Shown here one piece after another: positions 1 through 64,000 of a DNA stretch of 64,000 nucleotides. Origin of the DNA: Bacteroidetes bacterium HGW-Bacteroidetes-10 (GTDB taxonomy: Bacteria; Bacteroidota; Bacteroidia; Bacteroidales; UBA932); the NCBI GenBank assembly GCA_002842695.1, contig PHDT01000001.1, forward strand, positions 124,001-188,000, read 5' to 3'. Every line of letters starts with the position of its first letter. Within the stretch, counting starts at the first letter, position 1. The position numbers and the translations under genes are program-made. The notes beneath the pieces were generated by a model. The model was given only the letters and a program-made list of their open reading frames with translations, made no database searches and was not told the DNA's origin.

Positions 1-1286
1 GCAACACTCCTACCCAGGATATTGATGCATCCTTTGAACAGTGTATGAGACTTTCAAAGGCCGGAGCACAGCTTATCAGACTGACAACTCAGGGAATGAA
101 AGAGGTGGCTGCGCTTAAGATAATCAAAGAGAGACTTCGTGATGCAGGAATAGAAACTCCCCTCTCAGCTGATGTTCATTTCACCTCAGATGTGGCTATT
201 GCTGCGGCTGAGGTTGCAGATAAGGTCCGTATAAACCCGGGAAACTTTGCAAGAGATCACGAAACTGCAAGAGAGCAGTTTCGCAGGCTTACTGAGGTCT
301 GCAGGGAAAGGAATTGTGCCATAAGAATTGGTGTCAATCACGGTTCCCTTGGTGAGAGGATAATTGATAAGTATGGCGACTCTCCCCTGGGGATGAAAGA
401 ATCTGCTCTCGAGTGGATAAATATGGCTCAGGAATTTAATTTCGATCAGATAATTGTCTCTCTGAAGGCTAGCAACACCAGAGTGATGACCGATGCATAC
501 AGGTTACTGTATAAAGAGTTTGAAAGCATGGGAGTTGCGTATCCGCTTCACCTTGGAGTTACAGAGGCTGGAAATGGTGAGTCAGGCAGGATTAAATCTG
601 CAGTAGGGCTTGCAACGCTACTCTCTGACGGAATTGGGGACACAATTCGTGTTTCCCTTACTGAAGATCCTCAGAAAGAGATACCTGTTGCTTCATACAT
701 TGCAAGTTATTTCTCAGACAGAAAGAGAAACTTCATAATACCAAATATCTACAGAAAAGGCTCAGATCCAGCCGTTATTGAGGCTTCATATTCAGAACCG
801 GACTGGCAAAGTTTTATACTCAGGGCAGCGTGTGACCTGGGGCCTTTAATGCTTGACAATATTGCCGATGATGTAACTCTGAAAGTTACAATTGGCGGTT
901 CTGCAGCAAAAGATGAGGATATCTCCCGTTTTCGTGATGAGCTTCTGCAGGCTTCAAGAAGAAAGTTCACCAAACCTGAGTATATTGCCTGCCCGGGCTG
1001 CGGCAGAACTCTGTTTGACCTTGAGACTGTATTTGAAGAGGTTAAGAAAAGGACTTCACACCTTAAGGGCTACAATATTGCCGTTATGGGGTGCGTGGTA
1101 AACGGCCCCGGTGAAATGGCAGATGCAGATTACGGATATGTGGGAGAAGGCAGAAACAAGGTTAGTATATACAGAGGGAAAACTCCTGTATACAGATCTG
1201 TTCCGCAGGATGAGGCAATTGACAAACTACTCTCCCTTATTGAGGAAGATGCTCGCAATAAAGTCTTCCGCCCCCGGCTCGGATAA
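1..1286 (+). CDS. ispG: 4-hydroxy-3-methylbut-2-en-1-yl diphosphate synthase, 5'-truncated by window edge
   Basis: Frame open from position 3 (NTPTQDIDASFEQCMRLSKAGAQLIRLTTQG); C-terminal CPGCGRTLFDLE...GCVVNGPGEMADADYGYVG Fe-S motif of GcpE/IspG. Confidence 0.96.
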   Translation, partial: NTPTQDIDASFEQCMRLSKAGAQLIRLTTQGMKEVAALKIIKERLRDAGIETPLSADVHFTSDVAIAAAEVADKVRINPGNFARDHETAREQFRRLTEVCRERNCAIRIGVNHGSLGERIIDKYGDSPLGMKESALEWINMAQEFNFDQIIVSLKASNTRVMTDAYRLLYKEFESMGVAYPLHLGVTEAGNGESGRIKSAVGLATLLSDGIGDTIRVSLTEDPQKEIPVASYIASYFSDRKRNFIIPNIYRKGSDPAVIEASYSEPDWQSFILRAACDLGPLMLDNIADDVTLKVTIGGSAAKDEDISRFRDELLQASRRKFTKPEYIACPGCGRTLFDLETVFEEVKKRTSHLKGYNIAVMGCVVNGPGEMADADYGYVGEGRNKVSIYRGKTPVYRSVPQDEAIDKLLSLIEEDARNKVFRPRLG

Positions 1287-2580
1287 CTATTAACTTATCT
1301 CCTGTTCCGGCCATTCCAATTTCCATTGTGGCTTCGTACCACTTGCCTTCAATTTCGATTTTTCCTGATGGTCTCATCGAACTTTTTGCAGTTGCTATCT
1401 TTCCAACAAGATGGTCAAGAGATCCGTCAACACTTACGTAACCTTTGCTTGATGAAAGGCTGGTATTAAGGGCCAGACCAGAGAAACTTCTCCCGGGTAT
1501 AAGCCTCCCGGCCAGCCAGATTGAGAGCACCAAAGAGCTGAAACCAGACAATAGTACAATTGAGAGAGGTTTAATTATTACAAGAAAATTGTACTCTCCC
1601 TTCATATAGAATAAATCATTATCAATCATGGCAAAAGAGAGTCCGGTTACTGTAAGTATAATTCCTGAAATTCCGGCAACACCAAACCCAGGAATAACGA
1701 ATATCTCTGCCATTATCAGAAGAATCCCCAGGATAAAGACTATCAGCTCCCAGTTTTCTGCCATACCCTCAAGATATAGAGGTGAAAAATACAACACTGC
1801 ACCAATAATTGCCGCAGCCGATGGGAAACCTATCCCGGGACTCTGAAGCTCGAAGTAGATTCCTCCAATTATCAGCATCAGTAACAGCCCCTGAATGTAT
1901 GGCTTTAAAAAGAAAGAGATAATTTTATCAAGAGTTGTAACTCTCTGCTTTTCTAGTTTATATACCTCTTCCGGTGATACAGCCATGGCAACCTCATCAA
2001 GAGATTCGGCCCTGCCTTCGCAATAGCCGTTTGTTATTGCCTCTTCCATAGTAAAGCTGAGAACCTTCGTACTATCCACAATCCCAGGCACTGAAACTGT
2101 GGGGTCAACCATTGCCTCTGCTATAAGAGGATTCCTTCCGTTAGCCTGAGCGGTAGAGCGCATCATTGCTCTCATGAATGACTGATATTTATCCGGCATA
2201 GGTTCCCCGCTCTGGTTTACTACAGTAGCAGCTCCTATTGTGCTTCCTGTACGCATAAATATTGAATCACATGCTATGCTTATAAGTGCTCCTGCTGATA
2301 CAGCCTGGTTGTCAATAAATGCAATGACAGGAATCTGATATCTAAGCAGAGCACTTCTCATGCTGTCTGCTGCATCAACTGCTCCGCCGTATGTATTTAT
2401 ATGAATAATAACAAAATCTGCCTTGGCCAGTTTTGCCTCTTCAAGTCCCTTGCTGAGTGTCCGCTGTGTGGCAGCATTAATCTCTCCCTTTACCGGAATA
2501 ACGAAGAAACGGTTGCTCTCACCGCTTGAAATTATTGGCATAAGAAGAGCAGCAAGCACTGTAAGAATTATTCTGTACAT
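1237..2580 (-). CDS. NfeD-family membrane-bound ClpP-like serine protease
   Basis: 447 aa; signal peptide, ClpP-like fold with NQAVSAGALISIACD, several TM segments, C-terminal NfeD domain. Confidence 0.9.
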   Translation of the reverse strand: MYRIILTVLAALLMPIISSGESNRFFVIPVKGEINAATQRTLSKGLEEAKLAKADFVIIHINTYGGAVDAADSMRSALLRYQIPVIAFIDNQAVSAGALISIACDSIFMRTGSTIGAATVVNQSGEPMPDKYQSFMRAMMRSTAQANGRNPLIAEAMVDPTVSVPGIVDSTKVLSFTMEEAITNGYCEGRAESLDEVAMAVSPEEVYKLEKQRVTTLDKIISFFLKPYIQGLLLMLIIGGIYFELQSPGIGFPSAAAIIGAVLYFSPLYLEGMAENWELIVFILGILLIMAEIFVIPGFGVAGISGIILTVTGLSFAMIDNDLFYMKGEYNFLVIIKPLSIVLLSGFSSLVLSIWLAGRLIPGRSFSGLALNTSLSSSKGYVSVDGSLDHLVGKIATAKSSMRPSGKIEIEGKWYEATMEIGMAGTGDKLIVIRAGGGRLYCEHLPQ

Positions 2581-2680
2581 AATATATTGCTTATTTGATT
2601 TGGATATGGTAAAGATAACTCCTTTTTTGTATTTTTGCCTTACATCGTATTTACTATTTATAACTTAACTTTTCACAAAT

Positions 2681-4288
2681 ATGAACTTGAAGAAACTTCT
2701 CTCTGTTTTCCTGACATTTCTTGTTTTGGGAACAGCAACGGCGCAAAATGCCTGGTTTCCGGTTAATCCCGACGATTCCGACTTCACCGAAAGCTGCACA
2801 TCCATAATGGTTGGCAAGAAGGCCAGTACAGATGGCTCAGTTATGACTGCCCATACATGTGACTCAAATTACAGAACATGGGTCGAGATGACATCCCGTA
2901 AAAAATTCAAACCGGGAGACACCGAGCCTGTTTACTGGGGGACATTACATACAGAAGAGCCATGGGACAAGAGAAATGTTACTGAAAAAGGACGCGTTCC
3001 TGCAGTAGAGGAGACCTATGCATACCTGAATACAGCTTACCCTTGTCTTAATGAAAAGCAACTTGCAATTGGCGAGACAACAATTACAGGCAGAAAAATG
3101 CTTGAAAACACAAATGGACTCTTTCTTATAGAGGAACTTGAGAGAATTGCCCTTCAAAGATGTACTACTGCCAGGGATGCCATAAAATTAATTGGCAAGC
3201 TGGCAGAACTTTACGGATACGGAGATTCAGGCGAGTGTATTACTATTGCAGATAAAAAAGAGGTATGGCAGCTGGAGATATTTGGTTCAGGGCCAGGTAA
3301 ACCATCTGCAATATGGGTTGCTCAGAGAATTCCGGATGAGCATGTAGGAATCTCAGCAAATATTCCAAGAATTTCTAATGTAGACTTCAGGGATTCAGAT
3401 CACTTTATGTTCAGTTCAGATATAAAGGAGAGATGCAAGGCCCTTGGACTCTGGGATGGTAAAGAGGAGTTCAAATTCTGGAAAATTACAAACGGAGGAA
3501 AGCCATTTGCAATCAGAGAGTATTTTGTATTAAACACACTTGCTCCGTCGCTTGGACTTAAATTTGACTCAGAAGAGCTTCCATTCTCCGTTAAACCTGA
3601 TAAAAAAGTATCTGTTCAGGATGTAATGGCTCTTTACAGAGAGACATACGAAGGTACAGAGTGGGATCAGACCAGGAATCTTGTAGCAGAACTTACCAGA
3701 AGAGATTCTAAAGGTGTTGAATATAAAGAGAAGATTAAGCCTGTCTCAAATTTTATGAGCAACGAGATGCGTGCTCTTCTTAACACAATAAAACCGGGGG
3801 CAACAGAGAGAATTCGTGGAATCGCAGTTATTCAGTGTTCATACTCTCATATTATTCAGCTCAGAGACTGGCTTCCTGACGAAGTGGGCGGTGTAGCATA
3901 TTTTTCATTTGATAATCCGGCTCAAAGCCCCAGAATACCAATCTACTCGGGAACTATATCCCTTCCAAAAAGTTTTTCAGTATGCGGACAAAGCAGATAT
4001 CGTAATGATGCAGCTATATGGGCCTTCAGGGAGACAAACCGCATAGCTACTATTAACTGGGATAAAACAAGAAAACTTGTAGAGCCGCAGATTGCAAAAT
4101 TTGAAGCTCAAATGATGTCGTCGGCTCCTGCAATTGAAAATGAGGCACAAGAGCTGATTAAAGCAGGTAAGGTTCAGGAGGCAAAAGAGCTTCTTACTAA
4201 AAGAACTCACGATTTCGCAGCACTTACTATGCAAAAATGGATTGAAATGAAAGCCGAATTATGGTCGGTTTTTGCCCGCGCCATGTAG
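2681..4288 (+). CDS. Secreted C69-family (PepD-like) dipeptidase
   Basis: 535 aa; signal peptide then ESCTSIMVGKKASTDGSVMTAHTCDSN typical of C69 N-terminal nucleophile peptidases. Confidence 0.9.
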   Translation: MNLKKLLSVFLTFLVLGTATAQNAWFPVNPDDSDFTESCTSIMVGKKASTDGSVMTAHTCDSNYRTWVEMTSRKKFKPGDTEPVYWGTLHTEEPWDKRNVTEKGRVPAVEETYAYLNTAYPCLNEKQLAIGETTITGRKMLENTNGLFLIEELERIALQRCTTARDAIKLIGKLAELYGYGDSGECITIADKKEVWQLEIFGSGPGKPSAIWVAQRIPDEHVGISANIPRISNVDFRDSDHFMFSSDIKERCKALGLWDGKEEFKFWKITNGGKPFAIREYFVLNTLAPSLGLKFDSEELPFSVKPDKKVSVQDVMALYRETYEGTEWDQTRNLVAELTRRDSKGVEYKEKIKPVSNFMSNEMRALLNTIKPGATERIRGIAVIQCSYSHIIQLRDWLPDEVGGVAYFSFDNPAQSPRIPIYSGTISLPKSFSVCGQSRYRNDAAIWAFRETNRIATINWDKTRKLVEPQIAKFEAQMMSSAPAIENEAQELIKAGKVQEAKELLTKRTHDFAALTMQKWIEMKAELWSVFARAM

Positions 4289-4314
4289 CAGATTTATTGA
4301 GATTTATAAATTTA

Positions 4315-4360
4315 ACAGAGGTATGTGGTTATCAAATTGCCCCATGCCTCTGTTTTTTTT
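4315..4360 (+). terminator. Intrinsic terminator after the C69 dipeptidase
   Basis: ACAGAGGTATG...CATGCCTCTGT stem followed by TTTTTTTT. Confidence 0.8.
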
Positions 4361-4373
4361 GAATATTAATGCA

Positions 4374-4381
4374 TAACTTTG
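4374..4381 (+). promoter_or_regulatory. Bacteroidetes-type -7 element upstream of carA
   Basis: TAACTTTG matches TAnnTTTG, about 37 nt before the carA ATG. Confidence 0.55.
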
Positions 4382-4417
4382 CTCAGTTTATTTAGAAAGT
4401 AAAACATACTCGAAGAA

Positions 4418-5488
4418 ATGCAGAAATACAAACCGGCAACACTCGTTCTTGAAGATGGAATTGAGTTTAAAGGTTACTCTTTTGGATACGACCAAGCCAT
4501 CGATGGTGAGGTCGTTTTTTCTACCGCTATGGTAGGATATCCGGAGAGTCTGACCGACCCCTCCTACTCAGGACAAATTCTCTGTGCAACCTATCCGCTG
4601 GTCGGAAATTACGGGGTTCCAGAAGATTCAGTCACTAACCATTTATCATCTTTTTACGAATCTGAAAAAATTCATGTGCGTGGATTGATTATTTCCGACT
4701 ACTCTTTCACTTACAGTCACTGGAATGCGGCCAAGAGCCTTGACGAATGGCTTCGTGAAAACAAGGTACCGGGAATATTTGGTATTGATACCCGTGAATT
4801 AACCAAGATTCTCAGAGAAAAGGGCTCTATGCTCGGAAAAATTGTACCAGAAGGTTGCTCTCTGGATGAAGTCAGGGATCCAAATCTGGTAAACCAGGTG
4901 GATGTTGTGAGTTGTAAAGAGATACTTAAATACGGATCAGGTGACAAAAGGGTTGTATTGCTTGATTGTGGTGTAAAGCACAACATAATCCGTTGTTTTG
5001 TGAACAGAAATGTTGAGGTGATAAGGGTTCCCTGGAACTACGATTTTACCGCTCTTGAATATGACGGACTCTTTATCTCCAACGGGCCCGGCGATCCGGA
5101 CCTTTGTTCTGAGGCTGTTGAGAATATTAAGAAGGCAATTGAAGGAGATAAACCAATTTTTGGGATATGTATGGGTAATCAGCTTCTCTCAAAAGCAGGC
5201 GGAGCCAGTACATATAAAATGAAATACGGACACAGAAGTCACAATCAGCCTGTAAGAATGGCAGGTACCAACAGGTGCTTTATTACTTCTCAGAACCATG
5301 GCTATGCTGTTGACGATAAAACACTGGGAACAGACTGGGAGCCTTTGTTCATTAACATGAACGATGGAACAAATGAAGGAATCAGGCATAAAAGCAAACC
5401 ATTCTTCTCATGCCAGTTTCACCCCGAGGCCTCAAGCGGCCCAACTGATACTGAATTCCTATTTGATGACTTTATTAAACTTCTCTGA
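4418..5488 (+). CDS. carA: Carbamoyl-phosphate synthase small subunit
   Basis: 356 aa; LFISNGPGDPD, FGICMGNQLL, CQFHPEASSGP glutaminase motifs. Confidence 0.97.
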   Translation: MQKYKPATLVLEDGIEFKGYSFGYDQAIDGEVVFSTAMVGYPESLTDPSYSGQILCATYPLVGNYGVPEDSVTNHLSSFYESEKIHVRGLIISDYSFTYSHWNAAKSLDEWLRENKVPGIFGIDTRELTKILREKGSMLGKIVPEGCSLDEVRDPNLVNQVDVVSCKEILKYGSGDKRVVLLDCGVKHNIIRCFVNRNVEVIRVPWNYDFTALEYDGLFISNGPGDPDLCSEAVENIKKAIEGDKPIFGICMGNQLLSKAGGASTYKMKYGHRSHNQPVRMAGTNRCFITSQNHGYAVDDKTLGTDWEPLFINMNDGTNEGIRHKSKPFFSCQFHPEASSGPTDTEFLFDDFIKLL

Positions 5489-5493
5489 TTACA

Positions 5494-8400
5494 ATGGATA
5501 AAACAATTAAAAAAGCACTGATACTAGGCTCTGGAGCACTTAAGATTGGAGAGGCAGGTGAATTTGACTATTCAGGCTCTCAGGCTCTCAAAGCATTGAA
5601 GGAGGAGGGAATAGAGACCATACTCATTAATCCCAATATTGCAACGGTCCAAACTTCTGAAGGTGTTGCAGACAAGATCTATTTTCTTCCTGTAACTCCA
5701 TATTTTGTTGAAGAAGTTATTAAAAAAGAGAAACCTCAGGGTGTACTCCTTGCATTTGGTGGTCAGACTGCCCTTAATTGCGGTGTTGAACTTTTCAGAA
5801 GCGGAGTATTTGAGAAATACAATGTAAGAGTACTTGGAACTCCTGTTCAGTCGATAATAGACACCGAAGACAGGGAGCTTTTTGTGAAAAAACTCGACCA
5901 GATTGATGTCAAAACTATCAAAAGCCATGCTGTAGAAAATCTTGAAGACGCCAGAGTTGCAGCGGCAGATCTCGGATATCCTGTTATTCTGCGTGCTGCT
6001 TATGCCCTTGGTGGCCTTGGCAGCGGTTTCTGCAATAATGAAGAGGAGCTGAATGCACTGGCAGAAAAGGCTTTCTCCTATTCACATCAGGTATTGGTTG
6101 AAAAATCTCTTAAGGGATGGAAAGAAATTGAATACGAGGTTGTAAGAGACAAATTTGACAACTGTATCACAGTCTGCAATATGGAGAACTTTGACCCTCT
6201 CGGAATTCACACCGGAGAGAGTATAGTGGTTGCTCCTTCTCAGACATTAACCAACAGCGAATATCATTTGCTGAGAGAACTTGCCATCAAGATTGTAAGG
6301 CATATCGGTATTGTGGGCGAGTGTAATGTTCAGTATGCATTTGACCCTTATTCAGAAGACTACAGAGTCATTGAAGTTAACGCGCGTTTAAGCAGATCAT
6401 CTGCTCTTGCCTCAAAAGCAACAGGTTATCCACTGGCTTTTGTTGCTGCAAAGCTTGGACTTGGTTATGGTCTATTTGATTTGAAAAACTCAGTTACCCG
6501 AACTACCCCTGCTTTCTTCGAACCAGCACTTGACTATATTGTCTGCAAAATTCCACGCTGGGATCTTTCAAAATTCCAGGGTGTTTCCCGGGAAATTGGT
6601 TCCAGTATGAAGAGTGTCGGAGAGGTTATGGCAATTGGTCGTACTTTTGAAGAGGCAATCCAGAAAGGGCTGCGAATGATTGGTCAGGGTGCACACGGGT
6701 TTGTGGCAAACAGGGAGATCTCTGTTGAAGATATCGACAAATCTTTGAGAGAGCCTACTGATAACCGTATCTTTGTTATATCTAAGGCGTTCAAGAAAGG
6801 ATATACAGTTGACGAAATTCATGAGCTTACCAAGATTGACAGATGGTTCCTCGAAAAACTTTACAACATTCACTTAACTTCACTGGAACTGGCCGGTGTC
6901 GACAGTAATAACGATTTACCGGAGCAACTTTTAAGGATTGCCAAAAGCCAGGGATTTTCAGATTTCCAGATTGGAAGACTCATTTTTAAGGAGAAGGTAG
7001 ATGTTGATGAGGCATCTGCAATCATTCGCAAGCACAGAAAACAACTTGGCATAGTACCTGTGGTTAAGCAGATTGACACCCTTGCTGCCGAGTATCCTGC
7101 AATGACAAACTACCTGTATCTGACTTACAATGGCACTCACAACGATGTAAAATATCTTGGAGACAAAAAATCAATTATTGTGCTCGGCTCCGGGGCATAC
7201 AGAATTGGCAGCTCAGTAGAATTTGACTGGTGCAGCGTAAACGCTCTCGATACAATCAGAAAAGAGGGCTGGAGAGGTGTAATGATAAATTACAACCCTG
7301 AGACAGTATCCACAGATTATGATATGTGCGACCGTCTCTATTTTGATGAACTCACATATGAGAGGGTAATGGATATTTATGAACTGGAAAATCCTAACGG
7401 AATGATTGTGTCCGTGGGTGGTCAGATTCCAAATAACCTTGCTCTTAAACTTGATAAGTCGGGAGTAAACCTCCTGGGAACAAGTGCACAAAGTATAGAT
7501 AATGCCGAGGACAGGCACAAATTCTCGTCAATGCTTGACAGGCTTGATATTGATCAGCCCAGATGGAAGGAACTCACCACTTTAGCTGACATTTACGAGT
7601 TCGTAGATCTGGTTGGTTTCCCGGTACTTGTTCGTCCATCTTATGTTCTATCAGGAGCAGCAATGAATGTCTGCTCAAATAATTCTGAGCTGGAAGAGTT
7701 TCTTAAGCTGGCAACTGATGTTTCAAAAAAACATCCTGTTGTAGTTTCTGAATTTATCCAGAATGCCAAGGAGATAGAACTGGACGCTGTTGCTCAGGAT
7801 GGAGAGATTGTCGCATATGCAATTTCTGAACACATTGAATTTGCAGGTGTGCACTCCGGAGACGCTACTATTCAGTTTCCTCCTCAGAAACTATATATTG
7901 AAACAGCCAGAAGAATAAAAAGGATTGCCCGCAAGATAGCCAAGGAGCTGAATATTTCCGGACCATTCAACATCCAGTTCCTGGCAAAGGACAATGATAT
8001 TAAAGTTATTGAATGTAACCTCAGGGCCTCGAGGAGCTTCCCTTTTGTTTCCAAGGTGATTAAGATCAACTTTATTGAACTTGCAACCAAGGTTATGATT
8101 GGTCAAAAGGTTGAACCACCTAGAAAAAGCGCGTTTGACCTTGACTATGTTGGTATTAAAGCCTCACAGTTTTCTTTTTCCAGACTTCAGAAAGCAGACC
8201 CTGTTCTTGGAGTGGACATGGCCTCCACCGGCGAAGTCGGATGTATTGGGGACGATACAAATGAGGCAATACTTAAGTCTATGCTCTCTGTTGGCTATAA
8301 AATTCCTGCAAAGGGGATTCTGCTCTCAACAGGTGATGCAAAACAAAAAACAGAGTTGCTCAGAGCATGCAAGCTTTTGGTTGAAAAGGGTTATAAACTC

Positions 8401-8718
8401 TATGCGACAGGAGGCACCCAAAGATTCCTTGAAGAGAATGAAGTTCCTTCTGAACATGTTTACTGGCCAAGTGAGACAGGAAAACATCCTCAGGCAATGG
8501 ATCTTCTCCACTCCAGAACTGTCGACTTTGTGGTTAACATCCCCAAGAACCTTACACAGACTGAGCTTGACAATGGTTATAAAATCCGCAGGGCCTCCAT
8601 AGACCTGAATATCCCGCTCATAACCAACGCAAGACTTGCAACCGCCTTCATCAGATCATTCTGCACCATGTCGGTAGACCAGATCCAGATTAAGAGCTGG
8701 GATGAATATAAGTCATAA
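5494..8718 (+). CDS. carB: Carbamoyl-phosphate synthase large subunit
   Basis: 1074 aa; duplicated ATP-grasp halves (ILGSGALKIGEAGEFDYSGSQ / VLGSGAYRIGSSVEFDWCSV), C-terminal MGS-like domain. Confidence 0.98.
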   Translation: MDKTIKKALILGSGALKIGEAGEFDYSGSQALKALKEEGIETILINPNIATVQTSEGVADKIYFLPVTPYFVEEVIKKEKPQGVLLAFGGQTALNCGVELFRSGVFEKYNVRVLGTPVQSIIDTEDRELFVKKLDQIDVKTIKSHAVENLEDARVAAADLGYPVILRAAYALGGLGSGFCNNEEELNALAEKAFSYSHQVLVEKSLKGWKEIEYEVVRDKFDNCITVCNMENFDPLGIHTGESIVVAPSQTLTNSEYHLLRELAIKIVRHIGIVGECNVQYAFDPYSEDYRVIEVNARLSRSSALASKATGYPLAFVAAKLGLGYGLFDLKNSVTRTTPAFFEPALDYIVCKIPRWDLSKFQGVSREIGSSMKSVGEVMAIGRTFEEAIQKGLRMIGQGAHGFVANREISVEDIDKSLREPTDNRIFVISKAFKKGYTVDEIHELTKIDRWFLEKLYNIHLTSLELAGVDSNNDLPEQLLRIAKSQGFSDFQIGRLIFKEKVDVDEASAIIRKHRKQLGIVPVVKQIDTLAAEYPAMTNYLYLTYNGTHNDVKYLGDKKSIIVLGSGAYRIGSSVEFDWCSVNALDTIRKEGWRGVMINYNPETVSTDYDMCDRLYFDELTYERVMDIYELENPNGMIVSVGGQIPNNLALKLDKSGVNLLGTSAQSIDNAEDRHKFSSMLDRLDIDQPRWKELTTLADIYEFVDLVGFPVLVRPSYVLSGAAMNVCSNNSELEEFLKLATDVSKKHPVVVSEFIQNAKEIELDAVAQDGEIVAYAISEHIEFAGVHSGDATIQFPPQKLYIETARRIKRIARKIAKELNISGPFNIQFLAKDNDIKVIECNLRASRSFPFVSKVIKINFIELATKVMIGQKVEPPRKSAFDLDYVGIKASQFSFSRLQKADPVLGVDMASTGEVGCIGDDTNEAILKSMLSVGYKIPAKGILLSTGDAKQKTELLRACKLLVEKGYKLYATGGTQRFLEENEVPSEHVYWPSETGKHPQAMDLLHSRTVDFVVNIPKNLTQTELDNGYKIRRASIDLNIPLITNARLATAFIRSFCTMSVDQIQIKSWDEYKS

Positions 8719-8750
8719 CCTCCAGATCAGCTTTATAAAAAATTAGGAGA

Positions 8751-8780
8751 GGGCAGTACATACTGCCCTTTTCCTTTTTT
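8751..8780 (+). terminator. Intrinsic terminator after carB
   Basis: GGGCAGTA-CA-TACTGCCC followed by TTTTCCTTTTTT. Confidence 0.85.
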
Positions 8781-8791
8781 GTAAAGTTAGA

Positions 8792-8975
8792 TATGAGATG
8801 TCCAGATACAGCAAGACAAAGTCGATGTTTTTTAGCTAATTTTCTGAAGCGTTTTCAGGAAAAAGGCTGAGGACTGTTTGACGACCGGAGGGAGGAGTCC
8901 CGCAAGCCCCTGAAAACGCGAAGAAAATAGCGTTAAGAAAAACAGCGTTGTCTTGCTGTGCCTGGACAATCATAC
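8792..8975. repeat. Long imperfect intergenic palindrome with nested central hairpin
   Basis: Left arm TGTCCAGATACAGCAAGACAAAG...TTTTCTGAAGCGTTTTCAGG (from 8799) pairs with right arm ending CTGGACA (8968), whose reverse complement is TGTCCAGGCACAGCAAGACAACG...TTTTCTTCGCGTTTTCAGGGG; centre GGCTGAGGACT...AGTCCCGCAAGCC. Confidence 0.85.
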
Positions 8976-8985
8976 TTCTTAGAAA

Positions 8986-9012
8986 TAAAAAATGGGCAGT
9001 TTGCACTGCCCA
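8986..9012 (-). terminator. Intrinsic terminator of rmuC
   Basis: Minus strand: TGGGCAGT-GCAA-ACTGCCCA then TTTTTTA. Confidence 0.8.
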
Positions 9013-9045
9013 TAATTAAGTTTTACTGAAATAGTAATGTGGAGG

Positions 9046-10323
9046 TTATGACTCATCATCATCAGACTGATCGGGAGATTTGGTGTCTCCGTCAAGGAGC
9101 AGTCTGGTGGTGGCGGCATCAAGGGCTTCGACTCCGCGGAGTTTACGCTGAATAACCTTGGTGCGGGTTCCAACCAGTTTGTCGATATCATCCAGACCTC
9201 CCTGAATATTCTTCTGCGCTTTTTGGAGTAATCCTCCAAATGTATCGAATTCTCGTTTAACGGCACCCAGAATATTCCATACTTCACTGCTTCTCTTCTC
9301 AATGGCCAGCGTGCGGAATCCCATCTGCAGCGAATTGAGAATTGCAGCAAATGTTGTAGGGCCGGTTATGAGTACTTTGTATTTTTGCTGAATCTCTTCC
9401 AGAAGTGCTGCCTTACGGACAACCTCGGCATAAATACCCTCAAAAGGGAGAAACATGATTGCAAAATCGGTAGTGTAAGGCGGGTCTATATATTTTTCAG
9501 AGATATCCTTTGCCATAGATTTAATTGCAGCCTCGAGACTTTTTTGTTCCTTGTCAATTAATGCAATATCCGAAATGTCATAGGCATTCTGAAGAGCTTC
9601 GTAATTATCCTTTGGGAACTTGGCGTCTACAGGTAGCCAGACATGTTTGTTATTTTCATCCTTTCCAGGCAGCTTGATTGCAAACTCTACAAAATCCCTC
9701 GATGATGATTTGGTCTTGACATTTGACTCATACTGCTCCGGAGCAAGTATCTGTTCAAGCAGCATGGATAGCTGAACCTCTCCTATCCCCCCCCTCATCT
9801 TTACGTTGCTGAGGACTCTCTTAAGTCCTCCAACATCCTGAGCAAGTGTCTGCATCTCTCCAAGTCCCTTCTGAACCTCTATAAGTTGCTTCCCTACAGT
9901 TTCAAAACTTTGGCCCAGTCTCTCACTCAGTGTCTTTTCAAGTTTCTCCTCCACTGTTACACGAATCTGCTCAAGCTTGGTCTCTGTATTTTTAATCATT
10001 TCTGACTGTCTGTTCTCAATCTGCCCCAGTTTCTCTTTTTGCATTTCGGAAAGCAGGCCAAGGCTTTTATCTGAAGAGTCCTGAAATGTTTTAATATTCT
10101 GTGACATTGCAACCGAAAATTGCCTGAGTGCCTCAGAAAGTTCTTCCCTCCCCTCTTTTCCTCCTTTCTGTATCTCAGATGTAAGAAAACGAACATCCTC
10201 CCTGAATGCTCCCTCAATTCTTTTTATATTTTCATTAAGGGCAGATGTCCTTATAATTAATATAAGTATTAGCAGAAGTACTGCCAGAACCAGTGCCGCA
10301 ACGGCTATAATTACTATGTTCAT
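9046..10323 (-). CDS. rmuC: DNA recombination protein RmuC
   Basis: 425 aa; N-terminal TM, coiled coil, LPGKDENNKHVWLPVDAKFPKDNYE and ILITGPTTFAAILNSLQMGFRTLAIEKRS-type RmuC motifs. Confidence 0.95.
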   Translation of the reverse strand: MNIVIIAVAALVLAVLLLILILIIRTSALNENIKRIEGAFREDVRFLTSEIQKGGKEGREELSEALRQFSVAMSQNIKTFQDSSDKSLGLLSEMQKEKLGQIENRQSEMIKNTETKLEQIRVTVEEKLEKTLSERLGQSFETVGKQLIEVQKGLGEMQTLAQDVGGLKRVLSNVKMRGGIGEVQLSMLLEQILAPEQYESNVKTKSSSRDFVEFAIKLPGKDENNKHVWLPVDAKFPKDNYEALQNAYDISDIALIDKEQKSLEAAIKSMAKDISEKYIDPPYTTDFAIMFLPFEGIYAEVVRKAALLEEIQQKYKVLITGPTTFAAILNSLQMGFRTLAIEKRSSEVWNILGAVKREFDTFGGLLQKAQKNIQGGLDDIDKLVGTRTKVIQRKLRGVEALDAATTRLLLDGDTKSPDQSDDDES

Positions 10324-10384
10324 GCTTGTGTTTGGGGAATAATGATAAATAGCTTGAAGTACTACAAATTAATGGAAAAAAGGT

Positions 10385-10392
10385 TATATTTG
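10385..10392 (+). promoter_or_regulatory. Bacteroidetes-type -7 element upstream of the marR-FNT-cysteate synthase genes
   Basis: TATATTTG, 28 nt before the MarR ATG in the divergent rmuC/marR intergenic region. Confidence 0.5.
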
Positions 10393-10419
10393 CAATAGTG
10401 AGAGCATATACAATCCTAT

Positions 10420-10863
10420 ATGATAATAAATAAACAGGTTGGTGTTTTTCTTAATCTGGTTCACTGCAAGTTCAAGCAATATGTGAACGCGATTTTTAAT
10501 TCTCATGGTTTCAACCTGACTGCAGAGCAGTTTCTGGTTATGGACACATTATGGGATGAAGGAGTTATGTCTCAGCAACAGATTGCAGATACAATTCTTA
10601 AAGATAAAAACTCAGTAACCAAGCTCATTGATGCTCTGGAAAAGAAAGGTCTTGTTGAGAGGGTTGCCGGACAGTCAGACAAAAGGCAAAATCTTATCCA
10701 TCTTACAGCAAGAGCTGTTGAAATTAAGGAAGCCATTACGCAGGTAGCAATCGATACCACTGACCAAATTATTAAGGATATCCCAAAAGAGGATCTGGTG
10801 AATTTTGTAAAGGTTCTTAACAAAATGGCAGAAAACATAGACTCTCTCGAAAAGAAACTATGA
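10420..10863 (+). CDS. MarR-family transcriptional regulator
   Basis: 147 aa winged-helix: LTAEQFLVMDTLWDEGVMSQQQIADTILKDKNSVTKLIDALEKKGLVER..DKRQNLIHLT. Confidence 0.92.
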   Translation: MIINKQVGVFLNLVHCKFKQYVNAIFNSHGFNLTAEQFLVMDTLWDEGVMSQQQIADTILKDKNSVTKLIDALEKKGLVERVAGQSDKRQNLIHLTARAVEIKEAITQVAIDTTDQIIKDIPKEDLVNFVKVLNKMAENIDSLEKKL

Positions 10864-11696
10864 GCAACTATCTTACACCACAGGAAATACTTGAATACGC
10901 AGAGGAGACAGGAGTAAAAAAGGCTGGTATGCCCTTTGGCAGAACCATGCTTCTTTCATTCCTAGCAGGTGTTTTCATTGCTCTTGCATCCGTTGGCAGC
11001 AATATAATTTCTCATAATATAACAGACATAGGTGTTGCAAAATATCTAGCCGGACTTATTTTTCCCACAGGTCTCATTCTTGTGGTTGTGGCAGGTGCAG
11101 AGCTCTTTACAGGGAACAACCTCATTTCAATTGCAGCTCTGTCAAGGAGAGTTAAATGGAGCACATATGCATACAATCTTGTAATTGTATGGGCCGGAAA
11201 CCTTGTGGGATCTGTTTTTATAGCACTGCTGATATATCTTTCAGGTCAGCTGGACTATTCGGCAGGATTTTTAGGTGCCTACACCATAAAAGTAGCCTCG
11301 ATAAAGACAAACCTAACTTTTTTACAGGCTTTTTCATCCGGAATACTCTGTAATCTGCTTGTCTGCCTGGCTGTCTGGATGTCTTACGGCGCAAAAGATC
11401 TTGCAAGTAAATCACTTGTTATTTTCTTCCCTATCTGGTTGTTTATCGCATCCGGTTACGAACACAGTGTTGCGAATATGTACTACCTCTCTGCAGGACT
11501 GTTTGCCAAGTCCAGTGCAAGATTCACTGAAGCTGCGACAGGCTCATACGCTGTATCTCCCGAATCACTTGAAAATCTAAATATTTTATCCTCACTGGGA
11601 GCCAATTTGCTTCCCGTAACACTGGGAAACCTTGCAGGCGGAGCTATCTTCGTTGGAGCCTGGTACTGGTGGGCATATAAAAAACATACTTCATAG
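10860..11696 (+). CDS. Formate/nitrite transporter (FNT) family channel
   Basis: 278 aa multi-TM; AGAELFTGNN and GYEHSVANMYY motifs; 4-bp overlap with MarR gene. Confidence 0.92.
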   Translation: MSNYLTPQEILEYAEETGVKKAGMPFGRTMLLSFLAGVFIALASVGSNIISHNITDIGVAKYLAGLIFPTGLILVVVAGAELFTGNNLISIAALSRRVKWSTYAYNLVIVWAGNLVGSVFIALLIYLSGQLDYSAGFLGAYTIKVASIKTNLTFLQAFSSGILCNLLVCLAVWMSYGAKDLASKSLVIFFPIWLFIASGYEHSVANMYYLSAGLFAKSSARFTEAATGSYAVSPESLENLNILSSLGANLLPVTLGNLAGGAIFVGAWYWWAYKKHTS

Positions 11697-11702
11697 CACC
11701 TT

Positions 11703-12977
11703 ATGACAGATTATAAATTAAAGAACATTGCCACCGGCGCATTTTTCGAAGATACCGGCTGGCTGCTTTCAGACCCCTCATCCAGCCAGCCCTCTCTTAT
11801 CAGGGCAGAATACTCAAAACTTAAACTGGATCTTCTGGATGATTCCAATGGGTTCTACAAATTTGCAGATTGGCTACCGGTAAAAAGGTTTCTGAAAAAT
11901 TCTGCACCTCCTGTTACTTACAAAAGTGAAAAGCTTGCGGCGGCCCTGCACCTTGATAATCTATACATTACTTTTAATGGCTACTGGCCGGATAGAGGTG
12001 CTAAAATGACCACCTGTTCCTTTAAAGAGACTGAGGCTTATTCTGTTTGCGCCAGACTTAACCAGGAGAATAACGGAGTTATGGTTGTAGCATCTGCCGG
12101 AAATACAGCCCGGGCTTTTGCAAAAGTATGCTCAGAGAATCACATTCCTCTTCTTATTGTAGTTCCAGAGGATAACTTAGATGCCCTTTGGCTTAGCGAA
12201 CCTGTTGGAGATTGTGTAAAACTTATATCTACACCTGCAGGAACAGACTATTATGACGCAATCGATCTGGCATCAAAAATCTGTAAATCGGAAAGGTTCT
12301 TTGAAGAGGGAGGAGCAAAAAACATTGCCCGTAGAGATGGAATGGGAACAACTGTTCTGTCTGCAGCAACTACAATCGGAAGAATACCTGACTTTTACTT
12401 TCAGGCAATTGGAAGCGGAACCGGTGCAATAGCTGCGTGGGAAGCCAATTTAAGACTTATTGGAGATGGCCGTTACGGCAATCACAAAATGGTTTTAATA
12501 CCATCTCAGAACTATCCCTTTACTCCAATGTACGATGCATGGAAAAACGGAAGCAGGGATCTTCTGCCAACTGATGAAGACGCTTCACGGGAGCTGGTAC
12601 TGCAGATATCGGCAAAGGTTCTGTCAAACAGAAGACCTCCATATCCGGTGAAGGGTGGATTGTATGATGCACTGGTTGATTGCGGCGGAGATATTGAGAT
12701 TGCAGACAACGGTGAAATGGAGAGAGCCTGTGAACTTTTTGAAAAGACAGAGGGAATTGACATACACCCTGCGGCAGGCATAGCTTTAGCCGGAATGATC
12801 AAAAGTATTAATTCAGGAAAAGCCGGAAGAGAAAAAATTCTTATGTTAAACATAACCGGAGGTGGAGAAAAACTATTCAAATCTGCTAATAAAGTTACAT
12901 ATCTAAGGCCTGATTACATTATTGACAACAAGAGCGATGCCAATCTTATAATTAGTAAGGCTGAATCTCTTTTTTAA
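11703..12977 (+). CDS. Cysteate synthase (PLP-dependent, threonine-synthase-like)
   Basis: 424 aa; TGWLLSDPSSSQPSLIRAEY, AKMTTCSFKETEAYSVCARL, VVASAGNTARAFAKVCSENHIP, GSGTGAIAAWEANLRL resemble the Bacteroides cysteate synthase family as I recall it. Confidence 0.85.
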   Translation: MTDYKLKNIATGAFFEDTGWLLSDPSSSQPSLIRAEYSKLKLDLLDDSNGFYKFADWLPVKRFLKNSAPPVTYKSEKLAAALHLDNLYITFNGYWPDRGAKMTTCSFKETEAYSVCARLNQENNGVMVVASAGNTARAFAKVCSENHIPLLIVVPEDNLDALWLSEPVGDCVKLISTPAGTDYYDAIDLASKICKSERFFEEGGAKNIARRDGMGTTVLSAATTIGRIPDFYFQAIGSGTGAIAAWEANLRLIGDGRYGNHKMVLIPSQNYPFTPMYDAWKNGSRDLLPTDEDASRELVLQISAKVLSNRRPPYPVKGGLYDALVDCGGDIEIADNGEMERACELFEKTEGIDIHPAAGIALAGMIKSINSGKAGREKILMLNITGGGEKLFKSANKVTYLRPDYIIDNKSDANLIISKAESLF

Positions 12978-12978
12978 G

Positions 12979-13008
12979 TTGCCCTCTCGGATATAATTTT
13001 TAAATTTG
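12979..13008 (+). promoter_or_regulatory. Candidate internal promoter before the SulP gene
   Basis: TTG (12979-12981), 19-nt spacer, TAAATTTG (13001-13008); 24 nt before the preferred ATG at 13033. Confidence 0.5.
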
Positions 13009-13032
13009 CACCCTCAATCAATAAAAGGAGTG

Positions 13033-14766
13033 ATGGACTTTAAATTTGCTTCGGCTTTTCAGCCGAGATTCTTTTCCCTTTTTAAAAAAGGGGCATATTC
13101 TAAAAAAACATTTACTTCCGACCTAATCGCCGGTATAATTGTTGGTATAGTAGCACTTCCCCTTGCAATTGCCTTTGGTATTGCATCAGGTGTAACACCA
13201 CAGCAGGGGCTCATTACAGCTATTGTTGCCGGTTTGCTGATGTCTGTTTTTGGTGGTTCCAATTTCCTTATAGGCGGTCCTACAGGGGCATTTATTGTAA
13301 TAGTATATGGCATTGTTACCCAATATGGAATTTCCGGTCTGATAATAGCAACAGTTCTGGCTGGAGTTATGCTTGTTGCAATGGGCGTTTTTAAACTCGG
13401 ATCGATTATCCGGTTTATCCCCTATCCTATTGTTGTTGGTTTTACCAGCGGTATTGCTCTTGTTATATTCTCCACTCAGATAAAAGATCTTTTTGGATTG
13501 CAGATGGCAGAGGTTCCCTCTGAGTTTATTCCAAAATGGGTTGCATACTTTAACAATATTTCAACTATCAACTTCTGGGAGGCCGGACTTGGCATCCTGA
13601 GTTTGCTGATTATTATATTCTGGCCTCGTATTACCTCTAAAGTACCAGGCTCCTTAATTGCAATTTTTGCCGGAACATTTATTGCAATTTTAATGACCAG
13701 ATTCGCCGGAGTGGAGTTTGCCACCATAGGCAGTAAGTTTCCGGAACTGGCAGGCGGAATACCCCTTCCAAGACCCGAAACTCCAAAAATTGATTTCGAG
13801 GCAATAAAGCTTCTTTTTCAGCCTGCGATTACAATTGCTCTGCTTTGCGCTATTGAATCTTTACTTGCGGCAATGGTTGCAGATGGCGTTACCGGAAAGA
13901 AACATGACTCTAATACAGAGCTTATTGGCCAGGGTATTGCAAATATTGTAACACCTTTCTTTGGAGGTATTCCTGCCACAGGTGCGATTGCAAGGACAAT
14001 GGCTAACATTAATAATGGCGGAAAGACTCCGGTTGCTGGCATTATTCATGCGATTGTTCTTATACTGATATTTCTATTTTTGATGCCTTATGCAGTATAT
14101 ATTCCGCTCTCCGTGCTAGCTGCAATTCTTATAATTGTATCATACAACATGAGTGAATGGAGAACATTCAAAAGTATGCTCAAGGGGCACAGGGCAGATG
14201 TTGCAGTTCTTCTGCTCACCTTCTTCCTTACTGTAATTATTGACCTGACTGTTGCTATTGAGGTTGGAGTTGTACTGGCTATTATCCTTTTTGTAAAGAG
14301 AGTTTCAGAGTCTTCAAGCATTACCCAGGTGGAGACATCGTTTATTCCGGGGACCGAGAGAGGTGAATATTCATCTGACGTAGAGATACTTGACATTCCA
14401 AAGGGTGTTGAAGTTTACGAAATTGACGGACCCTTCTTTTTTGGTCTGGCAAGTAAACTTGACGAAATTGACGTTGCATCTCACCACATAGTAAAGGTGA
14501 GAATTATTCGAATGAGAAAAGTGCCTTTTATGGATTCAACAGGATTGAATAACCTTAGGAATCTATGGAAAAGGTCAAAAAGAGAAAAAGTTCAGATGAT
14601 CCTTTCTGGAGTAAATGAATCTGTTCTTTCAACCCTAACAAAGTCTGGGTTGGCAGACGAAATTGGAAGAGAATACATTTTCCCTCATATTCAGCTTGCT
14701 ATAGAGAAAGCCTCAGAAATTGTAAGAAAATCAAATGAAATGACCGCTAAGAAGAACCAGGTATGA
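13033..14766 (+). CDS. SulP-family anion transporter with STAS domain
   Basis: ORF track start 13006 is TTG; ATG at 13033 follows AAAGGAGTG. SulP TM region plus C-terminal STAS (IIRMRKVPFMDSTGLNNL). Confidence 0.93.
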   Translation: MDFKFASAFQPRFFSLFKKGAYSKKTFTSDLIAGIIVGIVALPLAIAFGIASGVTPQQGLITAIVAGLLMSVFGGSNFLIGGPTGAFIVIVYGIVTQYGISGLIIATVLAGVMLVAMGVFKLGSIIRFIPYPIVVGFTSGIALVIFSTQIKDLFGLQMAEVPSEFIPKWVAYFNNISTINFWEAGLGILSLLIIIFWPRITSKVPGSLIAIFAGTFIAILMTRFAGVEFATIGSKFPELAGGIPLPRPETPKIDFEAIKLLFQPAITIALLCAIESLLAAMVADGVTGKKHDSNTELIGQGIANIVTPFFGGIPATGAIARTMANINNGGKTPVAGIIHAIVLILIFLFLMPYAVYIPLSVLAAILIIVSYNMSEWRTFKSMLKGHRADVAVLLLTFFLTVIIDLTVAIEVGVVLAIILFVKRVSESSSITQVETSFIPGTERGEYSSDVEILDIPKGVEVYEIDGPFFFGLASKLDEIDVASHHIVKVRIIRMRKVPFMDSTGLNNLRNLWKRSKREKVQMILSGVNESVLSTLTKSGLADEIGREYIFPHIQLAIEKASEIVRKSNEMTAKKNQV

Positions 14767-15704
14767 TGAAGTGGTTTTCCGGGTTATCCCCGAAAAGCAG
14801 AGGAGTAGTGCTGATTCTTCTGGCAAATGCACTGTTCGCCGTAAACATGCCCGTTTCAAGAGAGATAACACCTCTGTGGATTGACCCCTTTGGGCTTTCT
14901 CAGCTGAGAATTACCTTTGCCTTTATCTCATTCTTTATACTCTCGTTTATTGTAAGCGACAAGGGAAAACCATTTTCAATAAGAGATCATTTTACCCTTC
15001 TCCTTGCCGGGATTATGGGAACGGCTGCAAATCAGCTCTCATTCCTAGCCGGCCTTGCAAAGACATCTCCTGTTGACGCATCTCTGATTATAACAATAAC
15101 TCCAATTATCACAATGATTTTTGCTGCTCTAATTATCAAGGAGCCAATATCATTTAAAAAGGCTGCCGGGGTATTTACTGGAATGCTTGGAGCTGCTTTG
15201 ATTCTTTATACTGCACAATACGGCCATTTTGAACAGACAGGTACACTGGAAGGTAATCTTACCGTACTTATCAGCTGTTTTGTTTATGCACTATATCTGG
15301 TTATTATCAGGCCCCTGATGATGGAGCACTCCCCTGTTCATGTAATGAAGTGGACATTTTTTTATGGTGCAGTTGTTGCACTGCCATTCACATACAAATA
15401 TGTATCAGTGGCTCCGGGAGCTGGTACTGCAGTCTGGCTTGAGCTTGGATACGCCCTGCTTATGGGAACTTTCGCCGCATACCTCCTTGTTGCATTTGCC
15501 CTACAGTTGCTCAGACCAACAACAGTGAGCATGTTTAACTACATCCAGCCCGTTCTTGCCTCGATCATTGCAATTGCAATAGGTCAGGATATTTTAAACT
15601 GGACCAAGCCCGTTTCAGCTGCTTTGATTTTTATTGGAGTGTACCTTGTATTAACTTCAAAGTCCAGGGAAGATCTGAAAAAACTATCTGAAGAGAGCCG
15701 GTGA
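14763..15704 (+). CDS. EamA/DMT-family transporter
   Basis: 313 aa, ~10 TM with two EamA repeats; ATGA overlap with SulP stop. Confidence 0.9.
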   Translation: MMKWFSGLSPKSRGVVLILLANALFAVNMPVSREITPLWIDPFGLSQLRITFAFISFFILSFIVSDKGKPFSIRDHFTLLLAGIMGTAANQLSFLAGLAKTSPVDASLIITITPIITMIFAALIIKEPISFKKAAGVFTGMLGAALILYTAQYGHFEQTGTLEGNLTVLISCFVYALYLVIIRPLMMEHSPVHVMKWTFFYGAVVALPFTYKYVSVAPGAGTAVWLELGYALLMGTFAAYLLVAFALQLLRPTTVSMFNYIQPVLASIIAIAIGQDILNWTKPVSAALIFIGVYLVLTSKSREDLKKLSEESR

Positions 15705-17174
15705 CGGTTTACTCTCGTTCTGAAGTCTGTCCAGAGCTGTTACAACATACTTGAATCCTCTCTCCTTACCAATTTTGTAGAAAGGAACATTCACAATATC
15801 TGCGATATTTGCCGGATTTGAGATATCAATGCTCTCCTCTTTTCTGAATTTATAAATTACCCAGAAAACAGCCCTGTCCATTTCATTGGCTGTATTTAAC
15901 TTACTCCAGCTTATTGTTCCGCTCTTGAATCTTAAATTTCCAACTTGCGCAGGAGGAATTGTATCGATATGCTCATATTTTGGCATGAGAGCAGGGTATC
16001 TCTGATAGTTGCTGCTAAGGGAATCCATTAGCTTTGGCTGCCCGGAGAATCCTAATCCTGACCACCATATATTTCCGTCAATTTTTTGGTTTTCTTTTAC
16101 CAGTGCCATTTTTCTGAACAGCTGATTTACAAGATCTCCGTTGCGGTTTTTTATCTCAAGCTGATTCCATATACTTTGCCCTATATACAGATTAACTCCG
16201 TAACTGTTATCTGCCCACCATTTAACAAGAGGAAGATAGTTAACCCTGGTATGTCCAATTTCCCAGTAAAGCTGCGGAGCATTGTAGTCAATCCAGCCCT
16301 CTTTCATCCACAACAAGATATCTGCAAAGAGATCGTCATAGTTTGTCTGTAATGACGATGATTGTGAGCCCAGTGGGTCAACACTGTCATTTCGCCACAC
16401 ACCAAACGGGCTTATTCCAAATTTCACCCATGGTTTTATAGATTTAACTGTCGAATTCAATTCCTTAACCAGACGGTTAACATTGTTCCTCCTCCAGTTG
16501 TTTTTGTCGAAACGATCAAAGCCGTCGGCTTTATGATAAAGAAGAAATGACTCTTCATCGGGGAATTCCAGATAAGGAAGTCTGTACGGATAAAAATAAT
16601 CGTCAAAATGGACAGCATCGAGGTCATATCTTTTAACGAAATCTCCTATTACTGCTATAAGATGCTCTCTGGACTCAGGCCTTCCCGGATCGAAGTATAT
16701 CTGAGTACCATATCGCAGAAACATTTCCGGTTTTTTGAAAAAGAGATGATTTGGGTCCAGAACTTCATCCTTGCCGGATGTAACCCTGTATGGATTAAAC
16801 CAGGCATGAAATTCCATTCCCCTTTTGTGACATTCATCAATGACAAATGCAGCAGGATCAAAGAAAGGCTCCGGAGCCTTTCCCTGCGTTCCTGTAATAA
16901 AACGGCTCCAAGGTTCGAGTGCCGAGACAAACAGAGCATCTGCCTGGGGCCTTACCTGAAATATTACCGCATTAATATTAAGACTTTTAAAGATATCAAG
17001 ATGATGAAGAATATCTGCCTTAATCTGATCCGTTGTCATGTTTTTCCATGTAGTATTGACTACTGTAGGAAACCATGCTCCTCTGAATTCTCTTTTAGTT
17101 TCATTGCTTCCGGAAGCAATGTATGTTCCTGCCAGCAAAAAAGTCAGCAGGAACAATACAAATATTCTTTTCAT
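15684..17174 (-). CDS. Family 10-like glycosyl hydrolase (GHL10/DUF187), secreted
   Basis: 496 aa; signal peptide; REFRGAWFPTVVNTTW, NAVIFQVRPQADALF, FHAWFNPYRV, LDAVHFDDYFYPY. Confidence 0.9.
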   Translation of the reverse strand: MKRIFVLFLLTFLLAGTYIASGSNETKREFRGAWFPTVVNTTWKNMTTDQIKADILHHLDIFKSLNINAVIFQVRPQADALFVSALEPWSRFITGTQGKAPEPFFDPAAFVIDECHKRGMEFHAWFNPYRVTSGKDEVLDPNHLFFKKPEMFLRYGTQIYFDPGRPESREHLIAVIGDFVKRYDLDAVHFDDYFYPYRLPYLEFPDEESFLLYHKADGFDRFDKNNWRRNNVNRLVKELNSTVKSIKPWVKFGISPFGVWRNDSVDPLGSQSSSLQTNYDDLFADILLWMKEGWIDYNAPQLYWEIGHTRVNYLPLVKWWADNSYGVNLYIGQSIWNQLEIKNRNGDLVNQLFRKMALVKENQKIDGNIWWSGLGFSGQPKLMDSLSSNYQRYPALMPKYEHIDTIPPAQVGNLRFKSGTISWSKLNTANEMDRAVFWVIYKFRKEESIDISNPANIADIVNVPFYKIGKERGFKYVVTALDRLQNESKPSPALFR

Positions 17175-17186
17175 ATCTTAAATTTA

Positions 17187-18392
17187 TTAGACGCGCTTAA
17201 TTACAACAGCGGTACCCATGCCGCCCCCGATGCAAAGTGAAGCAAGACCATACTCCTTGCCTGTTGCCTTAAGGGCATGTACAAGAGTAACAAGGATTCT
17301 GTTTCCGGAAGCACCAATTGGATGTCCAAGGGCAATCGCACCACCATTGATGTTTGTAACCTCATTTATCCACTCTCTTGTAACACCGTGTTCCTCTATA
17401 AGTTCATGAATCACACCCAGAGACTGAGCTGCAAACGCCTCGTTAAGCTCAATAAGTTGCATCTGAGAAAGTTTCATTCCTGCATTTTTAAGAGCTTTGC
17501 GGATTGCCGGAACAGGGCCCATACCCATATAAGCCGGATCAACACCACCCTGACCAACTGCAACAATCTCTGCCAGTGGCTTAAGACCATACTGTTTAAC
17601 TGCATCTTCGCTTACAACCATAACAAATGATGCTCCGTCGTTAACACCTGATGCATTTCCTGCTGTTACAGTGCCATCTTTCTTAAAAGCAGGCTTAAGC
17701 TGAGCAAGTTTTTCCACAGATGTTCCCCTGTTTGGATACTCATCTTTTGCAAAAACAGTTGTCTCTTTCTTTGTAACAATTTCTACAGGAACAATCTCTT
17801 TGTCAAAGATTCCACCATCAACTGCCTTTATAGCCTTCTGCTGAGATGCAAAAGAGAATGCATCCTGCTCTTCCCTGGTAATAGCATACTTCTCTGCAAT
17901 GTTTTCTGCAGTAATACCCATATGATATTTATTGAAAGCATCAGTAAGTCCGTCAGTTACCATATGATCAAGAGCCTGAATGTTACCCATTTTGTTTCCA
18001 TTTCTGAGGGAACCCGGCATAACAAATCCTGAGTTTGTCATTGATTCTGTTCCTCCTGCAATAATTACATCTGCAGCTCCTGAAAGAATTTCTGCATATG
18101 CGTTCATAACTGCTTTCATACCTGAACCGCAAACCATATTAATTGAGTAAGCCGGAACTTCATGAGGAATTCCACCATAAACAGAAGCTTGTCTTGCTAC
18201 TCCCTGCATCTGACCGGCAGACAGAATGTTACCTGCAATCACAGAATCAACTTTTTCCGGACTGATTCCGCTGTCCCTGATAATTTCCTTTATTACTAAA
18301 GCACCCAGCTGACCCGGAGTAAAAGGAGATAAAGATCCCATAAATTTGCCTATTGCTGTTCTTCTTGCAGCGACAATAAATACCTTTTTCAT
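17187..18392 (-). CDS. Acetyl-CoA acetyltransferase (thiolase)
   Basis: 401 aa; NMVCGSGMKAV, GGTESMTNSG, NINGGAIALGHPIGASG, CIGGGMGTAVVI. Confidence 0.95.
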   Translation of the reverse strand: MKKVFIVAARRTAIGKFMGSLSPFTPGQLGALVIKEIIRDSGISPEKVDSVIAGNILSAGQMQGVARQASVYGGIPHEVPAYSINMVCGSGMKAVMNAYAEILSGAADVIIAGGTESMTNSGFVMPGSLRNGNKMGNIQALDHMVTDGLTDAFNKYHMGITAENIAEKYAITREEQDAFSFASQQKAIKAVDGGIFDKEIVPVEIVTKKETTVFAKDEYPNRGTSVEKLAQLKPAFKKDGTVTAGNASGVNDGASFVMVVSEDAVKQYGLKPLAEIVAVGQGGVDPAYMGMGPVPAIRKALKNAGMKLSQMQLIELNEAFAAQSLGVIHELIEEHGVTREWINEVTNINGGAIALGHPIGASGNRILVTLVHALKATGKEYGLASLCIGGGMGTAVVIKRV

Positions 18393-18394
18393 AT

Positions 18395-19054
18395 TTATGA
18401 CCTCATTTTGATTAGTTTGTCTGAAATAATTAGCTGTGCTCCTGTAGCTTCCTGCACCTGCTCAACAGTAAATTCCGGATGAATCTCGGTAAGAACAATT
18501 CCCTCAGGAGTAATATCCATAACACCCATTTCTGTAATTATCATATTTACCTGGCCGGCTGCTGTCAAAGGCAGGTTGCATTGCTTCAGAATCTTGTGCG
18601 CACCTTTTGCAGTATGCTCCATTGCAAGAATTACCTTTTTTGCACCAACTATCAGGTCCATAGCCCCTCCCATTCCGGGAGTTTTCTTTCCTGGAATCAT
18701 CCAGTTTGCAAGATTCCCTTTTTCGTCTGCTTCAAGGGCTCCAAGGAAAGTCAGGTCCACATGGCCTCCTCTGATAATTGAGAATGACATTGAACTGTCA
18801 AAGCATGATGCACCTGGAAAATAGGTGATAAATCCCCCACCGGCGTTGGTGTAATACTTGTCTTCATATCCCGGTGCAGGTTCAGGTCCCATACCAAGCA
18901 GTCCGTTTTCTGACTGCAGAGTTACCTTGATACCTTCGGGTAGGAAATTTGGAATTAAAGTAGGCAGTCCAATGCCAAGATTAACAACATCTCCGTCTTT
19001 GAGCTCAAGAGCTGCCCTTCTGGCGATTACCTCTCTTACCTGATTCTTATCCAT
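18395..19054 (-). CDS. atoA: Acetoacetate/butyrate CoA-transferase beta subunit
   Basis: 219 aa; VNLGIGLPTLIPNFLPEG, SENGLLGMGPEP. Confidence 0.94.
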   Translation of the reverse strand: MDKNQVREVIARRAALELKDGDVVNLGIGLPTLIPNFLPEGIKVTLQSENGLLGMGPEPAPGYEDKYYTNAGGGFITYFPGASCFDSSMSFSIIRGGHVDLTFLGALEADEKGNLANWMIPGKKTPGMGGAMDLIVGAKKVILAMEHTAKGAHKILKQCNLPLTAAGQVNMIITEMGVMDITPEGIVLTEIHPEFTVEQVQEATGAQLIISDKLIKMRS

Positions 19055-19075
19055 ATTATATGTTTTTGAATATTA

Positions 19076-19882
19076 TTACTTTATAGAAGCTCTTTTTACA
19101 TACTCCTGTGCAATATATGATGCTACATCATCTGCAAAGCTGTTCATTCCAAAACCGGCATCGTAGCCAAGTTCTTTTGCAAGTTCATGCGACAGTCTGG
19201 GACCACCGCATACAAGTATCATCTTATCTCTCAGACCTTCTGCCTCCAGAAGCTCAACAAGCTCAACAAGATTTTTAATGTGAACATCTTTCTGAGTAAC
19301 TGTCTGAGAAACAAGGAGCGCATCTGCCCTTAGTTCAATCGCCTTAGCAATGAATTCATCATTCGGAACCTGAGAGCCAAGATTGTAAGCTTCAATCATC
19401 TCGTAACGTTCAAGCCCGTAATGGCCAGCATATCCCTTCATATTCATGATTGCATCAATACCTACTGTATGGGCATCTGTTCCTGTACTGGCACCAACAA
19501 TAACAAGTTTGCGGCCTACCTGCTCCCTGATAAATGTATCTGTCTCATGCATATCCATAACTCCTGATTCAACCTTGGGCACATAAATGGTCGAGTAGTC
19601 AACGGTGTGAGTGCAGCTTCCGTAGCAGTTAAAGAATGTAAAACCGGGCATAAGCTCCTTGTAAAAAACAACCTGTGGATTGTCAAGTCCCATTTTTTTT
19701 ATCAGCTGTTTTGCAGCCTCTATAGCTTCATCACCTGCAGGTACAGGCAAGGTAAAGCTGAGTTGTATCTTGCCGTCATTCATTGTATCGCCATAAGGCC
19801 TTACACTGGTAAGATCAAGTGTCTTATCAAAATCTTTAGAATGCATTGAATATAATCCGCCGCTCATACTATTTTCCTCCAA
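19076..19882 (-). CDS. kamE: Lysine 5,6-aminomutase beta subunit
   Basis: 268 aa; B12-binding DAHTVGIDAIMN (DxHxxG); next to kamD. Confidence 0.95.
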   Translation of the reverse strand: MEENSMSGGLYSMHSKDFDKTLDLTSVRPYGDTMNDGKIQLSFTLPVPAGDEAIEAAKQLIKKMGLDNPQVVFYKELMPGFTFFNCYGSCTHTVDYSTIYVPKVESGVMDMHETDTFIREQVGRKLVIVGASTGTDAHTVGIDAIMNMKGYAGHYGLERYEMIEAYNLGSQVPNDEFIAKAIELRADALLVSQTVTQKDVHIKNLVELVELLEAEGLRDKMILVCGGPRLSHELAKELGYDAGFGMNSFADDVASYIAQEYVKRASIK

Positions 19883-21422
19883 GCATTAAGTTAATAAACG
19901 GGTTCATATAGTTGCTGCCTTTTTCGGCAACCCCCTCAAGACCCTTGCCTCCGTTTCTCGGACGCTTTACATCTCCAAACATTCCCTTCTCCAGAGCTGA
20001 GAATAGTCCCTCTTTCTCAATTCTTTCAAGAGTATCGATCGACTTTTCAAGAACATCCTTTGCCCTTTGTCTTGCAATACCACCCTCTCTGAACTCCATC
20101 TCATCACCTATACTCCTCATGTTATTGAAAATGTACTTTGCATTTTCAATTGAAAGGTATCTGTCTGACATAAACGGAGTATGAATTGCCTCTGTTGGCA
20201 TTCCCAGAAGCTGAATACCCTGGCCTGTCCAGATACCCACCATGTTAAACAGAGCATCCTGGATATGACCTCTGAAAATATTTCCAGTCATAAACTTTGT
20301 TGGAGGCATGTATTTAAGAGGAGCATCCGGGAATATCTCCCTTGTCATCTGAGCCTGCGCCAGTTCATAAATAAAACCGTTCTCAAGTTCAGGCTCCATT
20401 TCAAATGCGTGTCCCAGTCCCATCTGCTGCTGGGGAAGTCCTGCCATTAATGCCAGCTGTTCATTTATCAGATCAGACGCCAGCACAGTGTGAGCCTCTT
20501 CAAATGCATCAGCTGTAGTGAGATAGTTATCTTCGCCTGTGTTAATAATCACGCCTGCAAAACCATTGATAACCCTTGAGAAAAACTGATCTATAAGAGT
20601 TCTCTGCATATTGATATCCCTGAAAAGAATTCCGTACAGAGCATCGTTTAGCATAACATCAAGTCCTTCAAGAGCTCCCATTACAGCAATCTCAGGCATA
20701 CAGAGTCCGGAACAGTAGTTACAAAGACGAATATAGCGTCCAAGCTCTTCTCCAGTTTTATCAAGAGCACTTCTCATTATTCTGAAATTCTCCTGCGTTG
20801 CATATGTTCCGCCGAATCCCTCAGTAGTTGCACCAAAAGGTACATAATCCAGAAGCGACTGTCCGGTTGTCCTGATAACTGCAATTATATCTGCCCCCTG
20901 TCTGGCTGCAGCTTCGGCCTGAACAACATCTTCATAAATATTTCCTGTTGCAACAATAACATAGAGATATGGCTTCTTTCCCTCTCCCAGTGTTTTGAGA
21001 TAATCCTCTCTCCTGGCTCTTCTTGCCGAAATAATTTTAATGCTTTCATAGACAACTTGCATAACTGCCTTGTCAATCTGCTCCTTTGAGGCAATTGGAA
21101 GTCTGGTTATGTCAAGCTCGCCGAGAGATACTTTTTCTGCAATCTCCTGAGGAGACAATGATGTAGCTACCATTGCATTTCCAATATAGAAAAGGACACC
21201 CTGGCTGAGCACTCCCCTCTCTTTAATGAAATCCACAACAATATTGGGAAGAGGAACCTGACTTTCATCAACACCATCAATTCCAGCCAGACGACACAAT
21301 GTTCTTTCAACAGCAACTGTTGTGTAGCCTTCGACGAAACTCTGCACTTCTGCTGCAATTTTTCCTGCAACCGAGCGTGCATGCTCTACTCTTTTAAAAT
21401 CTAATCCTAATTTACTATGCAT
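19869..21422 (-). CDS. kamD: Lysine 5,6-aminomutase alpha subunit
   Basis: 517 aa; SKLGLDFKRVEHARSVAGKIA, EGFGGTYATQENFRIMR; 14-bp overlap with kamE. Confidence 0.95.
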   Translation of the reverse strand: MHSKLGLDFKRVEHARSVAGKIAAEVQSFVEGYTTVAVERTLCRLAGIDGVDESQVPLPNIVVDFIKERGVLSQGVLFYIGNAMVATSLSPQEIAEKVSLGELDITRLPIASKEQIDKAVMQVVYESIKIISARRARREDYLKTLGEGKKPYLYVIVATGNIYEDVVQAEAAARQGADIIAVIRTTGQSLLDYVPFGATTEGFGGTYATQENFRIMRSALDKTGEELGRYIRLCNYCSGLCMPEIAVMGALEGLDVMLNDALYGILFRDINMQRTLIDQFFSRVINGFAGVIINTGEDNYLTTADAFEEAHTVLASDLINEQLALMAGLPQQQMGLGHAFEMEPELENGFIYELAQAQMTREIFPDAPLKYMPPTKFMTGNIFRGHIQDALFNMVGIWTGQGIQLLGMPTEAIHTPFMSDRYLSIENAKYIFNNMRSIGDEMEFREGGIARQRAKDVLEKSIDTLERIEKEGLFSALEKGMFGDVKRPRNGGKGLEGVAEKGSNYMNPFINLMLGGK

Positions 21423-21441
21423 ATTAGAAACTAATGTTTGT

Positions 21442-22791
21442 TTATTCTTTATTCTGCTCTTCCATCACCTTAACGGCCTCGTCGAGCCACTCACTGTCTA
21501 TTCCAAGAGAGTGGGCAATGTTAATTGCCTCTCTTGGCGGGGCAGATTCATCTGCCTCAATAAGTTCATAATTCATTATCCCATCTTCAAGTCCCCTGAC
21601 TCTGATTCTTGAGCACCCCCTGGAAGTAACATTATAATGTGTTGCAACTATCAGAAATACAGACCTTTCTCTGAGTATGTTCAACAGAGAAGTAACCAGG
21701 GCGGTGCCCTCCTGAGGGTTTGTAGTTCGTGCCGGCTCATCTAGGAGTGCAAGTATCCTGTGCCCGTGAGCAGAATTTTTCAGCAGTCTGTCTGCCATTT
21801 TCATTTCTGCCGCAAAAGATGAGAGGCCGCGGTTCATATCCTGTAAATCACCCGGAGAGTAATGAATCTCTTCAACAGGAGTAATTTCGGCAAATTTTGC
21901 AGGCACCCCAAGCCCAAACTGAAACATAAACTGTGACAGTGCAAGTGTCTTAAGAACAACACTTTTACCTCCCATGTTTGCGCCAGTTAAAATTGTCGGT
22001 GAGTTTGACCCAAACTCAATATCTACATGCTGAAACTCTCTGTTCTCCTTTTTGAGTATTGCAGAAATTTCGGGATTAAACATTGATTTGTATTGATTTA
22101 ATCCATTTGAAATAACAGGCAGAGTCAATTGATGTTTTTGAATAAGGGTTACCTTTGCAAAAAGAATATCTGCTACGGCAAGTGTGAGCAAAGCCTCTCT
22201 CAGGTCATTTAAGGACGATTTAAGGCTGTTTCCAAGCCTCTCCCTTACCCTTGCTTCAACCAGGGCACATTCAGCAAAAAGAGCCCCTGAATCATCGCCA
22301 TCTGTGAGTAACCTCTTTCTTAGCGGAATAAGGGCAGCATCATATGATTCATAAATGTAAAAAGAGGGAATCCTGTGCCCCTCAGGATCAAGGAGGGAGA
22401 CCACACCTGCAAGGTGAGGCAGAATTACAGACTTAAGATCCAATATCTCAGCAGATTTCCTTACTTTTTCAGAAATCATTGCCAGATTCTTGATTTCAAA
22501 CAACTCTATATCATCCGGACATTTGCCGGATTCCAGAGCGGAGAGGGTATTTCTGATGTCCCTTAATTCCATAAGGGCACCTCTTATTAAAGAAGAGTGG
22601 TTAGAATTTCTGCCATCCTGAAACAGCGTCAGAAACTCCCTGAGCCCGGTATAGCTCTCCTCAACCGCACTCCTGCTTACAGGCATGGTTGTTTCAAGCA
22701 TTACCTGTCCGGAAAAAGAGGATGCAAACTCCATCTCCGAAAAGATGAAGCGCATTCCGCATGGCTGGTCAAGTATGGTCTTAAGCTTCAT
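21442..22791 (-). CDS. kamC: MutS-like ATPase of lysine fermentation clusters (KamC-like, putative aminomutase reactivase ATPase)
   Basis: 449 aa; Walker A TGANMGGKSVVLKTLAL, Walker B ILALLDEPARTTNP; no MutS mismatch-binding domain; between kamA and kamD. Confidence 0.75.
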   Translation of the reverse strand: MKLKTILDQPCGMRFIFSEMEFASSFSGQVMLETTMPVSRSAVEESYTGLREFLTLFQDGRNSNHSSLIRGALMELRDIRNTLSALESGKCPDDIELFEIKNLAMISEKVRKSAEILDLKSVILPHLAGVVSLLDPEGHRIPSFYIYESYDAALIPLRKRLLTDGDDSGALFAECALVEARVRERLGNSLKSSLNDLREALLTLAVADILFAKVTLIQKHQLTLPVISNGLNQYKSMFNPEISAILKKENREFQHVDIEFGSNSPTILTGANMGGKSVVLKTLALSQFMFQFGLGVPAKFAEITPVEEIHYSPGDLQDMNRGLSSFAAEMKMADRLLKNSAHGHRILALLDEPARTTNPQEGTALVTSLLNILRERSVFLIVATHYNVTSRGCSRIRVRGLEDGIMNYELIEADESAPPREAINIAHSLGIDSEWLDEAVKVMEEQNKE

Positions 22792-23803
22792 ATCCGCTTT
22801 TCATTATATCATAAACAGGTAAACCCGATGCTTTTTCAAGCAATCCGCATAATTTAGCCGAATCAAGAACAAACCCTTCGGGAGAAACCGGATTTGCACA
22901 AATAGCTATTAGCCTGCTCTTATTAAGTACTTTAATTGCTCCTCCTGATCGGATATATGCATTAAAATGGCCACTTGTGGCAAATATCCTTGTAAAGTCT
23001 CTGACTATAAGCTCTATGCCATCTTTAACCAGAAGTGTCTGCATCTGATTCAGAAATTTGTCTGTAACAGCTCCTGAAGCGTAAACGGCAGCAGCTCCCC
23101 TAACCTCTTCAGGCAAAATTGAACCGGCTGTAAGAGAGGATTCATAACCGAGTGAATTCACAGATCCATCCTTTTCAACTCTCCATATTCCCCTGGAAGG
23201 CATCTCTTTACTTATCCCAATATTAATCTCTGTGGCCGGAATTGCAATGAGCGAGGCAACATATGCAGTTTTTCTTACTAATGTCTCTATGCTTGCAGAG
23301 AGTGCTGCTCCTGTTGCCAGAACCATCCCTTCGGTTATTGCAGGTGAAGCAATGCTCATTCTGGAAAGAGCACCATCTATTATTGCAATATCGGCTCCGT
23401 ATCTGTCTGTTACATCATTGATCCATTGCCTTAAATCTTCTGTTGCCGGATGACCGGAAAGAAGAATTTTGCCCCCTGAGAGAACCTTTGCAGTTACAAT
23501 GCGCCCCATTGATGTCCCCTTTTGAGATACCGACAGTACTTCTGAAAGTACTCTTCTCTCCCTGTAATACTTCTCACTTGTGGAGAATATAATCCCCTCT
23601 CTGAGAAATATTTCCGGCTTTGAAGTTCCTGTTACCTGATCAACTCTCTCTCCATCAGTTCCGGCTGAGCTGACCGCTATTGTGAGCCCGCTGGAAGGTA
23701 ATCGTCTGAGAATATAATTCAGGCATTCGGTCTTTCCGGTATTCTTCTCGAGTCCTACAACTGAAACGCTTTTGCAGCCAAGGATCTCCTGAATGAACGG
23801 CAT
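22781..23803 (-). CDS. kamB: P-loop protein of lysine fermentation clusters (KamB-like, putative aminomutase reactivase subunit)
   Basis: ORF track start 23857 overlaps kamA; internal Met at 23803 (MPFIQEILGCKSVSVVGLEKNTGKTECLNYIL) leaves a 7-nt gap; Walker A GLEKNTGKT. Confidence 0.72.
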   Translation of the reverse strand: MPFIQEILGCKSVSVVGLEKNTGKTECLNYILRRLPSSGLTIAVSSAGTDGERVDQVTGTSKPEIFLREGIIFSTSEKYYRERRVLSEVLSVSQKGTSMGRIVTAKVLSGGKILLSGHPATEDLRQWINDVTDRYGADIAIIDGALSRMSIASPAITEGMVLATGAALSASIETLVRKTAYVASLIAIPATEINIGISKEMPSRGIWRVEKDGSVNSLGYESSLTAGSILPEEVRGAAAVYASGAVTDKFLNQMQTLLVKDGIELIVRDFTRIFATSGHFNAYIRSGGAIKVLNKSRLIAICANPVSPEGFVLDSAKLCGLLEKASGLPVYDIMKSGYEA

Positions 23804-23810
23804 TTGTTTT

Positions 23811-25058
23811 TTAGTGCTTGTGCGATCTCTCCTTTCTGCCCAGATGAGCCGGTTCAATAGAGAGACGCTGTCCCTTTAACAGGGAGGCAACACCCTCTAC
23901 CGGAGCATTTGTGCGGCAATCTTCACAATCGCATTCGTTTTTATAATCTGTTGGTTCTGTATAAGTTGTAATAACACCTTCAAAGTTTCTGAGGATAATT
24001 TTCCCCGGAGACTGAGAGATAATATATGTTGGCATAACAGGAGTTTTACCTCCGCCTCCCGGAGCATCCACTACGAAAGTAGGAACAGCATAGCCAGAAG
24101 TATGCCCCCTTAGACCCTCAATAATTTCAATACCTTTAGAAACGGGAGTTCTAAAGTGCTCCAGTCCCATAGAAAGGTCGCATTGATAAATATAGTAAGG
24201 TCTTACTCTCATTTTTACAAGTCCGTGAACGAGACGCTTCATAACATTAACACAGTCATTAACGCCCCTGAGCAAAACAGACTGGTTACCCAGAGGAATA
24301 CCCGCATTGGCCATCCTTTCACATGCGGCCTTCGACTCAGGAGTAATCTCATTAGGGTGGTTAAAATGTGTATTTAGCCAGATTGGATGATATTGTTTAA
24401 GCATCTCCACAAGCTTATCTGTAATCCTTTGAGGACAAACGACAGGAACCCTTGACCCGATTCTTATTATTTCCACATGAGGAATTGCCCTTAATCTCTT
24501 TATAATTGATTCAAGCTTTGCATCAGAAACCATAAGTGCATCTCCGCCTGAGAGGAGGACATCTCTTACCTGAGGTGTAGCGGCAATATAGTCAATAGCC
24601 TTCTGGATATTATCTGAAGGCGATTCATCATCTGTCTGACCTGCAAATCTGCGTCTGGTGCAGTGACGGCAATACATTGAACACATGTCTGTAATAAGCA
24701 GCAGAACTCTGTCCGGATATCTGTGGGTAAGACCCTTTACAGGTGAATCCTCATCTTCATGCAGAGGATCCAAAAGATCTGCCGGCGAAATGTGAGTCTC
24801 TGAACCGGTAGGAATGGCCTGTTTTCTAACAGGATCATTTGGGTCGTTTGGATCAATAAGAGTAAGATAGTATGGAGTAATTGCCATTCTTAATGTCTGA
24901 AGAGAGCGGCTTACACCTTCCTCCTCTTCACTTGTAAGAGGAATATATTTTTTCAGCTCTTCAAGAGTCTCTATTCGGTTCTTTAATTGCCATTTCCAGT
25001 CGTTCCACTGTTCGTCAGGCACCTCGGGAAAGAGGATTTTTCTTCTGCTGTCTGCCAT
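23811..25058 (-). CDS. kamA: Lysine 2,3-aminomutase
   Basis: 415 aa; radical SAM CSMYCRHCTRRRFAG, DVLLSGGDALM, C-terminal CDCEDC Zn motif. Confidence 0.97.
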   Translation of the reverse strand: MADSRRKILFPEVPDEQWNDWKWQLKNRIETLEELKKYIPLTSEEEEGVSRSLQTLRMAITPYYLTLIDPNDPNDPVRKQAIPTGSETHISPADLLDPLHEDEDSPVKGLTHRYPDRVLLLITDMCSMYCRHCTRRRFAGQTDDESPSDNIQKAIDYIAATPQVRDVLLSGGDALMVSDAKLESIIKRLRAIPHVEIIRIGSRVPVVCPQRITDKLVEMLKQYHPIWLNTHFNHPNEITPESKAACERMANAGIPLGNQSVLLRGVNDCVNVMKRLVHGLVKMRVRPYYIYQCDLSMGLEHFRTPVSKGIEIIEGLRGHTSGYAVPTFVVDAPGGGGKTPVMPTYIISQSPGKIILRNFEGVITTYTEPTDYKNECDCEDCRTNAPVEGVASLLKGQRLSIEPAHLGRKERSHKH

Positions 25059-25066
25059 CTCTTTTG

Positions 25067-26101
25067 CTATAAGTATAGTTTTTCAAATAACTCTCTAACT
25101 GGTTTTGATTCCCTCAGAATATTAAGGGTAAGGTCTGCATGTCCCTTTGCGTATCCGTTGCCCACTATGAGGTTGATATCCTTGCCCACCCCTTCTGCTC
25201 CAAGCGCTGCCTTGGTGAAGCTGGTGGCCATTGAAAAGAAGTATACACATCCCTGGCCTTTTGTAATGAGAATTGAGGTCATCTCTGTTGAGGGAACATT
25301 TACATTGTTCACCGTTACATCGCAGCCTCTTCCGCCTGTTACTGCCATAACTCTGTTGTATACATCCATTACATTTGTCGCATCTGCCACAATTACATCT
25401 GTTGCAAGATTCAGATCAATGATTCTTTGTGCATTCTCTTTTGAGAACTCCACAACAATCACCTTTCCGGAAGGTCCGGTATTTTGCATTGCCTGATAGC
25501 AGCATAGAATTCCGGATTTCCCGCCTCCTCCAATAATACAGACAATATCACCCTCTGTTACCAGTCTGTCCACCTGTGCAGGAGCACCTGCCACATCGAG
25601 TGCAGCAAGAGCAAGCTTTTCAGGAATATCGGCAGGTAAAACGGCAAAGAGGCCGCTCTCAAAGAGAATGGCCTCCGCCTCAACATCTACCTGGTCAGAA
25701 TCTGGAGTAAGCTTTTTAATTTGTTTTATCTTGAGAGGGGTGAGCGACAATGATACCAATGTGGCAATTTTGTCACCAACCTTAAGCTTGTTGGAAGGGA
25801 ACAATGGCCCAATCTCTTTAACTGTTCCAATGAGCATTCCTCCCGAACCCGTAACAGGATTCTGCATCTTTCCTCTCTCTTCTACAATCGAGAGAATCAT
25901 CTGCTTCATCTTCTCAGGGTCCTTACCACAAGCCTTTTTAATCTGGGTATATGAGGCCGAATCGATATTGAGAGTTGAAACCTCAATAAGCACCTCATTA
26001 TCATAGACAGACATTGTATTGTCAAGTCTGTGAGCGGGCTGAGGCAGTGTTCCCTTTGGCTCAATTACCCTGTGCGTTCCGTATCTGCAACCTTTTGTCA
26101 T
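25067..26101 (-). CDS. L-erythro-3,5-diaminohexanoate dehydrogenase, second paralog
   Basis: 344 aa, roughly 60% identical by eye to the adjacent 26108..27148 ORF; Rossmann GGGGKSG. Confidence 0.85.
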   Translation of the reverse strand: MTKGCRYGTHRVIEPKGTLPQPAHRLDNTMSVYDNEVLIEVSTLNIDSASYTQIKKACGKDPEKMKQMILSIVEERGKMQNPVTGSGGMLIGTVKEIGPLFPSNKLKVGDKIATLVSLSLTPLKIKQIKKLTPDSDQVDVEAEAILFESGLFAVLPADIPEKLALAALDVAGAPAQVDRLVTEGDIVCIIGGGGKSGILCCYQAMQNTGPSGKVIVVEFSKENAQRIIDLNLATDVIVADATNVMDVYNRVMAVTGGRGCDVTVNNVNVPSTEMTSILITKGQGCVYFFSMATSFTKAALGAEGVGKDINLIVGNGYAKGHADLTLNILRESKPVRELFEKLYL

Positions 26102-26107
26102 TTAACC

Positions 26108-27148
26108 TTATGCGTATAGTTCTTCAAATACCTTTCTAAGTTTGTCAGATTCTCTGAGCAACTGCAGTGTAATTTCTGCATGTCCTCTTGTATATCCGTT
26201 TCCAACAATCATTGTAACATCACTTCCCACACCCTCTGCTCCAAGAGCAGCCTTGGTAAAGCTTGTAGCCATTGAGAAGAAGTATACAACTCCTGTATCT
26301 TTTGTACAAAGTATACTGGTCATCTCTGTATCAGTAATGTTAACATTGTTGATTGTAACATCACACATCTGGCCTCCTGTAATCTCCTCAATTTTTTCAA
26401 GAACAGATACGGGCTGAGTTGCATCTGCAGAAAATACATAGTCGCAGAATCCAAGATCCTGAAGTCTCTTTGTACTCTTTTCGCTGTGACACAGTCCAAT
26501 CACCTTACCGGTAACTCCTGCCCTTTTCTTTGCTTCATAACAGCACAGCATTCCTGATTTTCCGCCTGCTCCAATAATAAGAACAGTATCGCCAGGTTTA
26601 ACAAGTTTTGCTGTCTGAGCAGGAGCACCTGCTACATCAAGAGCAGAGAGAGCAAGGTTTGCAGGCATATCTGCCGGGATTTTGGCATAGATTCCGCTTT
26701 CAAACAGAATTGCCTTGCCATCAATATCCACCTGGTCAATATCGGAGCGAATGTCCTTAATTTTATCAATTCTAAGCGGTGTAAGGGAGAGAGACACCAA
26801 AGTGGCAATCTTGTCACCAACTTTAAGGTCAGTTTTTCCTATCAAAGCATCTCCAATCTTCTCGACAGTGCCAAGAAGCATTCCGCCTGATCCTGTAACC
26901 GGATTGCGGTGCTTGCCCTGTTTAGCAACAATGTCCAGCATGATTTCGGCAATTTTTGCCTTGTCACCATTTGCCTGATGCTCAATTTGAGTAAAGCTGG
27001 CTGAGTCGATGTTGAGAGTTTGAACGTCAATGAGAATTTCATTGTCGTAAATCTCATCCATGTTATTGTCAATTTTGTTTGCAGGCTGAGGAAGAACGCC
27101 TTTAGGTTCGATTACCCTGTGTACTCCGTATTTGTTACCCTTTTTCAT
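26108..27148 (-). CDS. kdd: L-erythro-3,5-diaminohexanoate dehydrogenase
   Basis: 346 aa; YGVHRVIEPKGVLPQPA, Rossmann IIGAGGKSG; adjacent to kce in lysine pathway order. Confidence 0.9.
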   Translation of the reverse strand: MKKGNKYGVHRVIEPKGVLPQPANKIDNNMDEIYDNEILIDVQTLNIDSASFTQIEHQANGDKAKIAEIMLDIVAKQGKHRNPVTGSGGMLLGTVEKIGDALIGKTDLKVGDKIATLVSLSLTPLRIDKIKDIRSDIDQVDIDGKAILFESGIYAKIPADMPANLALSALDVAGAPAQTAKLVKPGDTVLIIGAGGKSGMLCCYEAKKRAGVTGKVIGLCHSEKSTKRLQDLGFCDYVFSADATQPVSVLEKIEEITGGQMCDVTINNVNITDTEMTSILCTKDTGVVYFFSMATSFTKAALGAEGVGSDVTMIVGNGYTRGHAEITLQLLRESDKLRKVFEELYA

Positions 27149-27169
27149 ATAGTTTGTGTGTTTAAGTCG

Positions 27170-27997
27170 TTATTTTCTTGGTTTAAGACCCAGAATCCTG
27201 CGGGCCTCCTCAGGTGTTGCAATCTCCCTTCCAAGTTCGCCGGCCATTCTTACAACCTTGGCTACCAGCTCACCATTGGATTTTGCCAGAACTCCCTTTG
27301 AGATAAATACATTATCTTCAAAGCCTACCCTTACATGACCTCCGTCGATAATGGCCGCTGCAGCAAGTGTGAACTCGAATCTGCCGATACCTGCTACTGT
27401 ATAAGTTGCATCAGAAGGAATTGATCCTCTAAGAAATACAAAGTCGCGAAGCTCTCCGGTTATTCCTCCGTTAACGCCCATAACGAAATCGAAGTGCATC
27501 GGCTTCTGAATATGTCCCTTTTTGTGAAGTCTCAAAGCCATATCAATCATACTCTTGTCGAATACTTCAAGTTCAGGCTTAATACCTCTCTCAATCATCT
27601 TATCTCCGAAATACTTTATTGTAGTCTCTGTATTCATGAATACATCATCACCCCCAAAATTCAATGTTCCGCAATCAAGAGTAGCCATTTCAGGAAGTAA
27701 TTCAGTAGGCTGAAGCCTCTCGTCGTTTGTCATGCCCACAGCTCCTCCGGTTGAAGGCTGAATGATTACATCCGGACAAACCTTGTAAATCGCATCCATT
27801 ACTGCCTTGAACCTCTGCTTGTCCTGAGTTGGAGTTCCGTCATCTGTTCTTACGTGAAGGTGGATAATACTGGCACCTGCGTCATAGGCGCTCTTTGCCT
27901 CCCTTACACACTCTTCAACAGTATATGGAACAGCCGGATTGTGCTCCTTGAGTACCTCCGCTCCGCAAATTGCTGCTGTGATAATAAGTTTTTCCAT
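27170..27997 (-). CDS. kce: 3-keto-5-aminohexanoate cleavage enzyme (BKACE family)
   Basis: Preferred Met at 27997 (MEKLIITAAICGAEV); ASIIHLHVRTDDGTPTQD, FVMGVNGGI. Confidence 0.94.
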   Translation of the reverse strand: MEKLIITAAICGAEVLKEHNPAVPYTVEECVREAKSAYDAGASIIHLHVRTDDGTPTQDKQRFKAVMDAIYKVCPDVIIQPSTGGAVGMTNDERLQPTELLPEMATLDCGTLNFGGDDVFMNTETTIKYFGDKMIERGIKPELEVFDKSMIDMALRLHKKGHIQKPMHFDFVMGVNGGITGELRDFVFLRGSIPSDATYTVAGIGRFEFTLAAAAIIDGGHVRVGFEDNVFISKGVLAKSNGELVAKVVRMAGELGREIATPEEARRILGLKPRK

Positions 27998-28008
27998 CTC
28001 TATGCTTT

Positions 28009-28401
28009 TTACTTGTTTTTCCTTTGACAATCTTTGGGTGTTACACATGTGCCACTTGCCCTGCATACAATAACCGGCTCTTCAAGTATATCTGCTGCAG
28101 ATGGAGAAATGTCCGGACGAGGTACTATGACTTTCTTTGCAACAAAAACCATTTTGCGTGAACTGTTTCCTTCAGAAACTATTTCGCCACTGGCCTCAAT
28201 GTAGTCGCCTGCATATACAGGAGCCATAAATTCAACATTATCGTAGGCCTTGAAAAGCCCTTCATCTCCATCTCTTATTATGAGGAGTTCAGTTGCAACA
28301 TCTCCGAAAAGCTGAAGCATCTTTGCTCCGTCAACAAGGTTTCCGCCATAGTGCGCGTCGTGAGAGCTCATCCGAACTCTTATTAATGCAGTTTTTGACA
28401 T
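28009..28401 (-). CDS. kal: 3-aminobutyryl-CoA ammonia-lyase (hotdog fold)
   Basis: 130 aa; [32 protein letters not shown]; position in operon. Confidence 0.93.
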
Positions 28402-28412
28402 AACAGGATTTA

Positions 28413-29060
28413 TTATTTTGTAAAAATATAGTCAACCAGAATTGCAGGAGTATGAACATTCTCAGGATCAATTGATCCGGCTGCAACAACCTCTTCTGTT
28501 TCGGCAATTACAACATCTGCCGACATTGCCATAAGCGGGTTGAAGTTTCTTGTCGTTCCCCTGTAGTAGAGATTACCCGCCTTATCTGAAAGTGAAGCAC
28601 CAACAAAGGCAACATCTGCCTTAAGAGGAGTTTCCAGTATGTAATCTTTGCCATTTGAAGTAATAACGCTTTTGCCCTCCTGGACAACAGTACCAAGACC
28701 TGTTGGAGTTAATACACCTCCAAGCCCGGCTCCATAAGCTCTTATTCTCTCTGCAAGAGTACCCTGAGGTGAAAATTCGACAACTAACTCACCGGCATTC
28801 ATCTGGTCAATTGCTATCGGATTTGAACCGATGTATGAGGTAATCACCTTTTTAACCTTACGGTTTGCAATGAGTTGACCGAGACCTTTGTCCGGATATG
28901 CACCATCATTACAGATTAGAGTAAGATCCTTTACGTCGGATTTCGCGAGAGCATCCATTAGGATGTTTGGTCCTCCGTTGGTCAGAAACCCTCCAACCAT
29001 AATAGTCATACCGTCTTTTACTTTGTTTACGGCATCCTGCAGTGATATAAGTTTATCCAT
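28413..29060 (-). CDS. atoD: Acetoacetate/butyrate CoA-transferase alpha subunit
   Basis: 215 aa; [38 protein letters not shown]. Confidence 0.94.
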
Positions 29061-29105
29061 AAATCTATGTAGTTTGTCTTATTGATTCAGGCCTTCGCAA
29101 TTTTG

Positions 29106-29113
29106 CAAATCTA
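29106..29113 (-). promoter_or_regulatory. Bacteroidetes-type -7 element for the lysine fermentation operon
   Basis: Minus strand TAGATTTG (TAnnTTTG) ~45 nt before the atoD ATG. Confidence 0.5.
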
Positions 29114-29149
29114 TGAATTTTATTACCTCAAAACAATAGCTTAAGGGTA

Positions 29150-29186
29150 AATAAAATGCCTGCAACTATAAAAAAGGTGCAGGCAT
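29150..29186 (-). terminator. Intrinsic terminator after the acyltransferase gene
   Basis: Minus strand ATGCCTGCA-loop-TGCAGGCAT followed by TTTATTT. Confidence 0.7.
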
Positions 29187-29217
29187 TATTACAATTCATT
29201 ACTATTTACTATCGATT

Positions 29218-30354
29218 TTATAGTTCCAACTTCTCCCGGGTAATTATTGGATTTGCATACATAGCAAGCAATATCTCCCGGGTTTCGGCCCTGTCATCTT
29301 CAGTTCCAGATAGTTTGAAGTCAACATACTCCCTGAATTTATTGAATTCTTCAAGTGAATAGTTGTCTTTGAACTTGTCACCGTTGGTAAGCATATCGTA
29401 TGCAATATAATTTGTATTCCAATGTCTGAAGGTAGATATGATTCTTTTGTCAATTATCTCACCAAGTGCTTTAAACTTCTCGTTCTTTTCGAATTCGCTG
29501 CATTTCTGAAGCTCTTCCATTGTTACTGGATCACAAAAGTTAAAATGGATATTGCCTTTATACTGCATAATACCTGTAAGTACGCTGTTAAGATCTTCGC
29601 CCTCACTCTTTACATATTTTTGTCTGCGGGATATATACAGCTCTTTAGCTTTAAGAATATCACAAGGTTCATATTCATAAGATATTGAAACAGGGACAAT
29701 AGCAAGCTCATTAAAATCTTTTACAAAATCGCCTTTTCCACTCATGTCAAGCATCTTGAGGAGACCCTGTTCTGTGAAATCAATTCCATCTTTTGTACGT
29801 CCGTTACGTTGTGCAATCCAGACAGAACTTATCTGATCTTCAAGTCTGTGCCTGATGTACTCAGAGAGCAGAACTGATGAGTTGTATATTTCTCTTGAAT
29901 TTGTGTTCCTTATTACCTTTATCATTTTGTTAATTCGGGCAATATCCTCCAATAGCGGGTCTGTAATAAGGTTGTCCCCCACTGCCATTTCTGAAGTGCC
30001 AAGACCTGCCTCAAACAGAATTACCTGCATTATAGCGGAATCAAGCATTATATCTCTATGATTAGATATATACAGGTATTTTCTATCCTTATCAAGTTTT
30101 TCAACTCCTGAAAAAGTCAGTTTTCCGGAAGTATCCTTCAGGATTTTGTTGATTACGACAGCCATAACATTCGACTGAAAATCATCAACTCCCTGTAAAT
30201 TGGCAATCATACTTCGAAACAAAACAGGGTCCTGACCCGGAAAAAGAAATGCAGCTATTTGCGAAAGAACAGGGTGAGCAGCAATTCTCTTAAGTGCTGC
30301 AACAGACTCCTCGTCGCTGTATGGTCGTATCTCTTTATACTTATCGTCTGTCAT
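29218..30354 (-). CDS. 1-acyl-sn-glycerol-3-phosphate acyltransferase-like protein
   Basis: 378 aa; YISNHRDIMLDSAIMQ acyltransferase block. Confidence 0.82.
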   Translation of the reverse strand: MTDDKYKEIRPYSDEESVAALKRIAAHPVLSQIAAFLFPGQDPVLFRSMIANLQGVDDFQSNVMAVVINKILKDTSGKLTFSGVEKLDKDRKYLYISNHRDIMLDSAIMQVILFEAGLGTSEMAVGDNLITDPLLEDIARINKMIKVIRNTNSREIYNSSVLLSEYIRHRLEDQISSVWIAQRNGRTKDGIDFTEQGLLKMLDMSGKGDFVKDFNELAIVPVSISYEYEPCDILKAKELYISRRQKYVKSEGEDLNSVLTGIMQYKGNIHFNFCDPVTMEELQKCSEFEKNEKFKALGEIIDKRIISTFRHWNTNYIAYDMLTNGDKFKDNYSLEEFNKFREYVDFKLSGTEDDRAETREILLAMYANPIITREKLEL

Positions 30355-30391
30355 TGATTTTTCGCGTTTATTTAAACAAAGTTACTAAATA

Positions 30392-32041
30392 TTAATTCGA
30401 TTTAGCAATTTTTCTGGTAAATGTGTAAGCAGCCGGCATAAGGGAGAATGCAAGCAAAGCGGTGTAAAACACCGGAATAAACAACGCTCCGGAGGCCAGT
30501 GCAACATGAATTGAATAGATGAACGGAGTGACTGAAATCATCACCAGAAAGATACCCGGAAGAGAAGCCAGACGTGCACATTTCTCATCGCCACCAATAA
30601 AAGTCAGGAGGGAAATTGTTAGTGGAATAGTGATAAAGAAGTTTTCTCCTGTCTGAATAAGTAAAATGGCAGCAATCAGGCTAAGAATTGTTTGGGAGGC
30701 AAAAGCAATTTCAAGATTTCTGATCTTTCGTTTTCTTATCAGTAGGTAACTGGTTATAAACACACAAGGGAATACTAATGAGATTACAGCAATATTATAA
30801 ATCTCGTCATATCTGAGATGCGCCAGGGATATCATCCTGTAATCTGCGCCATTAAGTGCACAAAGAGCCAATGTTCCGGCGTAGGCAAGCAGAGACAGTG
30901 TTATAGTAAGAAGAATAACCAGCAGCAACCCTGTTGAATAACCTTTTAGGGAAACCTTTTTTGTGTAGAATGAATAAATCAGGGAAGAAACAAAGAGAAT
31001 CAGCATCAAAATGTTTAAATACAAATAAGCCCGGGGGTTAAAAGATATGATTCCAAGAAATGGGACAGTAAAATAAACTAGGTCCTCTTCTCCTTTAAGA
31101 AGAGAGTGATCTGAGTACTTCTCGCCTATCAGATACTCTTTAACTATTGGTTCAATCTGAGAGCCGTAATGTTGTATAGAAGAGAGAGAGATGTTTGAAT
31201 AATTATCATAATTTGTGTGGTAGAAATCGAGGTTGTCTATAACTGAAAAATTGAAGCCCGGAATAATATCCTTGACAGGGGAAAAATCTGTATCATTGGG
31301 GAGAGACTTATATACTGCTGTTGTAAAGGAATATGAATATGGGTAGTCTGCTTTTCGGTAGAGTTCATTGAGTTTAGAATTTCCGGGAGATGTTTCGAAA
31401 AGGATTGCCGGCCCTTTTACTCCTCTGGCTTCCAGATTAATTGCCAGTCCGGCATTTTTAAAAAACAACGGCTCATGCTCAATTGCATTTTTAATTCCAT
31501 CCAGATTATTCTCCTCTGCATCGGTAAAAATTATTTTAAATCCCTGCCGCCAGTTATCTCTGTATTTCATCGCGAGAGAGGCAGACTCAAGAATCACTCC
31601 AACTCCATATCCGTCATCTGCAGCGCCAAGTGAATTATGAACCTCCCCTCCTGCCCTGTATGTATGGCGGGAGTCGTAATGTGCCATCATTAACAGGAAT
31701 GAGCCTGATGTACTGTTTAATGGTAGCGCAATTGCATGTATGTTTGCAATTGAAGTGTATTCTCCTGAGCGCATTCTTACCGAGTCATACTGCCTGATTT
31801 CAACCGAAAAGCCAATATCTCTCAGCCTTTCTGCAAGATATTCCCTCACTTTTGCCCGAGCCTGAGGATTTTCAAGCGAGTGAGGCTCTTTGCTAATCAC
31901 TTCAATATCTTTTGCAACTCTTTCTGCAGAAAAATTTTCAGAATCAGTACCCATAACAATTGGTCTTGTTAAGAGGCCAAGAGAGAAGGCTATTGCCAGG
32001 CCGGTTACAGAGAGGGCAATAATTACTCTTTTAAAGTTCAT
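30392..32041 (-). CDS. M28-family metallopeptidase with C-terminal multi-TM domain
   Basis: 549 aa; MAHYDSRH, LGAADDGYGVGVILE, IFTDAEENNLDG zinc-ligand blocks; multiple C-terminal hydrophobic helices. Confidence 0.9.
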   Translation of the reverse strand: MNFKRVIIALSVTGLAIAFSLGLLTRPIVMGTDSENFSAERVAKDIEVISKEPHSLENPQARAKVREYLAERLRDIGFSVEIRQYDSVRMRSGEYTSIANIHAIALPLNSTSGSFLLMMAHYDSRHTYRAGGEVHNSLGAADDGYGVGVILESASLAMKYRDNWRQGFKIIFTDAEENNLDGIKNAIEHEPLFFKNAGLAINLEARGVKGPAILFETSPGNSKLNELYRKADYPYSYSFTTAVYKSLPNDTDFSPVKDIIPGFNFSVIDNLDFYHTNYDNYSNISLSSIQHYGSQIEPIVKEYLIGEKYSDHSLLKGEEDLVYFTVPFLGIISFNPRAYLYLNILMLILFVSSLIYSFYTKKVSLKGYSTGLLLVILLTITLSLLAYAGTLALCALNGADYRMISLAHLRYDEIYNIAVISLVFPCVFITSYLLIRKRKIRNLEIAFASQTILSLIAAILLIQTGENFFITIPLTISLLTFIGGDEKCARLASLPGIFLVMISVTPFIYSIHVALASGALFIPVFYTALLAFSLMPAAYTFTRKIAKSN

Positions 32042-32043
32042 CG

Positions 32044-33915
32044 TTAAGAAACGTTATACTTGTTGTAAATATTCTTCCCTTCCGGTGTATATGCCGCATT
32101 GATCTGCTCCTTGTAAAACTCTTCAACTTTGCCGCGGACCATTTTCATTGTTGAATTTATCATCCTGTTATGCTCTGTAAATGGCTCTTTTGCAAGGACA
32201 AAAGTTGCAGGCAACCATCTTTCAGGGAACTGTCCTGCATAGATACCCTTGCCTTTGTATCGCTCCAGATCTTCCCAGACAGCCTTAACAAGTGTCTCAC
32301 CTGACAGGCCTGTGCTTCTGTCTGCCACAATTACAGCTATGGTATACGGAGACTGATTGTTATGAAGCATAATCTGCTGAATAATACTTGATTGCGAAAC
32401 AATTGTCTCTTCGATCTCTTCAGGCGCATATTTTTCTCCGTCACTGCCAATTAAAAGACTTTTAAAACGGCCTTTTACATAAAGGAAGCCATCTTTTGAC
32501 ATATAACCCATATCTCCTGTATATAGCCACCCATCTTTAACAGTGTCTGCAGTAGAGGCAGGATTCTTCCAGTATCCGGCCATTACATTCTCTCCCTTTA
32601 CAACTATCTCTCCAGAAGCTCCCACCGGCAATTCCCTGCCCTCAGTATCCATAATCTTAATATCAAGAGGCTTAACAAGTACTCCTGATGAGCCTAGCTT
32701 ATGTTTTCGCGGTGTATTTGCAGAGATAATTGGTGTCGCTTCAGAGAGTCCGTAACCCTGATACATTGGGATACCAAGTCCGTAATAAAATTTTTGAACC
32801 TCTTTATCCAGAAGTGCTCCACCACCAACAAAGAAGTCAAGTTCACCTCCCATTGCCATCCTTACTTTTGAAAAAAGTATTTTGTCAAAAAATGCCTTAA
32901 GTGGCCATAACAACGCTCTCCAGCCTCTTCCTCTGTTGTAGCCGTCTCCGTTGTATAACTGGGCTACATTCATGGCAAAGCTGAAGAATTTCCAGGCCCC
33001 TTCGCCCTTGGCGCGTACAGAATTTTCTATGTTTTTCCTGAAGCTTTTGGCTAAAGCCGGGACAGAGAGAATCAGATTAGGTTTCACCTCCTTAATATTG
33101 ACAGGTATATTTTTAAGTGTCTCCATTGCTGTCCTGCCCTGCTGAACTGTCGCAACAATAGCTCCCTGTGAGATCATTATATAGAATCCGACAACATGGG
33201 CGAAGCAGTGATCTAGCGGAAGAATTATGAAGTTTTTATAGCCTTCGGGGATTGTCATGCAGGTAAGAGCCTGTTCAACATTTGCTGTATAATTTCGGTG
33301 TGTAAGAACAACTCCCTTTGGATCTGCAGTAGTACCTGAGGTGTATGTAATAGTAGCTATATCGTCATTCTGAAGCTCCTGCCCAAGTTTACGAAATTCT
33401 TCTCCATGCACGGCAAGATACTTTCTTCCGGCCTCAAAAATATCACCGGCATATACCTCTCTATCCTGAAGCTCACCAACATTGTCCATCACAATAATAG
33501 TCTTGACCAGAGGAATCATCTCCTTAATAGCTCTTACTTTAGGTAACTGCTTATCTGAAACAATCAAAAGTGTTACATCTGCGTGGAGAAGTCTGAAAAG
33601 CAAGTCTGAACTCTCTTCTAGCTTTACAGATAATGGCACATTTACTCCTCCTGCATAAAAAATACCCAGTTCCCCGATAATCCATAAATTTCTGCCCTCA
33701 GCAAGAATCGAGGCATTGCTTTTTTTGGTAAAGCCAATTGAACAAAGGCCTGCACCAAATTGTTCTGCAAGCACCTTCGTTTGATAATATGTAGTTGGTT
33801 TGAATTCGCCGTCACTTTTCTCCAAAAGGAATGTTTTCTGCGCAAATTTGGCTGCTGATTCTTCAAAAAGGTCTATCAAAGTTCTTTTGGCTGGAACACG
33901 ACCATCTGTTTTCAT
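32044..33915 (-). CDS. Long-chain fatty acid--CoA ligase (AMP-binding)
   Basis: 623 aa; ITYTSGTTADPKGVVLTH, GYGLSEATPI, DGWLYTGDMGYM. Confidence 0.93.
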   Translation of the reverse strand: MKTDGRVPAKRTLIDLFEESAAKFAQKTFLLEKSDGEFKPTTYYQTKVLAEQFGAGLCSIGFTKKSNASILAEGRNLWIIGELGIFYAGGVNVPLSVKLEESSDLLFRLLHADVTLLIVSDKQLPKVRAIKEMIPLVKTIIVMDNVGELQDREVYAGDIFEAGRKYLAVHGEEFRKLGQELQNDDIATITYTSGTTADPKGVVLTHRNYTANVEQALTCMTIPEGYKNFIILPLDHCFAHVVGFYIMISQGAIVATVQQGRTAMETLKNIPVNIKEVKPNLILSVPALAKSFRKNIENSVRAKGEGAWKFFSFAMNVAQLYNGDGYNRGRGWRALLWPLKAFFDKILFSKVRMAMGGELDFFVGGGALLDKEVQKFYYGLGIPMYQGYGLSEATPIISANTPRKHKLGSSGVLVKPLDIKIMDTEGRELPVGASGEIVVKGENVMAGYWKNPASTADTVKDGWLYTGDMGYMSKDGFLYVKGRFKSLLIGSDGEKYAPEEIEETIVSQSSIIQQIMLHNNQSPYTIAVIVADRSTGLSGETLVKAVWEDLERYKGKGIYAGQFPERWLPATFVLAKEPFTEHNRMINSTMKMVRGKVEEFYKEQINAAYTPEGKNIYNKYNVS

Positions 33916-33955
33916 AGCTTTGTTAGTTTATTAGTATATGCAAATTTAATTTTAA

Positions 33956-35707
33956 ATGTCAAAGATTTGTTCTCCATACCTGAAAATGTTATCCGGCAAG
34001 GATGTAAACTGGAATTTTGCCCTTACGCCGGACCTCCTGGATCAGGCCAGGCGGGAGGATAAGCTGATATTTCTCCATATTGGATACATTAGCAATATAG
34101 TTGTAAGAGAAGGCTCTTCTCAACTATTTTCAAATAAGGATGTTACAAAGCTTCTTAATGATAATTTTATATCAATAGCAGAGGACAGGGATGATAATCC
34201 CGAATCCTTTCTTGTGGCTCTTGATATGTTGTTTATGAATCAGGATTTCTCATACGGCCCAATGAATTTATTCATAATGCCCGACAGAAGACCCATCGTC
34301 TGTTTTTCCGATACCAATCCTGAAAACTTTATATCTCTTGCAGAAAAAATTATTGATGCAAAAAACAATAAACGCGAACTTCTGGATAAACTTGCAGATG
34401 AACTAAGCAGGCAAACAAAAAATTCCGGTATTATTACCAGGATGATTCCATCTTTACCTGCTAACAAGTCCCTTTTGCACGACTACATGAAGAGTTGGTT
34501 CATACGGATGTTTCATTCAGATTTCCTTAAGAATCTATCTCCATATACTCCAAACCCGAGCAGTCTTTATACTGTGGTTGAGTATCTCAAGCATTTCCCA
34601 GACAGGGAGATGAGTGAAACAATTGAATCGTTTCTTGAAGATCTCCAGTTTTCACCCCTTTTTGATCCCGTCGATGGAGGATTTTACCGTCAGGCAAAGG
34701 ATTATACCTGTGCTCAGCCACTGTTTGAAAAGAATCTGGAAGATAACAGCCAGTATATTATACTCTATTCAGCTGCATTCAGTCTGTTTGGCAAAGAGTC
34801 TTTCAGGGAGACTGTATACCATATCTACTCATTTATAAACAGGCAATTTGCATCCCCTTCCGGCGGCTATTACAGCAATGCGACACTTACCGACAATATT
34901 GAAAGTGCTGTCTATTACTCTTGTTCAATCAACGAATTAGAGCATCTCTTTCCGGTCAGATATCCCGAAATTGCAGTAGCTCTTGGACTGGATACCCGTC
35001 AGAACCCTTCAGTAAAGCAGAACCCAGTAAGAAATCCTGATACTTACTCCTCAATAAGGAGAGACGAGCTGGAAACCCTTCAGGAGAGACGAAAAGAGCA
35101 TCGGGGATATCTGGTAGACAAAAGAATCATTACATCTTATAATGCTCAGCTAGCTAAAGCTCTGTCCATAGCCTCAAGGATGCTTAAAGATAACTTTATG
35201 CTTGATGAGGCAACAGCTGTTTTTGATTTTCTGATTAACAACAACATAAATGCAAAGGGCAAGCTCCTCAGATATACATGCTGCAGCAATGGTTGCAGGT
35301 TTGGATTCCTTTCGGATTACGCATATCTGATTGATTCATCCATTGAGTTATTTAAAACCTCCGGGAGCCGGGAATTCAGAGATCTGGCACAAAAATATCT
35401 TAATGTAGTAATGGAGAATTTTTACAAACCAGAAAACGGAATGTTCAGTAAGTCAGAAAAGGGAGCCGATGTACCTGTTGTTCCATTCAAACGCGAGTCT
35501 AATATGGACATTATCAAGCCCTCTGCCAATTCAGTAATGGCCGGCAATCTGATTGAAATGTACCGCATAACTGAAGATAAGCAGCTCCTTGAGTTAGCCG
35601 GTCAGCAACTTGCAAACATTGCTCCCAATCTGCCTGAATCTGGTCCGCTCCTCTCAAGCTGGGCACATAAACTGTTATTGTTTGTTCTTCTCTCTGAAAA
35701 GGATTGA
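33956..35707 (+). CDS. YyaL/SSP411-like (DUF255) protein with degenerate thioredoxin-like N-terminus
   Basis: 583 aa; SPYLKMLSGKDVNWNF..ARREDKLIFLHIGY and DPVDGGFYRQAKDYT..PLFEKNLEDNSQY align with YyaL blocks; the usual CxxC region reads YISNIVV. Confidence 0.78.
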   Translation: MSKICSPYLKMLSGKDVNWNFALTPDLLDQARREDKLIFLHIGYISNIVVREGSSQLFSNKDVTKLLNDNFISIAEDRDDNPESFLVALDMLFMNQDFSYGPMNLFIMPDRRPIVCFSDTNPENFISLAEKIIDAKNNKRELLDKLADELSRQTKNSGIITRMIPSLPANKSLLHDYMKSWFIRMFHSDFLKNLSPYTPNPSSLYTVVEYLKHFPDREMSETIESFLEDLQFSPLFDPVDGGFYRQAKDYTCAQPLFEKNLEDNSQYIILYSAAFSLFGKESFRETVYHIYSFINRQFASPSGGYYSNATLTDNIESAVYYSCSINELEHLFPVRYPEIAVALGLDTRQNPSVKQNPVRNPDTYSSIRRDELETLQERRKEHRGYLVDKRIITSYNAQLAKALSIASRMLKDNFMLDEATAVFDFLINNNINAKGKLLRYTCCSNGCRFGFLSDYAYLIDSSIELFKTSGSREFRDLAQKYLNVVMENFYKPENGMFSKSEKGADVPVVPFKRESNMDIIKPSANSVMAGNLIEMYRITEDKQLLELAGQQLANIAPNLPESGPLLSSWAHKLLLFVLLSEKD

Positions 35708-36898
35708 GCTGTCTCCGTAACTCAGAAATCTAAAACCGCTTTCCAGCGCATATTTGTAAATATCTCTCCATTTCTCACCTATAAAAGCCCCAATCAGAAG
35801 TAATAGTGTACTTTGGGGCTGATGAAAATTGGTAATAAGAACATCTACAATTTTAAACTCATAAGATGGAACGATGATAATTCTTGTCCTGGCTTCGAGA
35901 TTTTTAATATTGTGACTCTCCATCCATCCGAGAAGAGCATTCAATGAGTCTTTTACAGGTATACTACAGTCACATGAATAAGGTTCCCACTGCTCAACAC
36001 TGCCCGGCGGATTTCCATTTAAACAATGAATTCCAAGATAATACAAGCTTTCAAGTGTTCGTGAAGAGGTCGTGCCTACAGCAATTACCTTTTGTCCAGT
36101 TTTTTTTGAAGCAAGCATTTTAATTACATCAACCGGGACTGAAAAGGGCTCGGAGTGCATCTGGTGATCCGAAATATATTCTGACTTTACTGGCTGAAAT
36201 GTTCCTGCACCAACATGAAGAGAAAGTTCACACCTTGTAACTCCCTTTTTATCAATATCCTCAAGAACTTTATCAGTAAAATGAAGTCCCGCCGTGGGTG
36301 CTGCCACAGAACCACGGTACTTTGCATACAATGTCTGGTATCTCTCAATATCAGACTCTTCTGTATCTCTTTTAAGATAGGGAGGTATGGGAACTTTTCC
36401 GCATAATTCAATAATATGAGAAAAAGAGGCATCTCCCTTCCATGTGAACTCAATAACAGAAGAATCACCATCAGCTGAAATCCGTTCTGCTGAGAGCTCG
36501 TAAACCCTTAATTCTTCATGATCTGCACAGTCATACAATAATTTACCACCTTTCCACCTTTTACTGTTTCCAATTACGCACTTCCAGCTGCATTTGTTGT
36601 GAGAAGCAAAAGAGAGGGCATATTCAACAGGAAAAACAGGTTCAAGGCAGAAGATCTCTATGTGAGCTCCGCTCTCTTTTCTGAAAAAAAGTCTGGCCGG
36701 AACAACCCTGGTATTATTAAATACCATTATTGAATCATCGGGGATTAACCCGGCGAGATTTGAAAATTTTGACTCAGATATGTTTTTGTCCCGAAATATC
36801 AGAATCCTGGAGTCATCTCTGGACTCAAGGGGGTAACGGGCAATTTTTTCATCGGGCAAATTATAGGTATAATCCTCAATCTTAATTTCAGGCTCCAC
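35675..36898 (-). CDS. queA: tRNA preQ1(34) S-adenosylmethionine ribosyltransferase-isomerase
   Basis: 407 aa; YNLPDEKIARYPLESRDDSRIL, AAPTAGLHFTDKVL, VGAGTFQPVK. Confidence 0.95.
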   Translation of the reverse strand: MEPEIKIEDYTYNLPDEKIARYPLESRDDSRILIFRDKNISESKFSNLAGLIPDDSIMVFNNTRVVPARLFFRKESGAHIEIFCLEPVFPVEYALSFASHNKCSWKCVIGNSKRWKGGKLLYDCADHEELRVYELSAERISADGDSSVIEFTWKGDASFSHIIELCGKVPIPPYLKRDTEESDIERYQTLYAKYRGSVAAPTAGLHFTDKVLEDIDKKGVTRCELSLHVGAGTFQPVKSEYISDHQMHSEPFSVPVDVIKMLASKKTGQKVIAVGTTSSRTLESLYYLGIHCLNGNPPGSVEQWEPYSCDCSIPVKDSLNALLGWMESHNIKNLEARTRIIIVPSYEFKIVDVLITNFHQPQSTLLLLIGAFIGEKWRDIYKYALESGFRFLSYGDSSILFREKNKQ

Positions 36899-36983
36899 AA
36901 TCGATTATTTTTTGCAAAACTATACAAATATACCTTTAGATAAAAATCATCGTTTTTTGAGATTTTGTTTACAAATGTGGCTC

Positions 36984-37038
36984 ACATAAATAAATTAAGA
37001 AATTTACTTATGTTAATTACAACTGTATACGTAATTAA
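36984..37038. repeat. Two abutting AT-rich inverted repeats
   Basis: ACATAAATAAATT-AAGA-AATTTACTTATGT (12/13 match, 36984-37013) and TTAATTAC-N10-GTAATTAA (37013-37038). Confidence 0.6.
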
Positions 37039-37343
37039 GTTTTTTACATAGGTGAATTTTGCCTTATAAATATTGTCTATTGCTTGTTTTTATCGCTCAT
37101 ATATGCCTTTATTTCAGATTATTACATAAGTTAAGTTAAACTATTTTCAAGTCATTAATGTAGGTAATGTCATTAAAATTCGGTAAAAAGGCTATTATCA
37201 GGTATTTTATAAATCTTATATGCCTATTTCCCAATACATTATAGCGCATCAGCTCATGTATAGATAAAATAAAACAGAGTAATTGAAATAATATATGATT
37301 ATATTGAATATCTATTATTTAGATGTGAGTGCATCTTAATCGG

Positions 37344-37401
37344 TTACATTTGTATTTTCCGCATATGTGACATTTGTAATCAATTATTATATTACATTTG
37401 T
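37344..37401 (+). repeat. Three 10-bp direct repeats phased at exactly 24 bp upstream of HTH gene
   Basis: TTACATTTGT (37344), TGACATTTGT (37368), TTACATTTGT (37392). Confidence 0.75.
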
Positions 37402-37421
37402 GTACTCTTAAGTTTACAGAT

Positions 37422-37910
37422 ATGAAAACCCGTTTACAGCAATTTTTGCAGCTTGAGCAGCTCTCTCCGGCAAGACTGGCAGACCTGCTTGGCATTCAGA
37501 GATCCGGATTATCACATATCCTCTCCGGCCGAAACAAACCAGGATTTGATTTTATTCAGAAACTCCTTACACGCTTCCCCACCCTTAATGCAGAGTGGCT
37601 CATCACCGGAAAGGGAAAAATGTACAAAGAGTATCCGGAGGAGAGTTCAAAACGTGATTCCAGACAAAGAATCTCCCCGGTTGAAATTGATTTTGAAAAC
37701 AAGCAGGAAAATGAAGAGAGCAACAACTCTTCTTTAGCGCCTGATTATGAGGAATATAACCTAAGCGAGGGCTTTTCTGAACCCTCTGAGAATTCAATAA
37801 AATCTGCATTACAGGGAAACGGGCAGAAAAACAGGGCTCTCAGAAAGATATTGCTGATATACTCTGACAATACCTTTACTGAGATTATCCCCGCTAAAAT
37901 TGGATTATAG
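37422..37910 (+). CDS. HTH (XRE-like) transcriptional regulator
   Basis: ATG at 37422 preferred over 37398; MKTRLQQFLQLEQLSPARLADLLGIQRSGLSHILSGRNKPGFDFIQKLL. Confidence 0.88.
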   Translation: MKTRLQQFLQLEQLSPARLADLLGIQRSGLSHILSGRNKPGFDFIQKLLTRFPTLNAEWLITGKGKMYKEYPEESSKRDSRQRISPVEIDFENKQENEESNNSSLAPDYEEYNLSEGFSEPSENSIKSALQGNGQKNRALRKILLIYSDNTFTEIIPAKIGL

Positions 37911-37923
37911 GTATTAAAATTTC

Positions 37924-37931
37924 TATCTTTG
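37924..37931 (+). promoter_or_regulatory. Bacteroidetes-type -7 element upstream of pyrD
   Basis: TATCTTTG, 18 nt before the pyrD ATG. Confidence 0.5.
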
Positions 37932-37948
37932 CCGCAAATTCCTGAAAA

Positions 37949-38992
37949 ATGTTCCGGTTAATCCTTAAGCCTCTTCTTTTTTCCTTTTCACCTGAGACAG
38001 CTCACAATATTGTGGCAAGGCTTCTCATTTTGTTAAGATATATACCATTCTCATCTCAAATTTTAAGATTAATGTTCAGACCAAAATCTCCCCTTCTGGA
38101 GAGAGAGGTTATGGGAATTAAGTTTCCTAACCCTGTTGGTTTTGCAGCAGGATTTGACAAAAATGGTGAGATGTATAACGAACTCTCTGACTTTGGATTT
38201 GGGTTCGTTGAAATTGGCTCTGTAACACCCAATGAACAACCTGGCAACCCAAAACCTAGGATATTCAGACTTGTGGAAGATAATGCCATTATCAACAGAA
38301 TGGGCATTAACAATAAAGGGGTAAAATATACTGTATCAAGACTTAAGGATCAAAAACCAAGAGTTATAATTGGTGGAAATATTATTAAGAGCACCACAAG
38401 TTCAAACGATAAGGCCCCTCTGGATTATGAAAAATCATTTGCTCAGCTTTATGACTTTGTAGATTATTTTGTTGTAAATGTCTCATGTCCAAATGTTAAA
38501 GGGCTAACTAAATTACAGGATATAACTTCTTTATCTGAAATCGTTGATAAACTGACTACTCTCAGAAAATATTTCGATGATTACAGACCAATACTTCTTA
38601 AAGTATCACCAGACCTTACATATGAACAACTGGACGAAATAATTGAGTTAATTCTGATTTCAGGTCTTGACGGTATTGTGGCTACAAACACAACTACCAC
38701 CAGGGATGGGCTTAAGACATTCAGGGAGAGGGTTGAATTCGTTGGCGAGGGAGGACTGAGCGGAGCTCCGCTGTTTAGTAAAAGCCTCGAAATGGTCAGA
38801 TACATCAATAAAAAAACAAACGGCCAGCTTCCGATTATTGGCGTCGGAGGGATCATGACTCCCGCTCAGGCTCAGGAGATGCTTGATGCAGGCGCAAGTC
38901 TAATCCAGATATATACCGGCTTCATTTACAATGGCCCGGGATTCGTTCGGTCAATAATAAGGCATTTGTCAAAAAGAAGCAAATTATGCTGA
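37949..38992 (+). CDS. pyrD: Dihydroorotate dehydrogenase (quinone-type, class 2)
   Basis: 347 aa; NPVGFAAGFDKNGE, NRMGINNKGV, VNVSCPN, GVGGIMTPAQAQEMLDAGASLIQIYTG. Confidence 0.95.
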   Translation: MFRLILKPLLFSFSPETAHNIVARLLILLRYIPFSSQILRLMFRPKSPLLEREVMGIKFPNPVGFAAGFDKNGEMYNELSDFGFGFVEIGSVTPNEQPGNPKPRIFRLVEDNAIINRMGINNKGVKYTVSRLKDQKPRVIIGGNIIKSTTSSNDKAPLDYEKSFAQLYDFVDYFVVNVSCPNVKGLTKLQDITSLSEIVDKLTTLRKYFDDYRPILLKVSPDLTYEQLDEIIELILISGLDGIVATNTTTTRDGLKTFRERVEFVGEGGLSGAPLFSKSLEMVRYINKKTNGQLPIIGVGGIMTPAQAQEMLDAGASLIQIYTGFIYNGPGFVRSIIRHLSKRSKLC

Positions 38993-40242
38993 CAGCTTCA
39001 GTTTGTACTATTGGTGACGAAATTCTCATTGGTCAGATAGTTGACACAAATTCATCCTATATTGCAGGTAAACTTAATGCCATTGGCGTGAAAGTTAACC
39101 ATATGCAATCTATTGCAGATGATGAAGATGAAATAATTTCATCTCTGAAACTGGCTCTTTCTAAAACTGATATTGTAATTGTTACCGGTGGGCTAGGGCC
39201 AACAAAGGATGACATCACCAAAAAAGCCATCATGAAGATGGCCGGAACTAAATCTCTGGTTTGCAACAGTAAACAGCTTGAGGTTATTGAAGGGATATGC
39301 AGAAAACGTGGAATTGAGCTCTCTGATCTAAACAAAGAACAGGCATTTGTCCCTGAAAATTCCACAATTATCGTTAATAAAAGTGGCACTGCACCAGGTA
39401 TGATGTTCGAAATTGAAGGGAGACTTCTCTTCTCTCTTCCCGGAGTGCCATACGAGATGCAGTTCCTGATGGATGGAGTTATTGGCAACATACTTGAAAT
39501 CAGGAAACCTGAAACAATCTACCATAAAACAATAGCTACATTCGGAATTCCAGAGTCTACTCTTGCTAAACAAATTGAAAACTGGGAAGATAATCTTCCG
39601 GCGGGAGTTAAACTTGCATATCTCCCAAACCCGCTTACAGGAGTAAAGCTGAGACTCTCTATGTATGACAGCTCAGTTACCGATAAGGAGAATGTGGCTA
39701 ATGAGCTTTTTAATGAACTAAAACCTGTTTTGGGTAATGCAATATATGGAAAGGATTCTGACACTCTTGAAAAGGTCATTTCTGAGTATTTAATATCCAG
39801 AGGAGAGACTCTTTCTGTTGCAGAATCCTGTACTGGAGGAAAAATATCTTCAATGCTTACTTTTAACGAAGGAGCATCGCGCCTCTTTAAAGGCGGAATT
39901 GTTGCCTATGATAATAACGTAAAACAGGAAATTCTTGATGTTCCTGATGAAATTATTATTAGATACGGAGCCGTGAGCGAGGAGTGCGCTGCAGCAATGG
40001 CAGAAGGAATAAGAAAGAAGCTGGGAACAACTTATGCAATTGCTACATCCGGAATTGCAGGACCTGGAGGAGGGAGTCAAGAAAAACCTGCCGGAACTAT
40101 ATGTATTGCTGTTGCTGGGCCAGGATTTGTAAAAACAAAGAGAGCTCGGCTCTCAGGAGACAGGGCAAGAAACATAGACAGATTTTCATCTGAAGCACTA
40201 AATTTTCTCAGAATTTGTCTGAATTTTGAACCTTCGCTATAA
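38986..40242 (+). CDS. cinA: CinA family nicotinamide-nucleotide amidohydrolase
   Basis: 418 aa; IGDEILIGQIVDTNSSYIA, VTGGLGPTKDDITK, SVAESCTGGKISSMLT; 7-bp overlap with pyrD. Confidence 0.95.
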   Translation: MLTASVCTIGDEILIGQIVDTNSSYIAGKLNAIGVKVNHMQSIADDEDEIISSLKLALSKTDIVIVTGGLGPTKDDITKKAIMKMAGTKSLVCNSKQLEVIEGICRKRGIELSDLNKEQAFVPENSTIIVNKSGTAPGMMFEIEGRLLFSLPGVPYEMQFLMDGVIGNILEIRKPETIYHKTIATFGIPESTLAKQIENWEDNLPAGVKLAYLPNPLTGVKLRLSMYDSSVTDKENVANELFNELKPVLGNAIYGKDSDTLEKVISEYLISRGETLSVAESCTGGKISSMLTFNEGASRLFKGGIVAYDNNVKQEILDVPDEIIIRYGAVSEECAAAMAEGIRKKLGTTYAIATSGIAGPGGGSQEKPAGTICIAVAGPGFVKTKRARLSGDRARNIDRFSSEALNFLRICLNFEPSL

Positions 40243-40271
40243 TACATTTAAATAATTCACAGTCATGCTTT

Positions 40272-40308
40272 ATAACAAATACGTTTATATTTATAACATA
40301 TTTGTTAT
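40272..40308. repeat. Perfect 10-bp inverted repeat upstream of serine hydrolase gene
   Basis: ATAACAAATA-N17-TATTTGTTAT. Confidence 0.6.
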
Positions 40309-40329
40309 TATATTAATTAAAAACTGTAT

Positions 40330-41442
40330 ATGAAGCGTTTAATTTTATCGGCTATTTTAATATCAAACCTTATGATTTCATGTAAATCCGGACAGGAGGA
40401 CACAAATTCAGTTGCTATTCAGAAACTGGATTCTCTGTTCAGTTCTCAGTATCCGGCAGATGAGCCGGGCGCAACTATTCTTATTTTAAGAGGTGACTCA
40501 GTAATATTTGGAAAGGGATATGGTATTGCAGACATGGAGACAAACGAACCTGCAGGCGGGGAGACTTTTTACAACATAGCATCTGTATCAAAACAGTTTT
40601 CCGGGGTTGCTCTTATGATGCTGGCACAGGAAGGAAAACTCTCACTTGACGATAATGTAAAAAAATGGTTTCCGCATTTCAAAGCCCCCTTCTACGAAAA
40701 GATAACTCTGAGGCATCTCCTCTCCCACACCTCCGGCATTCCGGATTCAAGAGACAGAACTGACAGAATTTTTGTTACCACAGCCACAGATACCCTTTCC
40801 TACAGTTATCTCGAAAAACTTGAAGAATTGAATTTCGAACCAGGAGCTTCATATGAGTACATGAATCCCACTTTCCAGCTCATGTACACAATAATTGAAA
40901 AGGCATCCGGAATGCAGTTTGATGAGTTTATGCGCAAAAGGATTTTTGATCCTGCAGGAATGAAAGAGGCAATATACTTTGAAGAGGGACGCGAAATACC
41001 CAGAATGGCTCATGGATATCTTGAAAACAAGGATAGCTCAGGATTTATGCAATTTGACTATGGAGAGGAGTCTTTCTTTGCCACCAAAGCAGATGGCGGT
41101 CTCTACACCTCTGTAAGAGAATTTGTTAAGTGGGAACAGGCCCTGAGGAACAACATTCTTATCTCAGAAGAGACTCTCAGAACTGCCCAGACTCCAAAAA
41201 TTGCAATAGCTGATATGCCGGGGCACTCTTATGGATACGGATGGTTTATTGAACAAAGAGACGGATTTCCAGATAAGATATACCATACTGGTGATAATGG
41301 CGGATTCCAGATATATGCGGCCAGATATCCCAAAGAGGAAATCCTTATTCTTATTTTCTCAAACAGAAACGACCGCAACAGAGAGGAAAACGCTCAGAAA
41401 ACAGACGAGATTATAAAAGAGGCCGGCTGGTTCCAGCAGTAA
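40330..41442 (+). CDS. Beta-lactamase-family (class C-like) serine hydrolase, probable lipoprotein
   Basis: 370 aa; signal with SC near N-terminus; SVSKQFSGVALMMLAQEGKL (SxxK), YEYMNPTFQL, HTGDNGG. Confidence 0.9.
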   Translation: MKRLILSAILISNLMISCKSGQEDTNSVAIQKLDSLFSSQYPADEPGATILILRGDSVIFGKGYGIADMETNEPAGGETFYNIASVSKQFSGVALMMLAQEGKLSLDDNVKKWFPHFKAPFYEKITLRHLLSHTSGIPDSRDRTDRIFVTTATDTLSYSYLEKLEELNFEPGASYEYMNPTFQLMYTIIEKASGMQFDEFMRKRIFDPAGMKEAIYFEEGREIPRMAHGYLENKDSSGFMQFDYGEESFFATKADGGLYTSVREFVKWEQALRNNILISEETLRTAQTPKIAIADMPGHSYGYGWFIEQRDGFPDKIYHTGDNGGFQIYAARYPKEEILILIFSNRNDRNREENAQKTDEIIKEAGWFQQ

Positions 41443-41445
41443 AGG

Positions 41446-42207
41446 CTAAAGCTTTTTATCTGTAATAGATACGCTGGCCTGAGCAGTCGGCATTACAACA
41501 ACATCACTCACATTTACATGAGGAGGAGCTGATGCTACAAATACAACCACATTTGCAATATCCTGAGCCACCAATGGCTGAAATCCCTTGTAAACATCTG
41601 AAGCCCTGGATGCATCTCCCTTAAACCTTACAAGTGAAAACTCAGTCTCAACAGCTCCCGGACATACCTGAGAGACCCTGATATTGAATTTGTGAAGGTC
41701 CATCATCATTCCCCTTGAAATTGCATCAACAGCATGCTTGGTTGCACAATAAACATTTCCGTTGGGATAGACATCTTTTCCTGCAATTGATCCAATATTG
41801 ATAATATGACCTGAACCACGCTTAATCATGATATTGGCAACAATTTTGGAAACATAGAGCAATCCCTTGACATTGGTGTCAATCATCCTCTCCCAGTCAT
41901 CAATCACTCCCTGATGAATAGGATTGAGCCCTACCGCGAGTCCGGCATTGTTAACCAAAAGATCAATTTCTGCCCACTGAGGAGGAAGATTTCCTATATA
42001 ATGCTCTACCTGAGACAATTCTCTTACATCAAAACTAAGTGTAAGTACCTTTGTTTTGTATTCGGTCTCAATTTTTTTTGCCAATTTTGATAACTGTGAA
42101 ACTCTGCGGCCAGTAATTATAAGCTTATAACCCTCATTTGCCAGAGAACAGGCAACCGCCTCTCCTATTCCGGATGATGCTCCGGTAATCAACGCTATTT
42201 TTCCCAT
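41446..42207 (-). CDS. SDR-family NAD(P)-dependent oxidoreductase
   Basis: 253 aa; TGASSGIGEAVA, NNAGLA, YCATKHAVD. Confidence 0.93.
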   Translation of the reverse strand: MGKIALITGASSGIGEAVACSLANEGYKLIITGRRVSQLSKLAKKIETEYKTKVLTLSFDVRELSQVEHYIGNLPPQWAEIDLLVNNAGLAVGLNPIHQGVIDDWERMIDTNVKGLLYVSKIVANIMIKRGSGHIINIGSIAGKDVYPNGNVYCATKHAVDAISRGMMMDLHKFNIRVSQVCPGAVETEFSLVRFKGDASRASDVYKGFQPLVAQDIANVVVFVASAPPHVNVSDVVVMPTAQASVSITDKKL

Positions 42208-42217
42208 ATAGTATTTA

Positions 42218-43297
42218 TTATTCCAGTAATCTGAGGAAGTTTTCTCCCAAAATCATTTTAATATCATCTTCATTGTAGCCTCTTACCATAAGCTCCTCTG
42301 TAATAAGAGGAAGTTTATCAACACCTTCCATTCCTGCGGGAGTGACTTCGATTCCGTCAAAGTCTGTGCCAATTCCTGCATGCATAGGACCAACAAGTTT
42401 AACTACGTGGTCTATATGGTCTACAATTTCTTTATATGAAGGCCTTTCCAGTGCCTCCATCTCTGCTTTGGCTGCATCATATTGGGTTTGGAATTTTTCA
42501 GGGCTCTCTTTCCAGAGCTTCTCAACCTCCTCGAATTTGTCGCAAAGAGGCCAGAATTTTTCTGCGTAATCACTATTCAGGAAAGGCGGATAGAAGTTAA
42601 TCTGAACTACTCCTCCGGTTTTCGCAATTGCAATAATCATTTCGTCTGTAAGGTTACGCGGATGGTTTGCTATTGCCCTGCAACATGAGTGAGTTGCAAC
42701 AACAGGAGAATCTGAGTTTTTAATAACATCCCAGAATGCCTCATCAGAAATATGAGAGACGTCGATGAGCATTCCAAGCCGGTTCATCTCCTTAACAACC
42801 TCGAGGCCAAACGGGCTAAGACCGTTCCAGCGCTTTTCCTTTGGCGCACATGAGTCGCATATCTCATTGTTCCTGGCATGAGTAAGTGTCATATAACGTA
42901 CACCCATATCGTAGAAGAGTCTTAACAGGCTGAGGTCTTTCTGAATAGGATCCCCATTTTCCATTCCAAGAAAAATGGATGCCTTATCATTTTCGAAATT
43001 CTCTCTTGCATCATCTGCAGAGAGTGCCACAGCAACACTATCGCTGTTTGCCTCCACCGCATCATAGGTTCTGGCAACCATCTGCATTGCACGCCTTGTT
43101 GCAGCATCGGGCTCAAGTGTATTTGGAGTGTATATTGCAAAAAAGGCAGCATTAAGCCCGCCCTCTTTCATCCTTATAAAATCAAAATGCCCTTCTGCTC
43201 CTCTCTCCGAAAGCGATGCCCCATTCAGAAGTCTGATTGGAGTATCGCAATGGGAATCTAGCACAAAGGCACTTTGGTGTATTTTTTCGCTTTTCAT
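42218..43297 (-). CDS. Membrane dipeptidase (M19 family)
   Basis: VLDSHCDTP, MENGDPI, LTHARNN, DVSHISDEAFWDV, HSCCRAI, GIGTDFDG; Met at 43297 is a plausible start. Confidence 0.93.
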   Translation of the reverse strand: MKSEKIHQSAFVLDSHCDTPIRLLNGASLSERGAEGHFDFIRMKEGGLNAAFFAIYTPNTLEPDAATRRAMQMVARTYDAVEANSDSVAVALSADDARENFENDKASIFLGMENGDPIQKDLSLLRLFYDMGVRYMTLTHARNNEICDSCAPKEKRWNGLSPFGLEVVKEMNRLGMLIDVSHISDEAFWDVIKNSDSPVVATHSCCRAIANHPRNLTDEMIIAIAKTGGVVQINFYPPFLNSDYAEKFWPLCDKFEEVEKLWKESPEKFQTQYDAAKAEMEALERPSYKEIVDHIDHVVKLVGPMHAGIGTDFDGIEVTPAGMEGVDKLPLITEELMVRGYNEDDIKMILGENFLRLLE

Positions 43298-43348
43298 ATC
43301 TATCTTTTGGAAAATTTCCATAAAGATAGAAATAAATCTTTCGCCAGT

Positions 43349-44233
43349 TTATTTTGAAGAAGTTATTCTTTTAATTGAAGCTCCGGAGCTTGTTTCAATG
43401 TTTTTCATCACCGGACTTCCTGCGTATCTTACTGTAGATCCGCCTGAAATCTCAGCAGAGATGGAGCCGGTTACATTTGTTGTAACATTGCTCACACCGC
43501 TGGCTTCAATTTCAACATCCTTCACGATAAAATTCCCGGCATCCAGATTTGAAGCTCCGGAAGCTTCAAATATTGCATTAGTTGCAGAGCCTTTCATTTT
43601 TACTTTTGTTGCTCCTGAAATTGAAATTTCAATCTGTGAAGTGTTTCCTGAATAATCCATTTTGGCTGCTCCGCTGCCACCTAGTTTAATATCAGACGCA
43701 TCCTGATCTATCATAACATTAGATGCTCCTGAAATATCATATTTGACAATCTGTGACTTGCCTTTCATCTCGAGCCTTGAAGCGCCGCTTACTACTACAG
43801 TTGCAGTACCTGCGTTTATAATCAGTCCTTCTGCCGTAACGGCTCCGCTTAAATCACCCTTAAAAGTTGCAGGTGAAAAAATTCCGGAAGATTTAAGGCT
43901 TAATGCTCCTGAAAGATATAGTTTTTCAAGCTGTGAAACAGTAATCGTGGCTTTTACTGATTTCATATTCCTTTTAAGCGAATTGGGCATTCTGTCTGTA
44001 TCAAGATCAAGGTGCAGAACTCCGTCTTTTACCTTTACATCGATATATTGACTAATCTCTTTGCTGGTTGTAGTTGAGACAGAGCTTGAAGATGATTTTG
44101 AAAGGGTAATCTCAAATACACCTCCTGCATTAATGCCGGTAAAGTTTCCAACCGGATGGTTTTTGGTTATATCCTGAGCAGAGAGAGATACCGTCAGCGC
44201 CAAAAACATAATGAGAGTTAATAGCTTTTTCAT
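43349..44233 (-). CDS. Head GIN domain / DUF2807 secreted protein
   Basis: 294 aa; signal peptide; FTGINAGGVFEITLSKS and repeated SGAS(K/N) beta-helix-like pattern. Confidence 0.85.
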   Translation of the reverse strand: MKKLLTLIMFLALTVSLSAQDITKNHPVGNFTGINAGGVFEITLSKSSSSSVSTTTSKEISQYIDVKVKDGVLHLDLDTDRMPNSLKRNMKSVKATITVSQLEKLYLSGALSLKSSGIFSPATFKGDLSGAVTAEGLIINAGTATVVVSGASRLEMKGKSQIVKYDISGASNVMIDQDASDIKLGGSGAAKMDYSGNTSQIEISISGATKVKMKGSATNAIFEASGASNLDAGNFIVKDVEIEASGVSNVTTNVTGSISAEISGGSTVRYAGSPVMKNIETSSGASIKRITSSK

Positions 44234-44299
44234 TGTAATGTTTGTTAGTTAAATTGTTGTAAAAGAGTTAAATATATGAGATTATGCATAATCTTCGTT

Positions 44300-44797
44300 T
44301 TATTTTGTAATAAGGGATGCGACATATTTTTCCAGTCTGTCTGCTCCCTCTAGTTTGTTTGTATAATAACCTTTAATAATCTCCCTGCGCTCCCTGCTGC
44401 TAATTGATTCAGGAAGCTGATCTGTAATGGGAACGATCTCTTCTTCAAGTTGTCTTAAAGTAGACTCAACATTGAGTTTCTCTCCAGGTTCAAGACCGGT
44501 GGCCATCTCCTCGATTCGATCGCTCTGTTCAGAGAGCATCTGAGCATAATATTCTCCCGATTCGAGTTTTGTAATTCTGTTATTCACAAAAACAGGAATT
44601 GCAAGCATAATTACTATTGCAGATGCAATTGCCAGCTTTGCCCAGTAAGGCATGAATACTATTTTAGGGTCACTTTTTGTTGCAGAAAGTCTCTTCATAA
44701 ACCTCTCCTTATGACCTGATAGCAGTTGTTCATTTTCAAACCCGCCTCTGTTTTCCTCTATAAAATTCTTTAAATTGTCCATTTCCATTTCCTCCAA
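44300..44797 (-). CDS. Hypothetical single-TM protein, candidate anti-sigma factor
   Basis: 165 aa; one TM (YWAKLAIASAIVIMLAIPVFV); directly downstream of ECF sigma gene. Confidence 0.6.
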   Translation of the reverse strand: MEEMEMDNLKNFIEENRGGFENEQLLSGHKERFMKRLSATKSDPKIVFMPYWAKLAIASAIVIMLAIPVFVNNRITKLESGEYYAQMLSEQSDRIEEMATGLEPGEKLNVESTLRQLEEEIVPITDQLPESISSRERREIIKGYYTNKLEGADRLEKYVASLITK

Positions 44798-44800
44798 TAT

Positions 44801-45340
44801 TTAACTTCTACCTTTCCTCTTTTCGAGCTCCTCGATTATCCTTGCTTTTCCTCGTATGTACTGAGTCCTTACCGAAACCTCCTTTAAACCTGTTATCTGA
44901 GCAACCTCTTCATAGTCATAGCCTTCAAAAAGAACAAGTGATAAAACCACTCTGTATCCCTCTGCCAGCGTCTGAATGACATCTTTTACCTGACTTACGG
45001 TAACGCCTCTGAATGTGTACTCTTCATAACTGTCGGTCTCTGTAAGAGTGTTTTTCAACTCTTCGCTGTGAAGCAGATTTTCATCTGATTTCTTTTTTCT
45101 TAACCTGTCAATTGAGAGATTGATGCAAACCCTTGTGAGCCATGAATCCCTCTCTCTGGTTGTCCCAAACTCCTCCCGGGCAAAGTATTTCAGCAGAGTG
45201 TCGTGCATTACCTCTTCTGCCTCCATACTATTGTTAAGAATCCTCAGACTTGTGTAGAACAGCCTCTTATGACATTCATCGTATGTTCTCTCCTCCCTTG
45301 TGGGAGTTCGTCTGAAACTGCTGAATACCTTATTCATCAT
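44801..45340 (-). CDS. ECF-type RNA polymerase sigma factor
   Basis: 179 aa; AEEVMHDTLLKYF, DSWLTRVCINLSIDRLR, YDYEEVAQITGLKEVSVRTQYIRGKARI. Confidence 0.92.
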   Translation of the reverse strand: MMNKVFSSFRRTPTREERTYDECHKRLFYTSLRILNNSMEAEEVMHDTLLKYFAREEFGTTRERDSWLTRVCINLSIDRLRKKKSDENLLHSEELKNTLTETDSYEEYTFRGVTVSQVKDVIQTLAEGYRVVLSLVLFEGYDYEEVAQITGLKEVSVRTQYIRGKARIIEELEKRKGRS

Positions 45341-45434
45341 CTCTTCTTTCTGCTATTTAAACGAAATCAATTTTCGATTGTTGCATCTTTTATAAAATAA
45401 TGGTTGTAATTTCGAATAAAATTAAATTTAAAAT

Positions 45435-47060
45435 ATGAATAATTCTATTTATAATTTCAAATCACCTGACAATGAACCTGTTCTTAATTATTTTGAAGGT
45501 AGCCCAGAGAGAATTGCCCTGGAGGCAGAACTCGAAAGGCAGAGCAATCAAATAATTGAAATTCCTCTTATCATTGGTGGTAAAAAGATATTCACAGGCA
45601 ACACTTCAGATGTTGTAATGCCCCATAATCATTCACATGTTCTGGCAAAATACCACAAGGCAGGTGAAAAGGAGATTGCAATGGCTATAGAGGAAGCCCG
45701 TAAAGCTCATGCCGACTGGTCTTCCCAGAACTGGACAACCAGAGCATCTGTTATGCTTAAGATAGCAGAACTCATCACTGTTAAATACAGGGCTAAGCTC
45801 AATGCTGCCACCATGCTGGGTCAAAGCAAAAACATATATCAGTCAGAAATTGATGCTGTATGTGAAACTGCAGACTTTTTGAGATACAACGTTACATTCG
45901 CTTCAGAGATTTATAAAACACAACCGCTCTCATCGTTTAATCAGCTTAACAGAATGGAATACAGAGCTCTTGAAGGCTTTGTACTGGCAGTAAGCCCGTT
46001 TAACTTCACTTCAATTGCCTCAAATCTTAATATGTCACCTGTTATGATGGGTAACACAACCATCTGGAAGCCTGCTACTACGGCAATTCTTTCTAATTAC
46101 TACCTTATGGAGATCTTCATGGAGGCGGGGGTTCCGGCAGGAGTTGTCAACTTTCTGCCGGGAAGCGGAGCCCTGATAGGCAAGATAGTTATGGAATCAA
46201 GAGATATGGCCGGAATTCATTTCACAGGCTCAAATAATACGTTCAACTCACTATGGAAAGGTGTTGCAAATAATCTTGAAAAATACAAATCATATCCGCG
46301 CTTGGTTGGTGAAACAGGCGGAAAGGATTTCATCTTTGTACACCCTTCTGCAGACCCGAAAGAGGTGGCTGTAGGAGCATTCAGCGGTGCATTTGAGTAT
46401 CAGGGTCAGAAGTGTTCTGCAGCATCCAGAATGTATGTACCCGAATCTCTGTGGAGTGATGTAAAAAAAGAGATGGTTGCACTGTCTGAAAGTATTAAGA
46501 TGGGAGATGTAAGAGACTCATCAAATTTTGTGAATGCTGTTATTGACGAAGCCTCTTTCGATAACATTGTCTCATATATTGAATATGCAAAATCGTCTAA
46601 GGAGGCTGAGATTGTCTTTGGCGGAACATACGACAAAAGCACGGGATATTTTATCTCTCCTACTATGATTCTCACTTCAAACCCACACTTTAAAAGTATG
46701 GAGGAGGAGATTTTCGGACCGGTTATTACTGCCTTCGTATACAAAGATAACGACATGGAAAAGACTCTTGAACTGTGTGATACGACTTCACCATATGGGC
46801 TTACAGGCGCAGTGTTTGGTAGGAACAGAATGGAGGTAGTGAATGTCTGCAGCAGACTTCAGTATGCAGCAGGTAATTTCTATATCAACGACAAACCCAC
46901 AGGTGCCGTAGTAGGAAAACAGCCTTTCGGAGGATCAAGGGGTTCTGGTACAAATGACAAAGCCGGCGGAGAATTCAATTTAATCCGCTGGGTTAGCCCC
47001 AGAACAGTTAAAGAGACATTCATTCCGCCGACAGATATCAGATACGGCTACATGAAATAA
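45435..47060 (+). CDS. pruA: L-glutamate gamma-semialdehyde dehydrogenase (1-pyrroline-5-carboxylate dehydrogenase)
   Basis: 541 aa; SPFNFTSIASNLNMSPVMMGNT, ETGGKDFIFVHPSAD, GAFEYQGQKCSAASRMYVP. Confidence 0.93.
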   Translation: MNNSIYNFKSPDNEPVLNYFEGSPERIALEAELERQSNQIIEIPLIIGGKKIFTGNTSDVVMPHNHSHVLAKYHKAGEKEIAMAIEEARKAHADWSSQNWTTRASVMLKIAELITVKYRAKLNAATMLGQSKNIYQSEIDAVCETADFLRYNVTFASEIYKTQPLSSFNQLNRMEYRALEGFVLAVSPFNFTSIASNLNMSPVMMGNTTIWKPATTAILSNYYLMEIFMEAGVPAGVVNFLPGSGALIGKIVMESRDMAGIHFTGSNNTFNSLWKGVANNLEKYKSYPRLVGETGGKDFIFVHPSADPKEVAVGAFSGAFEYQGQKCSAASRMYVPESLWSDVKKEMVALSESIKMGDVRDSSNFVNAVIDEASFDNIVSYIEYAKSSKEAEIVFGGTYDKSTGYFISPTMILTSNPHFKSMEEEIFGPVITAFVYKDNDMEKTLELCDTTSPYGLTGAVFGRNRMEVVNVCSRLQYAAGNFYINDKPTGAVVGKQPFGGSRGSGTNDKAGGEFNLIRWVSPRTVKETFIPPTDIRYGYMK

Positions 47061-48038
47061 TCAGAATACAAACTGCTCCTGTTTAGGAAAAAGTCCAAAC
47101 AGGCCGCCGGTATGGATAAAGAGGACACTGGCCCCCTGCGGTACATTGCCCTCTTTTATTTCATTATACAAGCCGTACATAGCCTTTCCTGTATAAACAG
47201 GATCCAGTACCAGAGCCTCTTTTGAGGCAACTTCCGCAATAAACTCAAGCTCCTCGGGGCGGCTTAGAGCATATCCAATTCCAACATATTTATCGTTGAT
47301 TTCTATATCAGAGGGGGACATTTCAGATTTTAGACCTGTAATCTCTGCAGCCTCTCTGTTGATTTTGTCAATTCTGGCTGTAAAGTATTCAGAATCATCG
47401 CATACAGCGAAGCCAATAATTCTCTTACCCAGAGCAAGCTCTTTATTTGCAGTGCACAACCCTGAATATGTTCCTCCCGAGCCAACAGCAACAACAATTG
47501 TGTCAAAATGAACTCCCATCTCTTTCTCCTGTGCAGATATCTCCTCCATAGCAGCATAGTACCCGAGACTTCCAAGTGCGTTAGAAGCTCCTTCCGGAAT
47601 AATATAACACTTCCTGCCCCGTGCATTCATCTTTTCTGCCATTGATTTCATTATCTCATCCCTGGAGTTTCTATACTCCTCCGGAGTGCAGTAATGGATG
47701 TTTGAACCAAAGAGTTTGTCAAGAAAGAAGTTCCCCTCAGTTTTGGGAGGTTCACTAATCCTGAGCAGTAATTCTGATTTCATTCCCAGCATGGTGGCAG
47801 CGGCAGCCGTTGCACGGCAGTGATTCGACTGAATACCTCCTGTAGTAATGACTGTGTCGTAATTGTTTTCAACGGCCTCTTTAAGTAGATATTCAAGCTT
47901 TCTTATTTTGTTTCCGGAAATTTCGCTCCCGGTCTGATCATCTCTTTTAATGTAGAGATTAACTCCCCACTCTTTCGAAAGCCTGCCCGCCTTAACAATT
48001 TTTGTTGGCAAATTTGCCAGGTTAAGTTTTTGTATCAT
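47061..48038 (-). CDS. D-cysteine desulfhydrase / ACC deaminase-family PLP enzyme
   Basis: 325 aa; YIKRDDQTGSEISGNKIRKLEYLL, TTGGIQSNHCRATAAAA, GSGGTYSGL. Confidence 0.88.
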   Translation of the reverse strand: MIQKLNLANLPTKIVKAGRLSKEWGVNLYIKRDDQTGSEISGNKIRKLEYLLKEAVENNYDTVITTGGIQSNHCRATAAAATMLGMKSELLLRISEPPKTEGNFFLDKLFGSNIHYCTPEEYRNSRDEIMKSMAEKMNARGRKCYIIPEGASNALGSLGYYAAMEEISAQEKEMGVHFDTIVVAVGSGGTYSGLCTANKELALGKRIIGFAVCDDSEYFTARIDKINREAAEITGLKSEMSPSDIEINDKYVGIGYALSRPEELEFIAEVASKEALVLDPVYTGKAMYGLYNEIKEGNVPQGASVLFIHTGGLFGLFPKQEQFVF

Positions 48039-48045
48039 AACTTTT

Positions 48046-48633
48046 TTACTTTAATAACTCTGCATCAATAAGCTTAACCATCTCTGCAAACTCCTCTTCT
48101 TCGTACAATCTGGTGAGCATGATTATTCGTCCCTCCTTGTTTATGATAATATTTCTGGTAACTCCTGCATCGGGTCCGCAGAAAAGATTGAATTTGGCAC
48201 CATCCATGTCAAGAGTAAGAGGGTAAGTTATCTTTATGTCTTTAGCAAATTTTGCAGCAACCTCAGGAGTCTCTTTGAAATCTATTCCAATAAGAGCAAA
48301 AGAGCTGTTATTCTTATGTTTCTGCCAGATATCCTTCTCAATAAATGGCATCTCTTTGCGGCATACACCACACCAGCTGGCTGTAAACTGGAGCATAACA
48401 ACCTTTCCGCGGAGTGATGAAAGCATCTCTTTCTTGCCGTCTGCATACTCAATTTCAAAATCAGGAGCCAAATCACCAACAGCAACTATGTAACCTCTGC
48501 TGTCTGCCATTACGGAGTCTGCCGATGTTGAGAGAGAGTCTTTTACTTCCATCTGATTTGCACTATCCTGCCTGCCTTTGCATGATATGGCAACTGAAGC
48601 CACCATTGCGATTAAAATAATTTTGCTTTTCAT
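48046..48633 (-). CDS. TlpA-like thioredoxin-family lipoprotein
   Basis: 195 aa; lipobox-like AISC, FTASWCGVCRKEMP. Confidence 0.9.
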   Translation of the reverse strand: MKSKIILIAMVASVAISCKGRQDSANQMEVKDSLSTSADSVMADSRGYIVAVGDLAPDFEIEYADGKKEMLSSLRGKVVMLQFTASWCGVCRKEMPFIEKDIWQKHKNNSSFALIGIDFKETPEVAAKFAKDIKITYPLTLDMDGAKFNLFCGPDAGVTRNIIINKEGRIIMLTRLYEEEEFAEMVKLIDAELLK

Positions 48634-48688
48634 GTTTTCGTTTTGAAGATTAAATTTTCGATTAGGGCAAATTTACTCTTTTTATGAC

Positions 48689-48696
48689 TATTTTTG
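48689..48696 (+). promoter_or_regulatory. Bacteroidetes-type -7 element
   Basis: TATTTTTG, 20 nt before the ATG at 48717; supports that start over 48684. Confidence 0.5.
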
Positions 48697-48716
48697 CGAT
48701 TCCAAAAACTAAAAAA

Positions 48717-51700
48717 ATGAAAAGACTCCTTCTAACCCTCTTTGCAGTTCTCTTTTTAGTTCCGGTTCACCTTTCTGCACAGAAAATTGGTACGGAACAG
48801 TTTATTCCAATTGCAGATTCTCTTCAAAATTATTTCAAGCCATCTGCCTTTGTAGTTGGGAAAATTGGAATCATCAGGGCTGAGAAAAATGGTAATACTC
48901 TATCTCTTTACTTTTCCACGCCACTCTCTGAATACCCTTTCAGGGATCAAAATGTAAAAGATGCATATGCAATAGCAAGAGCTCTTCTGCCTGCCAGGTT
49001 CAGGGATTATGCTCTGAAAATATATTCCAACAAATCTCTTATTGATGAATTCATCCCTCCTTTTTACAAACGGTCAGATACGCCATTAACAGATGAAGTG
49101 ATACCTTTGAGCAAGGAGGCAAAAAAGATTATAAAGGCTTCTAAACATATTAAGCCTGAAAAAAGTCTTGTAAGAAGAGAATCTTCACTTTCAACTCCTT
49201 TATCAGGGCTTCAGAACAAACACCTTGCAATTTGGCAGAGTCACGGCTACTATTATGAACAGAAACTGCTCAGATGGGAGTGGCAAAGAGCAAGAATATT
49301 CCAGACTGTAGAAGATTTGTACACACAGTCATATGTACTACCTTTTCTGGTACCAATGCTTGAGAATGCCGGAGCAAATGTTCTCCTTCCCAGAGAGAGG
49401 GATATTCAGCTGAATGAATATATTATTGACAATGATAAAGCCTCAGGAGGATACAGTGAACTTTCCGGGGATAAAAGATGGAACTCCTCAGACTCTGTTG
49501 GCTTTGCAAATCCCAAAGAGATATACATAACCGGTGAAAACCCTTTCAGAATGGGAACTTCCCGTGAAGTAAAAAGTATTTCCAGGGGCGATGAAAGTAT
49601 TGCAAAATGGACTCCTGCCTTCATGGAAAACGGAGATTACGCAGTTTATGTGTCATACCGAAGTTCTTCTAAAAGCACAGATAATGCTCAGTATACAGTT
49701 AAACATGCAGGCGGTACTTCCCATTATTCTGTCAACCAGAGAATGGGCGGAGGGACCTGGATTTATCTGGGAACTTTTCCCTTCAGAAAAGACTCAGATC
49801 ATTATGTTATGCTGACAAACATGACCGGTCACAGCGGAGATATCGTTTCTGCCGATGCAGTCAAAATTGGAGGCGGAATGGGTAATATTGCACGCAAACC
49901 TGCTGAGGAGGGATCTCAGCTTAACAGACCAAGCTCCTCTTCCGAGCCTATCAGGAAAATCACAATTCCTATTGATGTAAAACCCATTAATAGCGGATAT
50001 CCGCGATTTACCGAAGGTGCCAGATACTGGCTTCAGTGGGCTGGTTTTTCAGATACTCTTTATAGTCCCAACAAAAACTCAAACGATTATAACGACGACT
50101 ATATGTCCCGCGGCAAATGGGTAAATGTTATGTCAGGCGGATCAAGCCGCAATCCAATGGAGAACGGACTTAAAATACCTCTCGACATGGCATTCGCATT
50201 CCACACAGATGCCGGCACAACCCTTAACGACTCAATTGTGGGAACACTTGGTATCTATACAAGATTTTCAAACGATTCAGACAAGTTTCCAAATGGTGAA
50301 GAGAGAATAAACAGCCGTTTTATGACTGACCTTATTCAAACTCAGATTGTTGACGATATAAGAGCAAAATATGAGCCTATCTGGCAAAGAAGAGGCATAT
50401 GGGACAGATCTTACTCAGAGTCTCGCACCCCAGTTGTTCCCACTATGCTTCTTGAACTTCTTTCTCACCAGAATCTGGCAGATATGAGATATGGTCTCGA
50501 CCCGGATTTCAGGTTCACCGTTTCAAGAGCAATATACAAAGGAATACTCAAGTATTTCGCACACATGGATGGTGTACCTTATGTTGTGCAACCGCTGCCG
50601 GTAAATGAATTTTCTGCTACTCTGCATGAAGGAGTGGCTCTGCTAAGATGGAACGGAGTTTCCGATACACTTGAGCCAACAGCTGTTCCAGAGAAATATA
50701 TTGTATACACAAGAACCGGTGACGGAGGTTTTGACAACGGCCGGCTGGTTCAGGGCAACAGCCTTGCCGCAGACATTGAAAAAGGACGAATCTATTCGTT
50801 TAAGGTAACTGCTGTAAACAAAGGAGGAGAAAGCTTCCCATCAGAAATACTCTCTGTTTACAAAGCACACGAAGAGAAGGGAAAAGTATTAATCGTAAAC
50901 GGATTCAACAGGATATCTGCTGCTGCAAGCTTTGCAACTAAAGATACTACAATGGGCGGATTTGCAGACTATGACGACTATGGTGTCCCATATATTAACG
51001 ATATCTCATACATTGGAAGCCAGTATGAGTTCAGAAGGTCTGTTCCATGGATGGATGATGACTCTCCCGGATTTGGGGCATCTTATGCAGATTACGAGAC
51101 AAGGGTTATTGCAGGCAACAGCTTTGATTATCCCTCTGTTCACGGAAAAGCATTCGCAAAGGCTGGATATAGTTTTGTATCTGCCAGCCGTGCTGCTGTG
51201 GAAAGCGGAATTGTAGACATGAGAGGTTACAAGATTGTAGACATTGTTATGGGCAAACAGAAACAATACAGGACAGGCAGAGGTGTCATGCCTGTAAAAT
51301 TTCATGTGTTTACTCAGGAGTTAATGAAAGCAATTGAGTCTTATACACAGGCCGGAGGTAATCTTCTGATTTCCGGATCATATATTGCAACAGATGTATG
51401 GGACAGCATTGAAAACAATCCGGAAACCCAGAACTTTGTAAAAAGAGTTCTTAAATATCAGTGGAGAACAGATCACGCCAGCAAAACAGGTTTCGTAAAA
51501 GGGGTTCAAAGCCCGTACAACTTTAGCGGTGAGCTCTCTTTTCACACCAGGCCAAATGAGATTTCATACAGCTCAGAGTCTCCGGATGGTATTGAGCCTG
51601 CAGGAGAAAATGCATGGACAATTTACAGATATTCAGACAATAATATTTCAGCAGGTGTTGCTTACAAAGGCTCATACAAGACTGTCTCATTAGGCTTTCC

Positions 51701-51794
51701 GCTGGAGACACTCAGAAATGAGTCCGAAATTGATTCAATTATAAAAATGGTAGCTGATTTTTTCAGCAAATCAGATAACGGTACCCAAAAATAA
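48717..51794 (+). CDS. Large secreted protein: split Amidase_3-like catalytic domain with inserted golvesin-like domain and FN3 (xanthan-lyase-annotated family)
   Basis: Signal peptide MKRLLLTLFAVLFLVPVHLSAQ; QSHGYYYEQ, ENAGANVLLPRERD, MAFAFHTDAGT, RTPVVPTMLLELLSHQN resemble Amidase_3 zinc and catalytic blocks. Confidence 0.7.
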   Translation: MKRLLLTLFAVLFLVPVHLSAQKIGTEQFIPIADSLQNYFKPSAFVVGKIGIIRAEKNGNTLSLYFSTPLSEYPFRDQNVKDAYAIARALLPARFRDYALKIYSNKSLIDEFIPPFYKRSDTPLTDEVIPLSKEAKKIIKASKHIKPEKSLVRRESSLSTPLSGLQNKHLAIWQSHGYYYEQKLLRWEWQRARIFQTVEDLYTQSYVLPFLVPMLENAGANVLLPRERDIQLNEYIIDNDKASGGYSELSGDKRWNSSDSVGFANPKEIYITGENPFRMGTSREVKSISRGDESIAKWTPAFMENGDYAVYVSYRSSSKSTDNAQYTVKHAGGTSHYSVNQRMGGGTWIYLGTFPFRKDSDHYVMLTNMTGHSGDIVSADAVKIGGGMGNIARKPAEEGSQLNRPSSSSEPIRKITIPIDVKPINSGYPRFTEGARYWLQWAGFSDTLYSPNKNSNDYNDDYMSRGKWVNVMSGGSSRNPMENGLKIPLDMAFAFHTDAGTTLNDSIVGTLGIYTRFSNDSDKFPNGEERINSRFMTDLIQTQIVDDIRAKYEPIWQRRGIWDRSYSESRTPVVPTMLLELLSHQNLADMRYGLDPDFRFTVSRAIYKGILKYFAHMDGVPYVVQPLPVNEFSATLHEGVALLRWNGVSDTLEPTAVPEKYIVYTRTGDGGFDNGRLVQGNSLAADIEKGRIYSFKVTAVNKGGESFPSEILSVYKAHEEKGKVLIVNGFNRISAAASFATKDTTMGGFADYDDYGVPYINDISYIGSQYEFRRSVPWMDDDSPGFGASYADYETRVIAGNSFDYPSVHGKAFAKAGYSFVSASRAAVESGIVDMRGYKIVDIVMGKQKQYRTGRGVMPVKFHVFTQELMKAIESYTQAGGNLLISGSYIATDVWDSIENNPETQNFVKRVLKYQWRTDHASKTGFVKGVQSPYNFSGELSFHTRPNEISYSSESPDGIEPAGENAWTIYRYSDNNISAGVAYKGSYKTVSLGFPLETLRNESEIDSIIKMVADFFSKSDNGTQK

Positions 51795-51795
51795 A

Positions 51796-53106
51796 ATGGT
51801 AAAGAAAAGAGAATCGGAGATTATAACGCTTATTAAACGAGAGGTAAAACCTGCACTGGGATGCACAGAGCCAATTGCTGTCTCTCTTGCTGTTGCAAGA
51901 GCCAGTGAAGCACTTTCAGATGCCGGGTTTAAATCTGACAGAATTGTGGCAGAAGTTAGCGCAAACATCCTTAAAAACGGGATGGGTGTGGGAGTTCCCG
52001 GCACAGGAATGGTGGGCCTTCATATTGCGGCAGCCCTTGGGGTTACCTGCGGAAAAAGTAAATATAAGCTTGAAGTTCTTAAGGATATTGATGAAACTTC
52101 CACAGACGCTGCAAAGAGAATGCTTGCAGATAATCAGGTAGAAATCAAGCTCTCTCCCACCGATAAAAAGCTGTATATAGCGGCAAGATGTTTTTGCGGT
52201 GATCATGTGGCGGAGGCAATTATTGAAGATAACCACGATTCAATTGTAAAGGTAACTTTTGACGGTGCAGTCATATTTGAACCTCAGAACAACACAGGCG
52301 ACAATGAGGGAAATGATGGCAATCAGATGGAGAACACTCTGGATTTTAAACTTAGTGTTAAGGAGATCTGGAAATTTGCCGGTCAGGTAGCTTTTGAAGA
52401 TATTGAATTCATACTTGAATCGGTCACTATGAACCGTGCTCTTGCAAAAGAGGGTCTCGAAAATAAATACGGACTTCAGGTAGGCAGGACAATTCAGGAT
52501 AATGTTCACAAAAACATATTCGGAAGCGGGCTCCTCACCTACTCCATGGCTGTGACAGCCGCAGCATCTGACGCTCGTATGGCAGGCTGCACCCTTCCTG
52601 CCATGAGCAACTCAGGAAGCGGTAATCAGGGAATTACCGTTACAATGCCTGTGATAGCAGCTGCAGACAAGCTTGGCTCATCTCAGGAGGAGCTGGCAAG
52701 AGCCCTTGTCCTCAGCCATCTTATTGCAATACATATAAAGGGATATCTGGGTAAACTGTCTGCTCTGTGCGGATGTGTGATTGCCTCTACAGGCGCCGCA
52801 TGCGGAATTGTATACCTGCGCGGGGGAAATTTTGACCAGGTTACATATGCAATTAAGAACATGATTGGAAACATAACAGGAATGGTCTGTGACGGAGCCA
52901 AAGTTGGATGCGCGCTAAAGGTTGCATCCGGCGTATCATCTGCCGTGCAGTCTTCAATTCTTGCCCTTGATAATATCTGTATTTCTGAGAATGACGGCAT
53001 AATTGAAAAAGATATTGAGAAAACAATCCGCAATCTTGGTTCTATAGGCTCGGTTGGAATGAAGATAACAGATGACATGATACTTGACATTATGGTGTGC
53101 AAGTAG
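51796..53106 (+). CDS. L-cysteine desulfidase / L-serine ammonia-lyase family (UPF0597, CyuA-like)
   Basis: 436 aa; REVKPALGCTEPIAVSLAVARA, GVGVPGTGMVGLHIAAALG, SNSGSGNQGITVTMPV. Confidence 0.88.
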   Translation: MVKKRESEIITLIKREVKPALGCTEPIAVSLAVARASEALSDAGFKSDRIVAEVSANILKNGMGVGVPGTGMVGLHIAAALGVTCGKSKYKLEVLKDIDETSTDAAKRMLADNQVEIKLSPTDKKLYIAARCFCGDHVAEAIIEDNHDSIVKVTFDGAVIFEPQNNTGDNEGNDGNQMENTLDFKLSVKEIWKFAGQVAFEDIEFILESVTMNRALAKEGLENKYGLQVGRTIQDNVHKNIFGSGLLTYSMAVTAAASDARMAGCTLPAMSNSGSGNQGITVTMPVIAAADKLGSSQEELARALVLSHLIAIHIKGYLGKLSALCGCVIASTGAACGIVYLRGGNFDQVTYAIKNMIGNITGMVCDGAKVGCALKVASGVSSAVQSSILALDNICISENDGIIEKDIEKTIRNLGSIGSVGMKITDDMILDIMVCK

Positions 53107-53130
53107 AGAAGATGTGACTATTTGTCAGTG

Positions 53131-53163
53131 AAAGGCGTACAATCTCCGGATGGTACGCCTTTT
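53131..53163 (+). terminator. Intrinsic terminator after the cysteine desulfidase gene
   Basis: AGGCGTAC-loop-GTACGCCT then TTTGATTT. Confidence 0.75.
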
Positions 53164-53208
53164 GATTTATCCGGAATTAGATAATTGTTAAATATAAACC
53201 GACATACT

Positions 53209-55257
53209 ATGCAAAAAGGAACAATAGGCGTAACCAGTGAAAACATTTTCCCTGTAATTAAAAAATTCCTCTATTCAGATCACGAGATATTCCTCAGGGA
53301 GCTCGTTTCCAATGCAGTTGACGCAACTCAAAAACTAAAGGCTGTAGCTTCTTCAGGTGAATTCAAAGGAGAGACAGGTGAACTTAGGGTAACGATAACA
53401 GCAGATGAGAAAAAGGGAATTATTACCGTAAGCGATAACGGTATCGGAATGACAGAAGAGGAGGTAAACAAGTACATCAATCAGATTGCATTTTCAAGCG
53501 CCGGTGAATTTCTGGACAAATACAAAGATCAGCTTAGCAACATAATTGGACATTTTGGCCTGGGTTTTTACTCAGCATTTATGGTGTCAAAAAAGGTTGA
53601 AATTCAGACTCTGTCATGGAAAGATGGAGCAGAGCCTGTAAAATGGAGCTGCGAAGGCGATCCCTCTTATGAGATTACAAAAGGTAAAAGAAAAGAGCGG
53701 GGAACAGATATTATCCTCCACCTGGACGATGAATCCAAAGAGTATGCAACTGAGGCAAAAATAAACCAGCTTCTTAACAAATACTGCAAGTTTCTACCAG
53801 TTGATATTGCATTTGGCAGAGAGACAGAGTGGAAAGATGGCAAGAGCGTTGAGACCGGAAAAGACAAAATTATTAACAACACAACCCCTCTCTGGACAAA
53901 AAAACCTGCCGAGCTCAAGGATGAGGATTACATGAACTTCTACAGGGAGCTCTATCCAATGCAGGAGGATCCTCTCTTCTACATCCATCTTAATGTTGAT
54001 TATCCTTTTAACCTCACAGGTGTGCTCTACTTCCCGAAAATCAAGGATAAAATTGAACTATCGAGAAACAAGATTCAGCTTTACTGCAATCAGGTATTTG
54101 TAACAGATTCAGTTGAAAACATTGTTCCCGATTTTCTCACTCTTCTTCACGGAGTAATAGATTCACCTGACATTCCGCTGAATGTTTCCAGAAGTTATCT
54201 TCAGTCAGATGCAAATGTGAAGAAGATATCATCTCATATTACAAAGAAGGTGGCAGACAGACTTGAAGAGATATACAAAAATGACAGAAAATCCCTTGAA
54301 GATAAATGGGACAATCTTAAGCTCTTCATTGAATACGGAATGCTCACTGATGAGAAGTTCTACGAACGTGCCGAGAAGTTTTCACTGCTAAAAAACAGTG
54401 ACAATAAATATTTCAGTTACGAAGAGTACAGAACGGCAATAGAACCTTCTCAGACTGACAGACACAAGAAGCTTATATACCTCTATGCAACAGATATTCA
54501 CGAGCAGTTTTCATTTATCGAAAGTGCAAAAAACAGAGGTTACGATGTGTTGATATTTGACAGTCAGCTTGATGCCCACTTCATAAATCTTCTTGAATCA
54601 AAATTCAAGGAGAGCTCTTTCGCAAGGGTAGACTCAGATCATGTTGACAAGCTCATTCAGAAAGAGGAGAAAGAGAAACCTGCTATTTCAGAATCTGAAG
54701 AAAAAGATATCGCAAGTGCATTTGAAGCAGTCTTGCCTTCAGGCAGTCATTACAGTGTTGTAGTGGAAAACCTTGGCGAAACAGATGCTGCCGTACTCAT
54801 TACTCAAAGCGAATTTATGCGTCGCTACAGAGAGATGTCTGCACTCAACGGAGGTATGAATTTTTACGGGTCACTTCCTGAATCTTATACAGTAACTGTC
54901 AATTTTAACCACCCTGCAATCAAGAAAATTCTGACTGAAAAAGAGGAAAAACTTTCAGCAAGGGTTAATGAAATTGATGCAAAACTCACCTCTCCAAAAG
55001 AGACTCTTGAGAAATTCAACGAGAAAATTAAGGGTATAAAAGATGAGGATATGGATAAAGCAGACAGGGACGAAAGAGAGAGACTTGAAGGAGAGATTGA
55101 AAAAGTTAAACAGGAGCGCAAGGATTTGATGGCCGGCTTTGGAAAAGAGAACCAGCTTATTCGTCAGGTTTGCGATCTTGCACTGCTCTCAAACGGAATG
55201 CTCAAAGGCGAAGAACTTAACAAATTCGTAAAGAGAAGTCTCTCATTAATTAGCTAG
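53209..55257 (+). CDS. htpG: Molecular chaperone HtpG (Hsp90)
   Basis: ORF track start 53185; MQKGTIGVTSENIFPVIKKFLYSDHEIFLRELVSNAVDATQKLK; preferred Met at 53209. Confidence 0.96.
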   Translation: MQKGTIGVTSENIFPVIKKFLYSDHEIFLRELVSNAVDATQKLKAVASSGEFKGETGELRVTITADEKKGIITVSDNGIGMTEEEVNKYINQIAFSSAGEFLDKYKDQLSNIIGHFGLGFYSAFMVSKKVEIQTLSWKDGAEPVKWSCEGDPSYEITKGKRKERGTDIILHLDDESKEYATEAKINQLLNKYCKFLPVDIAFGRETEWKDGKSVETGKDKIINNTTPLWTKKPAELKDEDYMNFYRELYPMQEDPLFYIHLNVDYPFNLTGVLYFPKIKDKIELSRNKIQLYCNQVFVTDSVENIVPDFLTLLHGVIDSPDIPLNVSRSYLQSDANVKKISSHITKKVADRLEEIYKNDRKSLEDKWDNLKLFIEYGMLTDEKFYERAEKFSLLKNSDNKYFSYEEYRTAIEPSQTDRHKKLIYLYATDIHEQFSFIESAKNRGYDVLIFDSQLDAHFINLLESKFKESSFARVDSDHVDKLIQKEEKEKPAISESEEKDIASAFEAVLPSGSHYSVVVENLGETDAAVLITQSEFMRRYREMSALNGGMNFYGSLPESYTVTVNFNHPAIKKILTEKEEKLSARVNEIDAKLTSPKETLEKFNEKIKGIKDEDMDKADRDERERLEGEIEKVKQERKDLMAGFGKENQLIRQVCDLALLSNGMLKGEELNKFVKRSLSLIS

Positions 55258-55306
55258 TATACAGTTTATTATTATTTATCACAGAAGTGATGTGAAAAAA
55301 TCAGGC

Positions 55307-55340
55307 AAAAGCGTAACGTCAATTGTTACGCTTTTGTTAA
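55307..55340 (+). terminator. Intrinsic terminator after htpG
   Basis: AAAAGCGTAAC-GTCAATT-GTTACGCTTTT then GTTAATTTT. Confidence 0.8.
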
Positions 55341-55414
55341 TTTTATCTTCATATCGCTCTTTTATGTTCTGATTTCCGTTTTCCTGAAATATTTTTGCAA
55401 CAAATAATTGTATT

Positions 55415-56065
55415 ATGAAAATTGACAGGTTTATTCAACTATTCGTGGTAAAGGAGAAAAAATTCTACCCTCTTTACATTGCCCAGCTGGAAAATATCAA
55501 AGTAGCAGCTGCAGACCTTAGGTCCCTCTTTCTTGAAAGCAATATTGAGCAACAGAAAGAGTTATACAAGAAGATCAATAACCTGGAAATGAAAGGCGAT
55601 CAGATTACAGCCAACATTTATGAGGAACTAAACAAAACCTTTGTGACTCCTTTCGACAGGGAAGATATTCACATTCTTGCCTCAAGAATTGACACATTCC
55701 TCGATTTCATTCACGATGCTGCCAGAAAACTTGTAATGTATCAGCCTAAAACAACTCACAAAGACCTGATAACCATTGTCGACTTTATAGTTGAAGACGC
55801 TCAGATTCTTGCTGAAATTATTGCAGACCTGGAATTCATTGCAAAGAAGAGCGATTTAATTACGAAAAAATGCAGAAAAATTAAAGATATCGAACATCAG
55901 GTAGACGGACTGTATGAAGACTTCAACACATTCCTTTTCCAGACAGAGAAAGATGCCATTGAGCTTGTGAAAAACAAAAACATTGTTCAAAGTCTTGAAG
56001 ATACAACCGACCGTGCAAAAGACATCAGCGACAGTATACGTTCCATCATAGTTAAACTAGCATAA
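55415..56065 (+). CDS. DUF47 / PhoU-like phosphate transport accessory protein
   Basis: 216 aa helical; upstream of Pit transporter; ITANIYEELNKTFVTPFDREDIHILASRIDTFLDFIHDAARK. Confidence 0.92.
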   Translation: MKIDRFIQLFVVKEKKFYPLYIAQLENIKVAAADLRSLFLESNIEQQKELYKKINNLEMKGDQITANIYEELNKTFVTPFDREDIHILASRIDTFLDFIHDAARKLVMYQPKTTHKDLITIVDFIVEDAQILAEIIADLEFIAKKSDLITKKCRKIKDIEHQVDGLYEDFNTFLFQTEKDAIELVKNKNIVQSLEDTTDRAKDISDSIRSIIVKLA

Positions 56066-56074
56066 GCAACTGCC

Positions 56075-57106
56075 ATGTTAACAGTAGTAATTGTTGCAAT
56101 ACTTATTGCATTGCTTTTTGACTTTCTTAATGGTATGAATGATGCCGCAAATTCAATTGCGACCATTGTCTCTACCAAGGTACTCTCCCCCGGTGCAGCG
56201 GTTTTATGGGCAGCATTCTGGAACTTTGCAGCATTCTTTATATTTGGCGTGCATGTGGCAAACACAATGGGAAAAGGAATTGTAGACCCTACAGTAATTA
56301 ATCCCACCCTTATTTTGTCTGCTCTTATAGGTGCTGTTGTGTGGGTATGGGTTTGTACACACTATGGATTGCCCATAAGCGTTTCTCATGCACTAATTGG
56401 TGGATTAATCGGACCGGTTTGGTTTGTTTACGGAAGCGACGCACTGTTCGCCACCGGAATCTACAAAATTGGACTGTTTATTGTTCTTTCACCGCTTATT
56501 GGAGCTATTCTCAGTTTTATCATGATGTCTCTCACAATGCTTGTTTTCAAACGAAAACACCCACTTAAGGTTGAGGGGACATTCAAGGTTCTGCAACTCT
56601 TTTCGTCTGCAATTTTTTCTCTCGGACACGGAGGAAACGATGCCCAGAAGACAATGGGTATTATTGCCATTCTTTTATTCTCTGTTTCAGGTACCAACTC
56701 CTTTATAGATACATACCTATACGCAAACACAGGAGAGTTCCATGTGCCTCTTTGGCTTACAATAACCTGTTATTCAGTTATTGCACTGGGAACAATTACA
56801 GGAGGATGGAAAGTAATTAAAACTCTGGGAGACGGGCTTGCTAAACTTAAGCCTGTTCAGGGTTTCTGTGCAGAGACTGCCGGTGCGCTTACACTTATTG
56901 GTACAGCTCTTGGCGGTATTCCTGTGAGCACTACTCATACCATTACAGGATCAATAATTGGGGTCGGACTCACAAAAGGTGTTGCATCTGTTAAGTGGGC
57001 AACTGCCAAGAATATTGTTGCGGCATGGGTTCTGACCATCCCTGCCACTCTTGCTATTTCCGGGCTAATATATCTGCTTCTGTCTACAATCTTTGTAGTC
57101 TCTTAA
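56075..57106 (+). CDS. Inorganic phosphate transporter, Pit family
   Basis: 343 aa; DFLNGMNDAANSIATIVSTKVL, SLGHGGNDAQKTMGI, PVSTTHTITGSI. Confidence 0.95.
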   Translation: MLTVVIVAILIALLFDFLNGMNDAANSIATIVSTKVLSPGAAVLWAAFWNFAAFFIFGVHVANTMGKGIVDPTVINPTLILSALIGAVVWVWVCTHYGLPISVSHALIGGLIGPVWFVYGSDALFATGIYKIGLFIVLSPLIGAILSFIMMSLTMLVFKRKHPLKVEGTFKVLQLFSSAIFSLGHGGNDAQKTMGIIAILLFSVSGTNSFIDTYLYANTGEFHVPLWLTITCYSVIALGTITGGWKVIKTLGDGLAKLKPVQGFCAETAGALTLIGTALGGIPVSTTHTITGSIIGVGLTKGVASVKWATAKNIVAAWVLTIPATLAISGLIYLLLSTIFVVS

Positions 57107-58251
57107 GGCTGATATAAACCTGAACGGTTAACCAGTTCAGACAGCATCAAAATACGCTTCCCTGAAACCATGGGAGCAATTGAACAGGCAGTGCTGAGGA
57201 TGAATCCATCTCCTCTCCTGCCTGTTTCGATTATATCCAGCACATCTGACTCTGCTTTTTCATCGTCTGCATATAGAAGTGAATATACAGAATCTATGTT
57301 CCCCTTGATAAACATACTTTTTCCAACTCTGTCAAAGGCGTTTTTCAGATCTACATTTCCAACGGGAGGAGGATCAAGGCACTCCAGACCTGAGGCTCCC
57401 GAATCTCTCATAAGTTCAAGTCTGTCGTCAATATGTCCGCAGGTATGGATATATACATGCTTTCCTTTAGCCCTTATTCTTGAAATAATTGCCTTTTCAT
57501 ACGGAAGAACAAATTCTGCATAGTGTTCCGGAGATATGAATCCCATTCCTGCAAAAGGGGAAGATATCTTGATTGCATCAATATCGCAGTTGCACATCTC
57601 TTCTGCCAGATCGCCTATCCCTGCTGCAAATTTTGCAAGTATTGCCTTGCATCTCTCAGGCTCCATTATGAGTGATATTAGTCCCTGCTCATATCCCAGC
57701 ATATCAAGCAGATAGTCGAATGGCGAAGTAATCTCTCCGTGAATTGAGTATTTTCCGTTTGTCATTTCAGTGAGCAAGGGAAAAATATCGAACTTGTGCT
57801 GCAGGTCAATTTTAAAATAGAGCCCGGCTGAGACAGGAATATAGTCTATTACAGAAGGGATATCATTCTCAATGTCAATTTCAGCAATATCTTTATTTAT
57901 ACTCTTTTCCAGCTGATACACCATTGGCAGATCGCTCCAGGAGTGAAGCTCTGTTCTCTCTTTGAAAAACACCTCCTGGCGTCCCTCTTCAAGATCTCTT
58001 ATCTCAGTGACGCTCTCTCTCCAGCAGGGCGAATGGCCGTGGAGACTAACCAGAATTCCGTCAAAGTTAAATCTGCTGCAAAGTTCTGCCAGTCCTTCTG
58101 CAAAGACCCTTCCATCGTACCAAAACTCTGCCGGAGAAGGCTTCAGCTGCTGCATCATTGAGCCAATGCTAAACTGACACATAAGCGGCACTCTGTCGGG
58201 CTTCTGCAAATTCATTGCAGTAAGAACCCTCTCTCTGGGTGTGTAAATCAT
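57103..58251 (-). CDS. Uroporphyrinogen decarboxylase-like methyltransferase with HxCG Zn motif (UroD-2)
   Basis: 382 aa; RVPLMCQFSIGSMMQQL, HVYIHTCGHIDDRLELMRDSGASGLECLDPP, STACSIAP; not true HemE because of MtaA-like Zn motif and operon context. Confidence 0.85.
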   Translation of the reverse strand: MIYTPRERVLTAMNLQKPDRVPLMCQFSIGSMMQQLKPSPAEFWYDGRVFAEGLAELCSRFNFDGILVSLHGHSPCWRESVTEIRDLEEGRQEVFFKERTELHSWSDLPMVYQLEKSINKDIAEIDIENDIPSVIDYIPVSAGLYFKIDLQHKFDIFPLLTEMTNGKYSIHGEITSPFDYLLDMLGYEQGLISLIMEPERCKAILAKFAAGIGDLAEEMCNCDIDAIKISSPFAGMGFISPEHYAEFVLPYEKAIISRIRAKGKHVYIHTCGHIDDRLELMRDSGASGLECLDPPPVGNVDLKNAFDRVGKSMFIKGNIDSVYSLLYADDEKAESDVLDIIETGRRGDGFILSTACSIAPMVSGKRILMLSELVNRSGLYQP

Positions 58252-58877
58252 ATCTCTTTAATTAATTTGTTAAGACAACTTTCCCTGCACTTTTCGCAAC
58301 CGTAAGAAGCATAAACAACTTCCTTTCCCATTGCAACAATCCCGCTAACCGACTTTACCGGAAACATTAGCGAGCCCTCTGTAAGAGCAACATTACAAGG
58401 CAAATCCGGAAAAGCGGCAAAAAGCAGCTTTTGGTCGGAAACGCGCCATCCGCAATATCCGGGACTATACCTGTTTGAATAGTTGTATCCTTTGTCATTT
58501 GCAATCAGCCCGATTTTTCTGTGTACAAAGTCTGCAAGGGCCTCGGCATAGAGAGATGCCAGATGGTCTGCAGCATAATATGCAAACGGATCGCTTTTGA
58601 ACGAATCAATTATTTCAGAGGCCTCTGCTCCCAGAGTTGCTACAAAGAGGGCCACTTCGTCTGCTTTATCAAGTTTACGGGAGACTCCGGGACTAAAATT
58701 GAACTTTATTTCATCTGGTTTAATAAGCAGAATCTCATATGCCGGGCGAATCGTCCTGAAAGTAATGGCAATTTTAAGCGTCTCTTCCGTGAAATCCGCT
58801 CCAAGAGCTTTATGGTGATTTTCCATAACTGACTCAAGTTCTGATGCAGAGAGCTTAAATTTATAGTGATTACCCAT
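58248..58877 (-). CDS. Vitamin B12-dependent methionine synthase activation-domain-like protein (stand-alone)
   Basis: 209 aa; FVATLGAEASEIIDSF, YNYSNRYSPGYCGWRVSDQKLLFAAF, C-terminal YGCEKCRESC. Confidence 0.85.
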   Translation of the reverse strand: MGNHYKFKLSASELESVMENHHKALGADFTEETLKIAITFRTIRPAYEILLIKPDEIKFNFSPGVSRKLDKADEVALFVATLGAEASEIIDSFKSDPFAYYAADHLASLYAEALADFVHRKIGLIANDKGYNYSNRYSPGYCGWRVSDQKLLFAAFPDLPCNVALTEGSLMFPVKSVSGIVAMGKEVVYASYGCEKCRESCLNKLIKEI

Positions 58878-59802
58878 TTTTCAAAAGCATTTTAATTGAT
58901 TCAGAAATACTTCTCTCTCCAAAAATAACCAGTTCAGTTCTTGGCGGAGGAATTTTACACTCCTCCGTTGTTACCTCCCCTTCAACGGAGTTAAGCTGAA
59001 TGCCTCCTCCGGTAGTGCGTATATATCCTTTTGCCCTTAAAGAATTCTTAAGAATAGCTGATATTTTCGCAGCTATATCAGGTGAAACCTGAGATGAAGC
59101 TGATATTACATTACAATCAATTTCAGGAGGTGCGCTCAGAGGGGGGCGGGATGAGTCGCCGGTTCCGTAAAGGGATAACTCTCTCTTTTCAGGCAGAAGC
59201 AAATCTTCCATTACCTCACCGGGAAGTCTCGAAAATGAAGTTTTGAAAATTTTGCAATTTGCGTTAATCCTTTTAACTGCCCGTTCGGCATCAAGAATAA
59301 TCTCCTCCCCGGCGGTATCGCAGCGGTTCAGAATGAGCATATCTGCTACCCTTACCTGATTGACAACCTGCCCAAGCATTTTCGACTGTTTCGTAAACCT
59401 TGCTGCATCGGCAATTGTAAATGCCTTTCTGTATACAATCCTGTCTCTAAGCTTGTCTGACGTGATCACCTGCATGAGTGCAAGAGGATCTGCCAGACCT
59501 GTTGCCTCAATAAAAACAACATCTGGAGACTCTCTCTCCAGAAAATCAGAAAACTGAGGTATAAAGTCTCCCAGAAGGCAGAGACAGAAGAGAGAACCGT
59601 TGTTCACCTCCATCGTTACATGAGGTTTGGAGGACTCTTCAAGAAATCTCCTGTCAATATTAGCTGAGGCAAATTCGTTCTGAACAATGGCAATCTTCAG
59701 ACTCTCTCCGTAAGATTCAAGCACACCCTTAAGGAAAGAGCTTTTCCCGCTCCCCAGGAAGCCGGAAACCAAAAACAGAGGTATTGGCGTGCTTTTACTC
59801 AT
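58870..59802 (-). CDS. CobW/COG0523-family G3E GTPase
   Basis: 310 aa; LVSGFLGSGKSSFLKGVL P-loop, VFIEATGLADP, LILNRCD; CxCC position reads FCLCLLGD. Confidence 0.88.
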   Translation of the reverse strand: MSKSTPIPLFLVSGFLGSGKSSFLKGVLESYGESLKIAIVQNEFASANIDRRFLEESSKPHVTMEVNNGSLFCLCLLGDFIPQFSDFLERESPDVVFIEATGLADPLALMQVITSDKLRDRIVYRKAFTIADAARFTKQSKMLGQVVNQVRVADMLILNRCDTAGEEIILDAERAVKRINANCKIFKTSFSRLPGEVMEDLLLPEKRELSLYGTGDSSRPPLSAPPEIDCNVISASSQVSPDIAAKISAILKNSLRAKGYIRTTGGGIQLNSVEGEVTTEECKIPPPRTELVIFGERSISESIKMLLKNG

Positions 59803-59809
59803 AATTCTC

Positions 59810-61168
59810 TTAAATCCTCTCTTTTACCGCTTCTGTGAGCTTTGAAAGCGGAGGTGTCTGAGAGATAAAAAGTGGTTCTCCGTTAATGCAGATGGTTGGA
59901 ATTTTAGTCACTCCAAGTGCCTTCATCATAGCAAGCCCCTCATAAGTCTTGATTTTATGTTCATGAATCTCTACCTTATCTCCAAATGCAGGAAGCAGTC
60001 TGCTGACCAGCTCCATCATATAACTGCAGGGCGCACAGGAGGCAGAGTCCAGTGTTACCACATCTACCACAGCCTTTCCCATACACCATCTGGAAGAGAT
60101 ATCCGGAACTTCATCCTGACTGACCTCCATGCTTGTGTTTCTCAGAATATCCTGCCTGTATCTGTCTTTTACAATCCGTGAAACAGCCTCAACATTTTTA
60201 ACAGGCACATTCATAGGCAAATCGCAACCCGGAGCCAGTACAAATCCTCTGTTTCCGCCAGTATCTATACACTCCAGGGCATCTCTCTCGCACTCCTCTT
60301 CGGTTCCAAGCAAAAGAGTGGTAGTAAGCTTCAGATTCCCGCCAAAGCTAATTCCTGCCGCCCCGGCAACTCTTTTAACCTCTGTAAGGGGAATATTTTC
60401 ATCAACAGAAATATTATCGGGACCGCATGCGGCCATAAGTTCCAGATTATGTTCTGCCTGCCCGCAGACAAAGAAAGAGCTGAGTGAATTCATCTCTCTT
60501 ATTTTAGAAAAGAGCTTTTTCGAACTATTTAGAACGAATGTTTCGAAGGTAACAGGATCAATCTGACTTGTCATCGGGTCAACTACTGCAATCACCGAAC
60601 AGCCCGCTTCTATGTAGGCCCCGGACATTGCTGCTGCAATACCGGTGCAGTACTCAATGACACTCTCTACCTTTTCCGGATTCTCAAACATCTCTGTAAA
60701 AAGCGATGTTCCCATAAGGTGAAGGGCAAGTGTAAGGGGTCCGGTTACAAGTCCAAAAAAGGCAACTTCAGGATGAAGTGAAGAGATAGTCCGGGCAGCA
60801 CTAAGTGCCTCCCCAGTTCTTCCCTCTCTTTTTGCAAGTATTGAAATAAAATCTGGCAGCTCTTCAAGTTTGACTCCCTCTTCAAGCGGATGGGATACCA
60901 CTGCGGGAGGATTCGATGGAGAGTAGAGTAATCTGCAGCCCAAAGCCTCTGCCTCCATCTGAAGGTCGAAAGTTACAGGTAATCCATCAGGAGTATATCT
61001 TCTGATAGCCTCCTCCAGACCTTTGACAATCAATTCAGAAGATGATAAGTAATTTTGTGCGCTCACTCCTGTAAGAAAAGCACCATGGCACCCTACAAAA
61101 GGTAGCCAGGCAGGCCTGTCATTTTCCTTAAGGAGATATGCATTCCTAATATATTCTGCTCCTGTCAT
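59810..61168 (-). CDS. UroD-like methyltransferase fused to C-terminal thioredoxin-like domain (UroD-1-Trx)
   Basis: 452 aa; UroD/MtaA-like body, then VVDVVTLDSASCAPCSYMMELVSRLLPAFGDKVEIHEHKIKTYEGLAMMKALGVTKIPTICINGEPLF (CAPC thioredoxin-like). Confidence 0.87.
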   Translation of the reverse strand: MTGAEYIRNAYLLKENDRPAWLPFVGCHGAFLTGVSAQNYLSSSELIVKGLEEAIRRYTPDGLPVTFDLQMEAEALGCRLLYSPSNPPAVVSHPLEEGVKLEELPDFISILAKREGRTGEALSAARTISSLHPEVAFFGLVTGPLTLALHLMGTSLFTEMFENPEKVESVIEYCTGIAAAMSGAYIEAGCSVIAVVDPMTSQIDPVTFETFVLNSSKKLFSKIREMNSLSSFFVCGQAEHNLELMAACGPDNISVDENIPLTEVKRVAGAAGISFGGNLKLTTTLLLGTEEECERDALECIDTGGNRGFVLAPGCDLPMNVPVKNVEAVSRIVKDRYRQDILRNTSMEVSQDEVPDISSRWCMGKAVVDVVTLDSASCAPCSYMMELVSRLLPAFGDKVEIHEHKIKTYEGLAMMKALGVTKIPTICINGEPLFISQTPPLSKLTEAVKERI

Positions 61169-61830
61169 GACAAAGAATTTAAAAAAGATACCGCTGACTG
61201 GGGAGTCTGAGCGTAAAGATCTGCCCCAATTCGTTGAGCAAATTCTGCGTTGAGAGGTGCTCCTCCTACAATCACTTTCTGATCAGGCATCAGGCCCTTC
61301 ATCTCTCTTACAGCCTTTTCCATTGATTCCATAGTAGTTGTCAGCAGGGCTGACATTCCTATTATGCATCCCGGATATTCACGTGCTGCTTCAATAAACT
61401 TCTCACTCTTCACATCCACTCCAAGATCAACTACTCTCCAGCCCGATCCTTCAATCATCATTGAAGCCAGGTTTTTCCCTATGTCGTGCAGGTCTCCCGC
61501 TACAGTTCCAACAACAAAAACACCCCTCTCCCTTATCTCACCGGATGTGAAGTAAGGCTTCAGATGAACCATTGCACGACTCATTGCTCTTGCAGACATA
61601 AGAACCTGGGGTACAAACAATTTTTTCTCTCTGAAAAGCCCCCCGACAATTGCCATTGCAGGAATAAGCGCACTGTTGAGAATCTCATTTGCCGACACAC
61701 CTTCATCAAGTGCTGCCCTGGTAAGCTCGTCTGCTCCCGGCTGCCCCTTCATGTCCGGAGGGTATGGTGAATTGATGTCTACTTTTCCTTTCTGAACAGA
61801 TAGTGAAATTTTGTCTGTGAACTCTTCCAT
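61165..61830 (-). CDS. Corrinoid (B12-binding) methyl carrier protein
   Basis: 221 aa; GTVAGDLHDIGKNLASMMIEGSGWRVVDLGVDV (DxHxxG), IIGMSALLTTTM, VIVGGAPLN. Confidence 0.95.
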   Translation of the reverse strand: MEEFTDKISLSVQKGKVDINSPYPPDMKGQPGADELTRAALDEGVSANEILNSALIPAMAIVGGLFREKKLFVPQVLMSARAMSRAMVHLKPYFTSGEIRERGVFVVGTVAGDLHDIGKNLASMMIEGSGWRVVDLGVDVKSEKFIEAAREYPGCIIGMSALLTTTMESMEKAVREMKGLMPDQKVIVGGAPLNAEFAQRIGADLYAQTPQSAVSFLNSLS

Positions 61831-61896
61831 CGTGCTTGTGTTTTCTACAAAATTAACATAAAAGTGTTAACTTTAGCCTTTAAATTAAATGCAAAA

Positions 61897-62676
61897 ATGA
61901 ATCTTCAGTTTGTTACACTCTCCAGAGAAAACCACGTGGGTATTATTAAGATAAATAACCCCGCTTCTCTTAATGCTTTAAACTCCCGGATAATTTCAGA
62001 ACTTGGTATCGCTGCCGCTGAAGCAGAAAATGATGAAAATTTATATGCAATAATCATTACAGGCGAAGGAAGGGCTTTTGTTGCAGGAGCAGACATCTCT
62101 GAGATGGTTTCTCTTGACAGCATGGCCGGTGAGGAATTTGGAAGAAAAGGAGCAGATGTATTCAGAATGATTGAGCAGATGAAGAAGCCTGTAATTGCAG
62201 CCGTGAATGGTTTTGCTCTTGGAGGCGGATGCGAACTTGCAATGGCCTGCGATATCCGTATTGCTGCAGACAACGCAAAATTTGGTCAGCCTGAAGTGGG
62301 ATTGGGAATTACACCCGGTTTCTCAGGAACAGTAAGAATGACAAAACTTATTGGAGCGGCAAAGGCAAAAGAGCTGATATTTACCGGAAGGGTAATTGAT
62401 GCTGCAGAAGCTCTCTCTACCGGGCTTGTTAACAAAGTTGTACCGGCTGCCGAACTTATGCAGATTGCAATGGAAATGGCTGGTGCAATAGCTTCAAAGG
62501 CACCTGTTGCAGTAAGATTTTCAAAGGAGAGCATCAACTTTGCTGTTGACAACAATACAGACGATTCAATTCAAAACGAATGCAGACTTTTTGGACATTG
62601 CTTCAGCACAAAAGATCAGAAAGAGGGCATGGAGGCTTTTCTGGCAAAGAGAAAACCAATCTTTGAAAACAAGTAG
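61897..62676 (+). CDS. Enoyl-CoA hydratase/isomerase (crotonase family)
   Basis: Preferred Met at 61897 (MNLQFVTLSRENHVGIIKINNPASLNALN); GRAFVAGADISEM, NGFALGGGCELAMACD. Confidence 0.93.
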   Translation: MNLQFVTLSRENHVGIIKINNPASLNALNSRIISELGIAAAEAENDENLYAIIITGEGRAFVAGADISEMVSLDSMAGEEFGRKGADVFRMIEQMKKPVIAAVNGFALGGGCELAMACDIRIAADNAKFGQPEVGLGITPGFSGTVRMTKLIGAAKAKELIFTGRVIDAAEALSTGLVNKVVPAAELMQIAMEMAGAIASKAPVAVRFSKESINFAVDNNTDDSIQNECRLFGHCFSTKDQKEGMEAFLAKRKPIFENK

Positions 62677-62699
62677 GATAATCAAACACACATACAATT

Positions 62700-63548
62700 A
62701 TGAAAATTGCCGTAATAGGAACAGGTACAATGGGCAGCGGAATAGTACAGGCGTTTGCTCAGGCCGGTTTTCCGGTCGTTATGAAAGGATATAACGACAG
62801 GGAACTGGAGACAGGAAACAAGATTATTGCAAAGAACCTTGCAAAACTGGTTGAGAAAGAGAAAATCTCTTCTGCCCAGAGAGATAAGATTATTGCAAGA
62901 ATTGAAGGTACAACATCTTATGACCCTTGTGCAGATGCAGACATTGTTATTGAGGCTATTCTGGAGACAATGGAGATTAAGAGAGAGGTGTTCGGGACCC
63001 TTGACAAGATTTGCAAACCCGAGACCATTCTTGCGTCAAATACATCATCACTTTCAATTACCGAGATTGCCTCTTCAACAAAGAGACCGGAAAGAGTTAT
63101 AGGAATGCACTTTTTTAACCCGGCACCCGTTATGAAACTGGTTGAGGTTATCAAAGGTCAGCTTACATCCGATGATGTTCATGCATTTGTGATGGAACTA
63201 GCTCAGAAGGCAGGTAAAACTCCGGTAACTGTCAATGAGGCACCAGGCTTTGTAGTGAACAGGATTCTTATTCCGCTTGTTAATGAGGGAGTATCAATTC
63301 TTGCAGATGGTGTTGCAACAAAAGAGGAGATTGACGAGGCCATGAAACTTGGTGCAAATCACCCAATGGGACCTCTTGTACTTGGAGACCTGATTGGACT
63401 GGATGTTTGTCTGGCTATAATGGAGGTTCTCTACAATGAATTCGGGGATACCAAATACAGACCACACCCCCTCCTCAGAAAGATGGTAAGAGCCAATCTT
63501 CTGGGCAGAAAAACCGGCAAGGGTTTTTACGATTACACAAAAAATTAG
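62700..63548 (+). CDS. hbd: 3-hydroxybutyryl-CoA dehydrogenase
   Basis: 282 aa; [51 protein letters not shown]. Confidence 0.94.
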
Positions 63549-63569
63549 AATCAAATAATTCATAAAAAT

Positions 63570-64000
63570 ATGCCAAACAGCCGAACAAATCAGCAGAAAA
63601 TATCCCGCACAAACTATAAGGTTTTGATGCAGAGACGTATCAGGAGGGTTCTGATGATTTGCAGCAGCTATGACGCATATACTCTTGAAGAGGACGGAAG
63701 AATTGAGGTTCAGATTTACAAGGAGTATGTAGACTTGAACCTCAGCAATCCGCCTTCATTTACATGGGTCACCTCATCAATGGAGGCATCGAGACTTCTT
63801 GAAAAAGACGATGACTTTGATTTGATTATAAGCATGTTCAATGTTGGAGAGCTGGATGTATTTCGTTTCTCAAGGCAGTTGAAAAGCGAAGGTGGTGAAA
63901 TACCTTTTGTACTCCTCACCCACTTCTCTAAAGAGCTCCACAGAATAATCGAGAGTCAGGACCGTTCTGGTATTGACTATATTTTCAGCTGGCAGGGTAA
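63570..64000 (+). CDS. N-terminus of PEP/pyruvate-binding (PPDK-like) protein with receiver-like domain, truncated by window edge
   Basis: ATG at 63570, frame open to the end; absent from ORF track because it has no stop. MPNSRTNQQKISRTNYKVLMQRRIRRVLMICSSYDAYTLEEDGRIEVQIYKEYVDLNL...GIDYIFSWQG. Confidence 0.65.
   Translation, partial: MPNSRTNQQKISRTNYKVLMQRRIRRVLMICSSYDAYTLEEDGRIEVQIYKEYVDLNLSNPPSFTWVTSSMEASRLLEKDDDFDLIISMFNVGELDVFRFSRQLKSEGGEIPFVLLTHFSKELHRIIESQDRSGIDYIFSWQG

Follow-up and report, generated by a model that had tools for sequence, protein, structure and literature searches.

A predicted five-gene corrinoid methyl-transfer operon of a Bacteroidetes bacterium encodes a stand-alone MetH-activation-like protein and a CobW-like GTPase

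What becomes of methylated sulfur, selenium and ether compounds in anoxic environments is controlled by corrinoid methyltransferases. Apart from MetH, the corrinoid systems described so far mostly depend on RamA-type, ATP-driven activases. Several described systems are close to the locus studied here. Type 1 mlp clusters are recognized by a Ram/RACE protein, His-Cys-Cys Mlps and two or more UroD proteins that share >25% identity with a characterised SCMT (Kountz and Balskus, PMC10418091). In methanogens and some clostridia, genes of COG0523 subfamily 13 adjoin ramM and the corrinoid methyltransferase genes mtaA/mtaB/mtaC (Haas et al. 2009, PMC2770081). In Thermotoga maritima, TM0269 is a stand-alone methionine synthase reactivation protein that serves MetH (TM0268), according to the work cited in PMC7857596. 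The split methionine synthase of Phaeobacter and the Mtg system of Ruegeria involve a pterin-binding subunit, RamA and DUF1638, as well as the MttB-family protein MtgB for betaine (PMC5764234, PMC12478193). Finally, the acetogen chloromethane system CdmBCA, and the O-demethylases MtvB, OdmB and VdmB with which it is compared, rely on an MtqA/CdmA-type enzyme to transfer the methyl group to tetrahydrofolate and on an ATP-dependent enzyme for activation (PMC13222342).

In this study, we analyzed a window of 64,000 nucleotides (contig PHDT01000001.1) from Bacteroidetes bacterium HGW-Bacteroidetes-10, in which a first-pass annotation had proposed a coupled corrinoid methyl-transfer operon of five minus-strand genes. 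The ORFs and profile searches bore out its coordinates, junctions and all family assignments. The five ORFs, encoding a corrinoid protein (CP), a UroD-thioredoxin fusion (UroD-Trx), a CobW-like GTPase, a MetH-activation-like protein (MA) and a second UroD methyltransferase (UroD2), are contiguous and co-directional; three of the junctions overlap (by 4, 8 and 4 bp) and one leaves a gap of 7 bp. The surroundings of the operon matched no Rfam family, cobalamin riboswitches included. The identical set and order of genes was also present in three other loci (L025, L029 and L031; UroD-Trx identity 66-81%), and a syntenic core of CP, UroD-Trx and CobW was found in Bacteroidota and several other phyla, which argues that the arrangement is not due to chance. 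The neighbourhoods of relatives, proposed earlier as a check on co-occurrence, confirmed that this core is common: among the 55 relatives with enough flanking sequence, CP was observed in 48, CobW in 53 and MA in 27, and a MetH homocysteine module and another UroD were found in 25 and 22, respectively. MA is therefore present in approximately half of the complete loci, as is the free-standing homocysteine module. By reading the sequences, we also recognized an AraC-type regulator (divergent, in 27 loci) and a GntP-type permease near the module. The operon is real and widely shared among bacteria and, as had been supposed, is well supported as a corrinoid methyl-transfer module.

CP (61165..61830, minus strand; 221 aa) contains a B12-binding cap and a B12-binding domain (profiles B12-binding, 4e-25, and B12-binding_2, 6e-18). 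Its DxHxxG motif, GDLHDIGK at residues 112-119, is invariant in 64 aligned CPs, and its best NCBIfam match is MtgC-like, below the cut-off. Another B12-binding protein of the host (L028:9069-9707) was considered as a second carrier and rejected; because it adjoins a histidine kinase, it was read as a sensor.

The two methyltransferases differ in their putative zinc sites. UroD-Trx (59810..61168, minus strand; URO-D 4e-54 in the profile search) combines an MtaA/MtbA-like methyltransferase domain (residues ~1-345) with a CxxC-type (CAPC) thioredoxin domain (~366-452). Its AlphaFold model (pLDDT 92.4) best matched MtbA in the PDB (4ay7/4ay8, target-normalised TM 0.90), with 25% sequence identity to 4ay7. 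The residues F233-x-C235, E257 and C315 replace the usual HxC...C zinc set, and this F-C-C pattern, with Phe in place of His, was observed in 81/81 sequences. Since the zinc-binding His is absent, the zinc chemistry of UroD-Trx, and even zinc binding, is uncertain. UroD2 (57103..58251, minus strand; 382 aa, URO-D 2e-34) gave a weak match to 4ay7 and has a His-Cys-Cys motif (H269-x-C271, C356), which is a mark of S/Se methyltransferases, whereas O-methyltransferases are marked by loss of a Cys ligand (PMC10418091). Other UroDs have H-C-C or H-C-H zinc motifs. With 164.5 bits for UroD-Trx and 78.9 bits for UroD2, neither reached the curated cut-off of TIGR01463 (MtaA/CmuA family; 235.4 bits).

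MA (58248..58877, minus strand; 209 aa, Pfam Met_synt_B12 1e-10) resembles the reactivation domains of TM0269 and MetH in fold (best structural match 1j6r, 6e-9 by Foldseek) and contains LM-P-KSVSG and RYSPGY motifs, the latter with SPGY invariant and in agreement with RxxPGY of the MetH activation family. It also carries four invariant cysteines, C142, C194, C197 and C201 (C142 plus CX2CX3-4C), that are absent from TM0269 and E. coli MetH. The pLDDT of the model is <50 over the C-terminal cysteines, so a metal-site geometry could not be argued. RamA was found neither in the operon nor, as the earlier annotation had asked, elsewhere in the host genome (93.5% complete). Among the 66 module loci compared, an MA gene at the locus and a RamA gene in the same genome were largely mutually exclusive (5/27 against 25/9, p = 2.2e-6), with both in 5 genomes and neither in 9; after correction for ancestry this exclusion keeps its direction (independent pairs, mean 4.2 opposite vs 0.1 same) and is not significant (median p 0.125). 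Together with the TM0269/MetH-like fold, the host absence of RamA and the exclusion pattern support the proposal, already made from this locus, that MA probably stands in for RamA as the reactivator. A bolder version, to which we give clearly less than even odds, is that MA may represent a new corrinoid activase class: a MetH-type, SAM-dependent reductive methylator with its own metal site for electron delivery (C142 plus CX2CX3-4C, possibly [4Fe-4S]), serving a folate-free UroD/UroD-Trx/CP shuttle across several phyla instead of the ATP-driven RamA.

The G3E GTPase domain of the CobW-like protein (COG0523/G3E; 58870..59802, minus strand; 310 aa) was confirmed by Pfam cobW (1e-36) and a match to YjiA. 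The motif GSxFCxC is present in 68/68 aligned sequences, in place of the CXCC metal motif described as common to the COG0523 family (PMC2770081). Between the two roles suggested previously, metallation or cofactor loading suits this protein better than reactivation does.

Compared with type 1 mlp clusters (PMC10418091), the operon likewise has at least two UroDs related to methylcobamide:CoM methyltransferases, one of them (UroD2) with His-Cys-Cys, and a CP, with no folate methyltransferase nearby. However, it encodes a MetH-type activator and CobW rather than Ram/RACE, one of its UroDs is fused to thioredoxin and has Phe for the zinc His, and the module occurs for the most part in Bacteroidota instead of Firmicutes. 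As Ram is a defining part and is missing, we rejected the mlp label. COG0523 subfamily 13 loci are similar in gene company, with a CobW-type GTPase beside MtaA/MtaC-type genes and an activase, although here the activator is MetH-type and the CobW motif is CxC, not CXCC. MA shares with TM0269 its stand-alone form and MetH activation fold (1j6r), but its gene belongs to a UroD/CP operon and its sequence contains the additional cysteines. The MtgC-like CP (below cut-off) and the free-standing homocysteine module of relatives recall the Phaeobacter and Ruegeria systems, whose pterin-binding subunit, RamA, DUF1638 and MtgB are all absent from the operon. With CdmBCA, MtvB, OdmB and VdmB it shares a UroD-related substrate methyltransferase and a corrinoid protein; their MtqA/CdmA-type transfer to tetrahydrofolate and ATP-dependent activation set them apart. 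Our literature search found no paper describing this combination of parts. The first-pass annotation had called the system a candidate undescribed one, which is not fully supported: its nearest relatives (type 1 mlp, the COG0523 subfamily 13 association and TM0269) are published.

The mechanism class is well supported. Our observations concern gene content, synteny, folds, conserved motifs, the lack of RamA and its pattern of occurrence relative to MA; catalytic roles, direction of transfer, donor and acceptor class, the MA metal site and the CobW cargo we infer as follows, with a probability of about 0.6 for the account as a whole. The cobamide of CP would bear the methyl group, loaded and unloaded by the two UroD-fold methyltransferases. 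UroD2, via its His-Cys-Cys zinc site, most likely acts on a thiol, thioether or selenol. UroD-Trx would be the invariable partner, with a thioredoxin domain that probably keeps the Cys site reduced or presents a sulfur compound. As acceptor, a homocysteine-like thiol is more probable than tetrahydrofolate, because the homocysteine module, closest to that of T. maritima MetH (1q7m, E 3e-54), replaces UroD2 in many relatives and no folate methyltransferase was found. CP in the Co(II) state would be rescued by MA through SAM-dependent reductive methylation as in MetH, a task that falls to RamA elsewhere; the four cysteines of MA may bind an Fe-S cluster or zinc. The most likely cargo of CobW is a metal (zinc, for the UroD sites) or cobamide. 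The homocysteine modules and further UroDs of relatives, which lay outside the view of the first-pass annotation, bear on both acceptor and donor. Against this account, some loci manage without the homocysteine module and without UroD2: L052, L083 and L087 hold only CP, UroD-Trx, CobW and MA.

Two other substrate readings appear unlikely, to a similar degree. One is O-demethylation, in which a locus-specific UroD (UroD2 in the lineage of the window) would strip methyl ethers, e.g. from O-methylated polysaccharide sugars, and the shared UroD-Trx would pass the methyl on. The H-C-H UroDs of L054 adjoin the L-rhamnose transporter RhaT and the mutarotase RhaM, with the same gene clusters in L057 and L036, and H-C-H relatives adjoin sulfatase, GH43-like, carbohydrate esterase, melibiase and GH127 genes. 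Bacteroidota genomes are generally rich in sugar-related genes anyway, so such neighbourhoods are weak evidence. The divergent AraC-type regulator and the Cys-ligand loss that marks O-methyltransferases (PMC10418091) also favor this reading, but UroD2 of the window retains the S/Se-type His-Cys-Cys and no sugar genes lie next to the operon. The other is selenium or sulfur salvage, in which a methyl-selenide or methyl-sulfide would be demethylated and the methyl passed to a thiol, as in type 1 mlp clusters. It agrees with the mlp layout (CP and two UroDs, folate methyltransferase absent; PMC10418091), the His-Cys-Cys of UroD2 and the presence of SelD above the curated cut-off in 12/16 module genomes, including the host. 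On the other hand, SelD above the cut-off is missing from the remaining 4/16, the module has no selenium genes next to it in the window, the His ligand is missing from UroD-Trx and the operon lacks the Ram of the published mlp definition. We did not adopt selenium as the whole explanation, because SelD, although frequent, was counted in module genomes only.

It is still less probable that the operon is the host's own split, folate-free methionine synthase. In the host genome we detected no MetE, MetH or folate methyltransferase and no homocysteine-module protein, and the sole pterin-binding protein (289 aa) is DHPS-sized; these absences are provisional given 93.5% completeness. The homocysteine module also adjoins CP in relatives. 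However, a sister species has a MetH fragment running off both contig ends and a same-genus species has a full MetH, so MetH may sit in the missing 6.5% of the host genome, and the fragment led us to down-weight this reading; MetH is also present in almost all module-bearing relatives. Least probable of all, in our estimation, is that MA merely reactivates the methionine synthase of the cell, as TM0269 does for TM0268, with its operon position incidental. TM0269 is indeed its closest solved relative, and MetH reactivators that exist as separate proteins have been described (Huang 2007, as cited in PMC7857596). But 13/16 genomes examined, most of which have MA, encode a full-length MetH that includes a strong activation domain of its own, MA lies within the module in about half of the loci, and its four cysteines have no counterpart in TM0269 or E. 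coli MetH.

If the favored account of a UroD/CP shuttle rescued by MA is true, a widespread module with MetH chemistry, found also in cultured marine Bacteroidota, would be a second way to sustain such corrinoid systems. It would supply defined, testable parts, namely UroD-Trx, the four-cysteine MA and a CobW with CxC, and the invariant cysteines of MA would be its most novel point.

The five-gene operon on the minus strand at 57103-61830 is real and widespread. It encodes a corrinoid protein (CP), a UroD-thioredoxin fusion (UroD-Trx), a CobW-type GTPase (CobW), a stand-alone MetH-activation-like protein (MA) and a second UroD (UroD2). The order, strand and junctions described in the first-pass annotation all match the window sequence, and its family assignments were borne out by profile searches for each of the five proteins. 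All parts have published precedents; no description of their combination was found in the openly licensed literature, although one may exist elsewhere. The operon is best filed as a form of corrinoid methyltransferase operon with MetH-type reactivation. A type 1 mlp cluster was considered and rejected because a defining part (Ram/RACE) is missing. CP consists of a cap and a B12-binding domain with the DxHxxG motif. In NCBIfam it best matches the MtgC and MtbC corrinoid proteins, in each case under the curated cut-off, and the predicted cobalamin-binding protein 1y80 is its nearest relative of known structure. The second B12-binding protein of the host (L028:9069-9707, 212 aa) adjoins a histidine kinase and a protein of 395 aa, and thus probably belongs to a cobalamin-based sensor.

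A scan with the UroD-Trx alignment (one genome per species) identified 487 encoding stretches. The 80 best were retained, so that the rates given here are those of the nearest relatives and not of all 487. These 80 belong mainly to Bacteroidota (Prolixibacteraceae and others), other labels being Melioribacteraceae, Planctomycetota, Hydrogenedentota, Sumerlaeota, Lentisphaeria, Raymondbacteria, SAR324 and a Lysobacterales MAG. Three relatives (L025, L029 and L031) have the identical gene order, and L026 has all five genes in a different order. Among the adequately flanked loci of the best 80, CobW was present in 53/55, CP in 48/55, MA in 27/55, a MetH homocysteine module in 25/55 and another UroD in 22/55. 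A long UroD-Trx form with an extra degenerate thioredoxin domain (Pfam Thioredoxin_3; for example, L034:9001-10617) occurred in 35/55 loci, and the homocysteine module was only found with this form (25/35 vs 0/20, p = 7e-8, uncorrected for relatedness). In three relatives lacking CP at the locus (L060, L082 and L103), UroD-Trx and CobW adjoin apparent succinyl-CoA synthetase subunit genes.

MA and CobW had been proposed to act in place of RamA, and no RamA was detectable in the host genome. Across 66 loci of the UroD-Trx gene module, 27 had MA in the locus without RamA in the genome, 25 RamA without MA, five both and nine neither (p = 2.2e-6; 5.9e-7 with short contigs left out); phylogenetically independent pairs ran in opposite directions in 4.2 cases and in the same direction in 0.1 on average, but short of significance (sign test, median p 0.125). 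The MA fold resembles TM0269 (1j6r) and MetH reactivation domains, and the SPGY and LM-P-KSVSG motifs are retained. C142 and a CX2CX3-4C motif, invariant across 32 MA sequences, are absent from TM0269 and E. coli MetH in a profile alignment. We hypothesize that these cysteines could form an Fe-S or zinc site, and put it no more firmly because the structure model cannot place them.

Neither MetE, PF02574 nor a canonical MetH activation domain was found in the host genome (93.5% complete), whose sole pterin-binding protein found is DHPS-sized (289 aa). The absence of MetH is not safe at this completeness, because a MetH fragment extending past both contig ends is present in the sister species (L110:1-1659) and full MetH in one species of the host's own genus. 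Moreover, 13/16 genomes examined encode a full MetH that has a strong activation domain of its own; thus, the UroD-Trx gene module is not simply the methionine synthase of these genomes, nor MA simply its reactivator. In the sister-species fragment, the B12-binding cap is separated from the B12-binding domain by an in-frame DUF559 domain (Pfam 2e-33, residues 257-363) that resembles an inserted endonuclease-type element.

The motif found in the CobW GTPase is GSxFCxC, not CXCC. MeaB is also a G3E GTPase, and by analogy CobW might alternatively load cobamide. Zinc loading is the favoured role, because a COG0523 subfamily adjoining Zn-dependent corrinoid methyltransferases has already been reported (PMC2770081).

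The UroD domain of UroD-Trx has an MtbA-like fold (4ay7; target-normalised TM 0.90, 25% identity). Its zinc-site His is replaced by Phe233 in 81/81 sequences, in which C235, E257 and C315 are invariant; in the alignment, E257 pairs with the MtbA Glu 22 residues past the Cys. The site residues of UroD2 are H269, C271, D293 and C356. It has been argued that His-Cys-Cys marks S/Se methyltransferases and Cys loss O-methyltransferases (PMC10418091), and by this rule the His-Cys-Cys of UroD2 would make it an S/Se enzyme. Where a locus comprises just CP, UroD-Trx and the homocysteine module, the donor side would have to fall to UroD-Trx; where just CP, UroD-Trx, CobW and MA are present, UroD-Trx would need to catalyse both halves of the transfer, as reported for MtsA (cited in PMC10418091), or to work with a partner encoded elsewhere. 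For the window operon, we favour UroD2 as the putative thiol side and UroD-Trx as the constant partner, the direction having no better than even odds.

UroDs neighbouring the module in relatives are H-C-C or H-C-H in most cases. Judged by their site residues, the H-C-H proteins, some of which adjoin RhaT and RhaM or polysaccharide enzymes, may be ether demethylases. At L054:5503-8249, the region upstream of the module encodes a RhaT transporter, a RhaM mutarotase and an H-C-H UroD, and the same gene clusters are present in L057 and L036, which suggests that methylated rhamnose is a substrate in these species.
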